A stretch of DNA of 64,000 bases from Serratia surfactantfaciens (GTDB lineage: Bacteria; Pseudomonadota; Gammaproteobacteria; Enterobacterales; Enterobacteriaceae), in NCBI RefSeq assembly GCF_001642805.2, contig NZ_CP016948.1:4898001-4962000 (forward strand), given 5' to 3'. The notes below the pieces were generated by a model. It saw only the letters and a list, made by a program, of their open reading frames with translations. It did not search any database and had not been told where the DNA came from. How positions within the stretch are numbered: the first letter of the stretch is position 1; each line of letters starts with the position of its first letter. The translations under genes were made by a program, and so were the position numbers. Of the stretch, positions 1-64,000 are shown one piece after another.

Positions 1-1
1 C

Positions 2-478
2 GCGACGCTGGCTGCGGCCTCCAACGCCATCATCCTGGGCTTCAACGTGCGTGCCGACGCTTCTGCGCGCCGCGTGATCGAAGCGGAAAGCCTGGATCTG
101 CGTTACTACTCCGTGATCTATAACTTGATCGACGAAGTGAAGCAGGCGATGAGCGGTATGCTGGCGCCGGAATACAAGCAGCAGATCATCGGCCTGGCCG
201 AAGTGCGCGACGTGTTCAAATCGCCTAAGTTCGGCGCTATCGCCGGCTGTATGGTTACCGAAGGGACCATCAAGCGTCACAACCCAATCCGCGTACTGCG
301 CGACAACGTGGTTATCTATGAAGGCGAGCTGGAATCCCTGCGCCGCTTCAAAGATGACGTTAACGAAGTCCGTAACGGCATGGAATGTGGTATCGGCGTT
401 AAGAACTATAACGACGTGCGCGTCGGCGACATGATCGAAGTGTTCGAGATCATTGAGATCCAACGCACCATCGCTTAA
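2..478 (+). CDS. infB: Translation initiation factor IF-2, C-terminal part (5' end outside window)
   Basis: The frame is open from the first bases and ends with TAA at 476-478, giving the last 158 residues of IF-2. IF-2 is the cytoplasmic GTPase that places fMet-tRNA on the 30S subunit. The visible part covers the end of domain 3 ([14 protein letters not shown]) and the beta-barrel domain that binds fMet-tRNA, ending [10 protein letters not shown]. The G domain lies upstream of the window. It is followed by rbfA, truB, rpsO and pnp, the usual enterobacterial nusA-infB operon order. Identification is by close resemblance to E. coli InfB. Confidence 0.97.
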
Positions 479-548
479 CGATTGCACATCTGCTTATATC
501 TGTTTACGGGGGGCCTTTGTGCCCCCCGATTTGTCTGGAGAATCCAAA

Positions 549-959
549 ATGGCAAAAGAATTCAGCCGCGGTCAACGCGTGGCGCAAGAGATGCAGAAAG
601 AGATTGCGATCATTCTGCAGCGTGAAGTGAAAGATCCGCGCGTCGGCATGGCGACCGTTTCCGGCGTGGAAGTGTCCCGTGATCTGGCGTACGCCAAGGT
701 TTACGTCACCTTCCTGAACGTGCTGACCGAGAACCACGATCCGGATCTGGTCAACAACGGCATCAAAGCGTTGCAAGACGCTTCCGGTTACATCCGCACC
801 CTGCTGGGCAAAGCGATGCGCCTGCGCGTGGTGCCGGAGCTGACCTTCGCCTACGATAACTCCCTGGTGGAAGGCATGCGCATGTCCAACCTGGTGACCA
901 ACGTGGTGAAGAACGACGCCGAGCGCCGTTCCGCCTCAGGCGATGACAAGGAGGACTGA
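549..959 (+). CDS. rbfA: 30S ribosome-binding factor A
   Basis: This 136-residue protein is a small KH-fold factor needed for maturation of the 16S rRNA 5' end and for growth in the cold. The N-terminus [16 protein letters not shown] and the segment [29 protein letters not shown] match RbfA. An ATG at 549 preceded by GGAG (538-541) is chosen; the frame is open further upstream only by chance. It lies 70 bp after infB, and its TGA shares one base with the truB ATG, so the two are probably translationally coupled. Confidence 0.96.
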
Positions 960-1903
960 TGAGTCGCCCTCGTCGCCGCGGCCGTGATATCCACGGCGTG
1001 CTGTTGCTGGACAAGCCGCAGGGTTTGTCGTCCAACGATGCGCTGCAAAAAGTAAAGCGCCTGTACAACGCCAACCGGGCGGGTCACACCGGCGCGCTCG
1101 ATCCGCTGGCGACCGGCATGTTGCCTATCTGCCTGGGTGAAGCGACCAAGTTTTCGCAATATCTGCTCGATTCCGACAAGCGCTATCGGGTGATCGCCAA
1201 GCTGGGGCAGCGTACCGATACCTCGGACGCCGACGGTCAGATCGTGCAGGAGCGCCCGGTGAACTTCACCCAGGCGCAGCTCGACGCGGCGCTGGACACC
1301 TTCCGCGGCGACATCCAGCAGGTGCCGTCGATGTATTCGGCGCTGAAATACCAGGGCAAGAAACTCTACGAGTATGCGCGCCAGGGGATTGAAGTGCCGC
1401 GCGAAGCGCGCAGCATCACGGTGTACGAGCTGCAGTTTATCCGCTGGGAAGGGGATGAGCTGGAGCTGGAGATCCACTGCTCGAAAGGCACTTACATCCG
1501 CACCATCACCGACGATCTCGGCGAGCTGCTGGGCTGCGGCGCGCACGTGATCTATCTGCGTCGCCTGCAGGTGGCGACTTACCCGATCGCGCGCATGGTG
1601 ACGCTGGAACAGCTGAACGCCTTGCTGGCGCAGGCGCAGGAACAAGCGATCGCCCCCGGCGAGCTGCTCGATCCGCTGCTGATGCCGATGGACAGCCCGG
1701 TTGAGAACTATCCGGAAGTGAATTTGCTGCCGGTGGTGGCGGGCTACGTCAAGCAGGGGCAGCCGGTGCAGGTGGCCGGTGCGCCGGCCTCCGGTATGGT
1801 GCGTATCACCGAGGGTGAAGAGCGGAAATTCATCGGCGTTGGCGACATCGCCGAGGATGGTCGCGTGGCGCCGCGCCGCCTGGTGGTCGAACATTTCGAC
1901 TGA
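959..1903 (+). CDS. truB: tRNA pseudouridine(55) synthase TruB
   Basis: The 314-residue protein makes pseudouridine 55 in the T loop of elongator tRNAs and also acts as a tRNA folding chaperone. The catalytic aspartate is D48 in the motif [12 protein letters not shown]; the KGTYIRTI segment and a C-terminal PUA-like region are also present. AAGGAGG at 949-954 within the end of rbfA serves as ribosome-binding site, and the start codon overlaps the rbfA stop by one base. It is co-transcribed with infB-rbfA and followed by the independent rpsO promoter. Confidence 0.96.
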
Positions 1904-1923
1904 CGGCGGGGCACTGCGTCGCC

Positions 1924-1952
1924 TTGCGATCGCACTGCGCTAAGAGTAGAAT
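1924..1952 (+). promoter_or_regulatory. Predicted sigma-70 promoter of rpsO
   Basis: A TTGCGA -35 (1924-1929) and a TAGAAT -10 (1947-1952) are separated by 17 bases, just after the truB stop. This is where the strong rpsO promoter is expected. A second TATAAT at 2009-2014 abuts the ribosome-binding site CTGGAG and is too close to the start codon to be a useful -10. Confidence 0.6.
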
Positions 1953-2027
1953 GGCGCAGCTTATGCATTGGGTTGCTGAATTAGAGATCGGCGCCTGTTT
2001 TTATTATCTATAATCTGGAGTATTACA

Positions 2028-2297
2028 ATGTCTCTAAGTGTTGAAGCTAAAGCTCAAATCGTAGCTGATTTCGGTCGTGGTACTAACGACAGCGGTTCTA
2101 CCGAAGTTCAGGTTGCCCTGCTGACTGCGCAGATCAACCATCTGCAAGGCCACTTCTCCGAGCACAAAAAAGATCACCACAGCCGTCGTGGTCTGCTGCG
2201 TATGGTTTCTCAGCGTCGTAAGCTGCTGGACTACCTGAAGCGTAAAGATGTAGCACGTTACACCAGCCTGATCGAGCGTCTGGGTCTGCGTCGCTAA
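2028..2297 (+). CDS. rpsO: 30S ribosomal protein S15
   Basis: The 89-residue S15 is a primary binder of the central domain of 16S rRNA and forms an inter-subunit bridge. Motifs [19 protein letters not shown] and [25 protein letters not shown] are typical. CTGGAG lies 7 bases before the ATG. In E. coli S15 represses its own translation by trapping the 30S subunit on a pseudoknot at the start; the leader here is present but its fold was not tested. A strong terminator follows, with partial read-through into pnp expected. Confidence 0.98.
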
Positions 2298-2314
2298 TCT
2301 AGCAAGTTTCAGTG

Positions 2315-2343
2315 GAAAGGGGCCTATTTTGGCCCCTTTCTTC
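2315..2343 (+). terminator. rho-independent terminator after rpsO
   Basis: GAAAGGGGCC and GGCCCCTTTC form a perfect ten-base-pair stem around a TATTTT loop, followed by TTCTT. It lies 17 bases after the rpsO stop, the known position of the rpsO-pnp attenuating terminator. Confidence 0.85.
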
Positions 2344-2415
2344 TAGGAAGCATAAGCAAATCAGGTTAATGTATTACTGATGTTTCCAAACAGGCTCTTC
2401 CGTTACAGAGGTTCG

Positions 2416-2471
2416 CGCGGCTAATGAGAGGCTTTATCTCCCGCCTGAGATAAGGATTGTCATTAGTCGCG
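2416..2471 (+). promoter_or_regulatory. pnp leader long stem-loop, likely RNase III processing site
   Basis: The outer arms CGCGGCTAATGA (2416-2427) and TCATTAGTCGCG (2460-2471) pair along their length with one G-U, and the inner arms TTATCTC (2434-2440) and GAGATAA (2447-2453) extend the stem. In E. coli the equivalent double-stranded pnp leader is cut by RNase III and then degraded by PNPase, which is how PNPase limits its own synthesis. The fold here is read from the sequence; the function is carried over from E. coli. Confidence 0.75.
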
Positions 2472-2553
2472 AGGATGTAGTGAGAAGGCAAATCGAGTCA
2501 CAGGCGTGTCGAGTCGTCAATGCGATTGCGCGCCGCTAATCAAGGATATAATT

Positions 2554-4671
2554 TTGCTGACACCGATCATTCGCAAATTCCAGTATGGCCAGCATACCGT
2601 CACCATCGAAACCGGTATGATGGCTCGTCAGGCCACCGCCGCCGTTATGGTGAGCATGGATGACACCGCCGTCTTCGTTACCGTTGTTGGCCAGAAAAAA
2701 GCCAAGCCGGGCCAGAGCTTCTTCCCGCTGACCGTTAACTACCAAGAGCGTACCTACGCCGCTGGTCGTATCCCGGGCAGCTTCTTCCGTCGCGAAGGCC
2801 GTCCGAGCGAAGGCGAGACCCTGACTTCCCGTCTGATTGACCGTCCGATCCGTCCACTGTTCCCGGACAACTTCCTGAACGAAGTTCAGGTGATCGCGAC
2901 CGTGGTTTCCGTTAACCCGCAGGTGAACCCGGACATCGTTGCGATGATCGGTGCCTCTGCCGCCCTGAGCCTGTCCGGTATTCCGTTCAACGGCCCAATC
3001 GGCGCAGCGCGCGTAGGTTACATCAACGATCAGTACGTGCTGAACCCGACGACCGACGAGCTGAAAGAAAGCCGTCTGGACCTGGTGGTTGCTGGTACTG
3101 CCGGTGCGGTGCTGATGGTTGAATCCGAAGCGGACGTGCTGAGCGAAGATCAGATGCTGGGTGCCGTGGTATTCGGCCACGACCAGCAGCAAGTGGTTAT
3201 CGAGAACATCAACGCTCTGGTTGCCGAAGCCGGCAAACCGAAGTGGGATTGGCAGGCGCCTGCGGTCAACGAAGCGCTGCACGCGCGCGTGGCTGAACTG
3301 GCCGAAGCTCGCCTGGGCGACGCTTACCACATCACCGAAAAACAAGAGCGTTACGCTCAGGTTGACGCGATCAAAGACAGCGTAGTTGAAACCCTGCTGG
3401 CGCAGGACGAAACGCTGGACGCCGGCGAAATCCAGGACATCCTGGGCAACGTCGAGAAGAACGTGGTGCGCAGCCGCGTACTGCGTGGCGAGCCGCGTAT
3501 CGACGGCCGTGAAAAAGACATGATCCGTGGCCTGGACGTGCGCACCGGCGTACTGCCGCGCACCCACGGTTCCGCGCTGTTCACCCGTGGCGAAACTCAG
3601 GCGCTGGTTACCGCGACCCTGGGCACCGCGCGCGACGCCCAGAACCTGGACGAGCTGATGGGCGAGAAGACCGACAGCTTCCTGTTCCACTACAACTTCC
3701 CTCCGTACTCCGTAGGCGAAACCGGCATGGTCGGTTCTCCTAAGCGTCGTGAAATCGGTCACGGTCGCCTGGCGAAACGCGGCGTATTGGCTATGATGCC
3801 TAAACCGGAAGATTTCCCGTACACGGTTCGCGTGGTGTCTGAAATCACCGAATCCAACGGTTCTTCTTCCATGGCTTCCGTGTGCGGCGCGTCTCTGGCG
3901 CTGATGGACGCCGGTGTGCCAATCAAGGCCGCCGTTGCGGGTATCGCGATGGGCCTGGTGAAAGAAGCCGATAACTTTGTGGTTCTGTCCGACATTCTGG
4001 GTGACGAAGATCACCTGGGCGACATGGACTTCAAAGTGGCCGGTAGCCGCGACGGTATCACCGCGCTGCAGATGGACATCAAAATCGAAGGCATCACCCG
4101 CGAAATCATGCAGGTGGCTCTGAACCAGGCCAAGGGCGCGCGTCTGCACATCCTGGGCGTAATGGAACAGGCTATCAGCACCCCACGCGGCGATATCTCC
4201 GAATTCGCACCGCGTATTCATACTATCCGCATCAACCCGGATAAGATTAAAGACGTGATCGGTAAGGGCGGTTCCGTTATCCGCGCGCTGACCGAAGAGA
4301 CTGGCACTACCATCGAAATTGAAGATGATGGTACAGTTAAAATCGCAGCGACCGACGGTGAGAAGGCGAAATTCGCTATCCGTCGTATCGAAGAGATCAC
4401 GGCAGAGATCGAAGTGGGCCGTATTTACCAGGGTAAAGTGACCCGTATCGTTGATTTCGGCGCGTTCGTCGCTATCGGCGGTGGTAAAGAAGGTCTGGTG
4501 CACATTTCTCAGATCGCCGACAAGCGCGTCGAGAAAGTGACCGACTATCTGCAGATGGGTCAGGAAGTGCCGGTTAAGGTACTGGAAGTTGACCGTCAGG
4601 GCCGCGTGCGTCTGAGCATCAAAGAAGCGATGGCGCCGGAAGCAGGTTCACCTGCGCCTGAAGCAGAATAA
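2554..4671 (+). CDS. pnp: Polyribonucleotide nucleotidyltransferase (PNPase)
   Basis: PNPase is a 705-residue 3'-5' phosphorolytic exoribonuclease, a trimer and a partner of RNase E in the degradosome. Two RNase PH-like domains occupy roughly residues 10-210 and 310-540. They are followed by a KH domain with the GxxG loop (VIGKGGSVI) and an S1 domain ([18 protein letters not shown]). The start is a TTG at 2554 after AAGGATAT, giving the [17 protein letters not shown]-terminus that aligns with E. coli, where TTG is also used. The frame continues upstream but without a better site. It is regulated through the RNase III stem-loop upstream. Confidence 0.97.
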
Positions 4672-4799
4672 CTGTATAGATAGTTTTACAGCTCCCCGCC
4701 ATGGGGTTGGGAGCTGTTCGTATCGCGCGGGTAGGATGCCCGCGTTTTAGCAAACGGAGGACAGGACGTTCATCCAATGTTTGTCTTCGGGAGTGGGAA

Positions 4800-5684
4800 A
4801 TGAAGCCTTTCTTGCGCTGGTGTTACGTTGCGACAGCACTCATGCTGGCAGGATGCAGCAACCATGATTGGCGTAAAGACGAAGTTTTGGCAATCCCGTT
4901 GCAGCCAACGTTGCAGCAGGAAGTGATCCTGGCGCGCATGGAACAAATTCTTGCCAGCCGGGCACTGACGGATGACGAACGCGCACAGCTTTTATATGAG
5001 CGCGGTGTGCTGTATGATAGCCTCGGGTTACGTGCATTAGCGCGCAATGATTTCTCGCAGGCGCTGGCGATACGTCCCGACATGCCGGAAGTTTTCAACT
5101 ACCTGGGCATTTACTTAACGCAGGCAGGCAATTTTGATGCTGCCTATGAAGCGTTTGATTCTGTACTAGAGCTTGATCCAACTTACAATTACGCGCGTTT
5201 AAACCGGGGCATCGCACTGTATTATGGCGGCCGCTTCCCGTTGGCGCAGGATGATCTGCAGGCGTTTTATCAAGACGACCCAAACGATCCCTTCCGTTCG
5301 TTATGGCTGTATCTGGTGGAGCGAGAAATCGATCCCAAGAAGGCCGAGGTAGCGCTTCAGCAGCGCTATGACAAAGCGGACAGAGGGCAATGGGGATGGA
5401 ATATTGTCGAATTCTACCTGGGCAAGATCAGCGAAAAAACGCTGATGGAACGCCTCAAGGCAGATGCAACGGATAACACTTCGCTCGCTGAGCATCTCAG
5501 TGAAACTGACTTCTATTTGGGTAAACACTACCTGAGTCTGGGGGACAAGGACTCCGCTTCGGCGCTGTTCAAACTGACGGTGTCTAACAACGTTCACAAC
5601 TTCGTTGAGCACCGCTATGCATTGTTGGAATTGGCGCTTTTGGGCCAAGAGCAAGACGACCTATCGGAATCGGACCAGCAATAG
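4800..5684 (+). CDS. nlpI: Lipoprotein NlpI
   Basis: This 294-residue outer-membrane lipoprotein matches the E. coli length. It has a signal peptide with lipobox LAGC, acylated at C19, followed by tetratricopeptide repeats (for example [49 protein letters not shown] is in positions about 75-125). In E. coli NlpI is an adaptor that brings substrates such as MepS to the protease Prc and scaffolds peptidoglycan hydrolases. The start at 4800 is chosen because it gives the proper signal peptide; the frame is open upstream. It sits between pnp and deaD as in E. coli. Confidence 0.95.
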
Positions 5685-5800
5685 CTGACGAACACCTATC
5701 AGCCTGATGGACATTGGTTTTTAACCAAAGTTATCGCCTTAACGGGCGAGGGCTTTTTTGTTCGTTTTATAATCTAATTTGAGCCGGTTCACACTTTTCA

Positions 5801-5881
5801 ATGAAAATGACTGAAAATTTTCTCGACGAGTTATGTAGACTGGCTGCCATTATTAATGAGGCACGTGTACATGACGACTGA
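5801..5881 (+). CDS. yrbN: Small protein YrbN, overlapping the deaD start
   Basis: The 26-codon ORF reads [17 protein letters not shown] then INEARVHDD. Its length, position and DELCRLAAI core fit the E. coli small protein YrbN, found between nlpI and deaD. Its stop TGA (5879-5881) lies inside deaD, whose ATG is at 5871, so the two reading frames overlap by 11 bases and translation is probably coupled. No strong ribosome-binding site precedes the ATG. Function is unknown; a role as an upstream ORF controlling deaD translation is inference. Confidence 0.75.
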
Positions 5882-7793
5882 GTTTGAAACCTCTTTTGCT
5901 GATCTGGGGCTGTCTGCTCCAATCATTTCCGCCCTGAACGATCTGGGCTATGAAAAACCATCTCCGATCCAGGCTGAGTGTATTCCTCACCTGTTGAACG
6001 GCCGCGACGTGCTGGGCATGGCACAGACCGGTAGTGGTAAAACCGCAGCGTTCTCGCTGCCGCTGCTGCACAACCTGCAGGCAGACCTGAAAGCACCTCA
6101 GATCCTGGTGCTGGCACCGACCCGCGAACTGGCGGTTCAGGTTGCTGAAGCGATGACCGATTTCTCCAAACACATGAACGGCGTCAACGTGGTAGCCCTG
6201 TACGGCGGCCAGCGTTACGACGTGCAGCTGCGCGCTCTGCGCCAGGGCCCGCAAATCGTTGTGGGTACCCCAGGCCGTCTGCTGGACCACCTGAAACGCG
6301 GCACCCTGAACCTCTCTAACCTGAGCGGCCTGGTGCTGGATGAAGCCGACGAAATGCTGCGCATGGGCTTTATCGAAGACGTAGAAACCATCATGGCTGA
6401 GATCCCGGCTGAACATCAGACCGCGCTGTTCTCCGCCACCATGCCGGAAGCGATCCGTCGCATCACCCGCCGCTTCATGAAAGAGCCGCAGGAAGTGCGC
6501 ATCCAGTCCAGCGTGACCACCCGTCCGGACATCAGCCAGAGCTACTGGTCGGTCTACGGCATGCGTAAAAACGAAGCGCTGGTGCGTTTCCTGGAAGCCG
6601 AAGACTTTGACGCGGCGATCATCTTCGTTCGTACCAAGAATGCGACCCTGGAAGTGGCCGAAGCGCTGGAGCGCAGCGGTTACAGCAGCGCCGCGCTGAA
6701 CGGCGACATGAACCAGGCGCTGCGTGAGCAGACTCTGGAGCGTCTGAAAGACGGTCGTCTGGATATCCTGATCGCGACCGACGTTGCGGCCCGTGGCCTG
6801 GACGTTGAGCGCATCAGCCTGGTTGTCAACTACGACATCCCGATGGACTCCGAGTCTTACGTTCACCGTATCGGCCGTACCGGTCGTGCGGGCCGCGCCG
6901 GCCGCGCGCTGCTGTTCGTGGAAAACCGCGAACGCCGCCTGCTGCGCAACATCGAACGCACCATGAAGCTGACCATCCCTGAAGTAGAGCTGCCAAACGC
7001 AGAACTGCTGGGCGAGCGTCGTCTGGCCAAGTTCGCCGCGAAAGTTCAGCAGCAGCTGGAAAGCAGCGATCTGGACCTGTACCGCGCACTGCTGACCAAA
7101 CTGCAGCCGGAAGAAGAGCTGGATATGGAAACTCTGGCCGCAGCGCTGCTGAAAATGGCACAGGGCGAACGTCCGCTGATCCTGCCGCCGGATCCGGTCT
7201 TCAAGCCGCGTCAGCGCCGCGAGTTCAACGACCGTGACGATCGTCGCGGTGATCGTGGCGACCGTCGTGACAGCCGTGATGGCGATCGTCCGCGTCGCGA
7301 ACGTCGTGACGTTGGCGAGATGCAGCTGTACCGCATCGAAGTGGGCCGTGACGATGGCGTTGAAGTTCGTCACATCGTTGGCGCCATCGCTAACGAAGGC
7401 GACATCAGCAGCCGTTACATCGGTAACATCAAGCTGTTCGCTTCCCACTCCACCATCGAGCTGCCAAAAGGCATGCCGGGCGAGATCCTGAATCACTTCA
7501 CTCGCACTCGCATCCTGAACAAGCCGATGAACATGCAGCTGCTGGGCGATGCACAGCCGTTCGAACGTCGCGAGCGTCGTGACGGTGGCAACGGTGGCGA
7601 GCGTCGCGGCAACGGTCGTCCGTTCAACGGCGAACGTCGCGAAGGCGGCCCGCGTCGCTCCTTCGGCGAACGTCGTGAAGGCGGTAACGGCGGCGAGCGT
7701 CGTGGCGGTAACTACAACCGTGACGGCAAGCCGGCGCCACGCCGTGATGACGGCGCACCGGCAGCACCACGTCGTCGTTTCGGCGACGCGTAA
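5871..7793 (+). CDS. deaD: ATP-dependent DEAD-box RNA helicase DeaD/CsdA
   Basis: This is a 640-residue cold-shock RNA helicase for ribosome assembly and mRNA decay at low temperature. Motifs seen are the Q motif region (GYEKPSPIQ), motif I AQTGSGKT (51-58), PTRELA, DEAD, SAT, and motif [14 protein letters not shown] DeaD-type RNA-binding domain ([29 protein letters not shown] begins near residue 485) and a Gly-Arg-rich tail with repeated GERREGG units follow. ATG 5871 is preferred because GAGG (5858-5861) is nine bases upstream; the ATG at 5856 overlaps that site. It ends in a strong terminator. Confidence 0.96.
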
Positions 7794-7825
7794 TCGCTGA
7801 TTCGCCGTTCGCGGTGAAGCGCTCT

Positions 7826-7855
7826 GAAAAACCAGCCTGCGGGCTGGTTTTTTTA
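7826..7855 (+). terminator. rho-independent terminator after deaD
   Basis: AACCAGCC and GGGCTGGTT pair around a short TGC loop, followed by seven T residues, 33 bases after the deaD stop. Confidence 0.9.
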
Positions 7856-7939
7856 TGCCTGAAAGTTGCCGTCAAACGCCCCTGAATGGCGTATCATTCA
7901 TAAGGTTTTTTCTTACGGATGATATGCACGGGAGATGCC

Positions 7940-9154
7940 ATGAGTTGGCAGCAGTTTAAATCTCAATACCTGGTGCGCTTTTGGGCGCCGCTGCCGGCGG
8001 TGATCGCCGCCGGGATCCTTTCTACCTACTACTTCGGCATGACCGGCACCTTCTGGGCGGTGACCGGCGAGTTCACCCGCTGGGGCGGCCATGTGCTGCA
8101 GTGGTTCGGCCTGCACCCCGAGCAGTGGGGCTATTTCAAGGTCATCGGCCTGCAGGGCACGCCGCTGGAGCGCATCGACGGGCGGATGATCATCGGCATG
8201 TTCGCCGGCTGTATCGCCGCCGCGCTATGGGCCAACAACATCAAACTGCGTCAGCCGCAGCACCGCATTCGCATCGTGCAGGCGCTGCTGGGCGGCATCA
8301 TCGCCGGTTTCGGCGCACGCCTGGCGATGGGCTGCAACCTGGCGGCGTTTTTCACCGGCATTCCGCAGTTCTCGTTGCACGCCTGGTTCTTCGCGCTGGC
8401 GACCGCCGCCGGCTCCTACTTCGGCGCCAAATTTACGCTGCTGCCGATGTTCCGCATTCCGATCAAGTTGCAAAAGGTGAAGGCCGCCGCGCCGCTGACG
8501 CAGAAGCCTGAGCAGGCGCGTCGCCGTTTCCGGCTGGGCATGGCGATCTTCGGCCTGGCGGTGGCCTGGTCGCTGTGGACGCTGTTCGATGCGCCGAAGC
8601 TCGGCATCGCCATGCTGTTCGGCATCGGCTTTGGCCTGCTGATCGAGCGCGCGCAGATCTGCTTCACTTCGGCGTTCCGCGATCTGTGGATCACCGGGCG
8701 CACCCACATGGCGAAAGCCATCATCATCGGCATGGCGGTGAGCGCCATCGGTATCTTCAGCTATGTGCAGCTGGGCGTGGCGCCGAAGATCATGTGGGCC
8801 GGCCCGAATGCGGTGCTCGGCGGTTTGCTGTTCGGCTTCGGCATCGTGCTGGCCGGCGGTTGCGAGACCGGCTGGATGTACCGCGCCGTGGAAGGGCAGG
8901 TGCACTACTGGTGGGTGGGGCTGGGCAACATCATCGGCGCTACGCTGCTGGCCTATTACTGGGACGACCTGGCGCCGGCGCTGGCGACCGACTATGACAA
9001 GATTAACCTGCTCGATACCTTCGGCCCGATCGGCGGCCTGCTGGTGACTTACCTGCTGCTGGCGCTGGCCTTCGCCGCCATGCTGTGGTGGGAGAAACGC
9101 TTTTTCCGCGCCCGGCCTGAGGCGCAGGTGGTGAATTTGAGGAGCATGCCATGA
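7940..9154 (+). CDS. yedE: YeeE/YedE-family membrane transporter YedE
   Basis: The 404-residue protein with about ten predicted membrane segments belongs to the YeeE/YedE family, whose characterised members carry thiosulfate. YedE itself is annotated in connection with selenium metabolism because it travels with selD/yedF in some genomes. The family glycine-cysteine motifs are present: MGCNLAAFF, ERAQICFTSAFRD and AGGCETGWMYR. The start at 7940 follows GGGAGATGCC and matches the E. coli N-terminus MSWQQFK. The ATGA overlap with yedF argues for a coupled two-gene operon in which the sulfurtransferase receives the transported sulfur or selenium (inference). Confidence 0.92.
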   Translation: MSWQQFKSQYLVRFWAPLPAVIAAGILSTYYFGMTGTFWAVTGEFTRWGGHVLQWFGLHPEQWGYFKVIGLQGTPLERIDGRMIIGMFAGCIAAALWANNIKLRQPQHRIRIVQALLGGIIAGFGARLAMGCNLAAFFTGIPQFSLHAWFFALATAAGSYFGAKFTLLPMFRIPIKLQKVKAAAPLTQKPEQARRRFRLGMAIFGLAVAWSLWTLFDAPKLGIAMLFGIGFGLLIERAQICFTSAFRDLWITGRTHMAKAIIIGMAVSAIGIFSYVQLGVAPKIMWAGPNAVLGGLLFGFGIVLAGGCETGWMYRAVEGQVHYWWVGLGNIIGATLLAYYWDDLAPALATDYDKINLLDTFGPIGGLLVTYLLLALAFAAMLWWEKRFFRARPEAQVVNLRSMP

Positions 9155-9390
9155 AAGAGACGACGATAGTGCCGGACTACCGGCTGGACATGCTGGGCGA
9201 GCCTTGCCCGTACCCGGCGGTGGCGACGCTGGAGGCGATGCCGCAGTTGAAGCCGGGGGAGATCCTGGAGGTGATCAGCGATTGCCCGCAGTCGATCAAC
9301 AACATCCCGCTCGATGCGCGTAACCACGGCTACAAGGTGCTGGATATTCAGCAGGATGGGCCGACCATCCGCTATCTGATTCAGCGTTAA
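9151..9390 (+). CDS. yedF: TusA-family sulfurtransferase YedF
   Basis: This is a 79-residue TusA/SirA-fold protein with the signature GEPCPYPAVATLEAM, in which the cysteine of the CPxP motif carries sulfur as a persulfide in the family. The ATG overlaps the yedE TGA by four bases (ATGA). E. coli has the same neighbour pair. The sulfur (or selenium) acceptor is unknown. A terminator follows directly. Confidence 0.93.
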   Translation: MKETTIVPDYRLDMLGEPCPYPAVATLEAMPQLKPGEILEVISDCPQSINNIPLDARNHGYKVLDIQQDGPTIRYLIQR

Positions 9391-9394
9391 CGCC

Positions 9395-9422
9395 AAGGCG
9401 GTGGGGTTTCCACCGCCTTTTC
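9395..9422. terminator. Terminator between convergent yedF and yhbW
   Basis: AAGGCGGTGG and CCACCGCCTTTT form a ten-base-pair stem around GGTTT. Read on the plus strand it ends in a T run, closing yedF. On the minus strand it stands just after the yhbW stop but lacks a long U tract. Confidence 0.8.
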
Positions 9423-9427
9423 GCTTT

Positions 9428-10441
9428 TTAGCCCTTCACGATGTCGCCTTTTACCCCGGCGACAATCTCGAACGAACGCAGCCGCGCCTGATGATCGAAA
9501 ATCTGGCCGTTGACCATGATCTCGTCAGCATCGGTTTCACGCAGCAGCGTTTGCAGCCCGTGGCGCACCGTATTTTCGTCGCCGACGATCGACATCCGCA
9601 GCGCCTGCTCGACGCCGTATTGCTCACCTGCGGTCCACAGCGCGTGGATGTTATCCACTGGCGGCGGCAGCGGGCCGGGCGAACCGCGGCGCAGATTGAT
9701 GAACTGCTGTTGCATCGAGCTGAACAGGAAGCGCGCGTCGCGGTCGCTGTCGGCGGCGATCACGTTGACGCACACCATGGCGTGCGGTTGCGCCAGCTGT
9801 TTGGAGGGTTTGAAGTTCTCGCGGTACAGCTGCAGCGCCTGGAACAGCATATCCGGGGCGAAGTGCGAAGCGAAGGCGAACGGCAGGCCGAGCTGTGCCG
9901 CCAGCTGCGCGCTGTAGAGGCTGGAGCCGAGCAGCCAGAGCGGCACATGCAGCCCCTGGCCCGGCACCGCCTGCACCGGCTGGCCGGGCTGCGCATCGCA
10001 GAAGTAGTTTTGCAGTTCCTGCACGTCGCGCGGGAAGGTATCCACGTCGCCGGACAGGTGGCGGCGCAAGGCCATCATGGTGCGCTGATCGGTGCCAGGC
10101 GCGCGGCCCAGCCCCAGATCGATGCGGCCGGGGTAGAGCGATTCCAGCGTGCCGAACTGCTCGGCGATCACCAGCGGCGCATGGTTCGGCAGCATTACGC
10201 CGCCGGAGCCGAGGCGAATGCTTTGGGTGCCGGCGGCCAGATAGCCCAGCAGCACCGAGGTGGCGGCGCTGCCGATGCCGGTCATGTTGTGGTGCTCGGC
10301 CAGCCAGTAGCGCTGGTAGCCCCAGCGTTCGGCGTGTTGCGCCAGATCCAGCGAACAGTGGAAAGCGTCGCGCGCTTTGGCCCCTTGCGGGATTGGCGAT
10401 AAATCCAGTACCGACAGCGGTACGGCAGTGTTTTCAGTCAT
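9428..10441 (-). CDS. yhbW: Luciferase-like flavin monooxygenase family protein YhbW
   Basis: This 337-residue TIM-barrel protein of the bacterial luciferase-like family is strongly alike to E. coli YhbW. Recognisable blocks are [65 protein letters not shown] and the C-terminal [22 protein letters not shown]. It probably uses FMN or F420-like flavin chemistry, but the substrate is unknown. The start at 10441 matches the E. coli start; an ATG four codons upstream (10453) is possible. It converges on yedF. Confidence 0.92.
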
Positions 10442-10671
10442 GGCATCGTCCATCAGAGAGTGGATCGCTTAAAGGGCGATTGCAGAGGTCTGCATACCAA
10501 AAAGCCGAAAATGATGCTTTTTAGTGTTAAAAGCATAATCCAATTTATAGTTATAAAAGAGGAGATATGTGCTTGTGATATCCTCATGAGAGCAATGGTG
10601 TTTTTTGGAGCAATTTGAAATATGGAAATGATGATACTCGCCCGCCGCTTACCGTTCCGGGAACTGACATA
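10442..10671. other. Divergent intergenic region between yhbW and the HlyD-like gene
   Basis: No gene is seen in these 230 bases. They are visibly AT-rich and carry two inverted repeats: ATGCTTTT (10514-10521) with AAAAGCAT (10529-10536), and GAGGAGATAT (10559-10568) with ATATCCTC (10578-10585). Either could be an operator for one of the divergent genes; no regulator gene is next to them. Confidence 0.5.
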
Positions 10672-11643
10672 ATGAAAAAAAAGACGTTGTTTACCCTATT
10701 GCTGATGATGGTGGCGATCGCATTGGCGATCCTGTTCCGCGCGCACAACCAGGATTTGTTGCTGCAGGGTGAAGTGGATGCGCCTGAAGTGATCGTCGCT
10801 TCCAAAGCGAAAGGCCGGGTGGTTGAACGCCTGATTGAGCGCGGCGACGACGTGAAAAGCGGTCAGCTGATCATCCAGCTCGACAGCCCTGAACTGATAG
10901 CGCAACTGCGTTCCGCACAGGCGACGCGCGACGAAGCCAAGGCGCAGCTCGACCAGTCGCTGAACGGCACCCGTGAAGAGAGTATCCGCAACCTGCGCGC
11001 CAACCTGGCGCAGGCCGAAGCGCAGTACCGCAATGCGCAAAATGACTACAATCGCAACCTGAGCGTGGCCGGCAAAGGCTATATCTCGAAGTCCGAGCTG
11101 GACGCTTCGCGCCGCGCGCGCGACACCGCCTTCCAACAGGTACAGGCGGCCAAAGCCAATCTGGATGAAGGCATCAACGGCGATCGCGTCGAGCTGCGGC
11201 AACAATATGCGGCGGCGCTGCGGGCGGCGGAAGAGAACCTGCTGCAGATCCAGGCGCAGACCGACGACCTGCAGGTAAAAGCGCCGGTGGATGGCGAAGT
11301 GGGGCCGATCCCGGCCGAAGTGGGTGAACTGCTGAACGCCGGCAGCCCGCTGGTGACGCTGATCCGGGTGCCGGACGCTTACTTCGTGTTTAACCTGCGC
11401 GAAGACATCCTGGCCCACGTGCGCAAAGGCGACAAGGTCAAGCTGCGGGTGCCGGCGCTGAAGGACAAAATGATCGACACCGAGGTGCGCTACATCGCGC
11501 CGCTGGGGGATTACGCCACTAAACGCGCCACCCGCGCCACCGGCGACTTCGACCTGAAAACCTTCGAAGTGCGCCTGTATCCGTCACAGCCGGTGGACGG
11601 CCTGCGTCCGGGGATGAGCACCTTATGGCAATGGAAAGAGTAA
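10672..11643 (+). CDS. HlyD-family periplasmic adaptor (membrane fusion protein)
   Basis: The 323-residue protein has an N-terminal membrane anchor (residues about 5-22, after MKKK), a split lipoyl-like domain (VVERLIERGDDVKSGQLIIQLDS and, after the coiled coil, LQVKAPVDGEVG), a central alpha-helical hairpin rich in Ala/Gln/Arg (about 70-200), and a beta-barrel end. Such proteins link an inner-membrane transporter to an outer-membrane channel. GGGA precedes the ATG at 10672. It overlaps the next permease gene by 19 bases, so the three genes form one operon. It is most like adaptors of YhiI/YbhG type; the substrate is unknown. Confidence 0.85.
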   Translation: MKKKTLFTLLLMMVAIALAILFRAHNQDLLLQGEVDAPEVIVASKAKGRVVERLIERGDDVKSGQLIIQLDSPELIAQLRSAQATRDEAKAQLDQSLNGTREESIRNLRANLAQAEAQYRNAQNDYNRNLSVAGKGYISKSELDASRRARDTAFQQVQAAKANLDEGINGDRVELRQQYAAALRAAEENLLQIQAQTDDLQVKAPVDGEVGPIPAEVGELLNAGSPLVTLIRVPDAYFVFNLREDILAHVRKGDKVKLRVPALKDKMIDTEVRYIAPLGDYATKRATRATGDFDLKTFEVRLYPSQPVDGLRPGMSTLWQWKE

Positions 11644-12779
11644 GGGCCGGCTGGCGCTGCTTCAGTCACGCGTTCGACAAAGAGTGCCGCGTCGCCTTTC
11701 GCAGCCCGGTGGTGCACTGGCTGAGCTGGATCTTTCCGCTGATCCTGTTTGTGCTGATCAGCAGCAACTTCTCCGAAGGCACGCTGCTCGATCTGCCGGT
11801 CTCGGTGGTGGATAGCGATCACAGCCCGCTGTCCAAATCGCTGACGCGCCGGCTGGATGCGGGTTCGCACGCCCACGTCGAGGCTTACGGCGGCGGATTG
11901 CCGGAGTCGCTGAACCGCCTGCGCAGCGCACAGGATTACGCGTTGCTGTACATCCCGCCGGACTTTGAGGCCAACGCGCTGTCGGGCAAGCAGCCGAGCG
12001 TGGTGATGTACTACAACGCGCTGTTCTACGGCGCCGGGCTGTACTCCACCCAGGACTTCGGCGGCCTGATGAACGAAATCAACGCCAGCACCCGCAGCAT
12101 CATCGCCACCGAGATGGGCAAATCGCTGCCGCCGCTGGCGGACGTGACGCTCTCCTACGGCAGCCTGTTCAACGCCAGCGGCAGCTATATCTACTACCAA
12201 CAGTTCGCCGCCACTATCCACCTGCTGCAGCTGTTCGTGGTGACCTGTATGATCTACGTGCTGGCGCGCAGCAAGTCGCTGCTGCAGGCCAAGCCGTTCA
12301 GCCTGGCGCTGCTCGGCAAGCTGGCGCCCTACACGCTGTGTTTCACCACCCTGCTGATGGTGGAGATCGCGGCGCTGGTGGGCATCTTTGACGCCCGCGT
12401 CAGCGGCAATCCGCTGTTTATGCTGATGATCGGCCTGTTCTACGTGATGGCGGCGCAGAGCATCGGCCTGCTGCTGTATACCTTTACCGGCAGCACCATC
12501 ACCGCGTACAGCCTGATCGGTATTTTGGTCAGTATCGCAATGACTTTCTCCGGCATGGCGGTGCCTGAGCTGTCGATGCCGCTGCCGGCGCGCATCATTT
12601 CCAACATCGAACCGTTGACCCACGCGCTGTACGCGATGTTCGACGTGTTCCTGCGCCAGGTGCACGCTAGCGCCATCTTCAGCGTGTGCGCGCTGCTGGC
12701 GGTCTATCCGCTGGTGGCCGCGCTGCTGGTGCGCAACCGCCTGCCGGCGCGGCTGGCAAAAGAGGGGAACGCCGGATGA
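11625..12779 (+). CDS. ABC-2 type transporter permease (first of two)
   Basis: This is a 384-residue membrane protein of the ABC-2 family. One N-terminal transmembrane segment (WLSWIFPLILFVLISS) is followed by a large periplasmic domain starting LLDLPVSVVDSDHSPLSKSLTRRLD, then five C-terminal membrane helices. The domain architecture resembles YhhJ/YbhR/YbhS drug-efflux permeases. It has no Walker A or ABC signature. It begins inside the adaptor gene and shares ATGA with the next gene. The substrate is not evident. Confidence 0.85.
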   Translation: MAMERVRAGWRCFSHAFDKECRVAFRSPVVHWLSWIFPLILFVLISSNFSEGTLLDLPVSVVDSDHSPLSKSLTRRLDAGSHAHVEAYGGGLPESLNRLRSAQDYALLYIPPDFEANALSGKQPSVVMYYNALFYGAGLYSTQDFGGLMNEINASTRSIIATEMGKSLPPLADVTLSYGSLFNASGSYIYYQQFAATIHLLQLFVVTCMIYVLARSKSLLQAKPFSLALLGKLAPYTLCFTTLLMVEIAALVGIFDARVSGNPLFMLMIGLFYVMAAQSIGLLLYTFTGSTITAYSLIGILVSIAMTFSGMAVPELSMPLPARIISNIEPLTHALYAMFDVFLRQVHASAIFSVCALLAVYPLVAALLVRNRLPARLAKEGNAG

Positions 12780-13915
12780 AGCTTTATTGGCAAACCTTCG
12801 TTAAGGTGCTGCTCGGCATGCTGGAGCGGCCGGTGTGGCTGATGCTGATCCTGTCGCTGTGTATCATGAGCATGGTGTACGCCAACCGCACGGTGTGGGA
12901 TCTGCCGGTGGGGGTGATCGATCAGGATCACAGCACCGCCAGCCGCCAGCTGATCCGCCAACTGGACGCCACCTCCAAGATCGCCATTGAAACTTACGAC
13001 AGCCTGGAGCAGGCGCAGCGCGATCTCGGCTGGCGCAAGCTGTTTGCGGTGCTCATCATGCCGGTGGATCTGGAGAAGAAAATTCTCAGCGGGCAGAACA
13101 TCGTGGTGCCGATGTACGGTGACGCCACCAACCGCCTGGCTAACGGCCAGATCCAACAGGACGTGGTGGCGGCCTACCAGCAGTTGTTGACGGAGTACAA
13201 CAACGGGCTGCTGCTGCGCAGTGGCTTCAGCGAACGGCAGGCGCAGATATTGCTGACGCCGATACTGGGACAAACGCTGGACGTGTTTAACCCCGGCATC
13301 AGCTTTGCGGCGATCATCTTCCCCGGCCTGCTGGTGATGCTGTTGCAGCACTCGCTGCTGATCGCCTGTATCCGCGTCAATATCGCCATGAAGAGCATGC
13401 CCGGCGGCAAGGCGCCGCTGGCGGCGCACCTCGGCGGGCTGACGGCGCTGCTGCCGATCTGGCTGTTCCTGTCGATCGTGCTGTTCGTGCTGTGGCCGTG
13501 GGTCTTGGGCTATCGGCAGACGGCGAACATCGCCGAACTGCTGCTGCTGACCTTCCCGTTCCTGCTGGCGGTATTGGGGCTGGGCAAGCTGGTAACCGAG
13601 TGCCTGCGCAGCGTCGAGATGATCTACCTGACGCTGGCGTTCATCACCACGCCGATCTTCTATCTGTCCGGCACCATCTGGCCGCTGCAGTCGATGCCGG
13701 CCTGGGTGCGCGCCATCTCGTACAGCATTCCCTCCACCTGGGGCACCAAGGCGATCGCCGGCGTCAACCAGATGGGGCTGTCGCTGAACGAAGTGTGGGG
13801 CGACGTGGTGATGATGTTGATACTCGGCGTGGTCTATACCCTGCTGGGCTTCGGCGTGGGTTTCTTGCGCAACAGCGTGGCGCTGCGCGGGATGTTCAGG
13901 AAGCGGCGAGTGTAG
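12776..13915 (+). CDS. ABC-2 type transporter permease (second of two)
   Basis: The 379-residue permease has the same plan as its upstream neighbour, sharing the VWDLPVGVIDQDHSTASRQLIRQLD block. The two genes therefore look like an old duplication working as a heterodimer. The start at 12776 overlaps the previous TGA (ATGA); the frame extends upstream without a matching N-terminus. Membrane helices cluster at residues about 15-35 and in the C-terminal half (FPGLLVMLLQHSLLIACI, LPIWLFLSIVLFVLW and later). No ATP-binding motif is present here or elsewhere in the operon. Confidence 0.85.
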   Translation: MKLYWQTFVKVLLGMLERPVWLMLILSLCIMSMVYANRTVWDLPVGVIDQDHSTASRQLIRQLDATSKIAIETYDSLEQAQRDLGWRKLFAVLIMPVDLEKKILSGQNIVVPMYGDATNRLANGQIQQDVVAAYQQLLTEYNNGLLLRSGFSERQAQILLTPILGQTLDVFNPGISFAAIIFPGLLVMLLQHSLLIACIRVNIAMKSMPGGKAPLAAHLGGLTALLPIWLFLSIVLFVLWPWVLGYRQTANIAELLLLTFPFLLAVLGLGKLVTECLRSVEMIYLTLAFITTPIFYLSGTIWPLQSMPAWVRAISYSIPSTWGTKAIAGVNQMGLSLNEVWGDVVMMLILGVVYTLLGFGVGFLRNSVALRGMFRKRRV

Positions 13916-13924
13916 GGGATAAAT

Positions 13925-13952
13925 AAAGGCGCCATTTTCGGCGCCTTTATTA
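13925..13952 (+). terminator. Terminator after the adaptor-permease operon
   Basis: AAAGGCGCC and GGCGCCTTT pair around ATTTTC and run into TATTATTT, ten bases after the last permease stop. Confidence 0.85.
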
Positions 13953-14112
13953 TTTCATATTATCGATGTATTTAATTTGTTTTGTTTAGTTGGTTGCTGG
14001 TTTTTTTTGATTTTTTATCTTTCCTTTGGTAATTATAATTGTCGATATATTTAGGGAATTAATGGTCGGCGTTAATTTTATCTGTAACGTGTTATTTAAA
14101 GGATGGAATAAT

Positions 14113-14436
14113 ATGTCAACAATAAGAACGCTTACATTTGACGAGATGAAACTGATTGGCGGTTGTGGCGATGGGCATAACGGCGGCGATCGTGACAGCC
14201 CAAGCAGAGGTGCACCAAACTCTTGTGCCAATCAGGTTGGAATGGGCATTATCATTGGCGCATTTACCGGTTTTTCCGGCGGCCCGCCAGGGATGATAGG
14301 CATGGCAGTTGCCGGCGGCTTGATGGGGGCAGTTTCTTGCGCAGATAACAGCCCAGCAAGAAGCAATAAGAATAACGATGGTGCTTTGGGAGGCAATAAA
14401 AATGCCAATAGTGTTAATGGGCAGTGTCGCCGGTGA
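14113..14436 (+). CDS. Putative double-glycine leader microcin/bacteriocin precursor
   Basis: The 107-residue product starts MSTIRTLTFDEMKLIGG followed by CGDGHNGG. This matches double-glycine leaders (Leu-Thr-x-x-Glu-Met ending Gly-Gly), so cleavage after G17 would release a 90-residue peptide. That peptide has four cysteines (C18, C38, C76, C105), a Gly-rich hydrophobic stretch with GxxxG-type spacing (residues 42-75) and a polar Asn/Gly-rich tail ending QCRR, all like class II microcins. AAAGGATGG ends seven bases before the ATG; the frame is open upstream but not with a leader. The surrounding DNA is AT-richer than its flanks. A small membrane protein follows 42 bases later as candidate immunity protein. 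No peptidase-type exporter is in the window, and no known bacteriocin is recognised by name. Confidence 0.65.
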   Translation: MSTIRTLTFDEMKLIGGCGDGHNGGDRDSPSRGAPNSCANQVGMGIIIGAFTGFSGGPPGMIGMAVAGGLMGAVSCADNSPARSNKNNDGALGGNKNANSVNGQCRR

Positions 14437-14478
14437 TGTGAGTGTCGTTTCTGGGGCATCAAAATAGAGGTTAGAATG

Positions 14479-14706
14479 ATGGCCAATAAACGTCTGGTCA
14501 ACCTGCTTTGCAATATGGTGGCCTTAACATTGAGCATATTGCTTATTTCTTTCTCCTCACTGCATATTATTTCATACGGAGAACATTTGGCAGATGCGGC
14601 CATTGCGGTTTTCACATATTTTGGTATCAGAAGCTGCTGTCTGATGGGGGTAAGCTTATTCCAGTGGTTCCACGGTGGGAATAATCGCATTCCTCTTGAT
14701 AAATAA
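14479..14706 (+). CDS. Small two-helix membrane protein, putative immunity protein
   Basis: The 75-residue protein has two predicted membrane segments, about residues 6-29 (LVNLLCNMVALTLSILLISFSS begins there) and 38-60 (ADAAIAVFTYFGI then CCLMGVSLFQWF), and a short polar tail. Small hydrophobic proteins encoded directly after class II microcin precursors usually give self-protection. GAGG at 14467-14470 is eight bases before ATG 14479; an ATG one codon earlier is also possible. The function is inferred only from size, topology and position. Confidence 0.55.
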   Translation: MANKRLVNLLCNMVALTLSILLISFSSLHIISYGEHLADAAIAVFTYFGIRSCCLMGVSLFQWFHGGNNRIPLDK

Positions 14707-14709
14707 ACC

Positions 14710-14739
14710 ATGCCGGCAGCGTCCGCTGCCGGCATTGTC
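14710..14739 (+). terminator. Terminator after the microcin-like pair
   Basis: GCCGGCAGCG and CGCTGCCGGC form a perfect ten-base-pair stem with a TC loop, followed by ATTGTCTTT. It separates the plus-strand unit from the end of ubiV on the minus strand and may serve both. Confidence 0.75.
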
Positions 14740-14743
14740 TTTG

Positions 14744-15622
14744 CTAAGACACCAACTCCAACCCCGCCACCCGGCGCCAGTAGCCGTTGCAGTCGGCGTG
14801 GTCGGTCAAGGCCAGCGGCTGCTCGCCGCGTTCATTGGCGCGGAAGGCGTCGATTTGCGCCAGCGTCTCGGCGCCCTGCGGCGACAGCCGCACGATGTCC
14901 ACCAACCCTTGCATGCTCGGCAGCTCGTTGCCGAGGTTGTAGCAGTAGCCGCTCATGGTCTGGATGCCGTTGAGCACGAACACCTGCTGCTGTTCCTGCG
15001 AACGCATCATGCGGCCCTGCGGATATTTGATGCAGCAGGTTTCGCACTCGTCCTTGCCGCGGTTCTCCGAGCGGGCGGTGAAGCAGCGCGCCGAATAGGC
15101 CAGCGGCAGATGGCCGTAGCTCAGCACCTCCACCTCGAAATCGTGGCGGAAGCCCAGCTCGTCGCACTGCGTCAGCAGGTTGGCCAGCCAGTCGCGCGAC
15201 AGCTCGACCGGCATGCACCAGCGCACCATGCCCTGGCGGCGCAGCAGGCGTAGGGTATAGGCGTTGTAGCAGTTCAGCGCATGGCCGGCGACGAACGGCA
15301 AACCGCGTTCCGCTGCCATGTTCACCGCGCCCAGATCGTTGGCTTCAAGCAGGAACTCGCCGTTCTCCACATAGCGTTTCAGCTCATTCAGCTCGGACGG
15401 CGCCTGCAGCAGCGCCAGCGTGGAGATCACTACCTGCTTGCCGCTGCGGGCGATTTCGCGCGCCAGCGCCAGCCAATCGCCGACCTTCATCTCGCGCCGT
15501 TTGGTGCAGACGCTCTCGCCGAGGTAAATGATGTCGGCGCTGCTCTCCGCCGCCTGTTGATAGAACGCCGCGATGTCGGTTTTCGGCCAGTAGTAGAGTA
15601 CCGGCCCCAGTGCGTATTTCAT
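14744..15622 (-). CDS. ubiV: O2-independent ubiquinone biosynthesis protein UbiV
   Basis: The 292-residue U32-peptidase-family protein works with UbiU as a heterodimer to hydroxylate ubiquinone precursors without oxygen. The four [4Fe-4S] ligand cysteines known from E. coli are all present at C39, C180, C193 and C197 (motif DECETCC). Start ATG at 15622 follows GGAGGAAAC on the minus strand. It lies 11 bases after ubiU in the same operon. The open frame extends further upstream but overlaps ubiU. Confidence 0.96.
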   Translation of the reverse strand: MKYALGPVLYYWPKTDIAAFYQQAAESSADIIYLGESVCTKRREMKVGDWLALAREIARSGKQVVISTLALLQAPSELNELKRYVENGEFLLEANDLGAVNMAAERGLPFVAGHALNCYNAYTLRLLRRQGMVRWCMPVELSRDWLANLLTQCDELGFRHDFEVEVLSYGHLPLAYSARCFTARSENRGKDECETCCIKYPQGRMMRSQEQQQVFVLNGIQTMSGYCYNLGNELPSMQGLVDIVRLSPQGAETLAQIDAFRANERGEQPLALTDHADCNGYWRRVAGLELVS

Positions 15623-15633
15623 GTTTCCTCCGG

Positions 15634-16629
15634 CTACTGCCATTTGCGGTGATAGGCGCCCAGCGTGGTCTGGGTGCCTTCGGACATCGCGCCCAGCGTC
15701 TCCATCCAGGCGGCGTCGGCACGGTAGGCGGCGGGATTGGCCTGGCAACGGTCGATCGCCTGGCGCCAGACGCGCGCCACCTGGCTGACGTAAGCCGGGC
15801 TGCGCTGGCGGCCTTCGATCTTCACCGAGGCGATGTTGGCGGCCAGCAGCTCCGGCAGCAGCTCCAGCGTATTGAGGCTGGTGGGCTCTTCCAACGCGTG
15901 GTAGCGCACGTCGTCCACCAGATAGCGGCCCTTGCACAGCGTCGGGTAACCGGCGTTTTCATGATCCTGGTAGCGATCGATCAGCACGTCGTTCAGGCGC
16001 GACTCCATGCCCTGAGGGGTTTGCTGCCAGCGCACGAAACGAGCCGGCGAGCAGGCGCCGACGGTGTTCGGCGACTCGCCGGTCAGGTAGGAAGAGAGAT
16101 AGCAGCGTCCTTCGGCCATGATGCACAGGCTGCCGAAGGCGAACACTTCCAGCGGCACCGGGCTGGTGCGCGCCAGCTGTTTCACCTGATGCATCGACAG
16201 CACGCGTGGCAGCACCACCCGGCCCACCTCGAAGTTGCGCTGGTAAAAACGGATCGCTTCCTCGTTGGTGGCGGAAGCCTGCACTGAAACGTGGCGCTCC
16301 AGTAGCGGGTAGCGCTGGGCGGCGTATTCCAGCATCGCCAGATCCGCCAGAATCAGCGCGTCGGCGCCCAGTTGGGCCGCCATATCCACCGCGCGCTGCC
16401 AGCGGGCGTAGCCGTCGGGATGGGCGAAGGTGTTGATGGCGATATGCAGTTTGCGGCCGTGGCGATGCACGTAATCAACCGCTTCCTGCAGCTTTTTCTC
16501 GGTGAAGTTGAGGCCGGCGAAGTGGCGCGCGTTGGTATCGTCTTTCAGACCGATGTAAACGGCGTCGGCGCCGTTATCCACCGCGGCCTTCAGGGCCGGC
16601 AGGTTGCCGGCGGGACAAAGCAGCTCCAT
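15634..16629 (-). CDS. ubiU: O2-independent ubiquinone biosynthesis protein UbiU
   Basis: This is a 331-residue partner of UbiV, the same length as in E. coli. The iron-sulfur ligand cysteines C169, C176, C193 and C232 are all in place (FAFGSLCIMAEGRC, VGAC, TLCKGR). The start at 16629 gives MELLCPAGNLPAL; AGGATA precedes it. It is divergent from ubiT, with about 260 bases between them that should hold the shared control region. In E. coli ubiUV is induced without oxygen by FNR. Confidence 0.96.
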   Translation of the reverse strand: MELLCPAGNLPALKAAVDNGADAVYIGLKDDTNARHFAGLNFTEKKLQEAVDYVHRHGRKLHIAINTFAHPDGYARWQRAVDMAAQLGADALILADLAMLEYAAQRYPLLERHVSVQASATNEEAIRFYQRNFEVGRVVLPRVLSMHQVKQLARTSPVPLEVFAFGSLCIMAEGRCYLSSYLTGESPNTVGACSPARFVRWQQTPQGMESRLNDVLIDRYQDHENAGYPTLCKGRYLVDDVRYHALEEPTSLNTLELLPELLAANIASVKIEGRQRSPAYVSQVARVWRQAIDRCQANPAAYRADAAWMETLGAMSEGTQTTLGAYHRKWQ

Positions 16630-16887
16630 AGATTTATCCTGGCTTAGCCGTACGCCCGGCCGGGCGCACGCTGTCTTTAAAGGTTGCCGACGGCGGTGTT
16701 CCGCCGGCAAACGCGATTTGGGGAGGCCATTTTAGGCAAAGGGGCACACACAGGTTTTGATTTGGGGCAGCTTATGGCGTATTGATAAACATGGCGGTGA
16801 AATGCACTATTTGTTGATATAGACCGCTGAAGCCGCGCGCCAGTGTGGCAAAATAGCGGTAGTCCGTATTGAAAGGAGTGGATGACC
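16630..16887. promoter_or_regulatory. Divergent ubiU / ubiT control region
   Basis: No gene is seen. Three copies of TTGAT, the left half of an FNR site, lie at 16757-16761, 16782-16786 and 16814-16818, but none has a good ATCAA right half at the expected distance (the best is TTGATAAACATGG). An FNR effect is expected from E. coli, yet the site cannot be fixed from the sequence alone. Confidence 0.35.
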
Positions 16888-17409
16888 GTGTTGGAACAAC
16901 TACGAGCACGCCTTGTGCGCCAGGGGCCGTCGCTGCTGCGCGTCCCGCTGAAATTCACGCCGTTCGCTCTGCAGCGCCAACTGCTGCAGCAGGTGCTGAG
17001 CTGGCAGTTCCGCCAGGCGTTGGCGGATGGCGATCTGGAATTTCTCGAATCGCGCTGGTTGAAGATCGAAGTTCGCGATCTGGCACTACACTGGTTTATG
17101 ACGGTAGAAAACGACAAACTGGTAGTCAGCCAGCACGCCGAAGCGGACGTCAGCTTCAGCGGCGACGCCAACGATCTGATCCTGATCGCGGCGCGCAAGC
17201 AAGATCCGGATACGCTGTTCTTTCAGCGTCGGCTGCAGATTGAAGGGGATACCGAATTGGGCCTGTATGTGAAAAATTTGATGGACGCCATCGAGCTGGA
17301 AAGCATGCCTGCGCCGCTGCGCATGGGGTTGCTGCAGTTGGCTGATTTTGTCGAAGCAGGGCTGCAGGAGGGCACGGCGTCGGCTTCCCGTGTGGCGGTA
17401 TCATGCTGA
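16888..17409 (+). CDS. ubiT: Ubiquinone biosynthesis accessory factor UbiT (SCP2 domain)
   Basis: The 173-residue protein with an SCP2 lipid-binding fold is required with UbiU and UbiV for anaerobic ubiquinone synthesis, probably handling the hydrophobic intermediates. Blocks VLSWQFRQAL, RKQDPDTLFFQRRLQIEGDTELGLYVKNLMDAIE and LLQLADFVEAGLQ match E. coli. GTG 16888 is chosen over ATG 16882: AAGGAG at 16873-16878 is nine bases from GTG but only three from ATG, and MLEQLRARL aligns with the E. coli start. It overlaps yhbS by seven bases. Confidence 0.93.
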   Translation: MLEQLRARLVRQGPSLLRVPLKFTPFALQRQLLQQVLSWQFRQALADGDLEFLESRWLKIEVRDLALHWFMTVENDKLVVSQHAEADVSFSGDANDLILIAARKQDPDTLFFQRRLQIEGDTELGLYVKNLMDAIELESMPAPLRMGLLQLADFVEAGLQEGTASASRVAVSC

Positions 17410-17906
17410 TCCGCGTAGAGATCCCGGTAGACGCGGCGGGCATCGACGCCTTGCTGCGCCGCGCCTTTGGCCGCGACGACGAAGCCGATCTGGTGCAGCA
17501 GCTGCGCGAAGACGGCCTGCTGACGCTGGGCGTGGTCGCCACTGACGACGAAGGCGGGGTAGTGGGTTACGCCGCGTTCAGTCCGGTGGATGTGGCCGGC
17601 GAAGATCGCCAATGGGTGGCGCTGGCGCCGCTGGCGGTAGACGAAAGCCTGCGCCGTCAGGGGCTGGCTGAAAAGCTGGTGTACGAAGGCTTGGATTCGC
17701 TGAACGAATTCAGCTACGCCGCGGTGGTGGTGCTGGGCGATCCGGCCTACTACGGCCGCTTCGGCTTTAAACCGGCCGCCGCCTATGGCCTGAACTGCCG
17801 CTGGCCGGGCACGGAAAACGCGTTCCAGGTGTATCCGCTGGCGGAAGACGCCCTGAATGGCGTCAGCGGCGAAGTGGCTTTTTCGGCGCCGTTTAATCGC
17901 TTTTAA
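17403..17906 (+). CDS. yhbS: GNAT-family N-acetyltransferase YhbS
   Basis: The 167-residue GNAT protein carries the acetyl-CoA-binding loop [15 protein letters not shown] (motif A, R/Q-x-x-G-x-A) and the typical [15 protein letters not shown] ending block. It overlaps the end of ubiT and is presumably co-transcribed. Its 3' end overlaps the convergent yhbQ by 14 bases. The substrate is unknown. Confidence 0.92.
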
Positions 17907-18198
17907 CCACCGGCAACAAATACTCAAGCGACAGCGGCGGGTGATTCACCAGCCGCTCTTTTTGTATTTTGCTCAGCTGTTTGACGCGGTATTCCAGCTT
18001 CAACGCCGTTGAGCGATCCCCCACCTGGCAGTGAAACGCCAATGTCAGCTCCCCTTTGCCGCGCAGCGCCTTGGCGCCTTTGCCGGCCTGATGCTGCGCC
18101 AGGCGGCGCGCCACGTCGGTGGTGATGCCGGTATACAGCATGCCGCTCGGCAAACGCAGCATATAGAGGTGCCAGGGAGTGGGGGAGGTGTCGGTCAT
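17893..18198 (-). CDS. yhbQ: GIY-YIG nuclease-family protein YhbQ
   Basis: The 101-residue single-domain GIY-YIG protein has [28 protein letters not shown], in which the L-Y-M and Y-T-G-I pair and the arginine of DVARRL are the family signature, plus a later glutamate ([11 protein letters not shown]). E. coli YhbQ has been linked to DNA damage tolerance, but its role is not settled. It ends inside the last codons of yhbS on the other strand. Confidence 0.92.
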
Positions 18199-18284
18199 CG
18201 TATGCCGTTTTGGTGGCCAGGGTCGGCGTATGATGGCATGTTCGCCGCCACAATCCCATCCCCGGCCGCCGGTGCCTTACCGCT

Positions 18285-19601
18285 TTACCCCTTTTTTCCC
18301 GCCAGCTCGAAGCGCGGCGAAACGATGCCGTACAGCGTCCAGCCGAGGAAGGTGGCGATGGCGCCCCACATCATCGCTTCTTCACCGGAGCTGTAGAGCG
18401 CGTAGAAGCTGTACAACGCGCCGATGCCGGCGATGATATTGGCGATGCGCGCCTTGTTGTCCGGCACCTTCGCCACTTTCTGAATAATGACCAACGCCGC
18501 CATCGACAGGATGTACGGGATGATGTTGGTCACCACCGCCAGGTTCACCAGCACGTTGAACTGTTTGTTCAACGACGGGCTGATGGTCATCAGCGACAAA
18601 CCGCTCTGGATGACGACGATGGTCAGCATGCCTTTAACCGGCGCATCGGCCTTGCTCAGCTTGGAGAAGATTTTCGGGAAGAAGCCGCTGTCGGCGGAGG
18701 ATTTGAACACCTGCGCGATGGTGAACTGCCAGCCGAGCAGCGAGCCGACGCAGGACATCACCATCAGCGCCATGATGATCTTGCCGACCGTCGGGTTGAA
18801 CATGTGGGAGAACGCCAGCCCGAATGGGGCGGTGGAGTTGGCCAGATCCATATTCGGCACGATGCCGGCGATCACGTTGGTCGAAACGATATAGATCACC
18901 GCCGCGCTGAGGGTGCCGCCCAGTACGGCGATCGGCACGTTGCGCTCCGGGTTTTCCACCACGTCGGTGTTGGCGCAGGCGGATTCCAGCCCCAGGAACG
19001 CCCACAGGGTCATTGAGATGGAGGCGCCGATGGCTTCGAAGGTCGGCACCTGATGCGGGTTCCAGGCGGCGACGTAGGCGCTGCCGCTGAACCAGTACCA
19101 GCCGACGATCGAGATGCCCACCACCGGAATGATCACGCCCCAGACGGTGATGCCGCTGATTTTGCCGGTGATGCGCGCGCCGCCGAAGTTGGCGACGGTC
19201 GCCAGCCACAGTACGCCGATGGTGGCGATGCAGATCCCGAGCGGGCTGAGCGTAGCGCCAAACAGCTCGGTGCCATAGCCGACGGCGGAAATGGCGATGG
19301 CGATGTTGGCGATCAGCAACGAAACGCCGTAGGTGTAGTTCGCCATAAAGTTGCCTGATTTACCGAAGGCATACTCGGCGTAGCCGCCCATGCCGCCGGA
19401 TTTACGGCTGAACATGCCGCATTTGGCGAAGGCGTAGGCCAGCGCCATCGAGCCGACGGCGGTCACCAGCCAGGAAACGATCGAAATCGTGCCCACTTCG
19501 GCCAGCTTGGTCGGAAGCATAATTATGCCGGAACCCATCATATTCACGGCGGTCAGGATCGTTAATTGCACGACCCCCATTTTATTATTGGACTTACTCA
19601 T
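18285..19601 (-). CDS. potE: Putrescine:ornithine antiporter PotE
   Basis: The 438-residue APC-family carrier has about 12 membrane helices and is nearly colinear with E. coli PotE: KMGVVQLTILTAVNMMGSGIIMLPTKLAEVG at the start, GMGGYAEYAFGKSGNFMANYTYGVSLL, and WAFLGLESACANTDVVENPERNVPIA. It exchanges cytoplasmic putrescine for external ornithine, removing a proton with SpeF and so resisting acid. ATG 19601 is preferred over the ATG two codons upstream because AGAG is then nine bases away. It lies 62 bases after speF. Confidence 0.96.
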   Translation of the reverse strand: MSKSNNKMGVVQLTILTAVNMMGSGIIMLPTKLAEVGTISIVSWLVTAVGSMALAYAFAKCGMFSRKSGGMGGYAEYAFGKSGNFMANYTYGVSLLIANIAIAISAVGYGTELFGATLSPLGICIATIGVLWLATVANFGGARITGKISGITVWGVIIPVVGISIVGWYWFSGSAYVAAWNPHQVPTFEAIGASISMTLWAFLGLESACANTDVVENPERNVPIAVLGGTLSAAVIYIVSTNVIAGIVPNMDLANSTAPFGLAFSHMFNPTVGKIIMALMVMSCVGSLLGWQFTIAQVFKSSADSGFFPKIFSKLSKADAPVKGMLTIVVIQSGLSLMTISPSLNKQFNVLVNLAVVTNIIPYILSMAALVIIQKVAKVPDNKARIANIIAGIGALYSFYALYSSGEEAMMWGAIATFLGWTLYGIVSPRFELAGKKG

Positions 19602-19663
19602 GATCATTTTCTCTTTTAGGATGCGATCCGGGCGACGAGAATAATCGCCGCCCCGTAAGGTGA

Positions 19664-21826
19664 TTAATTTTTCATGACGTAGCCGTAAGCGCGGTTCCAG
19701 CCGTCCTCATCCTGTTGGATATAAACGCCCTGCAATTCCGGTGCGAATCCCGGCAATAAGTTGATGCCTTCTTCCAGTGCCAGGAAATAACGCTGAGCGG
19801 CGCCGCCCCAAATTTCACCAGGCACCACGCACAGCACGCCTGGTGGGTAAGGCAGGGCGCCTTCGGCGGCGATGCGGCCCTCGGCCTTGGCCAGCGACAC
19901 CAATTCCACATTGCCGCGCACGAACTCGGTATTGGCGTCCTGCGGGTTCATCACCACGCGTGGGAAATAGCTTTTGCGGAACATCTCTTTTTGCAGTTCT
20001 TTAACGTCGTAGCTGACGTAAAGGTCGTGCATTTCCTGGCACAGCTGGCGGATGGTGTAGTTTTTGTAGCGCTGCTGGTGGTTTTTATAGACCGCAGGCA
20101 GCACCTCGCTGAGCAGGGAGTTTTGCTCGATGTGTTTCTCGAAGCGGGCGATCAGGGCCACCAGGTGCTGCATCTTGGCGATGTCTTCCGCCGGCGTCAG
20201 CAGGAACAGGATCGAGTTGAGATCGCATTTTTCCGGCACGATGCCGTTTTCGCGCAGGTAGTTGGCCAGAATGGTCGCCGGGATGCCGAACTCGCTGTAG
20301 CTGCCGGTCGCGGTATCGATGCCCGGCGTGGTGAGCAGCAGTTTGCACGGATCGACGAAATACTGCGATTCGGCATAGCCTTCAAAGGCGTGCCATTTCT
20401 CGCCGGGCACGAAGTTGAAGAAGCGCAGATCGTTGGCCATCGCCACGGTGTCATAGGCCTGCCACGGCTTGCCGTCGATCTGATCCGGCACGAACGGTTT
20501 GATCATCGTGCAGGTATCCAGCAGCATTTTGCGCGCTTCGATGCCCACGCGCACGCACTCCTGCCACAGGCGCTGGCCGCTTTTGCCCTCGTGCATCTTG
20601 GCGTTGACGTCCAGCGCGGCGAACAGCGGGTAGAACGGGCTGGTGGAGGCGTGCAGCATAAAGGCGTTGTTGAAGCGCTTGTGGTTGCAGTAGCGGCTCT
20701 GCCCCTTGATATGCTTGTCTTTTTTGTGGATCTGCGAGGTCTGCGAGAAACCGGCCTGCTGTTTGTGCACCGACTGGGTGACGATGATGCCGGGATCGTT
20801 TTCGTTCAGCTCCAGCAGCAGCGGCGAGCAGTCTTTCATCATCGGAATGAACTGCTCATAGCCCACCCAGGCGGAGTCGAACAGGATGTAGTCGCAAAGA
20901 TGGCCAATCTTGTCGACCACCTGACGGGCGTTGTAGATGGTGCCGTCGTAGGTGCCAAGCTGGATGATCGCCAGGCGGAACGGGCGAGCCTCGTTGGCGC
21001 GTTCCGGCGCCACTTCGCGGATCTGCTGGCGCAGGTAGCGTTCGTCGAAACAGTGCGCGTCGATGCCGCCGATAAAGCCGAACGGGTTACGGGCGGTTTC
21101 CAGATATACCGGCGTAGCACCGGCCTGGATCAACGCGCCGTGGTGGTTGGATTTATGGTTGTTGCGGTCGAACAGCACCAGGTCGCCGCGCGTCAGCAGG
21201 GCGTTGGTCGCCACCTTGTTCGAGGCCGAGGTGCCGTTGAGCACGAAGTAGGTCTTGTCGGCGTTGAACACCTTGGCGGCGTGTTGCTGCGCGGCGCAAG
21301 GTGCGCCTTCGTGGATCAATAGGTCGCCCAGTTTGACGTCGGCGTTGCACATGTCGGAGCGGAAAAGCGTTTCGCCGTAGAAGTCGAAGAACTGGCGGCC
21401 CGCCGGGTGTTTGCGGAAGAACTCGCCGCCCTGGTGGCCGGGGCAGGCGAAGGTGGCGTTGCCCATTTCCACGTACTGCGTCAGCGTGTTGAAGAACGGC
21501 GGCAGCAGCTCGCTCTCATATTTGGCGGCGGCGGCCTCCAGCTGTTTGCCGTAGAACTGGGTATTCTTGCCGCACAGTTCAAACACGCCGTGCAGCGCCG
21601 GCAAGACGGCGTTATCCAGCTCTTCTTCGCAGCAGACGGCGACGAACAGCGGGATGTTCAGGCCGTGTTCTTCGATGCGCGCCACCATGCCTTGCGCGAC
21701 GTCGTCTACCGACAGCACGATGGCGGCGACGTCATTGAAATCGCTGTGATGCACATCGACGATGTCGCGTTCAGTTTCAAAGCAGCCGAGGGTTTGGGTG
21801 TTGGCGGCAATTTTTAAATTTTTCAT
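19664..21826 (-). CDS. speF: Inducible ornithine decarboxylase SpeF
   Basis: The 720-residue PLP-dependent fold-type I decarboxylase converts ornithine to putrescine and CO2. The PLP lysine lies in TQSVHKQQAGFSQTSQIHKK; other blocks are CPGHQGGEFFRKHPAG, CNADVKLGDLLIHEGAPC and NNHKSNHHGALIQAGATPVYLETARNP. The gene pairing with potE and the speFL leader mark it as the inducible SpeF rather than the constitutive SpeC. Start 21826 is chosen; an ATG three codons upstream (21835) is possible. About 270 bases of leader separate it from speFL. Confidence 0.95.
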   Translation of the reverse strand: MKNLKIAANTQTLGCFETERDIVDVHHSDFNDVAAIVLSVDDVAQGMVARIEEHGLNIPLFVAVCCEEELDNAVLPALHGVFELCGKNTQFYGKQLEAAAAKYESELLPPFFNTLTQYVEMGNATFACPGHQGGEFFRKHPAGRQFFDFYGETLFRSDMCNADVKLGDLLIHEGAPCAAQQHAAKVFNADKTYFVLNGTSASNKVATNALLTRGDLVLFDRNNHKSNHHGALIQAGATPVYLETARNPFGFIGGIDAHCFDERYLRQQIREVAPERANEARPFRLAIIQLGTYDGTIYNARQVVDKIGHLCDYILFDSAWVGYEQFIPMMKDCSPLLLELNENDPGIIVTQSVHKQQAGFSQTSQIHKKDKHIKGQSRYCNHKRFNNAFMLHASTSPFYPLFAALDVNAKMHEGKSGQRLWQECVRVGIEARKMLLDTCTMIKPFVPDQIDGKPWQAYDTVAMANDLRFFNFVPGEKWHAFEGYAESQYFVDPCKLLLTTPGIDTATGSYSEFGIPATILANYLRENGIVPEKCDLNSILFLLTPAEDIAKMQHLVALIARFEKHIEQNSLLSEVLPAVYKNHQQRYKNYTIRQLCQEMHDLYVSYDVKELQKEMFRKSYFPRVVMNPQDANTEFVRGNVELVSLAKAEGRIAAEGALPYPPGVLCVVPGEIWGGAAQRYFLALEEGINLLPGFAPELQGVYIQQDEDGWNRAYGYVMKN

Positions 21827-22099
21827 TTTTCTCATTCTTCAGGCAAAGGCAGTCCGCCGGCAAATAATTCCATTTGCCGTTAACGCCTTCACGAAAATAA
21901 AGGTGTGCGAGAACCCAGTGATGCCGAAAGGCATTAACTGTGTTCGTTGTTTTATTTGGCTTGGATGCGCTTGGCCGAAATTAAAAATGCATTGCGTGTC
22001 CTTCCCGGTTAGCGAGAAAGAGACATTATCACCGGAGTGCGGAGAATAAAGTGAAACGCAAAGACACTCTTATCAACGGCGTAAGAGCGAAGGGGAGGG

Positions 22100-22204
22100 T
22101 TATCTGTAGTTGAAGAATGCGAAGCTAAAGCAGCTGCGATGAGCCATCATCATAATATGGGTTGTACGCCTGATGTGTGCCATTTTTCGGTTATTGTTTT
22201 CCAT
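22100..22204 (-). CDS. speFL: SpeFL ornithine-sensing leader peptide
   Basis: The 34-codon ORF begins MENNNRK, contains the block HIRRTTHIM and ends FFNYR before TAA. The E. coli SpeFL arrest peptide has the same length, the same HIRRTTHIM block and an FFN-x-R end. In E. coli ornithine traps the ribosome at the end of this peptide, which blocks Rho and opens the speF-potE messenger. AGGTGG lies upstream of the ATG. The central segment (MMMAHRSCFSFAF) differs from E. coli, while the ornithine-binding block is unchanged. Confidence 0.9.
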   Translation of the reverse strand: MENNNRKMAHIRRTTHIMMMAHRSCFSFAFFNYR

Positions 22205-22637
22205 TTTCTAATCCACCTTGCTGAGTGAAAAGATGGCGCTATTTTAGCGCAAGATTCGCTGAAAATCGTGATGAGAATCACATAAATGCCGGTTTTGATA
22301 AATAACTATTCACCGGTTATGCAATGTGTTGCATAAGTATCATCCGGGTGCAGAGGTTGGCATGTAAATGAATTGCTAATGTTCGCGAGCCCTGAACGCT
22401 TAATTTCAATGGTGATCGGGAAGGAATAAAAAAAGCGGTCAAATAACCGGCTGTATAACGATCAAATAAATCTGTGTTGTGTTATTTATGTTATCAGCCT
22501 GCTTTATGCTGAAGTAAATAAAAATTCACTACTTTTGTTTTTATATTCACTTTTGTTTTTTGGCGATTATCGTTATTTGTGACTCGCTTCAACAACGCAG
22601 GGTAAGATGAGGCGAGTGAACAGGGAGGCGATTGATC
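22205..22637. other. Divergent control region between speFL and yhbP
   Basis: No gene is seen in this AT-rich stretch of 433 bases. It must contain the speFL-speF-potE promoter (minus strand) and the yhbP promoter (plus strand). A perfect inverted repeat ATGCAA-TGTG-TTGCAT lies at 22319-22334, and near it CCGGT recurs in inverted orientation. No site for a named regulator is convincing. Confidence 0.5.
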
Positions 22638-23078
22638 TTGAATACCCCAGAACAACGGCAGCAGATTGCGGATTTCATCGGTAAGCAACACGTCTTGACG
22701 CTGTGCGCCGGCGACGGCCTCGACATGTGGTGCGCCAACTGTTTTTACGTGTTCGACGCCGCGACGATGGCGCTGTGGCTGATGACCGAACTGCACACCC
22801 GCCACGGCGGGCTGATGCTGAACAACGGCCGGGTGGTCGGTACCATCGCGCCGAAGCCGAAAAGCATCGCGCTGATCCGCGGCGTGCAGTACCGCGCCGA
22901 GGCGGTGCTGCTGAGCGGCGAAGAGGCCGAGGCGGCGCGCGCGCGTTACTGCAAGCGTTTCCCGATCGCCAGGGCGATGAAGGCCTCGGTTTGGCGGCTG
23001 GATCTGCACGAGGTGAAGATGACCGACAACACCCTCGGCTTCGGCAAGAAGCTACACTGGGCGCGGTCTATACTTTAA
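22638..23078 (+). CDS. yhbP: UPF0306 family protein YhbP (flavin-reductase-like split barrel)
   Basis: The 146-residue protein has the pyridoxamine-phosphate-oxidase-like split barrel. Segments [43 protein letters not shown] and the end [13 protein letters not shown] match E. coli YhbP. TTG 22638 is taken as start because GGGAGG (22623-22628) is nine bases away; a TTG two codons upstream is only three bases from it. The function is unknown. Confidence 0.88.
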
Positions 23079-23108
23079 GTCGACGTATTGATTACAACGG
23101 GAGATTGC

Positions 23109-23741
23109 ATGGCGCGAGCACTGTTAGTCGGCGCAACCGGGCTGGTGGGGCGAGAGTTACTGCAGCGGTTGCAAAACGATCCGCAGATAACGGCCATCGT
23201 GGCGCCGACGCGCACGCCGTTGCCGCCGCACGGCAAGCTGACCAATCCGGTCGGCGACGCGCTGTTCGAGTTACTGAGTAGCCTGCAACAGCCGGTCGAT
23301 TTGGTGTTCTGCTGCCTGGGCACCACCCGCCAGGCGGCGGGCAGCGCCGATGCCTTCCGCTATGTCGATTACCAGTTGGTGGTGGAGAGCGCGCTGACCG
23401 GCCGCCGGTTGGGGGCGCAGCACTGTCTGGTGGTGAGCGCGTTGGGCGCCAATGCGGATTCCACCTTCTTATATAACCGCACCAAAGGCGAGATGGAGCA
23501 GGCGCTGCGCGAACAGCACTGGCCGCGCCTGACGCTGGTGCGGCCCTCCATGCTGGTGGGGGATCGCCCTGCGCCGCGCCTGATGGAGCGCCTCACGCTG
23601 CCGCTGTTCAGGCTGCTGCCCGGCAAATGGCGGGCGGTCGCCGCCAAAGACGTGGCGCAGACGCTGTTGCAGCAGGCGTTCACGCCGGGTGAAGGGGTCA
23701 GGGTGCTGGAGTCGGATCGGCTGCACTGCTACCGAGGCTGA
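23109..23741 (+). CDS. yraR: NAD(P)-binding Rossmann-fold protein YraR
   Basis: The 210-residue atypical short-chain dehydrogenase-like protein has the nucleotide-binding motif GATGLVGRELL at the start, LVFCCLGTTRQAAGS and the YNRTKGEMEQAL block with the catalytic-type Y-x-x-x-K. ATG 23109 follows CGGGAGA. Its last 44 bases overlap the convergent end of phnP. E. coli has the same gene near yhbP/yhbQ. The substrate is unknown. Confidence 0.9.
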   Translation: MARALLVGATGLVGRELLQRLQNDPQITAIVAPTRTPLPPHGKLTNPVGDALFELLSSLQQPVDLVFCCLGTTRQAAGSADAFRYVDYQLVVESALTGRRLGAQHCLVVSALGANADSTFLYNRTKGEMEQALREQHWPRLTLVRPSMLVGDRPAPRLMERLTLPLFRLLPGKWRAVAAKDVAQTLLQQAFTPGEGVRVLESDRLHCYRG

Positions 23742-24480
23742 CGCTGAGGTGATCGAACGCCAGCTCCAGCCCGGCGGGCAGTTCGTGGTCCAGTAGCCAC
23801 CGATCGAGATGATGGCTGATGTGCGTCAGCAGCGTGCGTTTGGGCTGCAGCAAGCGCTGCGTTTCCTGCGCGCGGGTCAGATCGTTGTGGTTGCGCGGCG
23901 CCTGCGGCTGAGGCGGCAGGCTGCAATCGAGCACCAGCAGATCCAGCGCCACGTTCTGCAGATAGTCGGCGGTGGCCGGCGGCAGGCCGACGGTGTCGGT
24001 CAGGTAGGCCAGTGAAGCGCCCGCCGCCTGGATCAGATAGCCGTGGGTCAGTTTGGAGTGTTGCAGCGGCAGCGGGGTGATGCGCATGCCGCCCAGTTCG
24101 ACGGTGGCGAAGGGCGCCAGCGGCGGCTGAAACGCCAGAATGCCGGGGTGTTTGAACAGATCGTCGCAGCCCTGTTCATCCGGCGGGCCATATACCGGAA
24201 TGGAATTTCCGCACCCCCAACGCAAAGGAAATAACCCCTGAACGTGATCCATGTGGTAATGTGTCAGTAAAAAACGTTGAATTTGCCCCGCCGAAAATCG
24301 CCGCTCCAAAGCCGGTAATCCCGCATCCAATAAGGTCGTTTCCCCCTGATAGTTGAGCATGGCGCTGCACGCTCGTCGCCGAAATGCCGGCTCGCGCCGC
24401 GCCCGTTGGCAGATCAGGCAGTCGCAGCCGAATACTGGCACCTGCTGCGCGCCGCCGGTGCCGAGAAAGGTCAGTTGCAT
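23698..24480 (-). CDS. phnP: Phosphoribosyl 1,2-cyclic phosphate phosphodiesterase PhnP
   Basis: The 260-residue metallo-beta-lactamase-fold enzyme opens the cyclic phosphate left by C-P lyase to give ribose 1,5-bisphosphate. The metal-binding motif THYHMDHVQG and the conserved LTFLGTGGAQQVPVFGCDC N-terminus with two cysteines are present, plus a late LLTHISHHLD block. It is the last gene of the phn operon here, 12 bases after the hexapeptide transferase gene. Its 3' end overlaps yraR tail to tail by 44 bases. Confidence 0.94.
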   Translation of the reverse strand: MQLTFLGTGGAQQVPVFGCDCLICQRARREPAFRRRACSAMLNYQGETTLLDAGLPALERRFSAGQIQRFLLTHYHMDHVQGLFPLRWGCGNSIPVYGPPDEQGCDDLFKHPGILAFQPPLAPFATVELGGMRITPLPLQHSKLTHGYLIQAAGASLAYLTDTVGLPPATADYLQNVALDLLVLDCSLPPQPQAPRNHNDLTRAQETQRLLQPKRTLLTHISHHLDRWLLDHELPAGLELAFDHLSVSLGSSAADPTPAP

Positions 24481-24492
24481 CGCTCCCCTCCG

Positions 24493-25095
24493 TTAAAGGT
24501 ACTGCTGCGCAAAGCGGTTGATGTCGCGAAAATCCGCCAGCCGCGCCTGCAGCGTAGCGTGATCCCAGTGCCACCACCGGCTGCGTTCGATGCGTTCTAT
24601 CAGCACGTCGTCAAAGCGCATGCCGATCTTTTTGGCCGCCACGCCGGCGACGATGCTGTAGGGCTCCACATCCTTGGTGACCACCGCCGCGCTGCCGATC
24701 ACTGCGCCGTTGCCGACGCTGACGCCCGGCATCAGGATGGCGTTATGGCCGATCCACACGTCGTGGCCAACGGTAACGTGGTGCTCGCGCCGCCAGTCGA
24801 AGAACGCCGCGTCATCTTCCCCCAGCCCGTATTCGGAAGCGCGGTAGGTGAAGTGGTGCTGCGCGATGCGCTGGTAGGTCGGGTGGTTGCCGGGATTGAT
24901 GCGCGCATAGGAGGCGATGGAGACGAACTTGCCGATAGTGGCGTAAAAGATCTGGTTGTGCCCGGCGGTGTAGGAGTAGTCCCCCATCTCCACTTCTTCC
25001 AGGATTGCATCGTCGGCCAGGTGCACATACTGGCCGAGCCGGGTGCGGTTAAGGGTCACGTTGTCGCCGATTTTCGGCTGGGCGAAGTCGTTCAT
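24493..25095 (-). CDS. Phosphonate-cluster hexapeptide-repeat transferase family protein
   Basis: The 200-residue left-handed beta-helix protein has several hexapeptide turns, for example IGKFVSIASYARINPG, VGHDVWIGHNAILMPGVSVGNGAVIGSAAVVTKDV. This resembles chloramphenicol/virginiamycin-type acetyltransferases and the family that travels with phn genes. Start 25095 shares ATGA with phnN. In the E. coli operon the GNAT aminoalkylphosphonate acetyltransferase PhnO occupies this place, so this protein may do a similar N-acylation (inference). The substrate is unknown. Confidence 0.85.
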   Translation of the reverse strand: MNDFAQPKIGDNVTLNRTRLGQYVHLADDAILEEVEMGDYSYTAGHNQIFYATIGKFVSIASYARINPGNHPTYQRIAQHHFTYRASEYGLGEDDAAFFDWRREHHVTVGHDVWIGHNAILMPGVSVGNGAVIGSAAVVTKDVEPYSIVAGVAAKKIGMRFDDVLIERIERSRWWHWDHATLQARLADFRDINRFAQQYL

Positions 25096-25661
25096 GGCGT
25101 CGCGTCCTGAGTTTGTCGGGTAGTGGTGGGCAGCAGCGCCAGCAGCGCCGCCAGGGTGTCGTCGAGTGGGCCGTCGTTGTGCAGCACCCGGCAGCCGGCG
25201 GGCAGACTCTGCTGATATTCCGCCGCCCGCGCCAGCCGCTGCTCGATCTGCTCGGCGCCTTCTCGCCCGCGATCCTGCAGGCGCTGGCGCAGGATCGCGG
25301 CGCTGACCTGCAGGCACACCGGCAGCAGCTGCGCCCCATAGCGCTGCTGTGCCTGCGGCAGGTGGGCGCGCGAACCGTTGACCGCCACGTCGATCCCTTG
25401 CAGCAGCCAAAGATCCACCTCGATCCCAAACGCGTAGCGCTGCTGGTGCGCCTGCCAGTCGAGCGCGAACAGCCCCTTGGCGCGGCGGCGCAGAAATTCC
25501 GGTTCGCTCAGCGCGATGTGATTCTCGCAGCCGGCGTCCGCCGGCCGGGTGATATAGCGGTGCGCCACCAGCGGCGCGTGGTCGGCGTCGGCCCGCAGCG
25601 CGGCCAGCAGGCTGTCCTTGCCTGCGCCGGAAGGCCCCATCAGATAGATGAGCCGCGCCAT
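25092..25661 (-). CDS. phnN: Ribose 1,5-bisphosphokinase PhnN
   Basis: The 189-residue P-loop kinase related to guanylate kinase phosphorylates ribose 1,5-bisphosphate to PRPP, the last step of phosphonate carbon recycling. The Walker A motif is LMGPSGAGKDSLL. Start 25661 overlaps the phnM stop and its stop overlaps the next start, both as ATGA, so translation of M-N-transferase is coupled. The frame is open further upstream without a fitting N-terminus. Confidence 0.94.
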   Translation of the reverse strand: MARLIYLMGPSGAGKDSLLAALRADADHAPLVAHRYITRPADAGCENHIALSEPEFLRRRAKGLFALDWQAHQQRYAFGIEVDLWLLQGIDVAVNGSRAHLPQAQQRYGAQLLPVCLQVSAAILRQRLQDRGREGAEQIEQRLARAAEYQQSLPAGCRVLHNDGPLDDTLAALLALLPTTTRQTQDATP

Positions 25662-26797
25662 CAGAACACCTGCCTGCCCTGACGCCACACGTTCTGCACG
25701 TAAACGTGCTCGCCGTGCGGCCGCGCCAGCACCAGATCCGCCCGCAATCCTTCGGCGAGGGTGCCGCGATCCTGCAGATCCAGCGCCCGCGCCGGGTTGC
25801 GGGTGATCATACGCACCGCCTGGGGCAGATCGTAGGCGTTGCGCTCGTCCGCTGCGAGGCGAAACGCCGCGTCCAGCAGGCTGGCCGGGTAATAATCGGA
25901 AGAGAGAATGTCCAGCACGCCCAGCGCCGCCAGATGGTGCGCCGCCACGTTGCCGGAGTGGGAACCGCCGCGCACGATGTTCGGTGCGCCCATCAGTACC
26001 TGCAGGCCCTGCTGGTGCGAGGCGCGGGCGGCCGCCTCGGTGGTGGGGAACTCGGCAATCGCGCTGCCCAGCGCGCAGGATTCGGCCACGTGCTCGGCGG
26101 TGGCGTCGTCATGGCTGGCCAGCGAGATGCGGCGCGCGCGGCAGTGGGCGGCGATCGCCTCGCGGTTCGGTGCGGCCCAGCGGGCGGACAGGGCGACCTG
26201 CTGCTCCTCGTACTTGCTCATCTGCTGATCGTTGAGGTGGTATTTGCCCTGATAATATTCGCGGTATTTTTCGCGTGAGGCGAACTGGCGCTGGCCCGGC
26301 GAATGGTCCATCAGCGACACCAGCGACACGCCCGGCTTGTCCATCAGCTGTTCGAACAGCGGCAGGGTGCTCTCGTGCGGCAGCTCGCAGCGCAGGTGCA
26401 GCCGATGCTCGGCGCGGTTCACCCCGGCGCGCTGGCTGTGGATCACCGCGTCGATCATCTTCTGCAGGTTTTCCAGCCGGTGGCCGCCGTCGCGCACGTC
26501 GCCGATCGCCACTGCGTCCAGCACCGTGGTGATGCCGTTGGCCACCATCAGCGCATCGTGGCTGCTCATCGCCGAATGGGCCGGCCAGTCGACGTTCGGG
26601 CGCGGGGTGAAAAACTTGTCCAGGTTGTCGGTATGCAGCTCGATCAGCCCCGGCAGCAGCCAGCCGCCGTCGCCGTCCAGCGCCTGTGGCAGCCGGCTTG
26701 GGCCGTCGGCGAAGCTGCGGATCACGCCGTCCTGCATCTCCAGCGAGCCTTGCACCACCTGGTCATCCAGCACCAGCTTAACGTTATTGACGATCAT
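25661..26797 (-). CDS. phnM: Alpha-D-ribose 1-methylphosphonate 5-triphosphate diphosphatase PhnM
   Basis: The 378-residue amidohydrolase-family enzyme removes pyrophosphate from the triphosphate made by PhnGHIL. Metal-site segments GLIELHTDNLDKFFTPRP, LASHDDATAEHV and FPTTEAAARASHQQGLQVLMGAPN(IVRGG) are clear. It overlaps phnL and phnN by single bases or ATGA. Confidence 0.95.
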   Translation of the reverse strand: MIVNNVKLVLDDQVVQGSLEMQDGVIRSFADGPSRLPQALDGDGGWLLPGLIELHTDNLDKFFTPRPNVDWPAHSAMSSHDALMVANGITTVLDAVAIGDVRDGGHRLENLQKMIDAVIHSQRAGVNRAEHRLHLRCELPHESTLPLFEQLMDKPGVSLVSLMDHSPGQRQFASREKYREYYQGKYHLNDQQMSKYEEQQVALSARWAAPNREAIAAHCRARRISLASHDDATAEHVAESCALGSAIAEFPTTEAAARASHQQGLQVLMGAPNIVRGGSHSGNVAAHHLAALGVLDILSSDYYPASLLDAAFRLAADERNAYDLPQAVRMITRNPARALDLQDRGTLAEGLRADLVLARPHGEHVYVQNVWRQGRQVF

Positions 26798-27501
26798 CAG
26801 AGGGCCTCCAGCGCCTGCGGCGCCTGCATGTCATAAAGCCGGTCGGCGACCTGTCGGCGGACGCCTTCATCATGGAAAATGCCGACGATCGCCGCGCCGC
26901 GCGCCTTGGCGCGTTCGATAAGCTGCACCACCGCCGCGCTGTTGCGGCTGTCGAGCGAGGCGGTCGGTTCGTCCAGCAACAGGATCGGGTAATCGACGAT
27001 AAAGCCGCGCGCGATGTTCACCCGCTGCTGTTCGCCGCCGGAGAAAGTGGACGGCGCCAGCGGCCACAGGCGCTGCGGCACGTTGAGCGCAGCGAGCAGC
27101 GCTTCGGCGCGTTCACGGCACTCGGCGCGCTCGACGCCCTGTTCCAGCAGCGGCTGCATCACCACCTCCAGCGCGCTGATGCGCGGGATCACCCGCAGGA
27201 ACTGGCTGACCCAGCCCAGCGTATGGCGGCGCACCGCCAGAATCTGGCGCGCGTCGGCACTGACCATGTCCAGCCAGTCGCCCTGATGGTTGATCCAGAT
27301 ATGGCCGCTGTCCGGCAGGTAGTTGGCGTACAGCGAGCGCAGCAGGGTGGATTTGCCGCTGCCGGAGTGGCCGTGCAGCACCACGCATTCGCCGCCGTGG
27401 ACCGTCAGGTTGGCGTCGTGCAGCACCGGCAGGCGGGTGCCGTATTGCTGATGCAGCACAAAGGTTTTACTGAGATGTTCAACTCGGATTTGCATAGTCA
27501 T
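26797..27501 (-). CDS. phnL: C-P lyase complex ABC-type ATPase PhnL
   Basis: The 234-residue ABC ATPase has Walker [12 protein letters not shown], signature [14 protein letters not shown], Walker [13 protein letters not shown] and the switch histidine in GIFHDE. With PhnG, PhnH and PhnI it makes ribose 1-methylphosphonate triphosphate from ATP and the phosphonate. ATG 27501 sits nine bases after AAGG; an in-frame ATG lies two codons later. It follows phnK by 16 bases. Confidence 0.95.
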
Positions 27502-27517
27502 CTGTTATCGCCTTGGG

Positions 27518-28306
27518 TTACGACAGCACCGAAGAAACCAGCAGCTGGGTGTAGGGGTGGTGCGGATCGTCCAGCACCCGGTCGGTCAGGCCGCTCTCCA
27601 CCACTTCGCCCTGTTTCATCACCAGCAGGCGGTGGGCCAGCAGCCGCGCCACGCCGAGATCGTGGGTGACGATCACCGCCGCCAGCTGCATCTCCACCAC
27701 CAGGTTGCGCAGCAGATCGAGCAGGCGCGCCTGCACCGACACGTCCAGCCCGCCGGTCGGCTCGTCCATAAACACCAGTTTGGGGTGGGTGACCAGATTG
27801 CGGGCGATCTGCAGCCGCTGCTGCATGCCGCCGGAGAAGGTGGTCGGTAGATCGTCGAGGCGCGACAGCGGGATTTCGACGTCCTCCAGCCACTGGCCGG
27901 CCTGGCGGCGAATGTCGCCATAGTGGCGCTGGCCGATAGCCATCAGCCGCTCGCCTATGTTGCCGCCGGCGGAGACCTGCGGCCGCAGCCCGTCGAGCGG
28001 ATGCTGATGCACCACGCCCCAGTCGGTGCGCAGCAGGCGGCGGCGATCGCTCTCCGCCATGGCGTACAGGTCGTGCTCCTGGTCCGCCTGCGGGCGGTAA
28101 AGGATCTGCCCGTGCTGCGGCGCCAGCCGCGCCGAGATCGATTTCAGCAGCGTGGTTTTGCCGGAGCCGGATTCGCCGACGATGCCCAGCACTTCACCGG
28201 GGTAGATGTCGAACGACACGTCGCTGAAGCCCTTGCCGGGGGCGTACAGGTGGGTGAGCCGGTTCACCGACAGCAGCGGGGTGGTGCTCAAAGGGGTGGA
28301 AGTCAT
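27518..28306 (-). CDS. phnK: C-P lyase complex ABC-type ATPase PhnK
   Basis: The 262-residue ABC ATPase resembles dipeptide-transporter ATPases but belongs to the C-P lyase core complex, binding PhnJ. Walker A GESGSGKTTLL, signature FSGGMQQRLQIAR, Walker B LVFMDEPTGGLDVSVQ and the H-loop VTHDLGVAR are all intact. The start shares ATGA with the phnJ stop. Confidence 0.95.
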   Translation of the reverse strand: MTSTPLSTTPLLSVNRLTHLYAPGKGFSDVSFDIYPGEVLGIVGESGSGKTTLLKSISARLAPQHGQILYRPQADQEHDLYAMAESDRRRLLRTDWGVVHQHPLDGLRPQVSAGGNIGERLMAIGQRHYGDIRRQAGQWLEDVEIPLSRLDDLPTTFSGGMQQRLQIARNLVTHPKLVFMDEPTGGLDVSVQARLLDLLRNLVVEMQLAAVIVTHDLGVARLLAHRLLVMKQGEVVESGLTDRVLDDPHHPYTQLLVSSVLS

Positions 28307-29166
28307 CAGTGCTGCGCCTCTTGCGAAGATTGCGCCAGCTGCTGCCGGCAGTAGTCGGTGTCCGAACAGACGAACATGCGGTTGCCCCGATCGTCGAGCA
28401 CCACCTCGTCCAGGTAGCTATGGCGCGAGCCGCACAGCGCGCAGGGTTCGTCCCACTGCTGCACGCTGAACGGATGGTCGTCGAAGTCCAGGCTCTCCAC
28501 CTTGGTGAATGGCGGCAGGGCGTAGATGCGTTTCTCACGCCCGGCGCCGAACAGCTGCAGCGCCGGCATCATGTGCATTTTCGGGTTGTCGAATTTCGGG
28601 ATCGGTGACGGATCCATCACGTAGCGATCGTTGACCTTCACCGGGTAGGCGTAGGTGGTGGCGATATGGCCGTAGCGCGCGATGTCCTCATACAGCTTCA
28701 CCTGCATCACGCCGTACTCCTCCAGCGCGTGCATTTTACGGGTCTCGGTTTCGCGCGGTTCGATAAAGCGCAGCGGCTCCGGGATCGGCACCTGATAGAT
28801 CAGGATCTGGTCTTCGCGCAGCGCGGTTTCCGGAATGCGGTGACGGGTTTGGATCAGCGTGGCCTCCGGCGTGCGTTCGGTGGTTTCCACCCCGGCGACG
28901 CGCTGGAAGAAGCGGCGGATCGACACCGCGTTGGTGGTATCGTCGGCGCCCTGGTCGATCACCTTCAACACGTCGGCGCGGCCGATGACGCTGGCGGTGA
29001 GCTGAATGCCGCCGGTGCCCCAACCGTAGGGCATCGGCATCTCGCGGCCGCCGAACGGCACCTGATAGCCGGGGATCGCCACCGCCTTCAGGATGGCGCG
29101 TCGGATCATGCGCTTGGTCTGCTCGTCCAGATAACCGAGGTTATAGCCGGTCAATACTTCACTCAT
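28306..29166 (-). CDS. phnJ: Alpha-D-ribose 1-methylphosphonate 5-phosphate C-P lyase PhnJ
   Basis: The 286-residue radical-SAM enzyme cleaves the carbon-phosphorus bond. The C-terminal cysteine pattern C-x2-C-x21-C-x5-C (C242, C245, C267, C273) is the E. coli [4Fe-4S]/thiyl arrangement shifted by one residue, and the glycyl-radical glycine lies in AVAIPGYQVPFGG (G33). It overlaps phnI by eight bases and phnK by four bases (ATGA). Confidence 0.97.
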   Translation of the reverse strand: MSEVLTGYNLGYLDEQTKRMIRRAILKAVAIPGYQVPFGGREMPMPYGWGTGGIQLTASVIGRADVLKVIDQGADDTTNAVSIRRFFQRVAGVETTERTPEATLIQTRHRIPETALREDQILIYQVPIPEPLRFIEPRETETRKMHALEEYGVMQVKLYEDIARYGHIATTYAYPVKVNDRYVMDPSPIPKFDNPKMHMMPALQLFGAGREKRIYALPPFTKVESLDFDDHPFSVQQWDEPCALCGSRHSYLDEVVLDDRGNRMFVCSDTDYCRQQLAQSSQEAQH

Positions 29167-30244
29167 CGCGGGCCTCCTGACGCTCGCTGTATTCCTGTCG
29201 CAGCCGCTTGAGCAGCTCCAGTTCGGCCTGGAAGTCGACGTAGTGCGGCAGCTTGAGATGGGAGACGAAGCCGGCGGCCTCGACGTTGTCGGCGTGGGCC
29301 AGCACGAACTCTTCGTCCTGCGTCGGGCCGGCGACGCCTTCGCCGTAGTCGGGGCTTTGCAATGCGCGGTCTACCAGCGCCATCGCCATCGCCTTGCGTT
29401 CGGCGCGGCCGAACACCAGCCCGTAACCGCGGGTGAAGTGCGGCGGGTGGTCCTTTGGATCGACGAAGCCGTTGACCATTTCGCACTCGGTCAGCAGGAT
29501 CTCGCCGATATCGATGGCGAAACCGAGCTCTTCAGGCACGATCTCCACCGAAACGTGGCCGGTGCGGATCTCGCCGGCGAACGGGTGGTTGCGGCCGTAG
29601 CCGCGCTGGGTGGCGTAGCTGAGCGCCAGCAGGAAGCCTTCGTCGCCGCGCACCAGCTGCTGCAGGCGCGCCGAGCGCGAGCAAGGGTAAACCGGCGGGT
29701 TGCGGGTGATGTCGTCCGGCGCGCTGCCGTCGTCCTGCTCTTCGCGCGCCAGCTGCTGGCGACACAACAGATCGAACACGTGGCTGCAGTTGTCCGGCAG
29801 CGGTTCGTCGGCCTGCGGCGCACGCGGCGCTTCGCCTTCCGCCAGCAGCGCGAAGTCCAGCAGCCGGTGGGTGTAGTCGTAGGTCGGCCCCAGCACCTGC
29901 CCGCCGGGCAAGTCCTTGTAAACCGCCGAGATGCGCCGCTCCAGCCGCATGTTTTCGCTGGCCAGCGGCTCGCTGACCGCCAGGCGCGGCAGGGTGGTGC
30001 GATAGGCGCGCAGCAGGAAAATCGCCTCCACCAGATCGCCGCTGGCCTGTTTGATGGCCAGCGCCGCCAGCTCACGATCGTAGATGCCGCCTTCGGTCAT
30101 CACCCGATCCACCGCCAGCCCCAGCTGCTGTTCGATTTGTTCTGCGCCGATCGCCGGCAGCGCCTTGTAGCCGCGCCGCAGCTGTTCCTGCAGCTGATGG
30201 GCCGCCTCAATGGCTTTTTCGCCCCCTTTTACCGCTACGTACAT
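29159..30244 (-). CDS. phnI: C-P lyase core subunit PhnI
   Basis: The 361-residue protein is the nucleosidase-type subunit that joins the phosphonate to the ribose of ATP. The start MYVAVKGGEKAIEAAHQLQEQLRRG and blocks GGQVLGPTYDYTHRLLDFALLAEG and LPHYVDFQAELELLKRLR match PhnI. The ATG at 30244 overlaps the phnH TGA. The frame runs upstream into phnH but without a PhnI-like sequence. An insert of Ala/Pro/Asp-rich residues makes it slightly longer than the E. coli protein. Confidence 0.96.
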   Translation of the reverse strand: MYVAVKGGEKAIEAAHQLQEQLRRGYKALPAIGAEQIEQQLGLAVDRVMTEGGIYDRELAALAIKQASGDLVEAIFLLRAYRTTLPRLAVSEPLASENMRLERRISAVYKDLPGGQVLGPTYDYTHRLLDFALLAEGEAPRAPQADEPLPDNCSHVFDLLCRQQLAREEQDDGSAPDDITRNPPVYPCSRSARLQQLVRGDEGFLLALSYATQRGYGRNHPFAGEIRTGHVSVEIVPEELGFAIDIGEILLTECEMVNGFVDPKDHPPHFTRGYGLVFGRAERKAMAMALVDRALQSPDYGEGVAGPTQDEEFVLAHADNVEAAGFVSHLKLPHYVDFQAELELLKRLRQEYSERQEARDE

Positions 30245-30825
30245 CAGCACACCTCCACGCGGGTGGTCCGCGGGATCGCCAGCAGGCGATCGCCGCAGGT
30301 CAGCAAAATATCCAGCCCCAGCGGGAAGCGCTGCGGGCGGTTGACCAGGAAATCCAGCAGCGCCGGCGGCAGGCGTGGCGCGATCAGGCGTTGGCTCTCG
30401 ATGCCGGGGCCGGTCAGGCGCAGCGCGGCGCCGTTCTCCAGCTCGGCGAGCTGCACGATGACCGTGGCGCCGCATTCCGGCGAGATTTCAGTGCCATGCG
30501 GCAACGCCTGCAGATCGGCGGCCTGAACGTGCTCATCGAACAGGGCAAAACAGACCTCCTGCGCCGCGGTGGCCAGCGGCGCGCCGCTGTGAAAACGAAT
30601 GTTTGTTAGCACTTGCTCACTATTGAGCGCAGCGCACAGCTGCAGCGGCGTTTCCTGATCGGCCAGCGTCAGCAGCGCGGCGGTGCTGGCGGCGTTCAGC
30701 GGCGCCCAGGCCGGGCCGTTCGGCAGCGTCACCCGGTAGCCCGGTTCGCTCAAGGCTTTAAGAATCAAACGGAAAGCGTGCTGCGATTGGTCTATCGGTT
30801 GTTCAAAACCGGTCAATAAACTCAT
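30244..30825 (-). CDS. phnH: C-P lyase core subunit PhnH
   Basis: The 193-residue subunit of the PhnGHIJ core is a pseudo-symmetric PLP-fold protein without cofactor. Blocks SQHAFRLILKALSEPGYRVTLP, LTLADQETPLQLC, LPHGTEISPECGATVIVQL and LTGPGIE are characteristic. It starts three bases after the phnG stop and overlaps phnI by one base. Confidence 0.95.
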   Translation of the reverse strand: MSLLTGFEQPIDQSQHAFRLILKALSEPGYRVTLPNGPAWAPLNAASTAALLTLADQETPLQLCAALNSEQVLTNIRFHSGAPLATAAQEVCFALFDEHVQAADLQALPHGTEISPECGATVIVQLAELENGAALRLTGPGIESQRLIAPRLPPALLDFLVNRPQRFPLGLDILLTCGDRLLAIPRTTRVEVC

Positions 30826-30828
30826 GGC

Positions 30829-31272
30829 TTAATCCCCTCGCACCAGCGTAAAGAAGTCCACCCGGCTGGCGGCGATCGCCCGGGCGCGCAGCTGGCGCTG
30901 TTCGTGCTGCAGTGCAGCCAGCGGCGCGATCAGCTGTTGTTGCAGGCGTTCGCCGTGTTCCGGCTGTTGCAGCAGCGCATCGGCCAACGCGCACAGCTCG
31001 GCGTGCGCCTTGTCGCGCCCGGCGATATAGCTGTAGCCGTAACCGCCGTTGTCCAGCAGCACCACCGCGCGGGTGACGGTCATGTCCCCCAGCACGAAGC
31101 GGCGGCCGGTGGCGCCCATGCGCCCCTGCAGCTGGGCCAGGCCGATCTCCGGCGCGCGGATGCTGCGGTAACCCGGGCTGAGGTTCAGCGCCTGCCAGTG
31201 GCTGCGCAGCTGCTCGGGCTGGCTGTGCGCCAGCACCGACATCCAGCGTTGTCTCGACTCTAAGGCGTGCAT
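30829..31272 (-). CDS. phnG: C-P lyase core subunit PhnG
   Basis: The 147-residue subunit has blocks RQRWMSVLAHSQPEQL, IRAPEIGLAQLQGRMGATGRRFVLGDMTVTRAVV and GRDKAHAELCALADALLQ. Its ATG directly follows the phnF stop (TGA-ATG), so regulator and enzyme genes are one transcript. Confidence 0.95.
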   Translation of the reverse strand: MHALESRQRWMSVLAHSQPEQLRSHWQALNLSPGYRSIRAPEIGLAQLQGRMGATGRRFVLGDMTVTRAVVLLDNGGYGYSYIAGRDKAHAELCALADALLQQPEHGERLQQQLIAPLAALQHEQRQLRARAIAASRVDFFTLVRGD

Positions 31273-32001
31273 TCAGTGCTCCATCGTCAGTTCAATCATG
31301 TCGGCACGGGCCAGGCTGACGGAGTATTCCGCCACGTCTTCGCCGCCGCTGCGGACGTTAAGGGTGCGCACGCACAGCAGCGGCGCGTGGGTGGCGATCT
31401 CCAGCAGCCGGCTCTCTTTGGCCTGCGCGCGGCGCGCGCTGATGCGCGTCTGGCGGCGGGTCAGCGGCTGCTGCAGGTGCTGCTCGATAAACTGGTGCAG
31501 CGAACCGCTGTGGAACTGCTGCAGCGCCGGCCACCAGTCCAGATCCGGCAGATAGTGGTCGATGACGCTCATCGGTACGCCGTTGACCCGGCGCAGAGTG
31601 CGCAGGTGGATCACCATTTCGCCTTCCTCACGCGAGAGCGCGCTGGCAACATGCCCATTGCACGGGCGCAAGACAGCGAGTAAGCGCTCACTGGTGGGAT
31701 GGCTGCCCTGCTCGAACAGGTTCTGGCTGAAGCGGGTGTTGGCGTGCAGCGGGTAGTCGTAAGGCCGCATCAGCACCAGAATGCCGACGCCGTGGCGGCG
31801 CTGCAGCCAGCCGCGTTCCACCAGCTGATCCACCGCGCGGCGCAGGGTGTGGCGATTGACCTGATAACGCTCGGCCAACTGTTGTTCCGAAGGCAGGTAG
31901 TCGCCGCAGCGGTACTGCGTGCGCAGCTCCTGTTCCAGCTGCGCGGCGATCTGCTGATAGCGGGTGGGATAAGTGGTCGGATGTCTAGATAACTCCATCA
32001 T
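31273..32001 (-). CDS. phnF: GntR/HutC-family phosphonate regulator PhnF
   Basis: The 242-residue regulator has an N-terminal winged helix (LEQELRTQYRCGDYLPSEQQLAERYQVNRHTLRRAVDQLVERGW, residues about 22-66) and a C-terminal UTRA ligand-binding domain ending AEYSVSLARADMIELTMEH, close to E. coli PhnF. It is the first gene of the operon and probably represses it. ATG 32001 is eight bases after GAGG; the ATG at the next codon is the alternative and matches the E. coli start. Confidence 0.94.
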   Translation of the reverse strand: MMELSRHPTTYPTRYQQIAAQLEQELRTQYRCGDYLPSEQQLAERYQVNRHTLRRAVDQLVERGWLQRRHGVGILVLMRPYDYPLHANTRFSQNLFEQGSHPTSERLLAVLRPCNGHVASALSREEGEMVIHLRTLRRVNGVPMSVIDHYLPDLDWWPALQQFHSGSLHQFIEQHLQQPLTRRQTRISARRAQAKESRLLEIATHAPLLCVRTLNVRSGGEDVAEYSVSLARADMIELTMEH

Positions 32002-32142
32002 AATAAAAACCTCGTCATACCGATGGCTGTGCGATGAAGGCGGAAGCGGTGCGTTTCATCGTGCGTCTACCCTGTGGTTTTCAAGTTGGCATCATGGTGA
32101 CGGGCGCAGATGACAATCGCGTTACGCCTCGGTGGCGAACAG

Positions 32143-32160
32143 ATGAACTATTTAGGACAG
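32143..32160 (-). promoter_or_regulatory. Pho-box-like PhoB site upstream of phnF
   Basis: On the minus strand CTGTCCT-AAAT-AGTTCAT fits the 7-4-7 PhoB box (CTGTCAT-AT-rich-CTGTCAT): six of seven bases in the first repeat, a fully AT spacer, and four of seven in the second. It lies about 140 bases upstream of phnF, in the 227-base gap before the divergent permease gene. Control of phn genes by PhoB is known in E. coli; this site is inferred. Confidence 0.5.
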
Positions 32161-32228
32161 CCCGAACGTGCACGGGCGGCGGCGGCGCGCTATGCTGGCA
32201 CCACTGTTGACTGACTCTGGCCGCTACC

Positions 32229-33284
32229 ATGCCGCAACCTCTGAACGCCCCTGAACACGCCCCACGCGCCTGGCCGCTGTGGAAACCGATCCTGTTTCTG
32301 CTGGTGGTGGCCGTCGGCCTCTACTACGTCAAATGGCAGCCTTACTACGGCAAGGCGTTCGTGGCGGCGGACAGCCATTCGATCGGCAAATCGATCCTGG
32401 CCGACGGTGCCGCGAGCCCCTGGCTGGCGGCCTGGCAGTACGCGCTGGTCTACTTCACCGCAGTATGGAAGGCGGCGCTGCTCGGAGTGCTGTTAGGTTC
32501 GCTGGTGCAGGTGCTGATCCCGCGCGACTGGCTGGCGCGCACGCTCGGCCACCGGCGTTTTTCCGGCACCGTGCTGGGGGCGCTGATCGCGCTGCCGGGC
32601 ATGATGTGCACCTGCTGCGCCGCGCCGGTCGCCGCCGGCATGCGCCGCCAGTCGGTGTCCAGCGGCGCCGCGCTGGCCTTTTGGCTCGCCAACCCGGTAT
32701 TGAACCCGGCGACGCTGGTGTTCATGGGATTTGTGCTCGGTTGGCCGTTCGCCGCCATCCGCCTGGTGGCGGGCGTGGTGATGGTGCTGGGTATCGCCTG
32801 GCTGGTGCAGCGCGTGACCGCCAACGACCCGCAGCCCGCCGCGCCGCAGCCGCCGGTGATGACGGCGCAGAGCGATGAGCGGCCGTTCCTTGCCCGCTGG
32901 GGCAAAGCGCTGTGGGCGCTGTTTTGGTCGACCATCCCGATCTACGTGCTGGCGGTGCTGGCGCTGGGGGCGGCGCGGGTCTGGCTGTTCCCGCACGCCG
33001 ACGGCGCCGTCGACAATAGCCTGCTGTGGATCATCGCGCTGGCGATCGTCGGCTGCCTGTTCGTTATCCCCACCGCAGCAGAAATCCCGATCGTGCAGAC
33101 CATGATGCTGGCGGGCATGGGCGCCGGCCCGGCGCTGGCGCTGCTGATGACCCTGCCGGCGGTCAGCCTGCCTTCGCTGCTGATGCTCAACAAGGCCTTC
33201 TCCGCCCGCGCGCTGTGCCTGACGGCGGCGCTGGTGGCGCTGTGCGGCGCACTGACCGGCGTGGTGGGGATGGGGTTGGTGTAA
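32229..33284 (+). CDS. yraQ: YraQ/ArsP-type (DUF318) permease
   Basis: The 351-residue membrane protein has about eight to ten helices in two halves with the family cysteine motif LPGMMCTCCAAPVAAGMRRQ and the repeated NPVLNPATLV / PTAAEIPIVQTMMLAGMG blocks. It resembles E. coli YraQ and relatives of the organoarsenical permease ArsP. A long charged loop (about 195-225) joins the halves. The substrate is unknown. It is divergent from phnF, so it may share the phosphate-responsive region. Confidence 0.82.
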   Translation: MPQPLNAPEHAPRAWPLWKPILFLLVVAVGLYYVKWQPYYGKAFVAADSHSIGKSILADGAASPWLAAWQYALVYFTAVWKAALLGVLLGSLVQVLIPRDWLARTLGHRRFSGTVLGALIALPGMMCTCCAAPVAAGMRRQSVSSGAALAFWLANPVLNPATLVFMGFVLGWPFAAIRLVAGVVMVLGIAWLVQRVTANDPQPAAPQPPVMTAQSDERPFLARWGKALWALFWSTIPIYVLAVLALGAARVWLFPHADGAVDNSLLWIIALAIVGCLFVIPTAAEIPIVQTMMLAGMGAGPALALLMTLPAVSLPSLLMLNKAFSARALCLTAALVALCGALTGVVGMGLV

Positions 33285-33324
33285 CGGATTCGTGACTTGA
33301 TGCTGTCTCAAGGAGGAGATGGAA

Positions 33325-33609
33325 ATGGAACAGCGGAATAAACCTGAAATGGACGTAGAGGCGATGTTGCTGGAGCAAGCGTTGCGTGAAAGGGTGGATG
33401 CCGCCCTCGAACGCTTAAGAAATGGCACCGCGGTTTATCTCAGCCATTCGGAGGTAGAAAAACGAATGGCTTTATTTAAGGGGGCGTTATTGGCGAGGGG
33501 GATGAGGGGGCTTAGCTCTGGGGCTGGGCTGTCAGGTTTTGTGGGTAGAAGACTGCGTTATCTACCAAGCGGCTTTGAGCGAGAAGCGGACACACAGGAT
33601 GTGAATTAA
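33325..33609 (+). CDS. Small antitoxin-like protein of unknown function
   Basis: The 94-residue product is not recognised for certain. The segment ERVDAALERLRNGTAVYLSHSEVEKRMALFKGALLAR resembles the second half of ParD/RelB-type antitoxins (helix, Gly turn, S-H-x-E-V helix). The last 35 residues (RGMRGLSSGAGLSGFVGRRL and on) look unlike that family and may be an extension read after a small deletion or frameshift. GGAGGAG is six bases before ATG 33325. No toxin gene is adjacent. Confidence 0.5.
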   Translation: MEQRNKPEMDVEAMLLEQALRERVDAALERLRNGTAVYLSHSEVEKRMALFKGALLARGMRGLSSGAGLSGFVGRRLRYLPSGFEREADTQDVN

Positions 33610-33739
33610 TAACTTGTTTATTCGAAATGTTAATCTGATCAACCTAAAATAGACATAGGTGGTGAAGTTGATAAAAAGCAGGGTATCATAATGCCTATAC
33701 TGCGTTAATTCAGAATAATTATATTATTTTGTTCGCTAA
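33610..33739. other. AT-rich junction, left side of the CoiA-like island
   Basis: These 130 bases hold no gene. The composition changes sharply from GC-rich to AT-rich at about 33600, marking one edge of the segment carrying the CoiA-like gene. Confidence 0.4.
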
Positions 33740-35284
33740 TTAAACTTTCAATGAGGATACCAGAGAGTCTTTTCTTATAACATGATCTTTTCGCAATAAC
33801 ACAAGCTCAAGCGCTGCATAGGGTTCAAGAGATTTTTCTATAATGCTCTCTTCATCGATAAGCTCATCAAAAGAAGAAGACCTCTTCAAGGATTTAAATT
33901 CTTTTAATATATTTTGATATTGCTCTGACAAACCATAATGTTGTGCTATTTCCATGAATAGATCCCGGTAATATATTGGTTTTTTAATCGGGTATGAATC
34001 GACGATTTCGGCAAGAGTACTTAAAACAAGAATGTGAAACGTCTGAAAAGGCCATAGTTGTTCATGTTTTCGATTCATTTTCAGGTGTCGTGGGAAAGAG
34101 GGGCCTTTCTTGTCTAATACTGGTTTGAAAAGATGTCTCTTAATCATCCATTCTTTCCAAAACGAATAGTGTTTCTTGAAAAATGTGTTGTATCCGTTTG
34201 AGTACTCGGAGGCTAGCGATTCAACCTCTTCTTTTATATGACGTAATTTTTCGATATTAATTAACTCTAGTATATATTGGCTCCTTCTTTTCTGAATGCT
34301 TACCTCTACAGAAGGATGTTTCAACCATGAGCAATGAATGACGTTAGATTCATCGTCAAAGTAATTACATATCGCATATTTATCAGCAAGAGGCAGCAAT
34401 TCAGGAATACAGCTTGAGTATGAATAAGCAACTCTGATCGTTCTGCCTCCAGTAACTACATCGAGAATGACACACTCATCAGACTCAAACATCAGCGAGA
34501 CTTTTTGACATGTAACGGTGCGAGCAGTAAATACCTCTCGATTTATGTTATGCGTATTACCATTGTGTTCGAGTTCTATGTCTTGACGTATGCAGGGGAG
34601 ATACAGCGTTTTATCTTTCATAGAACGCTTAACGAGTTCGTGTACTTTAGATTCTCTTTCAGCTTTGGCTCGCTGCTTTTCTTGTTCAACCTTTTCCAAA
34701 TGCTTGAGCTTCTTTTTCTCCAGAGCTGAGTGGTAGATCCATTTGTAGTCTACGCTGTTAACTTTTAGTAGAGCGACCCATTCGTCAATGCTCCTGTTTT
34801 CATTCGGTGGAAAACGGTACTCAATCGAATCAATCTGCTGGTCGATATAATATTGTCTCTTCTCTTCATCACATTCATGGGTAACCCAGACTTCGATTGC
34901 TACATCACCAACACCTGTTTCTAGGTACACATCTGCCCAGTATTTGCCGATCTTGTACTCGAGGGATGATTTACTGACGTCTGTGGTAAATTCAGGAACA
35001 AAGAAGTCAGTATCATCTAGGGATAACGAATTTTGGGGAAGGGTAAACTTGGATATCGATAAGAAGTGTTGTTGCATCCCGATGTGCAACTGTGTCATTT
35101 GACAGTCTCGGCTTTCTTCTTTTGTTGTATGCGAGAAATGGTGTCTGACTACCCTACCGTTGTTCTTTGCTACCAGAGCGTCCCCACAGTTCTTACAGAT
35201 GCATTCACAGCGTTTGCCGTTAGGAACGGAATCAACGTGAACAATCTTGTTTGTATTTTTATGGAGGGCATACTCAAATAGCAT
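33740..35284 (-). CDS. CoiA-like putative nuclease in an AT-rich island
   Basis: The 514-residue protein starts with a cysteine/histidine cluster (C26, C28, C30, C33, H48, H49, H52, C61 in CECICKNCG...RVVRHHFSH), as in the zinc-ribbon-like N-terminus of CoiA-type proteins. A PD-(D/E)XK-like core follows (KIGKYWADVYLETGVGDVAIEVWVTH: D118, E131), although the usual final lysine or glutamine is not obvious. Residues about 180-225 are a charged coiled coil. The C-terminal half is not recognised. Its codons are much more AT-rich than those of all neighbours, which argues for transfer. The family includes CoiA of Gram-positive competence and uncharacterised accessory nucleases; the role here is unknown. 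Confidence 0.6.
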   Translation of the reverse strand: MLFEYALHKNTNKIVHVDSVPNGKRCECICKNCGDALVAKNNGRVVRHHFSHTTKEESRDCQMTQLHIGMQQHFLSISKFTLPQNSLSLDDTDFFVPEFTTDVSKSSLEYKIGKYWADVYLETGVGDVAIEVWVTHECDEEKRQYYIDQQIDSIEYRFPPNENRSIDEWVALLKVNSVDYKWIYHSALEKKKLKHLEKVEQEKQRAKAERESKVHELVKRSMKDKTLYLPCIRQDIELEHNGNTHNINREVFTARTVTCQKVSLMFESDECVILDVVTGGRTIRVAYSYSSCIPELLPLADKYAICNYFDDESNVIHCSWLKHPSVEVSIQKRRSQYILELINIEKLRHIKEEVESLASEYSNGYNTFFKKHYSFWKEWMIKRHLFKPVLDKKGPSFPRHLKMNRKHEQLWPFQTFHILVLSTLAEIVDSYPIKKPIYYRDLFMEIAQHYGLSEQYQNILKEFKSLKRSSSFDELIDEESIIEKSLEPYAALELVLLRKDHVIRKDSLVSSLKV

Positions 35285-35337
35285 TTATTCTTTTAGCATC
35301 CTTGTTCAGATATGACGCTGATTGGTCTTCATTTGTC

Positions 35338-35487
35338 CTATTCTTGATTAGAAGAGTACTTTTCCAACTGATCGACCCATTCTTGCATCATTGCCTTACT
35401 TTCATCAAGGTAATGTAAACACCCACGTATAACCGTGCCATGTGATTTTAGATATCTTGACTGAATGTGTCGTAATGTTCGCAACAT
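35338..35487 (-). pseudogene. 49-codon ORF upstream of the CoiA-like gene, possibly a gene remnant
   Basis: An ATG at 35487 preceded by AGGAG opens a 49-codon frame starting MLRTLRHIQSRYLKSHGTV and ending LDESKAMMQEWVDQLEKYSSNQE. The end (helix with MMQEWxDxL) resembles the last residues of P4-type tyrosine integrases, which typically finish with a MMQ-x-W-A-D-Y-L helix, but nothing else of an integrase is present. It may be the 3' scrap of an integrase, or an independent small gene co-transcribed with the CoiA-like gene 53 bases downstream. Confidence 0.35.
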
Positions 35488-35562
35488 CCGCTCCTGGCAC
35501 AAAGCAGCCCATCAGATTAACGCCATGCCGTAGCGCTGCCAGCTCAAGTCTGTGCAGCTAGC

Positions 35563-36027
35563 TCAACGCAACCTATGCACCACCTGGTTGCTGCTGCCGC
35601 GCCAGATCAGCGCCGGGTCTTTCAAATCCTGCACGAACTTGCCGTCGATCAGTACGTTGATCCTGTCCACTACCTGCATTTGCTGCGCGTCCAGCTCCGC
35701 CAGCCGGTAGCCGGTCCACAGCCAGATATCCTTGCCGGGGCACTCGGCGCGCACCCGTTTCAGCAGCGTTAAGATGCTCGGCACGTTGGCCGGGTGCAGC
35801 GGATCGCCGCCGGAGAGCGACAGCCCCTGGCGCGGCACGCGTGTATCGTTCAGGTCGGCGATGATGCGCTCTTCCAGCGCCGGGGTAAACGGCTGGCCGG
35901 AGTTGAGCCGCCAGGTGCTTTTGTTGTAGCAGCCGGGGCACTGGTGCACGCAGCCGGCGACAAATAGCGTGCAGCGGGTGCCGGGGCCGTTGACTACGTC
36001 GATCGGGTAATACTGGTGATAATTCAT
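35563..36027 (-). CDS. nrdG: Anaerobic ribonucleotide reductase activating protein NrdG
   Basis: The 154-residue radical-SAM activase has the cluster motif C-x3-C-x2-C at C26, C30 and C33 (GCVHQCPGC) and the glycine-rich SLSGGDPLHPAN. It generates the glycyl radical on NrdD. Start 36027 gives MNYHQYYPIDVVNGPGTRC and the E. coli length; the frame extends five codons more. It lies 168 bases after nrdD. Confidence 0.97.
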   Translation of the reverse strand: MNYHQYYPIDVVNGPGTRCTLFVAGCVHQCPGCYNKSTWRLNSGQPFTPALEERIIADLNDTRVPRQGLSLSGGDPLHPANVPSILTLLKRVRAECPGKDIWLWTGYRLAELDAQQMQVVDRINVLIDGKFVQDLKDPALIWRGSSNQVVHRLR

Positions 36028-36195
36028 GTGAGGCCTGCCCATCAGGCTATTTTACTGGCCATCTTGCCTCCGGGCAGTGCTGCCAATCCTCACGTACTGC
36101 GTGTACGCTGCGGTTGGTGCGCGCTGGCCGAAGGCAAACTGGCGGCGACAATCACGCCTGATGAACAGGCTTCTGCATAGGTTGCACCGCGTTTC
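36028..36195. other. nrdD-nrdG intergenic space with inverted repeat
   Basis: No gene is seen. CGTAC-TGCGT-GTACG at 36093-36107 is a perfect five-base inverted repeat, part of a GC-rich stretch that may fold in the nrdD-nrdG transcript. Its role is unknown. Confidence 0.35.
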
Positions 36196-38334
36196 TCAGC
36201 CGAGCTGCCCATTGCCGAGGTGTTTCACCCGGCGTTTCACCTCTTCCTGCTTGCCGGCGTTGAACGGCCGGGCATCCGGGCTGCCGAGATAGCCGCACAC
36301 CCGGCGGGTGACCGAGACCTTGGCCGAGTCGTGGTTGCCGCATTTCGGGCAGGTGAAGCCTTTGCTGGTGCATGAGAATTCACCGGTGAAGCCGCACTCG
36401 TAGCACTCGTCGATCGGCGTGTTGGTGCCGTAGTAAGGCACCCGGCTGTAGCTGTAGTCCCACACGTCTTCCAGCGCCTTCAGGTTGTGCTGCAGGTTCG
36501 GGTATTCGCCGTAGCAGATGAAGCCGCCGCTGGCCAACGGCGGGTAGGGCGCTTCGAAATCCAGCTTGTCGTACGGATTGACCTTCTTCTCTACGTCGAG
36601 GTGGAAGCTGTTGGTGTAATAGCCCTTGTCGGTGACGCCCGGCACTACGCCGAAATCGGCGGTGTCCAGCCGGCAGAAGCGATCGCACAGGTTCTCGCTC
36701 GGCGTACTGTAGAGGCTGAAGCCGTAGCCGGTCTCGTCCTTCCAGGCGTCGACGGCGGCGCGCAGCCGCGCGACGATCGCCACCGCTTTGGCGCGCAGCG
36801 CTCCGTCGTCATACACGTGGTTTTCGCCGCCGAACAGCGCGTTGATGGTCTCGTGCAGGCCGATATAGCCCAGCGAAATTGAAGCGCGGCCATTCTTGAA
36901 GATATCGGCGATGTTGTCGTCGGCCTTGAGCCGCACGCCGCAGGCGCCTTCCATGTACAAGATTGGCGCCACCCGCGCCTTGATGCCCTCCAGCCGGGCG
37001 ATACGCGTCATCAGCGCCTTTTTCGCCAGCTGCAGGCGCTGATCCAGCAGCGTCCAGAAGCGCGACTCATCACCCATCGCCTCCAGCGCGATGCGCGGCA
37101 GGTTGAGGCTGATGACGCCGATGTTGTTGCGGCCGTCGTGCACCAGTTCGCCGTCCTGCTCGTAGGTGCCGAGGAAGCTGCGGCAGCCCATCGGCGTTTT
37201 GAACGAGCCGGTGACCTTCACTACCTGATCGTAGTTGAGGATGTCCGGGTACATGCGCTTGCTGGCGCACTCCAGCGCCAGCTGCTTGATGTCGTAGTTC
37301 GGATCGCCGTACTGGTGGTTGAGGCCGTCGCGGATGGCGAACACCAGCTTGGGGAACACGGCGGTCTTGCGGTTTTTGCCCAGCCCGGCGATGCGGTTTT
37401 TCAGGATTGAGCGCTGGATCAGGCGCGACTCCCAGCTGGTGCCGAGGCCGAAGCCGAAGGTGACGAACGGCGTCTGGCCGTTGGCGGTGTGCAGGGTGTT
37501 GACCTCGTACTCCAGCGACTGGAAGGCGTCGTAACACTCTTTCTCGGTGCGCGCCATGGCATAGCCTTTGGCGTCCGGGATCTGCCATTCTTCCGCCACC
37601 TGCAGGTGTTTGCGGAAGCTCTCGTCGACGAACGGCGCCAGAATTTCATCGATGCGGTTGATGGTGGTGCCGCCATAAATATGGCTGGCGACCTGGGCGA
37701 TGATCTGCGCGGTCACTGCGGTGGCGGTGGAGATCGACTTCGGCGGCTCAATCTCGGCGTTACCCATCTTGAAGCCGTTGGTCAGCATGCCTTTCAGATC
37801 GATCAGCATGCAGTTGAACATCGGGAAGAACGGCGAGTAGTCGAGATCGTGGTAGTGAATTTCGCCGCGTTCATGGGCCAGCACCACGTCGCGCGGCAGG
37901 ATGTGCTGCTTGGCGTAGTGCTTGGCGACGATGCCTGCCAGCAGGTCGCGCTGGGTGGGGATCACCTTGCTGTCCTTGTTGGCGTTCTCGTTCAGCAGCG
38001 CGCGGTTGCTCTGCTCGACCAGGCCGCGAATCTCCTGGTTCAGGCGGCCGCGCAGCTCGCGCGCCACGTCGCGATCGTGGCGGTATTCGATATAGGCGCG
38101 CGCCAACTGTTTGTACTCGCCGGCCATCAGCTGGTTTTCCACCGCCTGCTGGATCTCGTGGATATCGACGCGCGGCTGTTGCTGCATGCGCTGAGCGACC
38201 ACGCGGGCGACGGTGGCGCAGTAGTCGGCGTCGACCACGCCCACCGCCAGCGCGGCGCGCTCTATGGCCTGCGCGATGCGCGCTTCGTCAAAAGGTACCT
38301 GGCAACCGTCCCGCTTAATCACTACTGGTTTCAC
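36196..38334 (-). CDS. nrdD: Anaerobic ribonucleoside-triphosphate reductase NrdD
   Basis: The 712-residue class III reductase makes dNTPs without oxygen. An ATP-cone occupies the N-terminus (VIKRDGCQVPFDEARIAQAI), four zinc-binding cysteines lie in CYECGFTGEFSCTSKGFTCPKCG, and the glycyl-radical loop is RRVCGYLGSPDARPFNAGK near the end. A GTG at 38334 with AAGGAG six bases before it gives exactly the E. coli length; an ATG eleven codons upstream (38367) lacks a good site. Tandem NrdR boxes lie upstream. Confidence 0.97.
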   Translation of the reverse strand: MKPVVIKRDGCQVPFDEARIAQAIERAALAVGVVDADYCATVARVVAQRMQQQPRVDIHEIQQAVENQLMAGEYKQLARAYIEYRHDRDVARELRGRLNQEIRGLVEQSNRALLNENANKDSKVIPTQRDLLAGIVAKHYAKQHILPRDVVLAHERGEIHYHDLDYSPFFPMFNCMLIDLKGMLTNGFKMGNAEIEPPKSISTATAVTAQIIAQVASHIYGGTTINRIDEILAPFVDESFRKHLQVAEEWQIPDAKGYAMARTEKECYDAFQSLEYEVNTLHTANGQTPFVTFGFGLGTSWESRLIQRSILKNRIAGLGKNRKTAVFPKLVFAIRDGLNHQYGDPNYDIKQLALECASKRMYPDILNYDQVVKVTGSFKTPMGCRSFLGTYEQDGELVHDGRNNIGVISLNLPRIALEAMGDESRFWTLLDQRLQLAKKALMTRIARLEGIKARVAPILYMEGACGVRLKADDNIADIFKNGRASISLGYIGLHETINALFGGENHVYDDGALRAKAVAIVARLRAAVDAWKDETGYGFSLYSTPSENLCDRFCRLDTADFGVVPGVTDKGYYTNSFHLDVEKKVNPYDKLDFEAPYPPLASGGFICYGEYPNLQHNLKALEDVWDYSYSRVPYYGTNTPIDECYECGFTGEFSCTSKGFTCPKCGNHDSAKVSVTRRVCGYLGSPDARPFNAGKQEEVKRRVKHLGNGQLG

Positions 38335-38466
38335 GTTGTACTCCTTGTTCCCCGAGGGAGCGTTCATACCCGCCTGACGCGGCGAGCAACCGTCAAATTT
38401 CGCTTATCCACAGGGCAAAGCCGCAGCGCGCAAGGGCTGTGGCGACGTGTGGATGATTTTGTGGAT

Positions 38467-38515
38467 AACTACTATATATAGGTGTTCGAAATTCTTAATG
38501 CACTATATATAGATA
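38467..38515. promoter_or_regulatory. Tandem NrdR boxes upstream of nrdD
   Basis: ACTATATATAG occurs twice, at 38471-38481 and 38502-38512. The copies are 31 bases apart, which is about three turns of the helix. The flanks (ACT...GTGT, TGC...ATAT) fit the NrdR consensus ACACTATATATAGTGT. NrdR represses nrd operons when dATP is plentiful by binding two such boxes set on the same face of DNA. The boxes lie about 135 to 180 bases before the nrdD start. Confidence 0.85.
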
Positions 38516-38578
38516 TTGGCGCGATTCTTTTGATGTAGAACAAGGAAAACGGAAGAGCGTGCGCAAGCTGAACAGACG

Positions 38579-39493
38579 TCAATCGCCCGCCGGCCGATCG
38601 CGAAAATGTTCCAGCAGAAAGTCGACCCAGACGCGTACCCGCGGCGGCAGATCCGCTGAGGCGTAATAGAGCCACAGCTGCACCGGGCGCGGCCAGCATT
38701 GCGCCAGCACCGGCCGCAGCGTGCCTTGCTCAAAGTGCTTTTCAACGTACCAGCGCGCCAGGTTGACGATGCCGAGCCCGGCCAGCGCCGCATCCAGCAA
38801 CATCTCCGGCCGGCTGACCACCAGCCGGCCGTTCAGATCCAGCGCCAGCGTTTCGCCCTGATGGCGCAGCTGCCATTTGACGTGGCGGCCGTTGCCCGGG
38901 TTGCGGTGCAGCAGGCAGTCGTGGCGCAGCAGATCGTGCGGCGTTTGCGGCTCACCGCGCCGCGCCAGATAGTCGGGCGAGGCCGCCAGCACCATGTGCA
39001 TCGGGTAGAGCGGGCGGGCCACCAGCCGGCTGTCGGGATCGACCCGGCTGCCGATGCCGACATCGAAGCCTTCGCCCACCAGGTTCACCACCCGGGCGTC
39101 CAGCGACAGATCGAGATCGATCTGCGGATAGCGCGCCAGAAATTGCGGGATCAACGGCATCAGCATCTGGCGGCCGAAGCCGGGGATCATGCTGACGCGC
39201 ACCACCCCGGCCGGCGCCTGCCGTTCGCCGCCGGCGCTCTCCAGCGTGGCCGCCAACGCCTGCCACAGCGGCGCCACCTGCGCCAGCAGCGCTTTGCCCT
39301 CGTCGGTCAGCAGCACGTTGTGGGTGTTGCGCTGAAATAGCCGCAGCGCCAGCTTCTCTTCCAGCGCGCGGATGTTTTTGCTGACCGCCGCCGGCGTCAC
39401 GCCCAGCTGGCGAGCGGCGGCGGAGAAATTTTGCGCCTGCGCGGCGGCGAGGAAGGCCGGCAGCAGGCGGTGCACGTCAAAGGGCAGCGACAT
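38579..39493 (-). CDS. LysR-family transcriptional regulator
   Basis: The 304-residue regulator has an N-terminal winged helix (FLAAAQAQNFSAAARQLGVTPAAVSKNIRALEEKLALRLFQR, residues about 14-55) and a periplasmic-binding-like effector domain (VRVSMIPGFGRQMLMPLIPQFLARYPQIDLDLSL onward). It is divergent from an oxidoreductase gene with 105 bases between, the classic LysR arrangement, so that gene is the probable target. The effector is unknown. Confidence 0.88.
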   Translation of the reverse strand: MSLPFDVHRLLPAFLAAAQAQNFSAAARQLGVTPAAVSKNIRALEEKLALRLFQRNTHNVLLTDEGKALLAQVAPLWQALAATLESAGGERQAPAGVVRVSMIPGFGRQMLMPLIPQFLARYPQIDLDLSLDARVVNLVGEGFDVGIGSRVDPDSRLVARPLYPMHMVLAASPDYLARRGEPQTPHDLLRHDCLLHRNPGNGRHVKWQLRHQGETLALDLNGRLVVSRPEMLLDAALAGLGIVNLARWYVEKHFEQGTLRPVLAQCWPRPVQLWLYYASADLPPRVRVWVDFLLEHFRDRPAGD

Positions 39494-39598
39494 AGTGGTT
39501 GATACTTTTGGTTGAAATTGAAGTGACCTTTAACAGCCTACACCCGAAGCGGCGGAAATGGAAAAATGCCCTCATCTTCTTATGACCGAGGAATCGTT

Positions 39599-40123
39599 AT
39601 GTCGCGCATTTTAGTGTTAACCGCCCACCGCACCCCCGACGAGTCGCGCATCAACAAAGCGCTGATCACGGCGCTGAGTCCGTTGCCCAACGTTACCGTT
39701 CACGAACTGATCCGCGCTTACCCGGATTACCGCATCGACGTGGCGCGCGAGCAGGAACTGCTGCAGAGCCATGATGCGGTAGTGATGTTGTTCCCGTTTT
39801 ATTGGTACAGCTCGCCGGCGATCCTCAGCGAATGGCAGGATGCGGTATTAACCTACGGTTTCGCCTACGGCAGCGAAGGCACCCAACTGCACGGCAAACC
39901 GCTGCAACTGGTGGTGAGCACCGGCGGCAACGCGCAGGCCTATACGGCGGAAGGGTACAACCGTTATCCGGTGCAGGATCTGCTGCTGCCGTTCCACGCC
40001 ATGGCCAACCTGACCGGCATGGATTATCTGCCGCCGCATCTGGTGCAGGGCGTATTCGATATGAGCGATGAACGCCTGGCGCAAGAGGCCGCCGGGGTGG
40101 TGGCGCTGCTGGGGAAATTGTAG
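39599..40123 (+). CDS. Flavodoxin-fold NAD(P)H:quinone oxidoreductase family protein
   Basis: The 174-residue protein of the KefF/YwrO type has RILVLTAHRTPDESRINKALITAL (FMN phosphate loop region), FPFYWYSSPAILSEWQDAVLTYGFAYG and VVSTGGNAQAYTAEGYNRYPVQDLLLPFHAMANLTGM, the usual signature of this flavin reductase family. GAGGAA precedes ATG 39599. It is divergent from the LysR gene and probably under its control, a frequent pairing for quinone or electrophile detoxification (inference). Confidence 0.85.
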   Translation: MSRILVLTAHRTPDESRINKALITALSPLPNVTVHELIRAYPDYRIDVAREQELLQSHDAVVMLFPFYWYSSPAILSEWQDAVLTYGFAYGSEGTQLHGKPLQLVVSTGGNAQAYTAEGYNRYPVQDLLLPFHAMANLTGMDYLPPHLVQGVFDMSDERLAQEAAGVVALLGKL

Positions 40124-40151
40124 GGCGCAGCGCTCGCCGCGCCCTGCGGGG

Positions 40152-41816
40152 TTAGTCTTCGAGCAGCCACCACACCGCTTCGAACGGCCGTAGCGTCAGC
40201 GCCTGCGGCTGGTCTGCCGAGTCGCTGTAATTGCTCATCAGCGGGCGCCACTGGGCGGAAGGCTCCACGCCCGCCGCCGTCCAGGCCTGCGGCTCGCGGC
40301 TCAGGTTGGCCACCACCAGCAGGCGCTGGCCGTTCCAGCTGCGCTGATAGCACCACAGCGCCGGGTGTTCCGGCGCCAGATCCTGATAGTCGCCGTGGGT
40401 CAGCAGCGGGTACTGCTTGCGCAGGGTGATCAGCTGGCGGTAGGCGTAAAACACCGAGTCGAGGTCGGCCAGCGCCGCTTCGGCGTTGATTTGCGGGTAG
40501 TTCTCGGCGCAGCCGATCCACGGCGTGCCGGTGGTGAAACCGGCGTGCGGCGCGGCGCTCCACTGCATCGGCGTGCGGCCGTTGTCGCGCGATTTGTCGG
40601 CCAGGATCGCCAGCAGTTCGGCATCGCTGCGGCCCTGAGCGCTCAGTTCGGCGTACATGTTCAGGCTTTCCACGTCGCGGTACTGCTCGATGGTGCGGAA
40701 GCCGGGGTTGGTCATGCCGATCTCTTCACCCTGGTAGATATAAGGCGTGCCCTGCATGCCGTGCAGCACCATCGCCAGCATTTTGGCGGCCGGCAGCCGC
40801 AGTGCGCCTTCATCGCCGAAGCGCGACACGATGCGCGGCTGATCGTGGTTGCACCAGAACAGCGCATTCCAGGCGCGGTTATGCATTCCTTGCTGCCAGT
40901 GGCGGAAGATCTGCTTCAGCTCCACATAATCCGGCGCCGCCCGCGTCCATTTTTCGCCGCCGGCGTAGTCCACCTTCAGGTGGTGGAAGTTGAAGGTCAT
41001 CGACAGCTCCTCACCGCTCTGCGCCGCGTACTGCTGGCAATGCTCGAGCGTGGTGGAGGACATCTCGCCCACCGTCATCAGGCCGCGTGGCTGGAACACG
41101 TCGCGGCTCATCTCCTGCAGGAACTCGTGGATGCGCGGGCCGTCGGTGTAGAAGCGGCGGCCGTCGCCCTGGCTGTCGGACGGGAAGTCCTGCTGCTTGG
41201 ACACCAGGTTGATCACGTCGAGGCGCAGGCCGTCGACGCCTTTGTCCGCCCAGAACTGGCACACTTTCTTCAGCTCTTCGCGCACCGGCGGGTGTTCCCA
41301 GTTGAGATCCGCCTGCTCGGCGGCGAACAGGTGCAGGTAGTACTGGCCGCTGTCGGCGTGCCACTGCCAGGCGTTGCCGCCGAACTTGGAACGCCAGTTG
41401 TTCGGCGGCGTATCGCCTTCGCCGTCGCGCCAGACGTAGAACTGACGATACGGGCTGTGGCGATCCTGTGCGGCCTTGAACCACGGATGCTCGGTCGACG
41501 TGTGGTTGAACACCATGTCCATCACGATGCGAATGCCGCGCTGGTGGGCGGCGGTGACCAACTGCTCGAAGTCCGCCATGGTGCCGTAAGCCGGATCGAT
41601 GGCGCAGTAGTCCGCCACGTCATAGCCATTGTCCACCTGTGGCGATACGTAGACCGGCGTCAGCCAGATGGCGTCGACGCCCAGCTCCTGCAGATAGTCC
41701 AGCCGCCGCGTCACGCCGGCCAAATCGCCGTAGCCGTTGCCGGTGCTGTCCTGAAAACTCTTCGGATAAATTTGGTAGATGACGCCGTTCTGCCACCAAG
41801 GGGTTGGGTTGCTCAT
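40152..41816 (-). CDS. treC: Alpha,alpha-phosphotrehalase TreC (GH13)
   Basis: The 554-residue TIM-barrel glycosidase hydrolyses trehalose 6-phosphate to glucose and glucose 6-phosphate. GH13 motifs seen are MDMVFNHTS, GLRLDVINLV (nucleophile Asp), TVGEMSS (acid/base Glu) and FWCNHDQPR. Start 41816 gives MSNPTPWWQNGVIYQIYPKSF; further upstream codons lack similarity. It follows treB by 67 bases that contain a strong hairpin. Confidence 0.95.
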   Translation of the reverse strand: MSNPTPWWQNGVIYQIYPKSFQDSTGNGYGDLAGVTRRLDYLQELGVDAIWLTPVYVSPQVDNGYDVADYCAIDPAYGTMADFEQLVTAAHQRGIRIVMDMVFNHTSTEHPWFKAAQDRHSPYRQFYVWRDGEGDTPPNNWRSKFGGNAWQWHADSGQYYLHLFAAEQADLNWEHPPVREELKKVCQFWADKGVDGLRLDVINLVSKQQDFPSDSQGDGRRFYTDGPRIHEFLQEMSRDVFQPRGLMTVGEMSSTTLEHCQQYAAQSGEELSMTFNFHHLKVDYAGGEKWTRAAPDYVELKQIFRHWQQGMHNRAWNALFWCNHDQPRIVSRFGDEGALRLPAAKMLAMVLHGMQGTPYIYQGEEIGMTNPGFRTIEQYRDVESLNMYAELSAQGRSDAELLAILADKSRDNGRTPMQWSAAPHAGFTTGTPWIGCAENYPQINAEAALADLDSVFYAYRQLITLRKQYPLLTHGDYQDLAPEHPALWCYQRSWNGQRLLVVANLSREPQAWTAAGVEPSAQWRPLMSNYSDSADQPQALTLRPFEAVWWLLED

Positions 41817-41843
41817 AGCTGTATACCTTTGAATCGTGACAAC

Positions 41844-41863
41844 GAGCCTGCGCGAGCAGGCTC
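41844..41863 (-). promoter_or_regulatory. Hairpin between treB and treC
   Basis: GAGCCTGC and GCAGGCTC form a perfect eight-base-pair stem with a four-base loop in the short treB-treC gap. There is no T run, so it is not a terminator; it may protect the treB mRNA 3' end and set different levels of the two products (inference). Confidence 0.55.
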
Positions 41864-41883
41864 CTACATTCATATTGCGTCAA

Positions 41884-43299
41884 TCAAACCGGCAGCTCGC
41901 CGCGGGCGGCCTTGCGTTTGTAGACCATGATGGTCAGCACCAGCGGGATGACGATCGCCACCAGAATTGCCAGCGAGTAAATCAGCCAGAACTGCGGTTT
42001 GATAGACAGGATGCCCGGCAGGCCGCCGACGCCGATGCCGTTGGCCATCACGCCGTCCAGGCCGCAGATAAGGCCGGCGATTGCGGAGCCGATCATCGCG
42101 CACAGCATCGGGAAGCGGTATTTGAGGTTGATGCCGTACATCGCCGGTTCGGTCACGCCGAGATAGGCGGAGATCGCCGCCGGCACCGAGATTTCACGCT
42201 CGTTGGCCTTGCGGCTGATGATGATGATGCCGAGCACCGCCGAAGCCTGCGCGATGTTGGACAGCGCAATCAGCGGCCATACCGGGGTGCCACCCATGCT
42301 CTGGATCATCTGCATGTCGATGGCCAGCGTGGTCTGGTGCACACCGGTGATCACCAGCGGCGCATACAGGAAGCCGAACAGCGCAGCGCCCACCGGCGCG
42401 AAGCTGCCGGTCATCACCGCTTTCACCGCCCAGGCGACGCCGTCGCCGATCATGCGGCCGAACGGCCCGATCAGCGCGTGCGCCAGGAACACCGCCAGCA
42501 GCAGCGAGACCACCGGCACCACCACCAGATAGAGATAGTCGGGGACGATCTTTTTCAGCCGGGTTTCGATCCAGCCCAGCGCCATCCCCGCCAGGATCGA
42601 CGGGATCACCTGCGCCTGATAGCCCACTTTCTGGATCACGAACCAGCCGAAGTTCCACACTTCCGGCGTTTGCTGGCCGAGCAGGTAGGAGTTCATCAGC
42701 TGCGGCGACACCAGGGTCACGCCCAGCACGATGCCGAGCACCGGCGTGCCGCCCATCTTTTTCACCGTCGACCAACAGATGGCCACCGGCAGGAACATGA
42801 AGATCGCTTCGCCCAGCAGCCACAGGAAGTCGTAAACGGTTTTCCACGCCGGGTGCATCTGCGCCAGCGTTTGGCCGCCGGACATCGGGATGTCGCCGAT
42901 CACGTTGCGGAAGCCGAGGATCAGACCGCCGCTGATCAGCGCCGGCAGCAGCGGGAAGAAGATCTCGGCGAAGTGGGAGATGGTGCGCTCGGTCCAGGTC
43001 ATGTTCTGGCGTGCCGCCACCTTGGCCTGTTCCTTGTCGGCCTCGTTGACGCCGGTGCTGGCGATCAGCGCCTGATAGTAGTCGCCGACGTCGGTGCCGA
43101 TCACCACCTGGAACTGCCCGGCGTTGGTGAAGCAGCCTTTGACCATCGGCAGCTCTTCGATTTCCTTTGGGCTGGCCTTGCTGGGGTCATTGAGGACGAA
43201 ACGCAGCCGGGTAATGCAATGGCTGACGGTGGCGATGTTCTCGCGGCCGCCGACCAAAACAATCAGGCGATCAATATCCTGCTGTTTTACTTTGCTCAT
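41884..43299 (-). CDS. treB: PTS trehalose-specific EIIBC component TreB
   Basis: The 471-residue inner-membrane permease phosphorylates trehalose on entry. The EIIB domain (residues 1-85) holds the phosphocysteine C28 in SHCITRLRFVL, and the EIIC domain follows with about ten helices (FFPLLPALISGGLILGFRNV, FLYAPLVITGVHQTT). It has no EIIA; in E. coli the glucose EIIA (Crr) serves. The first gene of the tre operon, it lies downstream of the TreR operator. Confidence 0.95.
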   Translation of the reverse strand: MSKVKQQDIDRLIVLVGGRENIATVSHCITRLRFVLNDPSKASPKEIEELPMVKGCFTNAGQFQVVIGTDVGDYYQALIASTGVNEADKEQAKVAARQNMTWTERTISHFAEIFFPLLPALISGGLILGFRNVIGDIPMSGGQTLAQMHPAWKTVYDFLWLLGEAIFMFLPVAICWSTVKKMGGTPVLGIVLGVTLVSPQLMNSYLLGQQTPEVWNFGWFVIQKVGYQAQVIPSILAGMALGWIETRLKKIVPDYLYLVVVPVVSLLLAVFLAHALIGPFGRMIGDGVAWAVKAVMTGSFAPVGAALFGFLYAPLVITGVHQTTLAIDMQMIQSMGGTPVWPLIALSNIAQASAVLGIIIISRKANEREISVPAAISAYLGVTEPAMYGINLKYRFPMLCAMIGSAIAGLICGLDGVMANGIGVGGLPGILSIKPQFWLIYSLAILVAIVIPLVLTIMVYKRKAARGELPV

Positions 43300-43369
43300 T
43301 ATGGGATACCTGCAGAGGTGTTGACTGAGTAATGATCAAAGCTTAGCCACTCGGCTTTTTGAATGAAAT

Positions 43370-43381
43370 GGGAACGTTCCC
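43370..43381. promoter_or_regulatory. TreR operator
   Basis: The perfect palindrome GGGAACGTTCCC stands 71 bases before the treB start and 55 bases after the treR stop. It matches the symmetrical operator type bound by LacI-family TreR in E. coli. Confidence 0.8.
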
Positions 43382-43436
43382 GGTTTGGGGCGAGGATCAC
43401 AAAATGACAAAAAATGGTCAACTTCCAAGCAGATCG

Positions 43437-44384
43437 TCAGGAAAGTTTGCTGGGCACCACCAGGCGGCGGATCCCCTGTTCACCGCTGAGCTGCGCCAGC
43501 AGCTGCTGCGCGGCCAGCAGGCCGGCGCTACCGTAGCCGAACTCGACAGACAGGGTATCGGGGAACAGGAAGCTGAGCAGCGGGGTGTTGCCGATGGCGC
43601 ACACCTGAATGGCGCGGGCCGGTTGCTGCTGCAGGTATTTGATCGCGCCGAGGGCGATACTGTCGGAGGCGCATATCAGCGCGCTGGTGTGCGCATCGAT
43701 CACTTCGGCGGCGTGCTGGAAACCGCTCTGGTAACTCAGCTCGCCCAGCGTGGCGCGCGGCGTGAGCTTGAGGCGTTCACAGGCGTCGAGATAGGCCTGG
43801 TAGCGGCGCTGGCCGGTGGTGGCGTCGCTGAGCTGCACCCCCAGATAGCCGATATGTCGATGCCCCTGCCGGTACAGACGATCCATCAGCAGGTTCACCG
43901 CGCCGGCGTCGTCGTAGCAGACGGACGAGAAGCCGTCGTATTCGCGCACCATCACCACCATTTTTTCCTGCCACGGTTTGAGCATCGCCGCGGTCAGGCC
44001 GGTGAAGCCGAACAGGATCACGCCGTCGACGTTGCGCTGGTGCAGCACGTGCAGGTGCTCCTGCACCAGGCGGGTTTCGAACTGGCTCTCCATCACGATC
44101 GGATCGAAGCCCTGCTGGTACAGCAGCGGCAGCATGGTGCGCACCGCCTGGTTCTCCGACGGCGAATCGAGACGGGAAACGATGATGCCCACCACCTTGT
44201 CGCTTTGGCCGCGCATGGCGCGCGCCGACTTGGAGGGGGTAAACCCTTGCTGACGGATCACCGCTTCCACCCGTTCGCGGGTTTGCGGGCTCACGCTGCC
44301 TTCATTGTTCAGCACGCGTGAGACGGTGGATTTGCCTACGCCGCTCAGGCGTGCGATGTCCTTGATGGTCAGCCGGTTTTGCAT
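43437..44384 (-). CDS. treR: Trehalose operon repressor TreR (LacI family)
   Basis: The 315-residue repressor has an N-terminal HTH and hinge (LTIKDIARLSGVGKSTVSRVLNNEGSVSPQTRERVEAVI, residues 5-45) followed by a sugar-binding core (VVGIIVSRLDSPSENQAVRTMLPLL). In E. coli the inducer is trehalose 6-phosphate. It lies upstream of treB in the same direction, with the operator between. Its start codon touches the PhoP box of the divergent mgtA leader. Confidence 0.95.
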   Translation of the reverse strand: MQNRLTIKDIARLSGVGKSTVSRVLNNEGSVSPQTRERVEAVIRQQGFTPSKSARAMRGQSDKVVGIIVSRLDSPSENQAVRTMLPLLYQQGFDPIVMESQFETRLVQEHLHVLHQRNVDGVILFGFTGLTAAMLKPWQEKMVVMVREYDGFSSVCYDDAGAVNLLMDRLYRQGHRHIGYLGVQLSDATTGQRRYQAYLDACERLKLTPRATLGELSYQSGFQHAAEVIDAHTSALICASDSIALGAIKYLQQQPARAIQVCAIGNTPLLSFLFPDTLSVEFGYGSAGLLAAQQLLAQLSGEQGIRRLVVPSKLS

Positions 44385-44401
44385 GGTTTACTTGTCGTTT
44401 A
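44385..44401 (+). promoter_or_regulatory. PhoP box of mgtA
   Basis: GGTTTA-CTTGT-CGTTTA is the direct repeat (T/G)GTTTA-N5-(T/G)GTTTA bound by PhoP, with only the first base of the second hexamer off. A possible -10, AATAAT, at 44427-44432 begins 25 bases downstream. It lies right next to the treR start codon. Confidence 0.8.
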
Positions 44402-44554
44402 GGTTGTAAGGCGTAAATTGACGGCCAATAATGAATGCCCGTCAGCATAGCTCATTTTCCGACGCGGATCTTGATGCAAAACGGGATTGTGACATTGCGA
44501 TGAACGGCCGCTCCTGCCGCTCTGTTTTTCCCTTTACCGGAGGTTATACCCCAT

Positions 44555-44602
44555 ATGGACCCCGACCCGGCTGCTTTAGACACTCACTCGGTTCTCCGGT
44601 AA
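44555..44602 (+). CDS. mgtL: MgtL-like leader peptide of mgtA
   Basis: The 15-codon ORF reads MDPDPAALDTHSVLR. E. coli MgtL begins MEPDP, and this acidic-proline start destabilises the translating ribosome when Mg2+ is low, which lets mgtA be transcribed. Here the same charge and proline pattern (MDPDP) is kept while the rest is unrelated. CGGAGG lies 11 bases before the ATG. The ORF sits in the middle of the roughly 370-base leader, about 200 bases before mgtA. Confidence 0.75.
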   Translation: MDPDPAALDTHSVLR

Positions 44603-44806
44603 AACCTCTCCGCCTGGCGCTGCTGTTTTACCGGTGAAGTACATCACGGTAACCGGTGGCGCGCGCTTCGTCGTTCGCTCCTGCTGCTGAAAAAAGAATA
44701 AGGATCTGCATTGGCAGAGGCTTTTTGGCGTGCCCGCCATCCGCCCGGCCGATGACGATCCCCGTTTACCCGCTGCCGTGAGGCACCGGGCGACGAGGTG
44801 CGAACC
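44603..44806 (+). promoter_or_regulatory. mgtA mRNA leader after mgtL
   Basis: This is the untranslated part between the leader peptide and mgtA. In E. coli and Salmonella the corresponding RNA changes fold with Mg2+ and exposes a Rho-loading site. AACCTCTCCG just after the leader stop is largely complementary to the CCGGAGGTT around the mgtL ribosome-binding site, so alternative pairings are possible. The fold was not computed. Confidence 0.5.
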
Positions 44807-47515
44807 ATGAAACTGAAAAAACTCCCCCGTCAGCTGCTGGGCCTGTTCGCCCGCGGCCTTCCGCGCCGTTTGGTGCGCCGCGACAGCCTGCTGGACAGCG
44901 TCAGCGGCGCTGCGCGCGATATGCCGGCCGGCCTGGCGCAGCAGCGGCTGGAATGCGCCGCCGCAGAGACGATGCAGCTGTTTGAGCGTTTCCACAGCCA
45001 CCCGGAAGGTATCACCGCCCATGAGGCGGAACAGGTGCGTCAACGCTGCGGCGAGAACGTCATCGACGATCAGCAGAAAGAGGCCTGGTGGCAACACCTC
45101 TGGCACTGCTACCGCAACCCGTTCAATCTGCTGCTGACCGCGCTCGGCATGATCTCTTACGCCACCGAGGATCTCACCGGCGCGTTGGTGATCGCGCTGA
45201 TGGTGCTGATCTCCACGCTGCTGAACTTCATCCAGGAGGCGCGCTCCAACCGGGCGGCCGATGCGCTGAAAGCGATGGTGAGCAACACCGCCACGGTGAT
45301 CCGCAGCGATGCGCTCACCGGCAGGAGCGAGCACGTGGAGCTGCCGATCGCGCAGCTGGTGCCGGGGGATATCATCAAGCTGGCGGCCGGCGACATGATC
45401 CCAGCGGATCTGCGCGTGCTGTCGGCCAAGGATCTGTTCATCAGCCAGGCGGCGCTGACCGGCGAATCGCTGCCGGTGGAGAAATCTGCGGCGCCGCAGG
45501 CGCTGGCGGCCGATCCGCTCGATTGCCAGAATCTGTGCTTCATGGGCACCAACGTGGTCAGCGGCACCGCGCTGGCGATGGTGATCGGCACCGGCGGCAG
45601 CACCTATTTCGGCCAGTTGGCGCAGCGCGTCACCAGCCAGGATGAACAGCCGAACGCCTTCCAGAGCGGTATCAGCAAGGTCAGCTGGCTGCTGATCCGC
45701 TTTATGCTGGTAATGACGCCGATCGTGCTGCTGATCAACGGCTACACCAAGGGAGACTGGTGGGAAGCGGCGCTGTTCGCGCTGTCGGTGGCGGTCGGGC
45801 TGACGCCGGAAATGCTGCCGATGATCGTCACCTCGACGCTGGCCAAAGGGGCGGTGAAACTGTCGCGCCAGAAGGTGATCGTCAAACGGCTGGACGCCAT
45901 CCAGAACTTCGGCGCCATGGATATTCTGTGCACCGACAAGACCGGCACCCTGACCCAGGACAAGATCGTGCTGGAGCGCCACACCGACGTGTTTGGCGCC
46001 AGCAGCGAGCGGGTGCTGCGCTACGCCTGGCTGAACAGCTTCTACCAGACCGGGTTGAAAAACCTGCTCGACGTGGCGGTGCTGAGCTGTGCGGAGCAAA
46101 ATCAGCAGCCGGAAGCGCTGCAGCACTACCGCAAGGTGGATGAGATCCCGTTCGACTTCGTGCGCCGCCGCATGTCGGTGGTGGTGGCGAAAGACAACGA
46201 GTATCACGAGCTGGTGTGCAAGGGCGCGCTGGAAGAGATGCTGGCGATTTGCAGCCACGTGCGCCACGAAGACGAGGTGATCCCACTCAGCGAGGCGCTG
46301 CTGGCGCGCATTCGCCGCATCACCGACGATCTCAACCAACAGGGGCTGCGGGTGGTGGCGGTAGCCAACAAGATCCTGCCGGCGCAAACCCATGAATACG
46401 GCGTGGCGGACGAGTCGGATCTGATCCTCGAAGGCTACGTCGCCTTCCTCGATCCGCCGAAGGAGAGCACCGCACCGGCGCTGGCGGCGCTGAAACAGAA
46501 CGGCGTCACGGTGAAGATCCTCACCGGCGACAACGAGCTGGTGGCGGCCAAAGTGTGCCGGGATGTCGGGCTGGCGGCCGAGCACCTGCTGCGCGGCAGC
46601 GAGATCGAACAGATGGACGACGAGCAGCTGGCGCAGGCGGCGGCGCGCACCACGGTGTTCGCCAAGCTGACGCCGCTGCACAAAGAGCGCATCGTCAAAC
46701 TGCTGCGCCGCCAGGGGCACGTGGTGGGCTTTATGGGCGACGGCATCAACGATGCGCCGGCGCTGCGCGCGGCCGATATCGGCATCTCCGTCGATTCGGC
46801 GGTGGACATCGCCAAGGAAGCGGCGGACATCATCCTGCTGGAAAAAAGCCTGATGGTACTGGAGCAGGGGGTGATCGAAGGGCGCCGCACCTTCGCCAAC
46901 ATGCTGAAATACATCAAGATGACTGCCAGCTCCAACTTCGGTAACGTGTTCAGCGTGCTGATTGCCAGCGCCTTCCTGCCGTTCCTGCCGATGTTGCCGC
47001 TGCACCTGTTGATTCAGAACCTGATGTACGACATCTCACAGATCGCCATCCCGTTCGATAACGTCGACGACGATCAGATCACCCAGCCGCAGCGCTGGAA
47101 CTCCGCCGATCTGGGGCGATTTATGGTGTTCTTTGGGCCGATCAGTTCAATCTTCGACGTGCTGACCTTCAGCCTGATGTGGTGGGTATTCAAGGCCAAT
47201 ACGCCGGAAATGCAGACGCTGTTCCAGTCCGGCTGGTTCGTTGAAGGGCTGCTGTCGCAAACGCTGATCGTGCACATGATCCGCACGCGCAAAATTCCGT
47301 TTATCCAGAGCCGCCCGTCCTGGCCGCTGTGCATCATGACGCTGGCGGTGATCGCCACCGGCATCGGCCTGGTGTTCTCGCCGCTGGCCGGCTTCCTGCA
47401 GCTGCAGGCGCTGCCGCTCGGCTACTTCCCGTGGCTGGTGCTGATCCTCGCCGGTTACATGGTGCTGACCCAGTGCGTGAAAGGCTGGTTCGTGCGCCGC
47501 TACGGCTGGCAATAA
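44807..47515 (+). CDS. mgtA: Magnesium-translocating P-type ATPase MgtA
   Basis: The 902-residue P3B-type ATPase imports Mg2+ across the inner membrane. Motifs are TGES (actuator), DKTGTLT with the phosphorylated Asp, KGALEEML in the nucleotide domain, TGDN and GDGINDAPAL. About ten membrane helices include VGLTPEMLPMIV. ATG 44807 has GAGG eight bases upstream; a GTG three codons earlier overlaps that site. The PhoP box, MgtL-like peptide and long leader indicate three layers of control. Confidence 0.97.
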   Translation: MKLKKLPRQLLGLFARGLPRRLVRRDSLLDSVSGAARDMPAGLAQQRLECAAAETMQLFERFHSHPEGITAHEAEQVRQRCGENVIDDQQKEAWWQHLWHCYRNPFNLLLTALGMISYATEDLTGALVIALMVLISTLLNFIQEARSNRAADALKAMVSNTATVIRSDALTGRSEHVELPIAQLVPGDIIKLAAGDMIPADLRVLSAKDLFISQAALTGESLPVEKSAAPQALAADPLDCQNLCFMGTNVVSGTALAMVIGTGGSTYFGQLAQRVTSQDEQPNAFQSGISKVSWLLIRFMLVMTPIVLLINGYTKGDWWEAALFALSVAVGLTPEMLPMIVTSTLAKGAVKLSRQKVIVKRLDAIQNFGAMDILCTDKTGTLTQDKIVLERHTDVFGASSERVLRYAWLNSFYQTGLKNLLDVAVLSCAEQNQQPEALQHYRKVDEIPFDFVRRRMSVVVAKDNEYHELVCKGALEEMLAICSHVRHEDEVIPLSEALLARIRRITDDLNQQGLRVVAVANKILPAQTHEYGVADESDLILEGYVAFLDPPKESTAPALAALKQNGVTVKILTGDNELVAAKVCRDVGLAAEHLLRGSEIEQMDDEQLAQAAARTTVFAKLTPLHKERIVKLLRRQGHVVGFMGDGINDAPALRAADIGISVDSAVDIAKEAADIILLEKSLMVLEQGVIEGRRTFANMLKYIKMTASSNFGNVFSVLIASAFLPFLPMLPLHLLIQNLMYDISQIAIPFDNVDDDQITQPQRWNSADLGRFMVFFGPISSIFDVLTFSLMWWVFKANTPEMQTLFQSGWFVEGLLSQTLIVHMIRTRKIPFIQSRPSWPLCIMTLAVIATGIGLVFSPLAGFLQLQALPLGYFPWLVLILAGYMVLTQCVKGWFVRRYGWQ

Positions 47516-47522
47516 CCCGTTC

Positions 47523-47545
47523 GCCCCCTCCGGCCGGGAGGGGGC
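47523..47545 (+). terminator. Hairpin after mgtA
   Basis: GCCCCCTCC and GGAGGGGGC form a nine-base-pair stem around GGCCG. No T run follows, so it may act as a 3' stabiliser or weak terminator. Confidence 0.5.
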
Positions 47546-47726
47546 AATTGTGATCCCGTCCGCTTTTTCACCGCAACGGTTGGACATCTGTTCTGTGCTG
47601 AGTCTTTATCTACAGCGTTGGCTGTTTTCCCCTGCGCCTTTCAAGCCCGCGCGTTGTTGTTTATCGCCTAGCGGTGGTTTGAAATTCATTGGGGATATTT
47701 TGTTTTTTTCCTCTGAGGAATTTCCG

Positions 47727-50120
47727 ATGCACAGACCTTTCCGTTATACGCTACTGGCTTCATCGTTATGGCTTTCTTGCGGCGCGCTGGCGCAGCCGGC
47801 GGGCGATCTGCCGCTGATGCCCTGGCCGCAGCAGGTGGAAGTGACGCAACCGGCGGGCAAGCTGGTGCTGGATCACCGGCTGGCGTTAAGCCTCCAGGGC
47901 GACGATCTGGGTGACGCCCTGCCACGCTGGCGTCAGCGCATCGAACTGCAGACCGGCTGGACGCTGGCGCCGAGGGAAGAAGCGAACGGCGCGGCGATCA
48001 AGGTGGTGATCAAGGACCGGGTGGCGGCGCAGCCGCTGCCGGGCAGCGACGAAAGCTACCGGCTGGCGGTTACGGCGCAGGGCGCTACGCTGACCGCCAA
48101 CACCCGCTTCGGCGCGCTGCGCGGCATGGAAACCCTGCTGCAGCTGCTGCAGACCGACGGGCAAAACACCTTCCTGCCGCTGGTGGATATCCGCGACGTG
48201 CCGCGCTTCCCGTGGCGCGGCGTGCTGCTGGATTCGGCGCGCCATTTCCTGCCGCTGCCGGACATTCTGCGCCAGCTTGACGGCATGGCGGCGGCCAAGC
48301 TCAACGTGTTCCATTGGCACCTGAGCGACGATCAGGGCTGGCGCTTCGCCTCCGAGCATTACCCCAAACTGCAGCAGCAGGCCAGCGACGGCCAGTTTTA
48401 CACCCGCGAGCAAATGCGGCAGGTGGTGGCTTACGCCACGGCGCGCGGCATTCGCGTGGTGCCGGAGATCGACATGCCGGGGCACGCCTCCAGCATCGCG
48501 GTGGCCTATCCCGAACTGATGAGCGCGCCGGGGCCGTATCGCATGGAGCGCGAGTGGGGTGTGCATAAGCCGACGCTCGATCCGAGCCGTGACGAGGTTT
48601 ATCAGTTTGTCGACACGATCGTCGGTGAACTGGCGGCGATCTTTCCCGATCCTTATCTGCACATTGGCGGCGATGAAGTTGACGCAAGCCAGTGGCGGGC
48701 GTCGCCGTCGATTCAGGCGTTTATGCAGAAGAACGGGCTGGCGGATACCCATGCGCTGCAGGCTTACTTCAACCAGAAGCTGGAAAAGATCCTCGAGAAA
48801 CACCAGCGGCAGATGGTTGGCTGGGATGAGATCTACCACCCGTCGCTGCCGCGTTCGATCGTCATTCAATCCTGGCAGGGGCAAGACTCGCTGGGTGCCA
48901 GCGCCCAGGACGGCTATCAGGGCATTCTCTCCACCGGTTTCTACCTCGATCAGCCGCAAAGCACCGCCTATCACTACCGCAATGAAATTCTGCCGCAGCC
49001 GCTGGGGGTCGAGACGGCGGTGCAGCCCGGCGAGCAGGCGCAAAGCTGGCACTTCAGCATGCCGCGCCTGAAGGGCAGCGCGGTGGAAGGCAGCTTCACG
49101 CTGATCGAGGGCAAGCAGGGCTGGCGTGGCTTTATCGATTTCAACGGCAAATCGCGCCGCGCGCTGCACGACATCGTCTGGCGCACGCCGCAGCAGGTGA
49201 CGTTCCGCGTCGATACCTGGATGGGCGACACGCGGCCGGTATTCACGCTGCAGCAGGACAAGCTCAGCGGCTATACGCTGGTCGGCAACGTGCGTTACCC
49301 CACCAGCGGCGACAAGCTGGCGGCGGCGCCGGCGGGCAAGATGCCGGTGGTGCCGGACGAGAAGGGGCAGGCCAACATTCTCGGCGGCGAAGCGGCGCTG
49401 TGGGCGGAAAACGTGCGCGCGCCGCTGCTCGATATCAAGCTGTGGCCGCGCGCCTTCGTGGTGGCGGAGCGGCTGTGGTCGGCGCAGGACGTCACCGATG
49501 AAAGCAACATGTACCGGCGGCTGGCGGCGATCGACGGCTGGTCGGTGGTGTCGGTCGGCCTGCAGCAACATGCGGAAACGGCGCGCGAATTCACCCGCCT
49601 GAGCAACAGCGTGCAGATCGCGCCGCTGCAGATCCTGGCCGAGGCGGTGGAACCGGCGCAGTATTACACCCGTCAGCACCTGAAGTTCCAGGCCGGCAAC
49701 TATCACCAGTTCGAACCGCTGAACCGCTTTGCCGATGCGCTGCCGCCGGAAAGCGAGGCGGTGCGCGCCATGCATGCCCAGGTCGCGGCCTTGTTGCAGG
49801 ATAAACGCGATAAGGCCGCGGCGCAGGCGCTGCGTGAACGGCTGCAGCGCTGGCAGGCGAACGGCGCGGCGCTGCAGACGGCGATCGCGGGCAACCGCAC
49901 GCTGCGGGATCTGGCGCCGGTGGCGCAGGACGTCGGCACCCTGGCCACGCTGGGCTTAACGCTGCTGGAGCGCCATCAGCAAGACAAACCGCTGAGCCGG
50001 GCCGAGGCCGAGCAAGCGCAGCGCCAGCTGGATGCGGCGGCGCAGACGCGTGACGAAGTGGTGATTGCGGCGGTATACCCGCTGGAGGCGCTGCTGCGTG
50101 GGATGCAAACGGCGCCGTAA
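47727..50120 (+). CDS. Secreted beta-N-acetylhexosaminidase, GH20
   Basis: The 797-residue glycoside hydrolase of family 20 has a signal peptide (MHRPFRYTLLASSLWLSCGALA, cleaved near residue 22) and an N-terminal GH20b domain. The catalytic barrel contains GVLLDSARHFLP, NVFHWHLSDDQGWR, PEIDMPGHA and the catalytic pair in HIGGDEVDASQW (Asp polarises the acetamido group, Glu is acid/base). The C-terminal 100 residues are helical and Gln-rich. It should remove terminal GlcNAc from chito-oligosaccharides in the periplasm. It differs from the larger chitobiase known in Serratia. GAGGAA precedes the ATG. Confidence 0.88.
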   Translation: MHRPFRYTLLASSLWLSCGALAQPAGDLPLMPWPQQVEVTQPAGKLVLDHRLALSLQGDDLGDALPRWRQRIELQTGWTLAPREEANGAAIKVVIKDRVAAQPLPGSDESYRLAVTAQGATLTANTRFGALRGMETLLQLLQTDGQNTFLPLVDIRDVPRFPWRGVLLDSARHFLPLPDILRQLDGMAAAKLNVFHWHLSDDQGWRFASEHYPKLQQQASDGQFYTREQMRQVVAYATARGIRVVPEIDMPGHASSIAVAYPELMSAPGPYRMEREWGVHKPTLDPSRDEVYQFVDTIVGELAAIFPDPYLHIGGDEVDASQWRASPSIQAFMQKNGLADTHALQAYFNQKLEKILEKHQRQMVGWDEIYHPSLPRSIVIQSWQGQDSLGASAQDGYQGILSTGFYLDQPQSTAYHYRNEILPQPLGVETAVQPGEQAQSWHFSMPRLKGSAVEGSFTLIEGKQGWRGFIDFNGKSRRALHDIVWRTPQQVTFRVDTWMGDTRPVFTLQQDKLSGYTLVGNVRYPTSGDKLAAAPAGKMPVVPDEKGQANILGGEAALWAENVRAPLLDIKLWPRAFVVAERLWSAQDVTDESNMYRRLAAIDGWSVVSVGLQQHAETAREFTRLSNSVQIAPLQILAEAVEPAQYYTRQHLKFQAGNYHQFEPLNRFADALPPESEAVRAMHAQVAALLQDKRDKAAAQALRERLQRWQANGAALQTAIAGNRTLRDLAPVAQDVGTLATLGLTLLERHQQDKPLSRAEAEQAQRQLDAAAQTRDEVVIAAVYPLEALLRGMQTAP

Positions 50121-50194
50121 GGAGAGGTAGCGAAGAAACTGCGGGGCATATTCCATATCTCGACATTGCGATGTGGTTGAAAGAGCAGAAACGA

Positions 50195-50226
50195 CGGGCT
50201 GGTTGTAAAATCCAGCCCGATTTGTT
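50195..50226 (+). terminator. Terminator after the GH20 gene
   Basis: CGGGCTGG and CCAGCCCG pair around TTGTAAAAT, followed by ATTTGTT, 75 bases after the hexosaminidase stop and before the next gene. Confidence 0.6.
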
Positions 50227-50261
50227 CATTCAATACGGTTTACGCGTTCAAGGGATTGATA

Positions 50262-50840
50262 ATGCCGCAGGTTTTTAATGTCCGATTGATTGGAGAAGGT
50301 GCACTGGCTGCAACCAATGATCTCTTGGCTGAGGCTGGGTATGGCGTCCGGGTGCAAATGATGCATGCTGAAGGTTTTGAGTGGTGCGTTGCGTTGGCCC
50401 GCCAACAACCCGAAGAGCGCCGTATTCCCTGGGCGTTGAATGGCGCCGTGTTGGACGATCCGGACGGCTTTACGTTTAGCTTTAAGATACAGGGCATCGA
50501 TGACCGGCCGGCCGGCGCCTGTATCTGCCGGTTTTGTCCGGCGGCGGGTGAACAACTGGCGATGTTAAATATTGAGATGCTGCAAAACTTTCGTATTAGA
50601 GACTCGAGCCTTGATGGCAATACGCTGCGTTTTGCGCTCTATGTCGCCGTGCTCTTTATGGTGGATACGGCATGCGCAGGGTTGCGCTTAATATCGCCGA
50701 TTAATACGGAGTTGGCTGATTACTATATAAATCATCATCAATTTGTCGACCTCACCGGGGGGCTCAAACAGATACTTTACCGAGATGCCGAGGCGCTTTT
50801 TCTGTGGTTCCAGGAAGGTTTTTCGCCGCCGGCCTCATAA
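50262..50840 (+). CDS. Protein of unknown function (first of a pair)
   Basis: The 192-residue protein is not recognised. It starts MPQVFNVRLIGEGALAATNDLLAEAGYG and has a C-x-C-x2-C cluster (ACICRFC) near residue 90, a hydrophobic segment FALYVAVLFMVDTACAGL (about 127-144) and an aromatic C-terminus. AGGGA is six bases before ATG 50262; a TTG two codons earlier is possible. Codon use is less GC-rich than in the flanking genes. It is followed after 62 bases by another small unknown gene, probably one operon. Confidence 0.6.
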   Translation: MPQVFNVRLIGEGALAATNDLLAEAGYGVRVQMMHAEGFEWCVALARQQPEERRIPWALNGAVLDDPDGFTFSFKIQGIDDRPAGACICRFCPAAGEQLAMLNIEMLQNFRIRDSSLDGNTLRFALYVAVLFMVDTACAGLRLISPINTELADYYINHHQFVDLTGGLKQILYRDAEALFLWFQEGFSPPAS

Positions 50841-50902
50841 TTGAAGGTGGGTGAAATTTGCGCAATAATGGCGAAGTGCCGGTAGGGTCACAGGAGGTTC
50901 GC

Positions 50903-51169
50903 ATGGTGATAAAGTCAACAAAACGTCAGGTAACAAAACCTGCCTCTTATGAGCTGAAGGTGTATAAATTCGGCATGGAAGGTGTAGATGCCGTGAACAC
51001 CTATACATCTGAACAGATTGACCGCATAACGCCTCGCGGTAAACCGATTACGGCTTCGCGAGAAGAGGTTATCGCCGTTTTAAAACGGGCGGTTAAACAG
51101 GTTAACGCTTCATCCTCTCCGGCTGCTGAAACTCTGGGCTGTGTCCGTCAGCGCCAGGCATTCAAGTAA
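50903..51169 (+). CDS. Small protein of unknown function (second of a pair)
   Basis: The 88-residue basic protein begins MVIKSTKRQVTKPASYELKVYKFG and has a middle helix SREEVIAVLKRAVKQV. AGGAGG is five bases before ATG 50903. No family is recognised. Its position directly after another unknown gene and before the ridA terminator suggests a small accessory cassette. Confidence 0.55.
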   Translation: MVIKSTKRQVTKPASYELKVYKFGMEGVDAVNTYTSEQIDRITPRGKPITASREEVIAVLKRAVKQVNASSSPAAETLGCVRQRQAFK

Positions 51170-51172
51170 TGT

Positions 51173-51199
51173 AAAAACGGCCAGTCTGCACTGGCCGTG
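51173..51199 (-). terminator. Terminator of ridA
   Basis: ACGGCCAGT and ACTGGCCGT form a nine-base-pair stem. On the minus strand it is followed by TTTTTACATT, right after the ridA stop. On the plus strand it lies just after the unknown small gene. Confidence 0.85.
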
Positions 51200-51216
51200 A
51201 TTCGCATACGTGTCGA

Positions 51217-51603
51217 TTAACGACGCACGGCGATGGCTTCGATTTCGATCTTCACGTCTTTCGGCAGACGCGCCACTTCCACGCAGGAGCGAGCCGGGAA
51301 CGGCGCGCTGTGCTCGGTGAAGAAGGCTTCGTACGCGGCGTTGACGGTGGCGAAGTCGTTCAGGTCTTTCACGAACACGGTGGTTTTCACGATGTCGGCA
51401 ACGTTCAGGCCGGCGGCTTCGACGATCGCTTTGACGTTTTCCAGCGACTGGCGCGCCTGAGCGGCCACGTCGTCGGCGACGGCGCCGGTTTTCGGATCGA
51501 CCGGGATCTGGCCGGAAGTGATGATCATGCTGCCCAGATCAACGCCCTGTACATAAGGACCAATGGCTGCCGGGGCGAGTTCAGTGCTGATGTTACGTGA
51601 CAT
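51217..51603 (-). CDS. ridA: 2-iminobutanoate/2-iminopropanoate deaminase RidA
   Basis: The 128-residue YjgF/YER057c/UK114-family protein is a trimer that hydrolyses reactive enamines and imines formed by PLP enzymes such as threonine dehydratase. The signature is in GPYVQGVDLGSMIITSGQIPVDPKTG and the end ARSCVEVARLPKDVKIEIEAIA with the substrate-binding Arg and Glu. It sits downstream of pyrBI in the same direction, as in E. coli. Confidence 0.96.
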   Translation of the reverse strand: MSRNISTELAPAAIGPYVQGVDLGSMIITSGQIPVDPKTGAVADDVAAQARQSLENVKAIVEAAGLNVADIVKTTVFVKDLNDFATVNAAYEAFFTEHSAPFPARSCVEVARLPKDVKIEIEAIAVRR

Positions 51604-51759
51604 GTTTTCTCCTGATAGACCCGTTGTTTTTCACGCCGCCGCGCGGTCGGCCGCAGCGTAAAATTCGGTGGGTAGCAACGTGGGTAGAGTTATTTTCAGG
51701 CATCCATTATAGGGAGTGACGCGCAGATTAACAGCGCCGCTCCCGCAAAGGGGCAGAAT

Positions 51760-52224
51760 TCAGTCCGCCTGCAGCACCACCTGATGCTCGAACTCTTTTT
51801 CGCAGTAGCGGCACTTCAGGTGCACTTCGCCATCGCGCGGCTTCACGCTGAAGCTCGACGCCACCGGCTCGCTGCGGCTGATGCAGTTGCCGTTCGGGCA
51901 GGTCAGCACGCCGTCGATGTGGTCCGGCAGGCTGAGAGTCAGCTTGCGCACCACTTCATAGTTATCGATGCGGTTCACCGTGGCCTTCGGCGCGTACATC
52001 GCCAGCTGGTTGGCCTGCTGCTCGGTCAGGAAGGTGTTCTCGATCTTGATGAGATCCTTGCGGCCCAGCTCGTTGGAAGGCAGGTTCAGGCCGATGGTGA
52101 TGCGCTGGTCGGTGGCGGTCAGCTTGAACAGCGTCAGCAGTTTGAAACCGATCTGCGCCGGAATGTGGTCGATCACCGTGCCGCATTTGATCGCTTCGAC
52201 CTGCAGTTTGTTGTCATGAGTCAT
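51760..52224 (-). CDS. pyrI: Aspartate carbamoyltransferase regulatory subunit PyrI
   Basis: The 154-residue regulatory chain binds CTP/ATP in the N-terminal domain ([27 protein letters not shown]) and zinc in the C-terminal domain through four cysteines (CPNGNC and CRYC). It follows pyrB by 12 bases. Confidence 0.97.
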
Positions 52225-52236
52225 GGCGGTTCCCCC

Positions 52237-53172
52237 TTAAAGAGCCAAATCTGCGTTGAGCACCAGCGCCAGCAGCGCCTGGCGGGCGAAGATGCCGTTG
52301 CCTGCCTGCTGGAAGTAGTAAGCGTGCGGCGTTTTATCCACGTCGGTGGCGATCTCGTCGATGCGCGGCAGCGGGTGCAGCACCTTGAGGTTGGCGCGCG
52401 CGCCGGCCAGATCCGCGGCGCGCAGCACGAACTGCGCCTTCACGTTGGCGTACTCGGACGGATCGAGGCGCTCTTTCTGCACCCGGGTCATGTAGAGAAT
52501 ATCCAGCTCCGGCACCACTTCTTCAATGCTGCCGTGCAGGCTGTACTCGATGCCTTTCTCGTCCAGCATTTTCAGGATGTAGGCCGGCATCGCCAGCGCG
52601 TCCGGGGCGATGAAGTAGAAGCGGTTGCCTTCGAACTTGGCCAGCGCCTGGGTGAGCGAGTGCACGGTGCGGCCGTACTTCAGGTCGCCGACCATGGCGA
52701 TGCTGAGGTTGCTCAGGCGGCCCTGGGTTTCCTGGATGGTGAACAGATCCAGCAGGGTTTGGGTCGGGTGCTGGTTGGCGCCGTCGCCGGCGTTGAGCAC
52801 CGGCACGTTGCCGGAGAACTCCGAAGCCATGCGCGCCGCGCCTTCCTGCGGGTGGCGCATCACGATGGCGTCTACGTAGGTGCTGATCACCGAGATGGTG
52901 TCGGCCAGGGTTTCGCCTTTCTTGCCGAGCGAGGTGTTGCTGCCGTCGGCGAAACCGACCACCGAGGCACCGAGGCGGTGCATCGAGGTTTCGAACGACA
53001 GGCGGGTACGGGTCGAGGCTTCAAAGAAGCAGCTGGCGATCACCTTGTGTTTCAACAGCTCCGGCTGCGGGTTGGCTTTCAGACCGGCGGCGGTGCGCAG
53101 CACCAGCTCCAGATCCTCGCGGCTGAGATCGTTAATAGAGATGATGTGTTTGTGATACAGCGGGTTGGCCAT
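52237..53172 (-). CDS. pyrB: Aspartate carbamoyltransferase catalytic subunit PyrB
   Basis: The 311-residue catalytic chain of ATCase performs the first committed step of pyrimidine synthesis. The carbamoyl-phosphate site [32 protein letters not shown] and the aspartate-binding loop [14 protein letters not shown] are present. It is co-transcribed with pyrI and controlled by the pyrL attenuator upstream. Confidence 0.97.
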
Positions 53173-53220
53173 TTTTCACTCCTCCTCGACGCGTGCCCGT
53201 GGCGCGGGACTTTTTAAGGC

Positions 53221-53247
53221 AAAAAAAAGCCCCTCAATGAGGGGCTT
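53221..53247 (-). terminator. pyrBI attenuator terminator
   Basis: On the minus strand AGCCCCTCA and TGAGGGGCT form a hairpin followed by eight T residues, 48 bases before pyrB. The stop codon of the pyrL leader (53234-53236) lies inside the stem, so a ribosome that keeps pace with RNA polymerase prevents the hairpin: the UTP-sensing attenuation known for E. coli pyrBI. Confidence 0.9.
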
Positions 53248-53347
53248 GAAACGATCGGTTTAGCAACAGGAGAAACAACGGCAGCTGGCCGCCGATAGGC
53301 AGTCGGTTTTGTCGATTGCGGCTAACAAAACAAACGTCGTTTTTCAT
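53234..53347 (-). CDS. pyrL: pyrBI leader peptide PyrL
   Basis: The 37-codon ORF begins [11 protein letters not shown], contains [13 protein letters not shown] and ends APH-stop inside the attenuator stem. Its sequence is unlike E. coli PyrL, but the position, the ribosome-binding site AGGAGA and the overlap with the terminator are the same; only translation, not the peptide, matters in this mechanism. Confidence 0.85.
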
Positions 53348-53372
53348 GCTTTCTCCTGGCAAATTGTGGCGC

Positions 53373-53400
53373 ATTATACTCGCGCTTTTCGCCACTGCAA
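53373..53400 (-). promoter_or_regulatory. pyrLBI promoter
   Basis: On the minus strand TTGCAG (-35) and a perfect TATAAT (-10, 53373-53378) are spaced by 16 bases. The -10 is about 25 bases before the pyrL start codon. Confidence 0.8.
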
Positions 53401-53461
53401 GCGTTAAAACGCCGTTTTTTGCCGCCCCGCAATCGATTGGCCGGCGATGGCCGCCCGCCGG

Positions 53462-55030
53462 CTATTTGCTGACGCGATCGTAGTAGACCATGTCGGCGTT
53501 CAACCCCTGTTGGTAGCCTTTGACGTTGTCGCGCAGCACCACTTCGGTTTTGGCCTGATCGATAAATACGTACGGCGAACTGCGCTGCAGCTCCTGCTGC
53601 ATGGCGGTGTACAGCGCACGGCGCTTGGCCGGATCGGCTTCGGCCAGCGCCGCCAGCGTCTGCTTATTCAACTGCGGGATCTGCCAGCCGTTCAGCCCGG
53701 CCACCGTGCTGCTCTTGCCGTCGTTGTAGGCGAAAGCGCTGGCGTTGGAGTGGGCATCGAAGTAATCCGGGATCCACAGGCGGATCGCCGCCTGGTGCTG
53801 TCTGGCGCGCACCCGGGAGTAAACCTGGCTGCCGGCGGCCGGCAGCAGTTCGACCTTCACGCCGGCGGCGGCGAAGCTGCCCTGCAGCGCCTGCGCAATG
53901 GTGATGAACGGCGGTTTGTTCTCCACGTCCAGCGTAAAGGCGGCGTGGGTGATCCCCGCCTTGGCCAGGATGGCTTTCGCCTTGGCCGGATCGTAGCTGA
54001 ACGGGTTGGTCTCCAGCGCGCCCGGCAGCCCGACCGGCAGGAAGCTCTGGTGCACGAAATATTGGCCCTTCAGCAGATCTTTCGTGATGCCTTGATAATC
54101 CACCAGGTAGCGCGCCGCTTCCCAGAAGGCCGGGTTGCTCAGCAGCGGATTGGCGCCGTTGCCGGCGTTGAACACCAGGTAGTTTTGCTCGGCGGACGGG
54201 ATCTCCAGCACCTTGACGCCGGGCTGATTCTTCAGCGTATCGGTCTGGTCGGCGCCCAGTTCGCGGGCGATATCGGCGTCGCCCTGCTGGATCAGCAGGC
54301 GGCGGGTGGCCGGGTCCGGCACGTTTTTAATGATGATGTTTTTCAGCTGCGGCTTGTCGCCCGGCGAGGTGGGGTTGGCGTCCAGCACGATCGCCTGGTG
54401 CGGCTGATAGACGCGCATCTTGAACGGGCCGCTGCCGGCGGAGTGCATTTTCAGCCAGGCGTTGCCGAAGTCGCCGTCCTTGACGTTGGCCAGTGCCTCC
54501 TTGCTGTCGACGATCGAAGCGATCGGCGTCGAGAGGATATTCAGCGCCACCGCCGGGCTGACGTCCGCCGTCCAGCGCAGCTGCACGGTATGTTCGTCGA
54601 TCTTCTTCAGCTGCGCGTCGATGTTGTCCGGCTGCCAGCCGAGCACGTTGAGGATGAACGCCGGCGACTTATTCATCTTGACCGCGCGGCTGTAGGAGAA
54701 GATCACGTCGTCGGCGGTCAGCGGGTTGCCGGAGGCGAACGCCGCCTGCGGCCGCAGTTTCACCGTCAGCGTTTTGGCAGCTGCATCGCCCTGCCAGCTT
54801 TCCGCCAGCACCGGCGCCACCTTGGCCGGATCGTCGCGATCCGCCTGCACCAATCGTTGATACAGGCTGGGCACCGTCTGGATGCTGGAGAGTTCGTTGG
54901 CTTCCGCCGGATCGAGGCTGACGATGTCATCCAGCGATTGCACCACCACCAGCGTATTCGGCGGCGTGGCGGCTAACGCGGCGGCGGGCAGGGCGGCGAG
55001 CAGGAACAGCGGCAAGAGTTTGGCTTTCAT
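53462..55030 (-). CDS. ABC transporter family-5 substrate-binding protein (peptide-type)
   Basis: The 522-residue periplasmic binding protein has a cleavable signal peptide (MKAKLLPLFLLAALPAAALA, cut near residue 20). The family-5 solute-binding body (LDDIVSLDPAEANELSS, LAESWQGDAAAKTLTVKLR, PLTADDVIFSYSR, AGSGPFKM) is shared with dipeptide, oligopeptide and nickel binding proteins. No permease or ATPase gene is adjacent, so it is an orphan that may share a transporter encoded elsewhere. The ligand is unknown. Confidence 0.88.
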   Translation of the reverse strand: MKAKLLPLFLLAALPAAALAATPPNTLVVVQSLDDIVSLDPAEANELSSIQTVPSLYQRLVQADRDDPAKVAPVLAESWQGDAAAKTLTVKLRPQAAFASGNPLTADDVIFSYSRAVKMNKSPAFILNVLGWQPDNIDAQLKKIDEHTVQLRWTADVSPAVALNILSTPIASIVDSKEALANVKDGDFGNAWLKMHSAGSGPFKMRVYQPHQAIVLDANPTSPGDKPQLKNIIIKNVPDPATRRLLIQQGDADIARELGADQTDTLKNQPGVKVLEIPSAEQNYLVFNAGNGANPLLSNPAFWEAARYLVDYQGITKDLLKGQYFVHQSFLPVGLPGALETNPFSYDPAKAKAILAKAGITHAAFTLDVENKPPFITIAQALQGSFAAAGVKVELLPAAGSQVYSRVRARQHQAAIRLWIPDYFDAHSNASAFAYNDGKSSTVAGLNGWQIPQLNKQTLAALAEADPAKRRALYTAMQQELQRSSPYVFIDQAKTEVVLRDNVKGYQQGLNADMVYYDRVSK

Positions 55031-55187
55031 CGGTGTATATCCCCTGAAGGCGCCGCCAGGCGGCGCTGAGAACGGTTTGTTATCGTTGGTTTTTACGGCG
55101 TGGGCGCCGTCGGCCTGTCACGGTAGAACCTTTGCCGGCGGCGGGCAAAGGTCAATCCGCTATTTGATATTCCTGGAATATATTAGC

Positions 55188-55214
55188 CGCCCTGGCCGGG
55201 GACGCCAGGGCGGA
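55188..55214 (-). terminator. Hairpin after argI
   Basis: CCGCCCTGGC and GCCAGGGCGG form a ten-base-pair stem 11 bases after the argI stop; only an AT-rich tail, not a clear T run, follows on the minus strand. Confidence 0.5.
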
Positions 55215-55225
55215 GGGGGGGATTG

Positions 55226-56245
55226 TCAGAGGGTGTTGCTCAGCGTGGCGACCAGCACCGCCTTGATGGTGTGCAGCCGGTTTTCCGCCTGATCGAACAC
55301 CACGCTGTGCGCCGATTCGAACACTTCGTCGGTCACTTCCATGCCGCCGTGCAGATCATACTGCTGCGCCATCTGCTTGCCGAGGGTGGTTTGGTCGTCG
55401 TGGAACGCCGGCAGGCAGTGCAGGAACTTCACGTTCGGATTGCCGGTCAGCTTCAGCATCGCCATGTTGACCTGATACGGCCGCAGCAGCGCGATACGCT
55501 CCTGCCAGGTCTCTTTCGGTTCGCCCATCGACACCCAGACGTCGGTGTAGAGGAAGTCGGCGTCTTGCACCCCTTCGGCGATGTCTTCGGTCAGGGTGAG
55601 CTTCGCGCCGGTTTGCTGCGCCAGCGCCTGACACTCGGCCACCAGCTCCGGCTGCGGCCAGCAGGCCTTCGGCGCCACCAGCCGCAGATCCATGCCCGCC
55701 AGCGCGGCGGCTTCCAGCAGCGTGTTGCCCATGTTGTTGCGCGCGTCGCCGACGTACGCCAGTTTCACCTCGCTCAGCGCCTTGCCCGGCAGATGCTCTT
55801 GCACGGTGAGCAGATCCGCCAACAGCTGAGTAGGGTGGAACTCGTCGGTCAGGCCGTTCCACACCGGCACGCCGGCGTGTTGCGCCAGGGTTTCCACCAG
55901 CGCCTGGCCGTAGCCGCGATACTGAATACCGTCGTACAGGCGGCCCAGCACCCGGGCGGTGTCTTTCATCGACTCTTTATGGCCGATCTGGCTGCCGCTT
56001 GGGCCGAGATAGGTCACCTGTGCGCCCTGATCGAATGCGGCAACTTCGAAAGAGCATCGCGTACGGGTCGAGTCTTTTTCGAAGATGAGCGCAATGTTTT
56101 TGCCCTGCAGCCGGCGCTGTTCCTGCCCCAGCTTTTTGGCCTGTTTCAGATCGGCCGCCAGTTTCAGCAGCGCCTGCAGTTCGGCGGGGGTGAAATCCAT
56201 TAACCTCAGAAAGTGACGTTGGTAGAACGCATTGCCGGTGCTCAT
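55226..56245 (-). CDS. argI: Ornithine carbamoyltransferase
   Basis: The 339-residue OTCase converts ornithine and carbamoyl phosphate to citrulline in arginine synthesis. Motifs are [21 protein letters not shown] (carbamoyl phosphate), [18 protein letters not shown] and [10 protein letters not shown] (ornithine site). Start 56245 gives [19 protein letters not shown]; upstream frame is not conserved. Two ARG boxes overlap the leader. Named argI from its position beside rraB and pyrB as in E. coli. Confidence 0.95.
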
Positions 56246-56267
56246 AGTCCGATTCCCTGATTGTGTA

Positions 56268-56306
56268 ATTGAATTAAAATTCACTTTATATGTATGAATA
56301 TTCAAT
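56268..56306 (-). promoter_or_regulatory. Tandem ARG boxes (ArgR sites) of argI
   Basis: On the minus strand box 1 is ATTGAATATTCATACATA (56306-56289) and box 2 is AGTGAATTTTAATTCAAT (56285-56268), separated by three bases. Box 2 fits the palindrome TGAAT-WWWW-ATTCA perfectly and box 1 with two mismatches. Pairs of boxes three bases apart are the standard operator of the arginine repressor. They lie 23 bases before the argI start codon. Confidence 0.9.
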
Positions 56307-56407
56307 TTCAACCCCAGCATGGAAATCTTTCACGTTTATCGTGGAAGCAACGTCGGCGGTGTGTGAAAATAGAAGGAATGAAGGCCATTTGACTTGAGGA
56401 TATAGGC

Positions 56408-56833
56408 ATGGCAAACCGCGAATTGCTGGAAGAACAACGTGAAGAGACCCGCCTGATCATCGAAGAGCTGTTGGAAGACGGCAGCGATCCGGACGCGCTC
56501 TACACCATCGAGCACCATCTGTCCGCCGAGAAATTTGAGGTTCTGGAGCAGGCCGCCGTTGAAGCCTTCAAGCTGGGCTACGAAGTGACCGACGCCGAAG
56601 AGCTGGAAGTGGAAGACGGTTCGCTGGTGATGTGCTGCGACGTGATCAGCGAAGTCGGCCTGAACGCCGAGCTGATCGACGCCCAGGTAGAGCAGCTGGT
56701 GGCGCTGGCGGAACGCTGCGGCGTCAACTACGACGGCTGGGGCACCTACTTCGAAGATCCGAACGGTGAAGACGGTGAGGATGACGAAGACGGCGACTAC
56801 ATCGACGAAGACGACGACGGCAAACGCCACTAA
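56408..56833 (+). CDS. rraB: Ribonuclease E inhibitor RraB
   Basis: The 141-residue acidic protein binds the C-terminal half of RNase E and inhibits it. The start [37 protein letters not shown] and the very acidic tail ([22 protein letters not shown]) are typical. AGGATA precedes the ATG. It is divergent from argI. Confidence 0.95.
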
Positions 56834-56879
56834 TTCCTTTCCGATCAATACCTGTGGGCTGGCTTTCGCCGGCCCCTGA

Positions 56880-57003
56880 TATCCCCGTCGTCTTTCAAGC
56901 TGCAGCGTTGTTGGCTGCACTCTCTCACCCCAGTCACTTACCTGAGTAAGCTCCTGGGGATGAGTGAGCTGGCCGCCTGGCTGCAACTTGAAATACATAG
57001 GGC
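56880..57003. repeat. ERIC-like (IRU) palindromic repeat
   Basis: An imperfect palindrome of about 124 bases fills the rraB-miaE gap. The outer arms are TTTCAAGCTGCAG (56893-56905) and CTGCAACTTGAAA (56981-56993). The inner part holds CTCACCCCAGTCACTTAC (56924-56941) and GTAAGCTCCTGGGGAT (56946-56961), which match the central inverted repeats of the ERIC consensus. Exact ends are uncertain. It finishes nine bases before the miaE start and would fold as a long hairpin in the transcript. Confidence 0.75.
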
Positions 57004-57012
57004 AATGACGCC

Positions 57013-57777
57013 ATGACATACCAATCCCTGTTAGCCCCGATTTTAAGCTTCCTGCACTGTGAAACCCCCGACGCCTGGATCGACGCCGCGCGCCGTCCGG
57101 AAAACCTGCAGCTGTTGCTGACCGACCACCTGGTGTGCGAGCTGAAAGCCGCGCAGACCGGCATGTGGCTGATCCGCCGCTACGTGGCGGACAAAGAGAG
57201 CGGCGACGCGCTGTTGGCGCTGCTGCGCCCTTACGAGGCGTTTCTGCACGAAGCGCAGGGCGCGCCGGACACGCTGTTCCGCCAGGGCCAGTTCACCCGC
57301 AAGATCCTGCCGAAAAACGGCTCGGCCTACGGCCAGGATCTGGCGGATCGCATGGTGCTGTTGATCAAGGAAGAGTTGCATCACTTCTCGCAGGTGCTGG
57401 AGATCATGCAGGCGCGCGGGATCCCGTATCGCAAGATCACCGCCAGCCGCTACGCTAAGGGCATGATCCGCGAGATCCGCACCCACGATCCGGCGACGCT
57501 GATCGACAAACTGATCTGCGGCGCCTACATCGAAGCGCGATCCTGCGAACGTTTCGCCAAATTGGCGCCGCACCTGGACGACGAGCTGAACCGCTTTTAC
57601 GTCTCGCTGCTGCGCTCTGAAGCGCGCCACTATCAGGACTACCTGACGCTGGCCGAGCAGATCGCCGGCGGCGACATCAGCGAACGGGTGGCGCATTTCG
57701 GCCGCCTCGAAGCTGAATTGATCCTGTCGCCGGACAGCGAGCTGCGCTTCCATAGCGGCGTGCCCGCCGCCGCCTGA
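57013..57777 (+). CDS. miaE: tRNA-(ms2io6A) hydroxylase MiaE
   Basis: The 254-residue ferritin-like diiron monooxygenase hydroxylates ms2i6A37 in tRNAs. Iron-ligand helices show E-x-x-H patterns (KEELHHFSQVLE and LRSEARHYQDYL) with further Glu in DHLVCELKAAQ and IEARSCERF. Present in Salmonella and many enterobacteria but absent from E. coli K-12. The ERIC-like element occupies its 5' leader. It is convergent with the GMC oxidoreductase gene. Confidence 0.95.
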   Translation: MTYQSLLAPILSFLHCETPDAWIDAARRPENLQLLLTDHLVCELKAAQTGMWLIRRYVADKESGDALLALLRPYEAFLHEAQGAPDTLFRQGQFTRKILPKNGSAYGQDLADRMVLLIKEELHHFSQVLEIMQARGIPYRKITASRYAKGMIREIRTHDPATLIDKLICGAYIEARSCERFAKLAPHLDDELNRFYVSLLRSEARHYQDYLTLAEQIAGGDISERVAHFGRLEAELILSPDSELRFHSGVPAAA

Positions 57778-57792
57778 GGTTGAGGCGCGCCC

Positions 57793-59400
57793 TTACTGCG
57801 GCGCGCCCAGCAACAGATCCACCGCCTTTTCCGCCAGCATGATGGTCGGCGCATTGGTGTTGCCGCTGGTGAGTTGCGGCATCACCGAGCAGTCGATCAC
57901 CCGCAGCTGTTCAAAACCGTGCACCCGCAGCTGCGGATCGGTCACCGCGTCCTGCGGCGACGGCCCCATGCGGCAACTGCCCACCGGGTGATACACCGTC
58001 TTGCAGAAGTTGCGCACGAACTCTTCCAACTGCGCCTCATCGCGCGTCCACTCCGGCTGCGGCATCAGCAGATCTTTGATCAGCGGCTTCAACGCCGCGG
58101 TTTGCAGGAAGCCGAGGCCGAACTTTACCGCGCGCACGCTGCCGGCCAGATCGTCCGGGTGGCCGAGGTAGTTGGCGTGCAGCTTGACCGGATCGCGCGG
58201 GTTGCTGCTGCGCAGCAGCACTTCGCCGCGCGCCTTCGGCTGCAGGTAGCCGACCTTGAGCGTGAAACCGTGAATGTTCGGCAGCGGTTCGCCGGGCACG
58301 TCGTCCCAGCTGTCCAGCAGCGGCAGGAAGTGGATCTGCACGTCCGGCCGGCCGTCGCCCTGGCTGTCGGTAAAGGCGGCGCCTTCCAGCACGTTGGACG
58401 AGAGCACGCCGCTGCGAAACGCCAGCCACTGCGCACCGTGGCTCAGCGCCTGCAGACCGCGATCGGCGCCGAACAGGCTGATCGGCTCGCGGGTGCTGAC
58501 GTTGATCGACATGTGCAGGTGGTCGTGGAAGTTTTTGCCCACCGGCAGATCCCCCCGTACCTCGATGCCCAGCTGCTGCAGGTGGTCGCGCGGGCCGATG
58601 CCGGACAGCATCAGCAGCTTCGGCGAACCGACCGCGCCGGCGCTGACGATCACCTCTTTGGTGGCGCGCGCGGTGACTTCCGCACCGCCGTTTTGGCTGT
58701 AGACCACGCCGGTGGCGACGTTGCCCTCGAAGGTCAGCCGGTGTGCCAGGGCGTTCAGTTTCACCACCAGCCGCCGTTCGTCGCGCACCGCCTTCAGGTA
58801 GGTGCGGGCGGTGCTGGCGCGCTCGCCGTTGTGGGTGGTGGTTTGGTAGAAACCGACGCCGTGCTGGCTGTCGCCGTTGAAGTCGTTGCGATAGGGCAGG
58901 TTCAGCTCCTGGCCGGCGCGGATAAACGCCATGCTGAGCGGGTGGCGGTAGCGATTCTCGCTGACCGGCAGCAGCCCGTCGGCGCCGTGGTAGTCGTCTG
59001 ACAGGCTTTCGTTGGCCTCGGCGCGTTTGAAGTAGGGCAACACCTCGCGGTAGCTCCAGCCGGTGCAGCCGTAGTGTTCGGCCCAGTCGTCGTAGTCTTG
59101 CGGCTGGCCGCGCAGGTAGATCATGCCGTTGACCGAACTGCTGCCGCCCAGCACCTTGCCCTGCGCGATCTGCATGCGGCGGTTATTGGCGTGCGGTTCC
59201 GGCTCCGTTTCATAGGGCCAGCTCTTTTTGGCGATGATCTTGGCCACCCCGGCCGGCATCTTGATGAACAGGTTATTGTCGTCGCCGCCGGCTTCCAGCA
59301 GCAGCACCCGCGCCTGGGTGCGGCGGATAAGCTGCGCCGCCAGCACGCAGCCGGCGGAACCGGCGCCGACAATGATGTAATCAAAGGTATTTTCCGACAT
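57793..59400 (-). CDS. GMC-family FAD-dependent oxidoreductase
   Basis: The 535-residue GMC oxidoreductase resembles choline and alcohol dehydrogenases. The FAD-binding motif FDYIIVGAGSAGCVLA lies at the N-terminus, followed by GGSSSVNGMIYLRGQPQDYDDW (GMC signature 1), GAVGSPKLLMLSGIGP (signature 2) and YHPVGSCRMG with the catalytic His and GNTNAPTIMLAEKA at the end. The start 59400 gives MSENTFDY. No betaine-aldehyde dehydrogenase or BetI gene is adjacent, so a choline role is not supported. The substrate is unknown. Confidence 0.9.
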   Translation of the reverse strand: MSENTFDYIIVGAGSAGCVLAAQLIRRTQARVLLLEAGGDDNNLFIKMPAGVAKIIAKKSWPYETEPEPHANNRRMQIAQGKVLGGSSSVNGMIYLRGQPQDYDDWAEHYGCTGWSYREVLPYFKRAEANESLSDDYHGADGLLPVSENRYRHPLSMAFIRAGQELNLPYRNDFNGDSQHGVGFYQTTTHNGERASTARTYLKAVRDERRLVVKLNALAHRLTFEGNVATGVVYSQNGGAEVTARATKEVIVSAGAVGSPKLLMLSGIGPRDHLQQLGIEVRGDLPVGKNFHDHLHMSINVSTREPISLFGADRGLQALSHGAQWLAFRSGVLSSNVLEGAAFTDSQGDGRPDVQIHFLPLLDSWDDVPGEPLPNIHGFTLKVGYLQPKARGEVLLRSSNPRDPVKLHANYLGHPDDLAGSVRAVKFGLGFLQTAALKPLIKDLLMPQPEWTRDEAQLEEFVRNFCKTVYHPVGSCRMGPSPQDAVTDPQLRVHGFEQLRVIDCSVMPQLTSGNTNAPTIMLAEKAVDLLLGAPQ

Positions 59401-59580
59401 GACAGCTCTCCGTGCGCGATTGAGATACTGGCAGAGTAACGCGGGGGAAAAGGCGGTCAATTTACGATCGTTAATTTATTAACGAACTTCACATTAAATT
59501 TACATCGTGGTTTTTAACGTCAGTTTATCTGCTTGAAAAACTGAGTTATAGCGAGTTTTACTGATTGATTGCGATATTAA

Positions 59581-59605
59581 TAAAAAAGGCGCAGCAAGCT
59601 GCGCC
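59581..59605 (-). terminator. Terminator after yjgM
   Basis: GGCGCAGC and GCTGCGCC pair with a minimal loop, and on the minus strand TTTTTTA follows, about 20 bases after the yjgM stop. Confidence 0.8.
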
Positions 59606-59625
59606 CTGATGGAGAAGCGGAAGGA

Positions 59626-60129
59626 TTACAGCGTTTTCAGCATGGTGACTTCGCAATCGACGTGGCCGGTGGCACCCATCGCGTGGTCGATGTGTTCGAA
59701 GCCCAGGTGTTCGTACAGCGCGACGGCCTGCGTCAGGCTGGCGGTGGTCTCGAGGTAACAACAGCGGAAGCCGTGCTGGCGGGCGAAATCCAGCGCCTGC
59801 AGCGCCAGACGTTTCGCCAATCCCTTGCCGCGCAACACCGGCAGGAAATACATCTTCTGCAATTCGCAAATATCGTCTGCGCCACCCTGCAGCGGCGCGA
59901 TGCCGCCGCCGCCGGCGACCTGGCCGTCCACCTCGATCACCCAGTAAGCGCTGCGCGGCAGGCTGTAGAGCTGATACAGGGCATCCAGGTTGGGATCGGA
60001 GACGGTATAGCCTTTATCCGCCGTCAGGCCGTGCTCGGCGGAGACTTCGCGAATGACGTGAGCAATGGCGGGATTGTCTTCCGCCGTGATGGGGCGCACC
60101 AGCAGGCGCGCCGGGGTTGCTGTTGTCAT
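59626..60129 (-). CDS. yjgM: GNAT-family acetyltransferase YjgM
   Basis: The 167-residue GNAT protein has [32 protein letters not shown], the CoA loop [18 protein letters not shown] and [23 protein letters not shown], matching E. coli YjgM in sequence and length. The start at 60129 is chosen for that match; an ATG five codons earlier is weaker. The substrate is unknown. Confidence 0.9.
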
Positions 60130-60271
60130 GTTTACACTCGCCATTGAAAGAGACCACGTTCGTTTTTCATTTTTATCGCAGCGCGAAACGCGCCGGGGTT
60201 ATTTCCCGGCGGCGTCCTTGCGGCAGTAATATCTTGTAATAACATCTAACCCGGCCCGGATGCAACGGCGA

Positions 60272-60304
60272 TAAAAAAACAGCGGGGAAGACCCCGCTGT
60301 TTTT
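60272..60304 (-). terminator. Terminator after valS
   Basis: ACAGCGGGG and CCCCGCTGT form a nine-base-pair stem, followed on the minus strand by seven T residues, 24 bases after the valS stop. Confidence 0.9.
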
Positions 60305-60328
60305 CAGGCGTTGGCGTGAGCCGGTGGA

Positions 60329-63205
60329 TTACAGCGCGGCGATGGTCGCCTGCTGTTCCTGCAGCTTCACTTTGCCTTCTTTGCAGGCCGCCAGACGATC
60401 GCGCTCTTTGGCAACTACCGCTTCCGGCGCGCGCGCCACGAAGCCTTCGTTCGCCAGCTTGCCTTCGATCGAAGCGATTTCCGCATCCAGCTTGCCCATC
60501 TCTTTCGCCAGACGCGCGATCTCGGCATCCTTGTCGATGAAACCGGCCATCGGGATCAGCAGCTCGGCGCCGTCCACCAGCTTGGTGACGGAGACCGGGC
60601 CTTTCTCACCGGCCGGCAGCAGCGCGATGGATTCCAGGCGCGCCAGACGGGCGATAAAGCTTTGGTTCTCCTGCACGCGGCGCTGGGCGTCGGCGCTGCA
60701 GTTGCGCAGCAGCACGTCGAGCGCTTTGCTTGGCGCGATGTTCATCTCGGCGCGGATGTTGCGCACGGCGATGATGGTTTGCTTGATCCACTCCAGATCG
60801 TTCAGCGCCTGCTCGTCTTCCAGCGCGGCGTCGTAGGCCGGGAACGGCTGCAGCATGATGGTGTCTGCAGTCGTGCCGGTCAGCGGCTTCACGCGCTGCC
60901 AGATGGTTTCGGTGATGAACGGAATGATCGGGTGCGCCAGGCGCAGCAGCGCTTCCAGCACGGTGATCAGCGTGTGGCGGGTGCCGCGCTGTTCCGCTTC
61001 GCTGCCGTTGCTCACCACCGGCTTGGTCAGCTCCAGATACCAGTCGCAGAACTGGTTCCAGGTGAATTCGTACAGGATGTTGGCCGCCAGATCGAAGCGG
61101 TAGGTATCCAGCGCTTCGCGGTAGGCTTTCACCGTGCGGTTGAATTCGGCCAGGATCCAGCGATCCGCCAGCGACAGCACTTTCTCGCCGCCGTTGAAGC
61201 CGCAGTCGTGCGCTTCGGTGTTCATCAGCACGAAGCGGCTGGCGTTCCACAGCTTGTTACAGAAGTTGCGGTAGCCTTCCAGGCGCTTCATGTCCCAGTT
61301 GATGTCGCGGCCGGTCGAGGCCAGCGCCGCCAGGGTGAAGCGCAGGGCGTCGGTGCCGTGCGGCTCGATGCCGTTCGGGAACTGCTTCTCGGTGCGCTTG
61401 CGGATCTTTTCCGCCAGCTGCGGCTGCATCATGTTGCCGGTGCGTTTTTCCAGCAGATCTTCCAGCGAGATGCCGTCGACCATATCCAGCGGATCGATCA
61501 CGTTGCCTTTCGACTTGGACATCTTCTGGCCTTCATCGTCGCGGATCAGGCCAGTCATGTAGACGGTCTTGAACGGCACCTGCGGCTTGCCGTTTTCATC
61601 CTTGATGAAGTGCATGGTCAGCATGATCATGCGCGCGATCCAGAAGAAGATGATGTCGAAGCCGCTGACCATCACGCTGGTCGGGTGGAAGGTTTTCAGC
61701 GCCTCGGTCTGCTCCGGCCAGCCCAGGGTGGAGAAGGTCCACAGGCCGGACGAGAACCAGGTGTCCAGCACGTCTTCGTCCTGGGTCAGCACCACGTCGG
61801 CGCCCAGGTTGTTCTCGCTGCGCACTTCTTCTTCGCTGCGGCCCACGTAGACTTTGCCGTTCACGTCGTACCAGGCCGGGATGCGGTGGCCCCACCACAG
61901 CTGACGCGAGATGCACCAGTCCTGAATGTCGCGCATCCAGCTGAAGTACATGTTTTCGTACTGCTTCGGCACGAACTGGATTTCGCCCTGTTCGACCGCT
62001 TCCACCGCCACTTTGGCCAGCGGCGCGGTGCGCACGTACCATTGGTCGGTCAGCATCGGCTCGATCACCACGCCGCCGCGATCGCCGTAAGGCACCGTCA
62101 GGTCGTGCGGTTTGATCTCGTCCAGCAGGCCCAGCTGGTCGAAGGCGGCCACTACCGCTTTACGCGCCGCGAAGCGCTCCAGGCCACGGAACTCGGCCGG
62201 GATCTCGTTGCAGTAGTCGGTGCAGACTTCGCCCAGGGTGTTGAACACTTCCGCTTCCTGACGGATGTCGCCGTCGAAGGTCAGAATGTTGATCATCGGC
62301 AGGCCGTGGCGTTTGCCGACTTCGTAGTCGTTGAAATCGTGCGCCGGGGTGATCTTCACGCAGCCGGTGCCTTTTTCCATATCGGCGTGTTCGTCGCCGA
62401 CGATGCGGATGCGGCGGCCGACCAGCGGCAGAATGATCTCTTTGCCGATCAGATCTTTATAGCGCGGATCTTCCGGGTTGACCGCCACGCCGGTATCGCC
62501 CAGCACGGTTTCCGGACGGGTAGTGGCGACCACCAGGTAGTCTTTGCCCTCGGCGGTTTTCGCGCCGTCGGCCAGCGGGTAGCGCAGGTGCCACATGGAA
62601 CCTTTGGACTCGCGGTTTTCCACTTCCAGATCGGAGATGGCGGTGCGCAGCTTCGGATCCCAGTTCACCAAGCGCTTGCCGCGGTAGATCAGGTCTTCTT
62701 TGTGCAGACGGACAAACACTTCGCGCACCGCGTTCGACAGGCCTTCGTCCATGGTGAAGCGCTCGCGCTCCCAGTCCACGGAGTTGCCCAGACGGCGCAT
62801 CTGACGGGTAATAGTGCCGCCGGATTCCGCCTTCCACTGCCAGATCTTGTCGATGAACGCGTCACGGCCGTAGTCGTGGCGGGTTTTGCCTTCTTCCGCG
62901 GCGATCTTGCGCTCCACCACCATCTGGGTGGCGATGCCGGCGTGGTCGGTGCCCGCCTGCCACAGGGTGTTTTTACCCTGCATGCGCTGATAGCGAATCA
63001 TGGTGTCCATGATGGTCTGCTGGAACGCGTGGCCCATGTGCAGGCTGCCGGTGACGTTCGGCGGCGGGATCATGATGCAGAAGCTTTCCTGGCTGGTGTC
63101 GCCGTTCGGCTTGAAGTAACCCTGATTCTCCCAGTGATCGTACAGCTTCTGTTCGATCTGTTTTGGGTCGTATGCGGTGTCGAGCTGACTGTTTGTCTTT
63201 TCCAT
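60329..63205 (-). CDS. valS: Valyl-tRNA synthetase
   Basis: The 958-residue class I synthetase has the HIGH-type motif [13 protein letters not shown] near residue 45, a CP1 editing domain (about 190-330, with [17 protein letters not shown]), the KMSKS loop [12 protein letters not shown], an anticodon-binding helical domain and a C-terminal coiled coil ([29 protein letters not shown]). It follows holC by 12 bases in one operon, the normal enterobacterial order pepA-holC-valS. Confidence 0.98.
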
Positions 63206-63217
63206 TCTTTATCGTAT

Positions 63218-63667
63218 TCAGTGAGTTGGCGGCGTAGCCGTGGTCAAATGGAAGCCGACGCTGCGATAGGCCTTGTAACGGTCGCGCGCCAACTGTTTCA
63301 GAGTGTCTTCGTAAGGAACGAAGTCTACCACTTCATGGAAAGCGGTAGCAAAATCGGCAAACTGCGGCAGCAGGGCGATCAGCAGATCGCGCGGGGCGTT
63401 GCCGCGCTTGCCGGGCCAGCACAGTTCCACCGGCGCGCCGTAGTGCGGCCCTTCGCCGGCCAGGTTGTGCGGCACGAATTCATGCGGCTCACGCTGCCAC
63501 AGCGCTTCGTCCAGCCGCTGGGCCTGCTCCTGACTCTCGCAGGCGATCAGCACCCGCTTGCCGGAACGCCAGCGTTCGGCGGCAACGGCGCAGGCCACGG
63601 CCTCATGGGCGCTGAGCGCGCCTGACGGTTCCGCGTTGTCGAGCAAATAAAACGTCGCCTGTTTCAT
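63218..63667 (-). CDS. holC: DNA polymerase III chi subunit HolC
   Basis: The 149-residue chi subunit of the clamp-loader complex binds SSB and psi. The start MKQATFYLLDNAEPSGALSAHEAVACAVAAERWRSGKRVLIACESQEQA matches HolC. ATG 63667 is chosen because the upstream in-frame codons lie in the pepA terminator. Confidence 0.96.
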   Translation of the reverse strand: MKQATFYLLDNAEPSGALSAHEAVACAVAAERWRSGKRVLIACESQEQAQRLDEALWQREPHEFVPHNLAGEGPHYGAPVELCWPGKRGNAPRDLLIALLPQFADFATAFHEVVDFVPYEDTLKQLARDRYKAYRSVGFHLTTATPPTH

Positions 63668-63687
63668 TAAGGATCCACCGCTGCCGA

Positions 63688-63724
63688 TAAAAAAATGTAG
63701 GGGCACAGCATGCTGTGCCCCTTG
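63688..63724 (-). terminator. Terminator between pepA and holC
   Basis: AGGGGCACAGCA and TGCTGTGCCCCT form a perfect twelve-base-pair palindrome; on the minus strand ACATTTTTTTA follows, about 25 bases after the pepA stop. HolC-valS therefore needs its own promoter or read-through. Confidence 0.85.
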
Positions 63725-63751
63725 GGATTATACCTGAATTACCGCTCAGAT

Positions 63752-64000
<249 letters not shown>

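Follow-up and report, generated by a model that had tools for sequence, protein, structure and literature searches.

Introduction

Class II microcins occur, according to the main text of a recent study, in 96% of Serratia marcescens assemblies, and 17 of them were shown there to be antibacterial (PMC13101503, 2026; the set is numbered SM001-SM080 and a list of 93 sequences is in its supplement, File S1). In microcin V (colicin V, MccV) and microcin H47 (MccH47) killing resides in the N-terminal part, whereas uptake depends on the C-terminal part, as given in the pertinent text of PMC12511343 and in later places of PMC13174018; one place in PMC13174018 gives the reverse domain order, and the former order is followed here. 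Natural Erwinia/Pantoea hybrids with an H47-like front, joined in three of them to a PDI-like back, are described in the corresponding part of PMC13174018.

Here we describe a two-gene locus of Serratia surfactantfaciens, analysed in a window of 64,000 nt (positions 4,898,001-4,962,000 of a 5.1-Mb, one-contig genome). With a probability of roughly 0.8 we regard it, on the strength of sequence comparisons, as a mobile class II (IIa-like) microcin cassette, which would encode a secreted peptide acting against related bacteria and a membrane protein protecting the producer. The observed basis of this reading is a conserved leader sequence, selection on both genes, exporter linkage of relatives, a site that holds the cassette in some genomes and lacks it in others, and immunity-type genes without an intact peptide partner. 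An earlier note on this DNA had proposed a microcin with its immunity gene, and this proposal is supported; of the findings that would have spoken against it, genomes carrying the ORF but lacking a C39 transporter and homologues with a poorly kept leader were looked for and not seen. In the mechanism that we propose, the precursor would be delivered to an unlinked C39-peptidase ABC exporter, one of those that the cell possesses, lose its leader behind Gly-Gly-Cys and leave through a TolC-type channel. The tail, ending in NSVNGQCRR, would bind an outer-membrane receptor of a related bacterium, and a Gly-rich hairpin of helices, which a Cys38-Cys76 disulfide probably holds together, would act at the inner membrane. 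The two-helix membrane protein of 75/76 residues would protect the producer, probably by recognising the core. What is added here to the picture of such microcins is a corrected leader, a likely single disulfide and a tail common to several cores. The peptide is a concrete member of a widespread, barely characterised microcin family, in a genus that includes opportunistic pathogens.

Comparison with described microcins

The locus resembles the microcins of PMC13101503, as its main text presents them, in species group, in leader type, in C39 export that is often unlinked or shared, in small adjoining immunity genes and in the presence of several microcins per genome. Five sequence strings of the family were not found in the main texts searched; the sequences of PMC13101503 lie in its supplement. 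The peptide belongs to a known kind of class II microcin and is either new or already in the PMC13101503 list. With microcin V and H47, likened by their published descriptions as far as these go, it shares the leader, C39 export, two-part architecture and a small inner-membrane immunity protein, whereas the Gly-Gly-Cys end of the leader and the cysteines bracketing a hairpin set it apart. Like the Erwinia/Pantoea hybrids it appears to be made of recombined killing and uptake modules; by description only, the difference is that here cores of several classes share a single tail, and it is the core that the immunity-type gene seems to accompany.

Comparison with domain models gave weak likenesses. 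Of 24 family members, eight reached E<=0.1 with Bacteriocin_IIc (PF10439), the best at 2.2e-4; P0001, the precursor studied here, scored 11.6 bits, below the cut-off of 27.1, and its own genome gave no match to this model. The model of the E492 group microcins (NF051486) was weakly matched by two of the 24 (best E 0.0082), P0001 giving no match at E<=0.1. Weak matches to lantibiotic models were more numerous than those to the E492 model, in three of 24 members with NCBIfam (best 0.0014) and in four of 24 with Pfam Mersacidin (best 0.0056). Assignment to the class IIb (siderophore) microcins was rejected: the tail, NSVNGQCRR, is not Gly/Ser-rich, and the neighbours at 8-21 kb of the window are, by resemblance, HlyD-type, ABC-2-type permease and U32-peptidase-type genes rather than the modification genes expected for class IIb.

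The two genes and their cassette

The features of the locus are listed below in window coordinates. P0001 denotes the 107-codon precursor (14113-14436) and P0002 the adjoining membrane protein downstream.

13916..14740, + strand: cassette, approximate extent, about 835 bp between the flanking genes, as against about 51 bp in four close relatives
14098..14103, + strand: ribosome-binding site AAAGGA of the precursor gene, read from the sequence, 9 nt before the first ATG
14113..14436, + strand: putative class II microcin precursor gene, 107 codons and stop (open reading frame, dN/dS, homologues)
14113..14166, + strand: double-glycine-type leader, predicted end ..LIGGC with the cut after Cys18 (leader matrix); the earlier note's alternative ends at 14163
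14167..14433, + strand: predicted mature peptide, about 89 residues, three cysteines (C38, C76, C105)
14224..14340, + strand: core, a Gly-rich predicted helical hairpin bracketed by Cys38 and Cys76 (low-confidence model; probable disulfide)
14377..14433, + strand: C-terminal tail DGALGGNKNANSVNGQCRR, common to microcin-like peptides with dissimilar cores, probable receptor-binding part
14466..14470, + strand: ribosome-binding site AGAGG of the second gene, read from the sequence
14476..14706, + strand: immunity-type membrane protein gene, 76 aa from the ATG at 14476 or 75 aa from the ATG at 14479
14710..14735, both strands scored: terminator-like palindromic hairpin of 11 pairs, between the cassette and the convergent U32-peptidase-type gene

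Both open reading frames of the earlier note, one of 107 codons at 14113-14436 and one of 75 codons at 14479-14706, are present as claimed; for the second gene, the in-frame ATG at 14476 is better spaced from AGAGG than the ATG at 14479. The terminator of its own that had been ascribed to the unit was recovered as the terminator-like hairpin at 14710-14735; the scan of 900 bases, with both strands scored, gave three such sites versus a shuffle mean of 1.2. The upstream DNA, judged by eye, is AT-rich. The promoter scan gave two sites, equal to the shuffle mean and both on the minus strand. A 19-base Fur-type consensus had its best upstream matches in seven loci at 11-13 of 19 bases, in positions not aligned between loci, and 12/19 matches number 44 in the window. 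Near the locus, three Rfam matches were obtained at E<=0.1 and none above the gathering score.

Selection was estimated from five Serratia loci (L007-L011), the locus itself included. From the 7 of 10 pairs per gene in which dS was unsaturated, dN/dS came to 0.05-0.14 (precursor) and 0.17-0.33 (second gene). Both open reading frames are under purifying selection and are therefore not chance frames. The same selection among relatives, the intact reading frame, the ribosome-binding sites and the presence of three C39 exporters in the genome speak against a microcin locus that has lost its function in this strain, being silent or lacking a matched exporter. We consider this improbable, even though the promoter sites are no more frequent than in shuffles, the allele ends in RR where most close relatives end in RW, and truncation or frameshift affects many alleles (16 of 90 family proteins have no intact tail by pattern, some perhaps being fragmentary records).

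The pair is flanked by an ABC-2-type permease gene on one side and a U32-peptidase-type gene on the other, both named by resemblance. With the latter as bait, matches were obtained in 26 of 30 genomes. We call the pair a cassette because four close relatives (L076, L080, L081, L084) have about 51 bp between the two flanking genes instead; in one genome this gap is 226 bp. In G000, G009 and G022 the flanking genes are 835-846 bp apart and enclose the pair, and in G005 and G016 the pair lies at the same downstream gene, with no permease match in the 1.5 kb covered. G021 has kept an immunity-type ORF at the site without an intact peptide gene, and the other genomes inspected carry other genes there. 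Relatives with core class A (core-A) occupy at least two further Serratia chromosomal sites.

Upstream of the cassette, at 10615-13915 of the window, lie genes resembling an HlyD-type protein and two ABC-2-type permeases, with no obvious ATPase gene in the ORF list; they are probably unrelated to the microcin. In G005 (L038, 6900-13970) a CRISPR-like array, recognised by a repeated YPRWRGEH translation, and genes resembling those of Cascade are found directly beside the microcin cassette.

Distribution of relatives

A protein search with P0001, restricted to proteins 0.55-1.75 times as long as the query and thus hardly able to show homologues fused to unrelated domains, returned 31 homologues at E<=0.01. 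The best match among those listed has 93% identity, and since the database groups sequences at 90%, an identical entry could hide in a cluster; Serratia marcescens is the source of the nearest named protein relatives. A family profile of 15 rows found at least 86 proteins at E<=0.001 among 7,993 candidates scored. Of 30 genomes from the genus, 12 gave a P0001 match, eleven with a core like that of P0001 and one (G007, L018) with another core. Samples of the GTDB family gave matches at E<=0.01 in 8 of 198 genomes with the single sequence and in 27 of 392 with the profile, the weakest being doubtful; one weak match of the single-sequence search (G037, E 0.008) lies inside a frame of 470 aa. A tblastn search of 72,556 plasmid records yielded three matches at E<=0.01, in Ewingella and Pantoea. 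None of the 85 pattern matches of a contig scan with P0001 was confirmed, in a set from which near relatives may be absent.

The leader and its predicted cut

The precursor has cysteines at residues 18, 38, 76 and 105. The earlier note had the leader end in LIGG and the mature peptide start with Cys18 (CGDGHNGG), which would give 90 residues with four cysteines. The position of the cut was scored with a matrix made from the leaders of 43 distinct relatives, omitting positions -3 to -1. P0001 scored +17.5 bits for a cut after residue 18 and -19.6 bits after residue 17; with position -4 omitted as well, the values were +14.5 and -17.2, and a version containing four more leaders, in which Ile/Val at -4 is fixed by construction, gave +18.1 and -19.2. 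Left-out training leaders scored 8.0-28.4, with 8 of the 43 below P0001. In another peptide of the same genome (L023) Ala replaces that Cys, and the cut is likewise read after GGA, at a weaker score of +11.7. The matrix thus favours the cut after Cys18, and the leader most likely ends there, between GGC and GDG, with 18 residues in the family register. Such a leader falls within the 15-18-residue double-glycine type of class II microcins, with Cys at -1 as a motif variant; the passage of PMC13174018 on cleavage sites names GG, GA and GS, and Cys at -1 is not among them.

With Cys18 in the leader, the predicted mature peptide shrinks from the proposed 90 residues and four cysteines to about 89 residues and three cysteines. 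The double-glycine leader is conserved in the homologues, divergent relatives included. Anyone cloning or synthesising the mature peptide must mind the shifted leader register.

Export machinery

The genome contains three ORFs for C39-peptidase exporters with the (S/N)ECGLACLA motif, all unlinked to the cassette, and 12 matches to outer-membrane efflux domains; a search for such exporters elsewhere in the genome had been proposed in the earlier note. No C39 exporter was found in the 64,000-nt window, nor in the covered parts of seven extended Serratia loci (L039 without its start; L041 over 7 kb). In the genus, C39 matches are present in 24 of 30 genomes, namely in all 12 with a P0001 match, as expected from the earlier note for genomes carrying the ORF, and in 12 of the 18 without one (Fisher p 0.057, not significant). 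Outside Serratia, six loci were extended to 12-14 kb, and all of them have an HlyD-type fusion protein and a C39 exporter close to the gene for the peptide. The exporters were called by annotation in L025 and L026 (plasmid records) and by Pfam in L034-L037 (four stretches from three genomes). L025 and L034 are near-identical, L035 and L036 belong to one genome and the L036 peptide has another core, so that the six represent four to five independent cases at most; a second Pantoea plasmid match and further family-profile matches lie outside this set. This physical linkage is stronger evidence for export than the genus census, which is consistent with it and not conclusive. The exporter and fusion protein of a class II microcin are thus available, unlinked in the genome studied here.

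These loci also bear on the notion that the two genes form a toxin-antitoxin or membrane-stress element acting inside the cell. The peptide is small, hydrophobic and Gly-rich, its neighbour is a small membrane protein and their presence at one site varies, all of which could be read in this way, but a C39-type leader kept in one register and the fusion protein and exporter near the peptide gene in six of six extended non-Serratia loci make a non-exported element hardly credible.

Several further systems were noted. The three C39 exporters of the genome studied here have neighbours of their own. At L004 (6282-10386) and L005 (6939-10787) the exporter is accompanied by a double-glycine peptide gene; the peptide of L004 has GGTCSW as its end and a small membrane-type ORF downstream. 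L006 (5207-10839; C1:125000-143000) contains a short precursor ending in SVSGGWVNAFARWSKSF, a radical SAM gene, an aspartyl-protease-like gene, a fusion protein and a C39 exporter, and resembles a cyclophane RiPP cluster. Beside microcin and exporter, L035 and L037 have a gene resembling a CPBP-type protease, while L026 (annotated) and L036 (similar-looking) have a Clp-like gene.

The immunity-type protein

The model of P0002 consists of two long helices at medium to low confidence (pLDDT 67), in line with the earlier description of a 75-residue two-helix membrane protein downstream. No domain match above a cut-off was obtained for P0002. The membrane proteins adjoining core-A peptides are related and divergent, with 20-37% identity to P0002 outside the nearest group. 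An immunity-protein profile gave 25 matches in 13 of the 30 Serratia genomes, and all 12 genomes with a P0001 match are among these 13; in G007 the immunity-type genes do not adjoin its intact peptide gene. An ORF for a peptide with intact tail lies at most 800 nt upstream in 13 of the 25 matches. The remaining 12 are solitary or, as seen once, adjoin a truncated peptide ORF, partners being judged by the tail pattern, which a peptide with a quite different tail would escape. A protector that outlives a lost weapon is typical of bacteriocin immunity, and these partnerless genes look like traces left by earlier rivalry among strains. Sequence, predicted helices and solo copies thus make the second gene a candidate for the adjoining small inner-membrane immunity gene of class II microcins.

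The solo copies matter also for the possibility that the double-glycine peptide is a signal (pheromone), with the two-helix protein as sensor or accessory. C39 exporters serve signal peptides too, and the Serratia cassette has no exporter of its own; a peptide of about 89 residues with a Gly-rich hairpin is, however, unlike short signal peptides. A neighbour that gives no domain match above a cut-off and that occurs without an intact peptide gene in 12 of 25 cases fits immunity better than sensing, and we regard a signalling role as very unlikely.

Core, cysteines and a probable disulfide

The model of the peptide has helices at residues 38-52 and 57-75, at low confidence (pLDDT 47), with Cys38 and Cys76 bracketing the hairpin. 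Counted from the GG, 74 intact-tail proteins have three (35), one (22), four (14), two (2) or five (1) cysteines, a count that still mis-parses the leaders of P0073, P0089, P0091 and P0096; the proteins with four or five are the P0001 subgroup carrying Cys18. When Cys18 is assigned to the leader and these four proteins are dropped, the remaining 70 have three (45), one (20), two (4: P0016, P0025, P0026, P0061) or four (1: P0013). The intact-tail filter, which removed 16 of 90 proteins, demands the tail cysteine, whose invariance in these counts is therefore by construction. The inner cysteines mostly come as a pair or are absent, with a spacing of 38-45 in core-A, 62-65 in core-B and 29-30 in core-C. 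Because of this pairing, and because the model brackets the hairpin, a single disulfide between Cys38 and Cys76 is likely, and the tail cysteine is probably unpaired within the peptide. As regards class IIa, whose members carry disulfide bonds as their sole modification, what was observed is this co-occurrence of the inner cysteines, with the tail cysteine left over. With three cysteines in the mature peptide, the two disulfides proposed earlier are unlikely.

The tail and the apparent core-immunity relationship

The tail motif NSVNGQC-x-W is common to several dissimilar cores. To compare the parts, each precursor was divided into leader, head, core and tail. Conservation is highest in the tail, with a mean pairwise distance of 0.34 versus 0.72 for the core and 0.90 for the membrane protein (21 pairs of genes, near-duplicates included). 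By analogy with MccV and MccH47, it is the probable receptor-binding part.

A Mantel test on the 21 pairs, near-identical ones kept, gave r 0.82. In 14 non-redundant pairs, chosen by hand (L013, L015 and others left out as near-duplicates; L052, L055-L062 and L066 unused), the membrane-protein distance correlated with that of the core at r 0.52, a value reached in 17 of 10,000 permutations, versus r 0.07 with the head and r -0.16 with the tail. For L021, L033, L053 and L074 of these 14, an upstream ORF was taken as the membrane protein, and the ORF assigned to L026 resembles none of the other membrane proteins. Using the downstream ORF of L021 instead gave r 0.46 (20 of 10,000 permutations); omission of the four core-B loci represented by an upstream ORF left 10 pairs, for which r was 0.33 (1,051 of 10,000), and in core-A alone (9 pairs) 0.10 (3,197 of 10,000). 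The signal thus sits between core classes. The membrane protein appears to follow the core class and not the tail, a relationship that rests on the four core-B loci.

A bolder idea, which we put forward as doubtful, takes the tail, GGxxxxNSVNGQC[RH]W, for a transferable address label. At least four dissimilar killing cores in Serratia, Rahnella, Pantoea and Ewingella would bear it, each paired with a distinct kind of immunity protein, and the usually unpaired Cys of the tail would act in delivery, for instance through a mixed disulfide at the receptor or through dimerisation. To our knowledge, this would be an uptake principle not known from described class II microcins. The tail common to different cores makes the receptor question tractable, and one receptor may serve many microcins.

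Heads also cross cores: GNNGGDR and NADSGYEG precede dissimilar cores, and GNDTSSR precedes both core-A and core-C. Parts of such microcins seem to be mixed and matched between species. The L023 locus of the same genome (1217-1824; C1:2412854) holds a second orphan microcin-like gene with a GDGNNGGDRD head as in P0001 relatives, from which it differs in core and tail; a small membrane-type ORF lies upstream of it.
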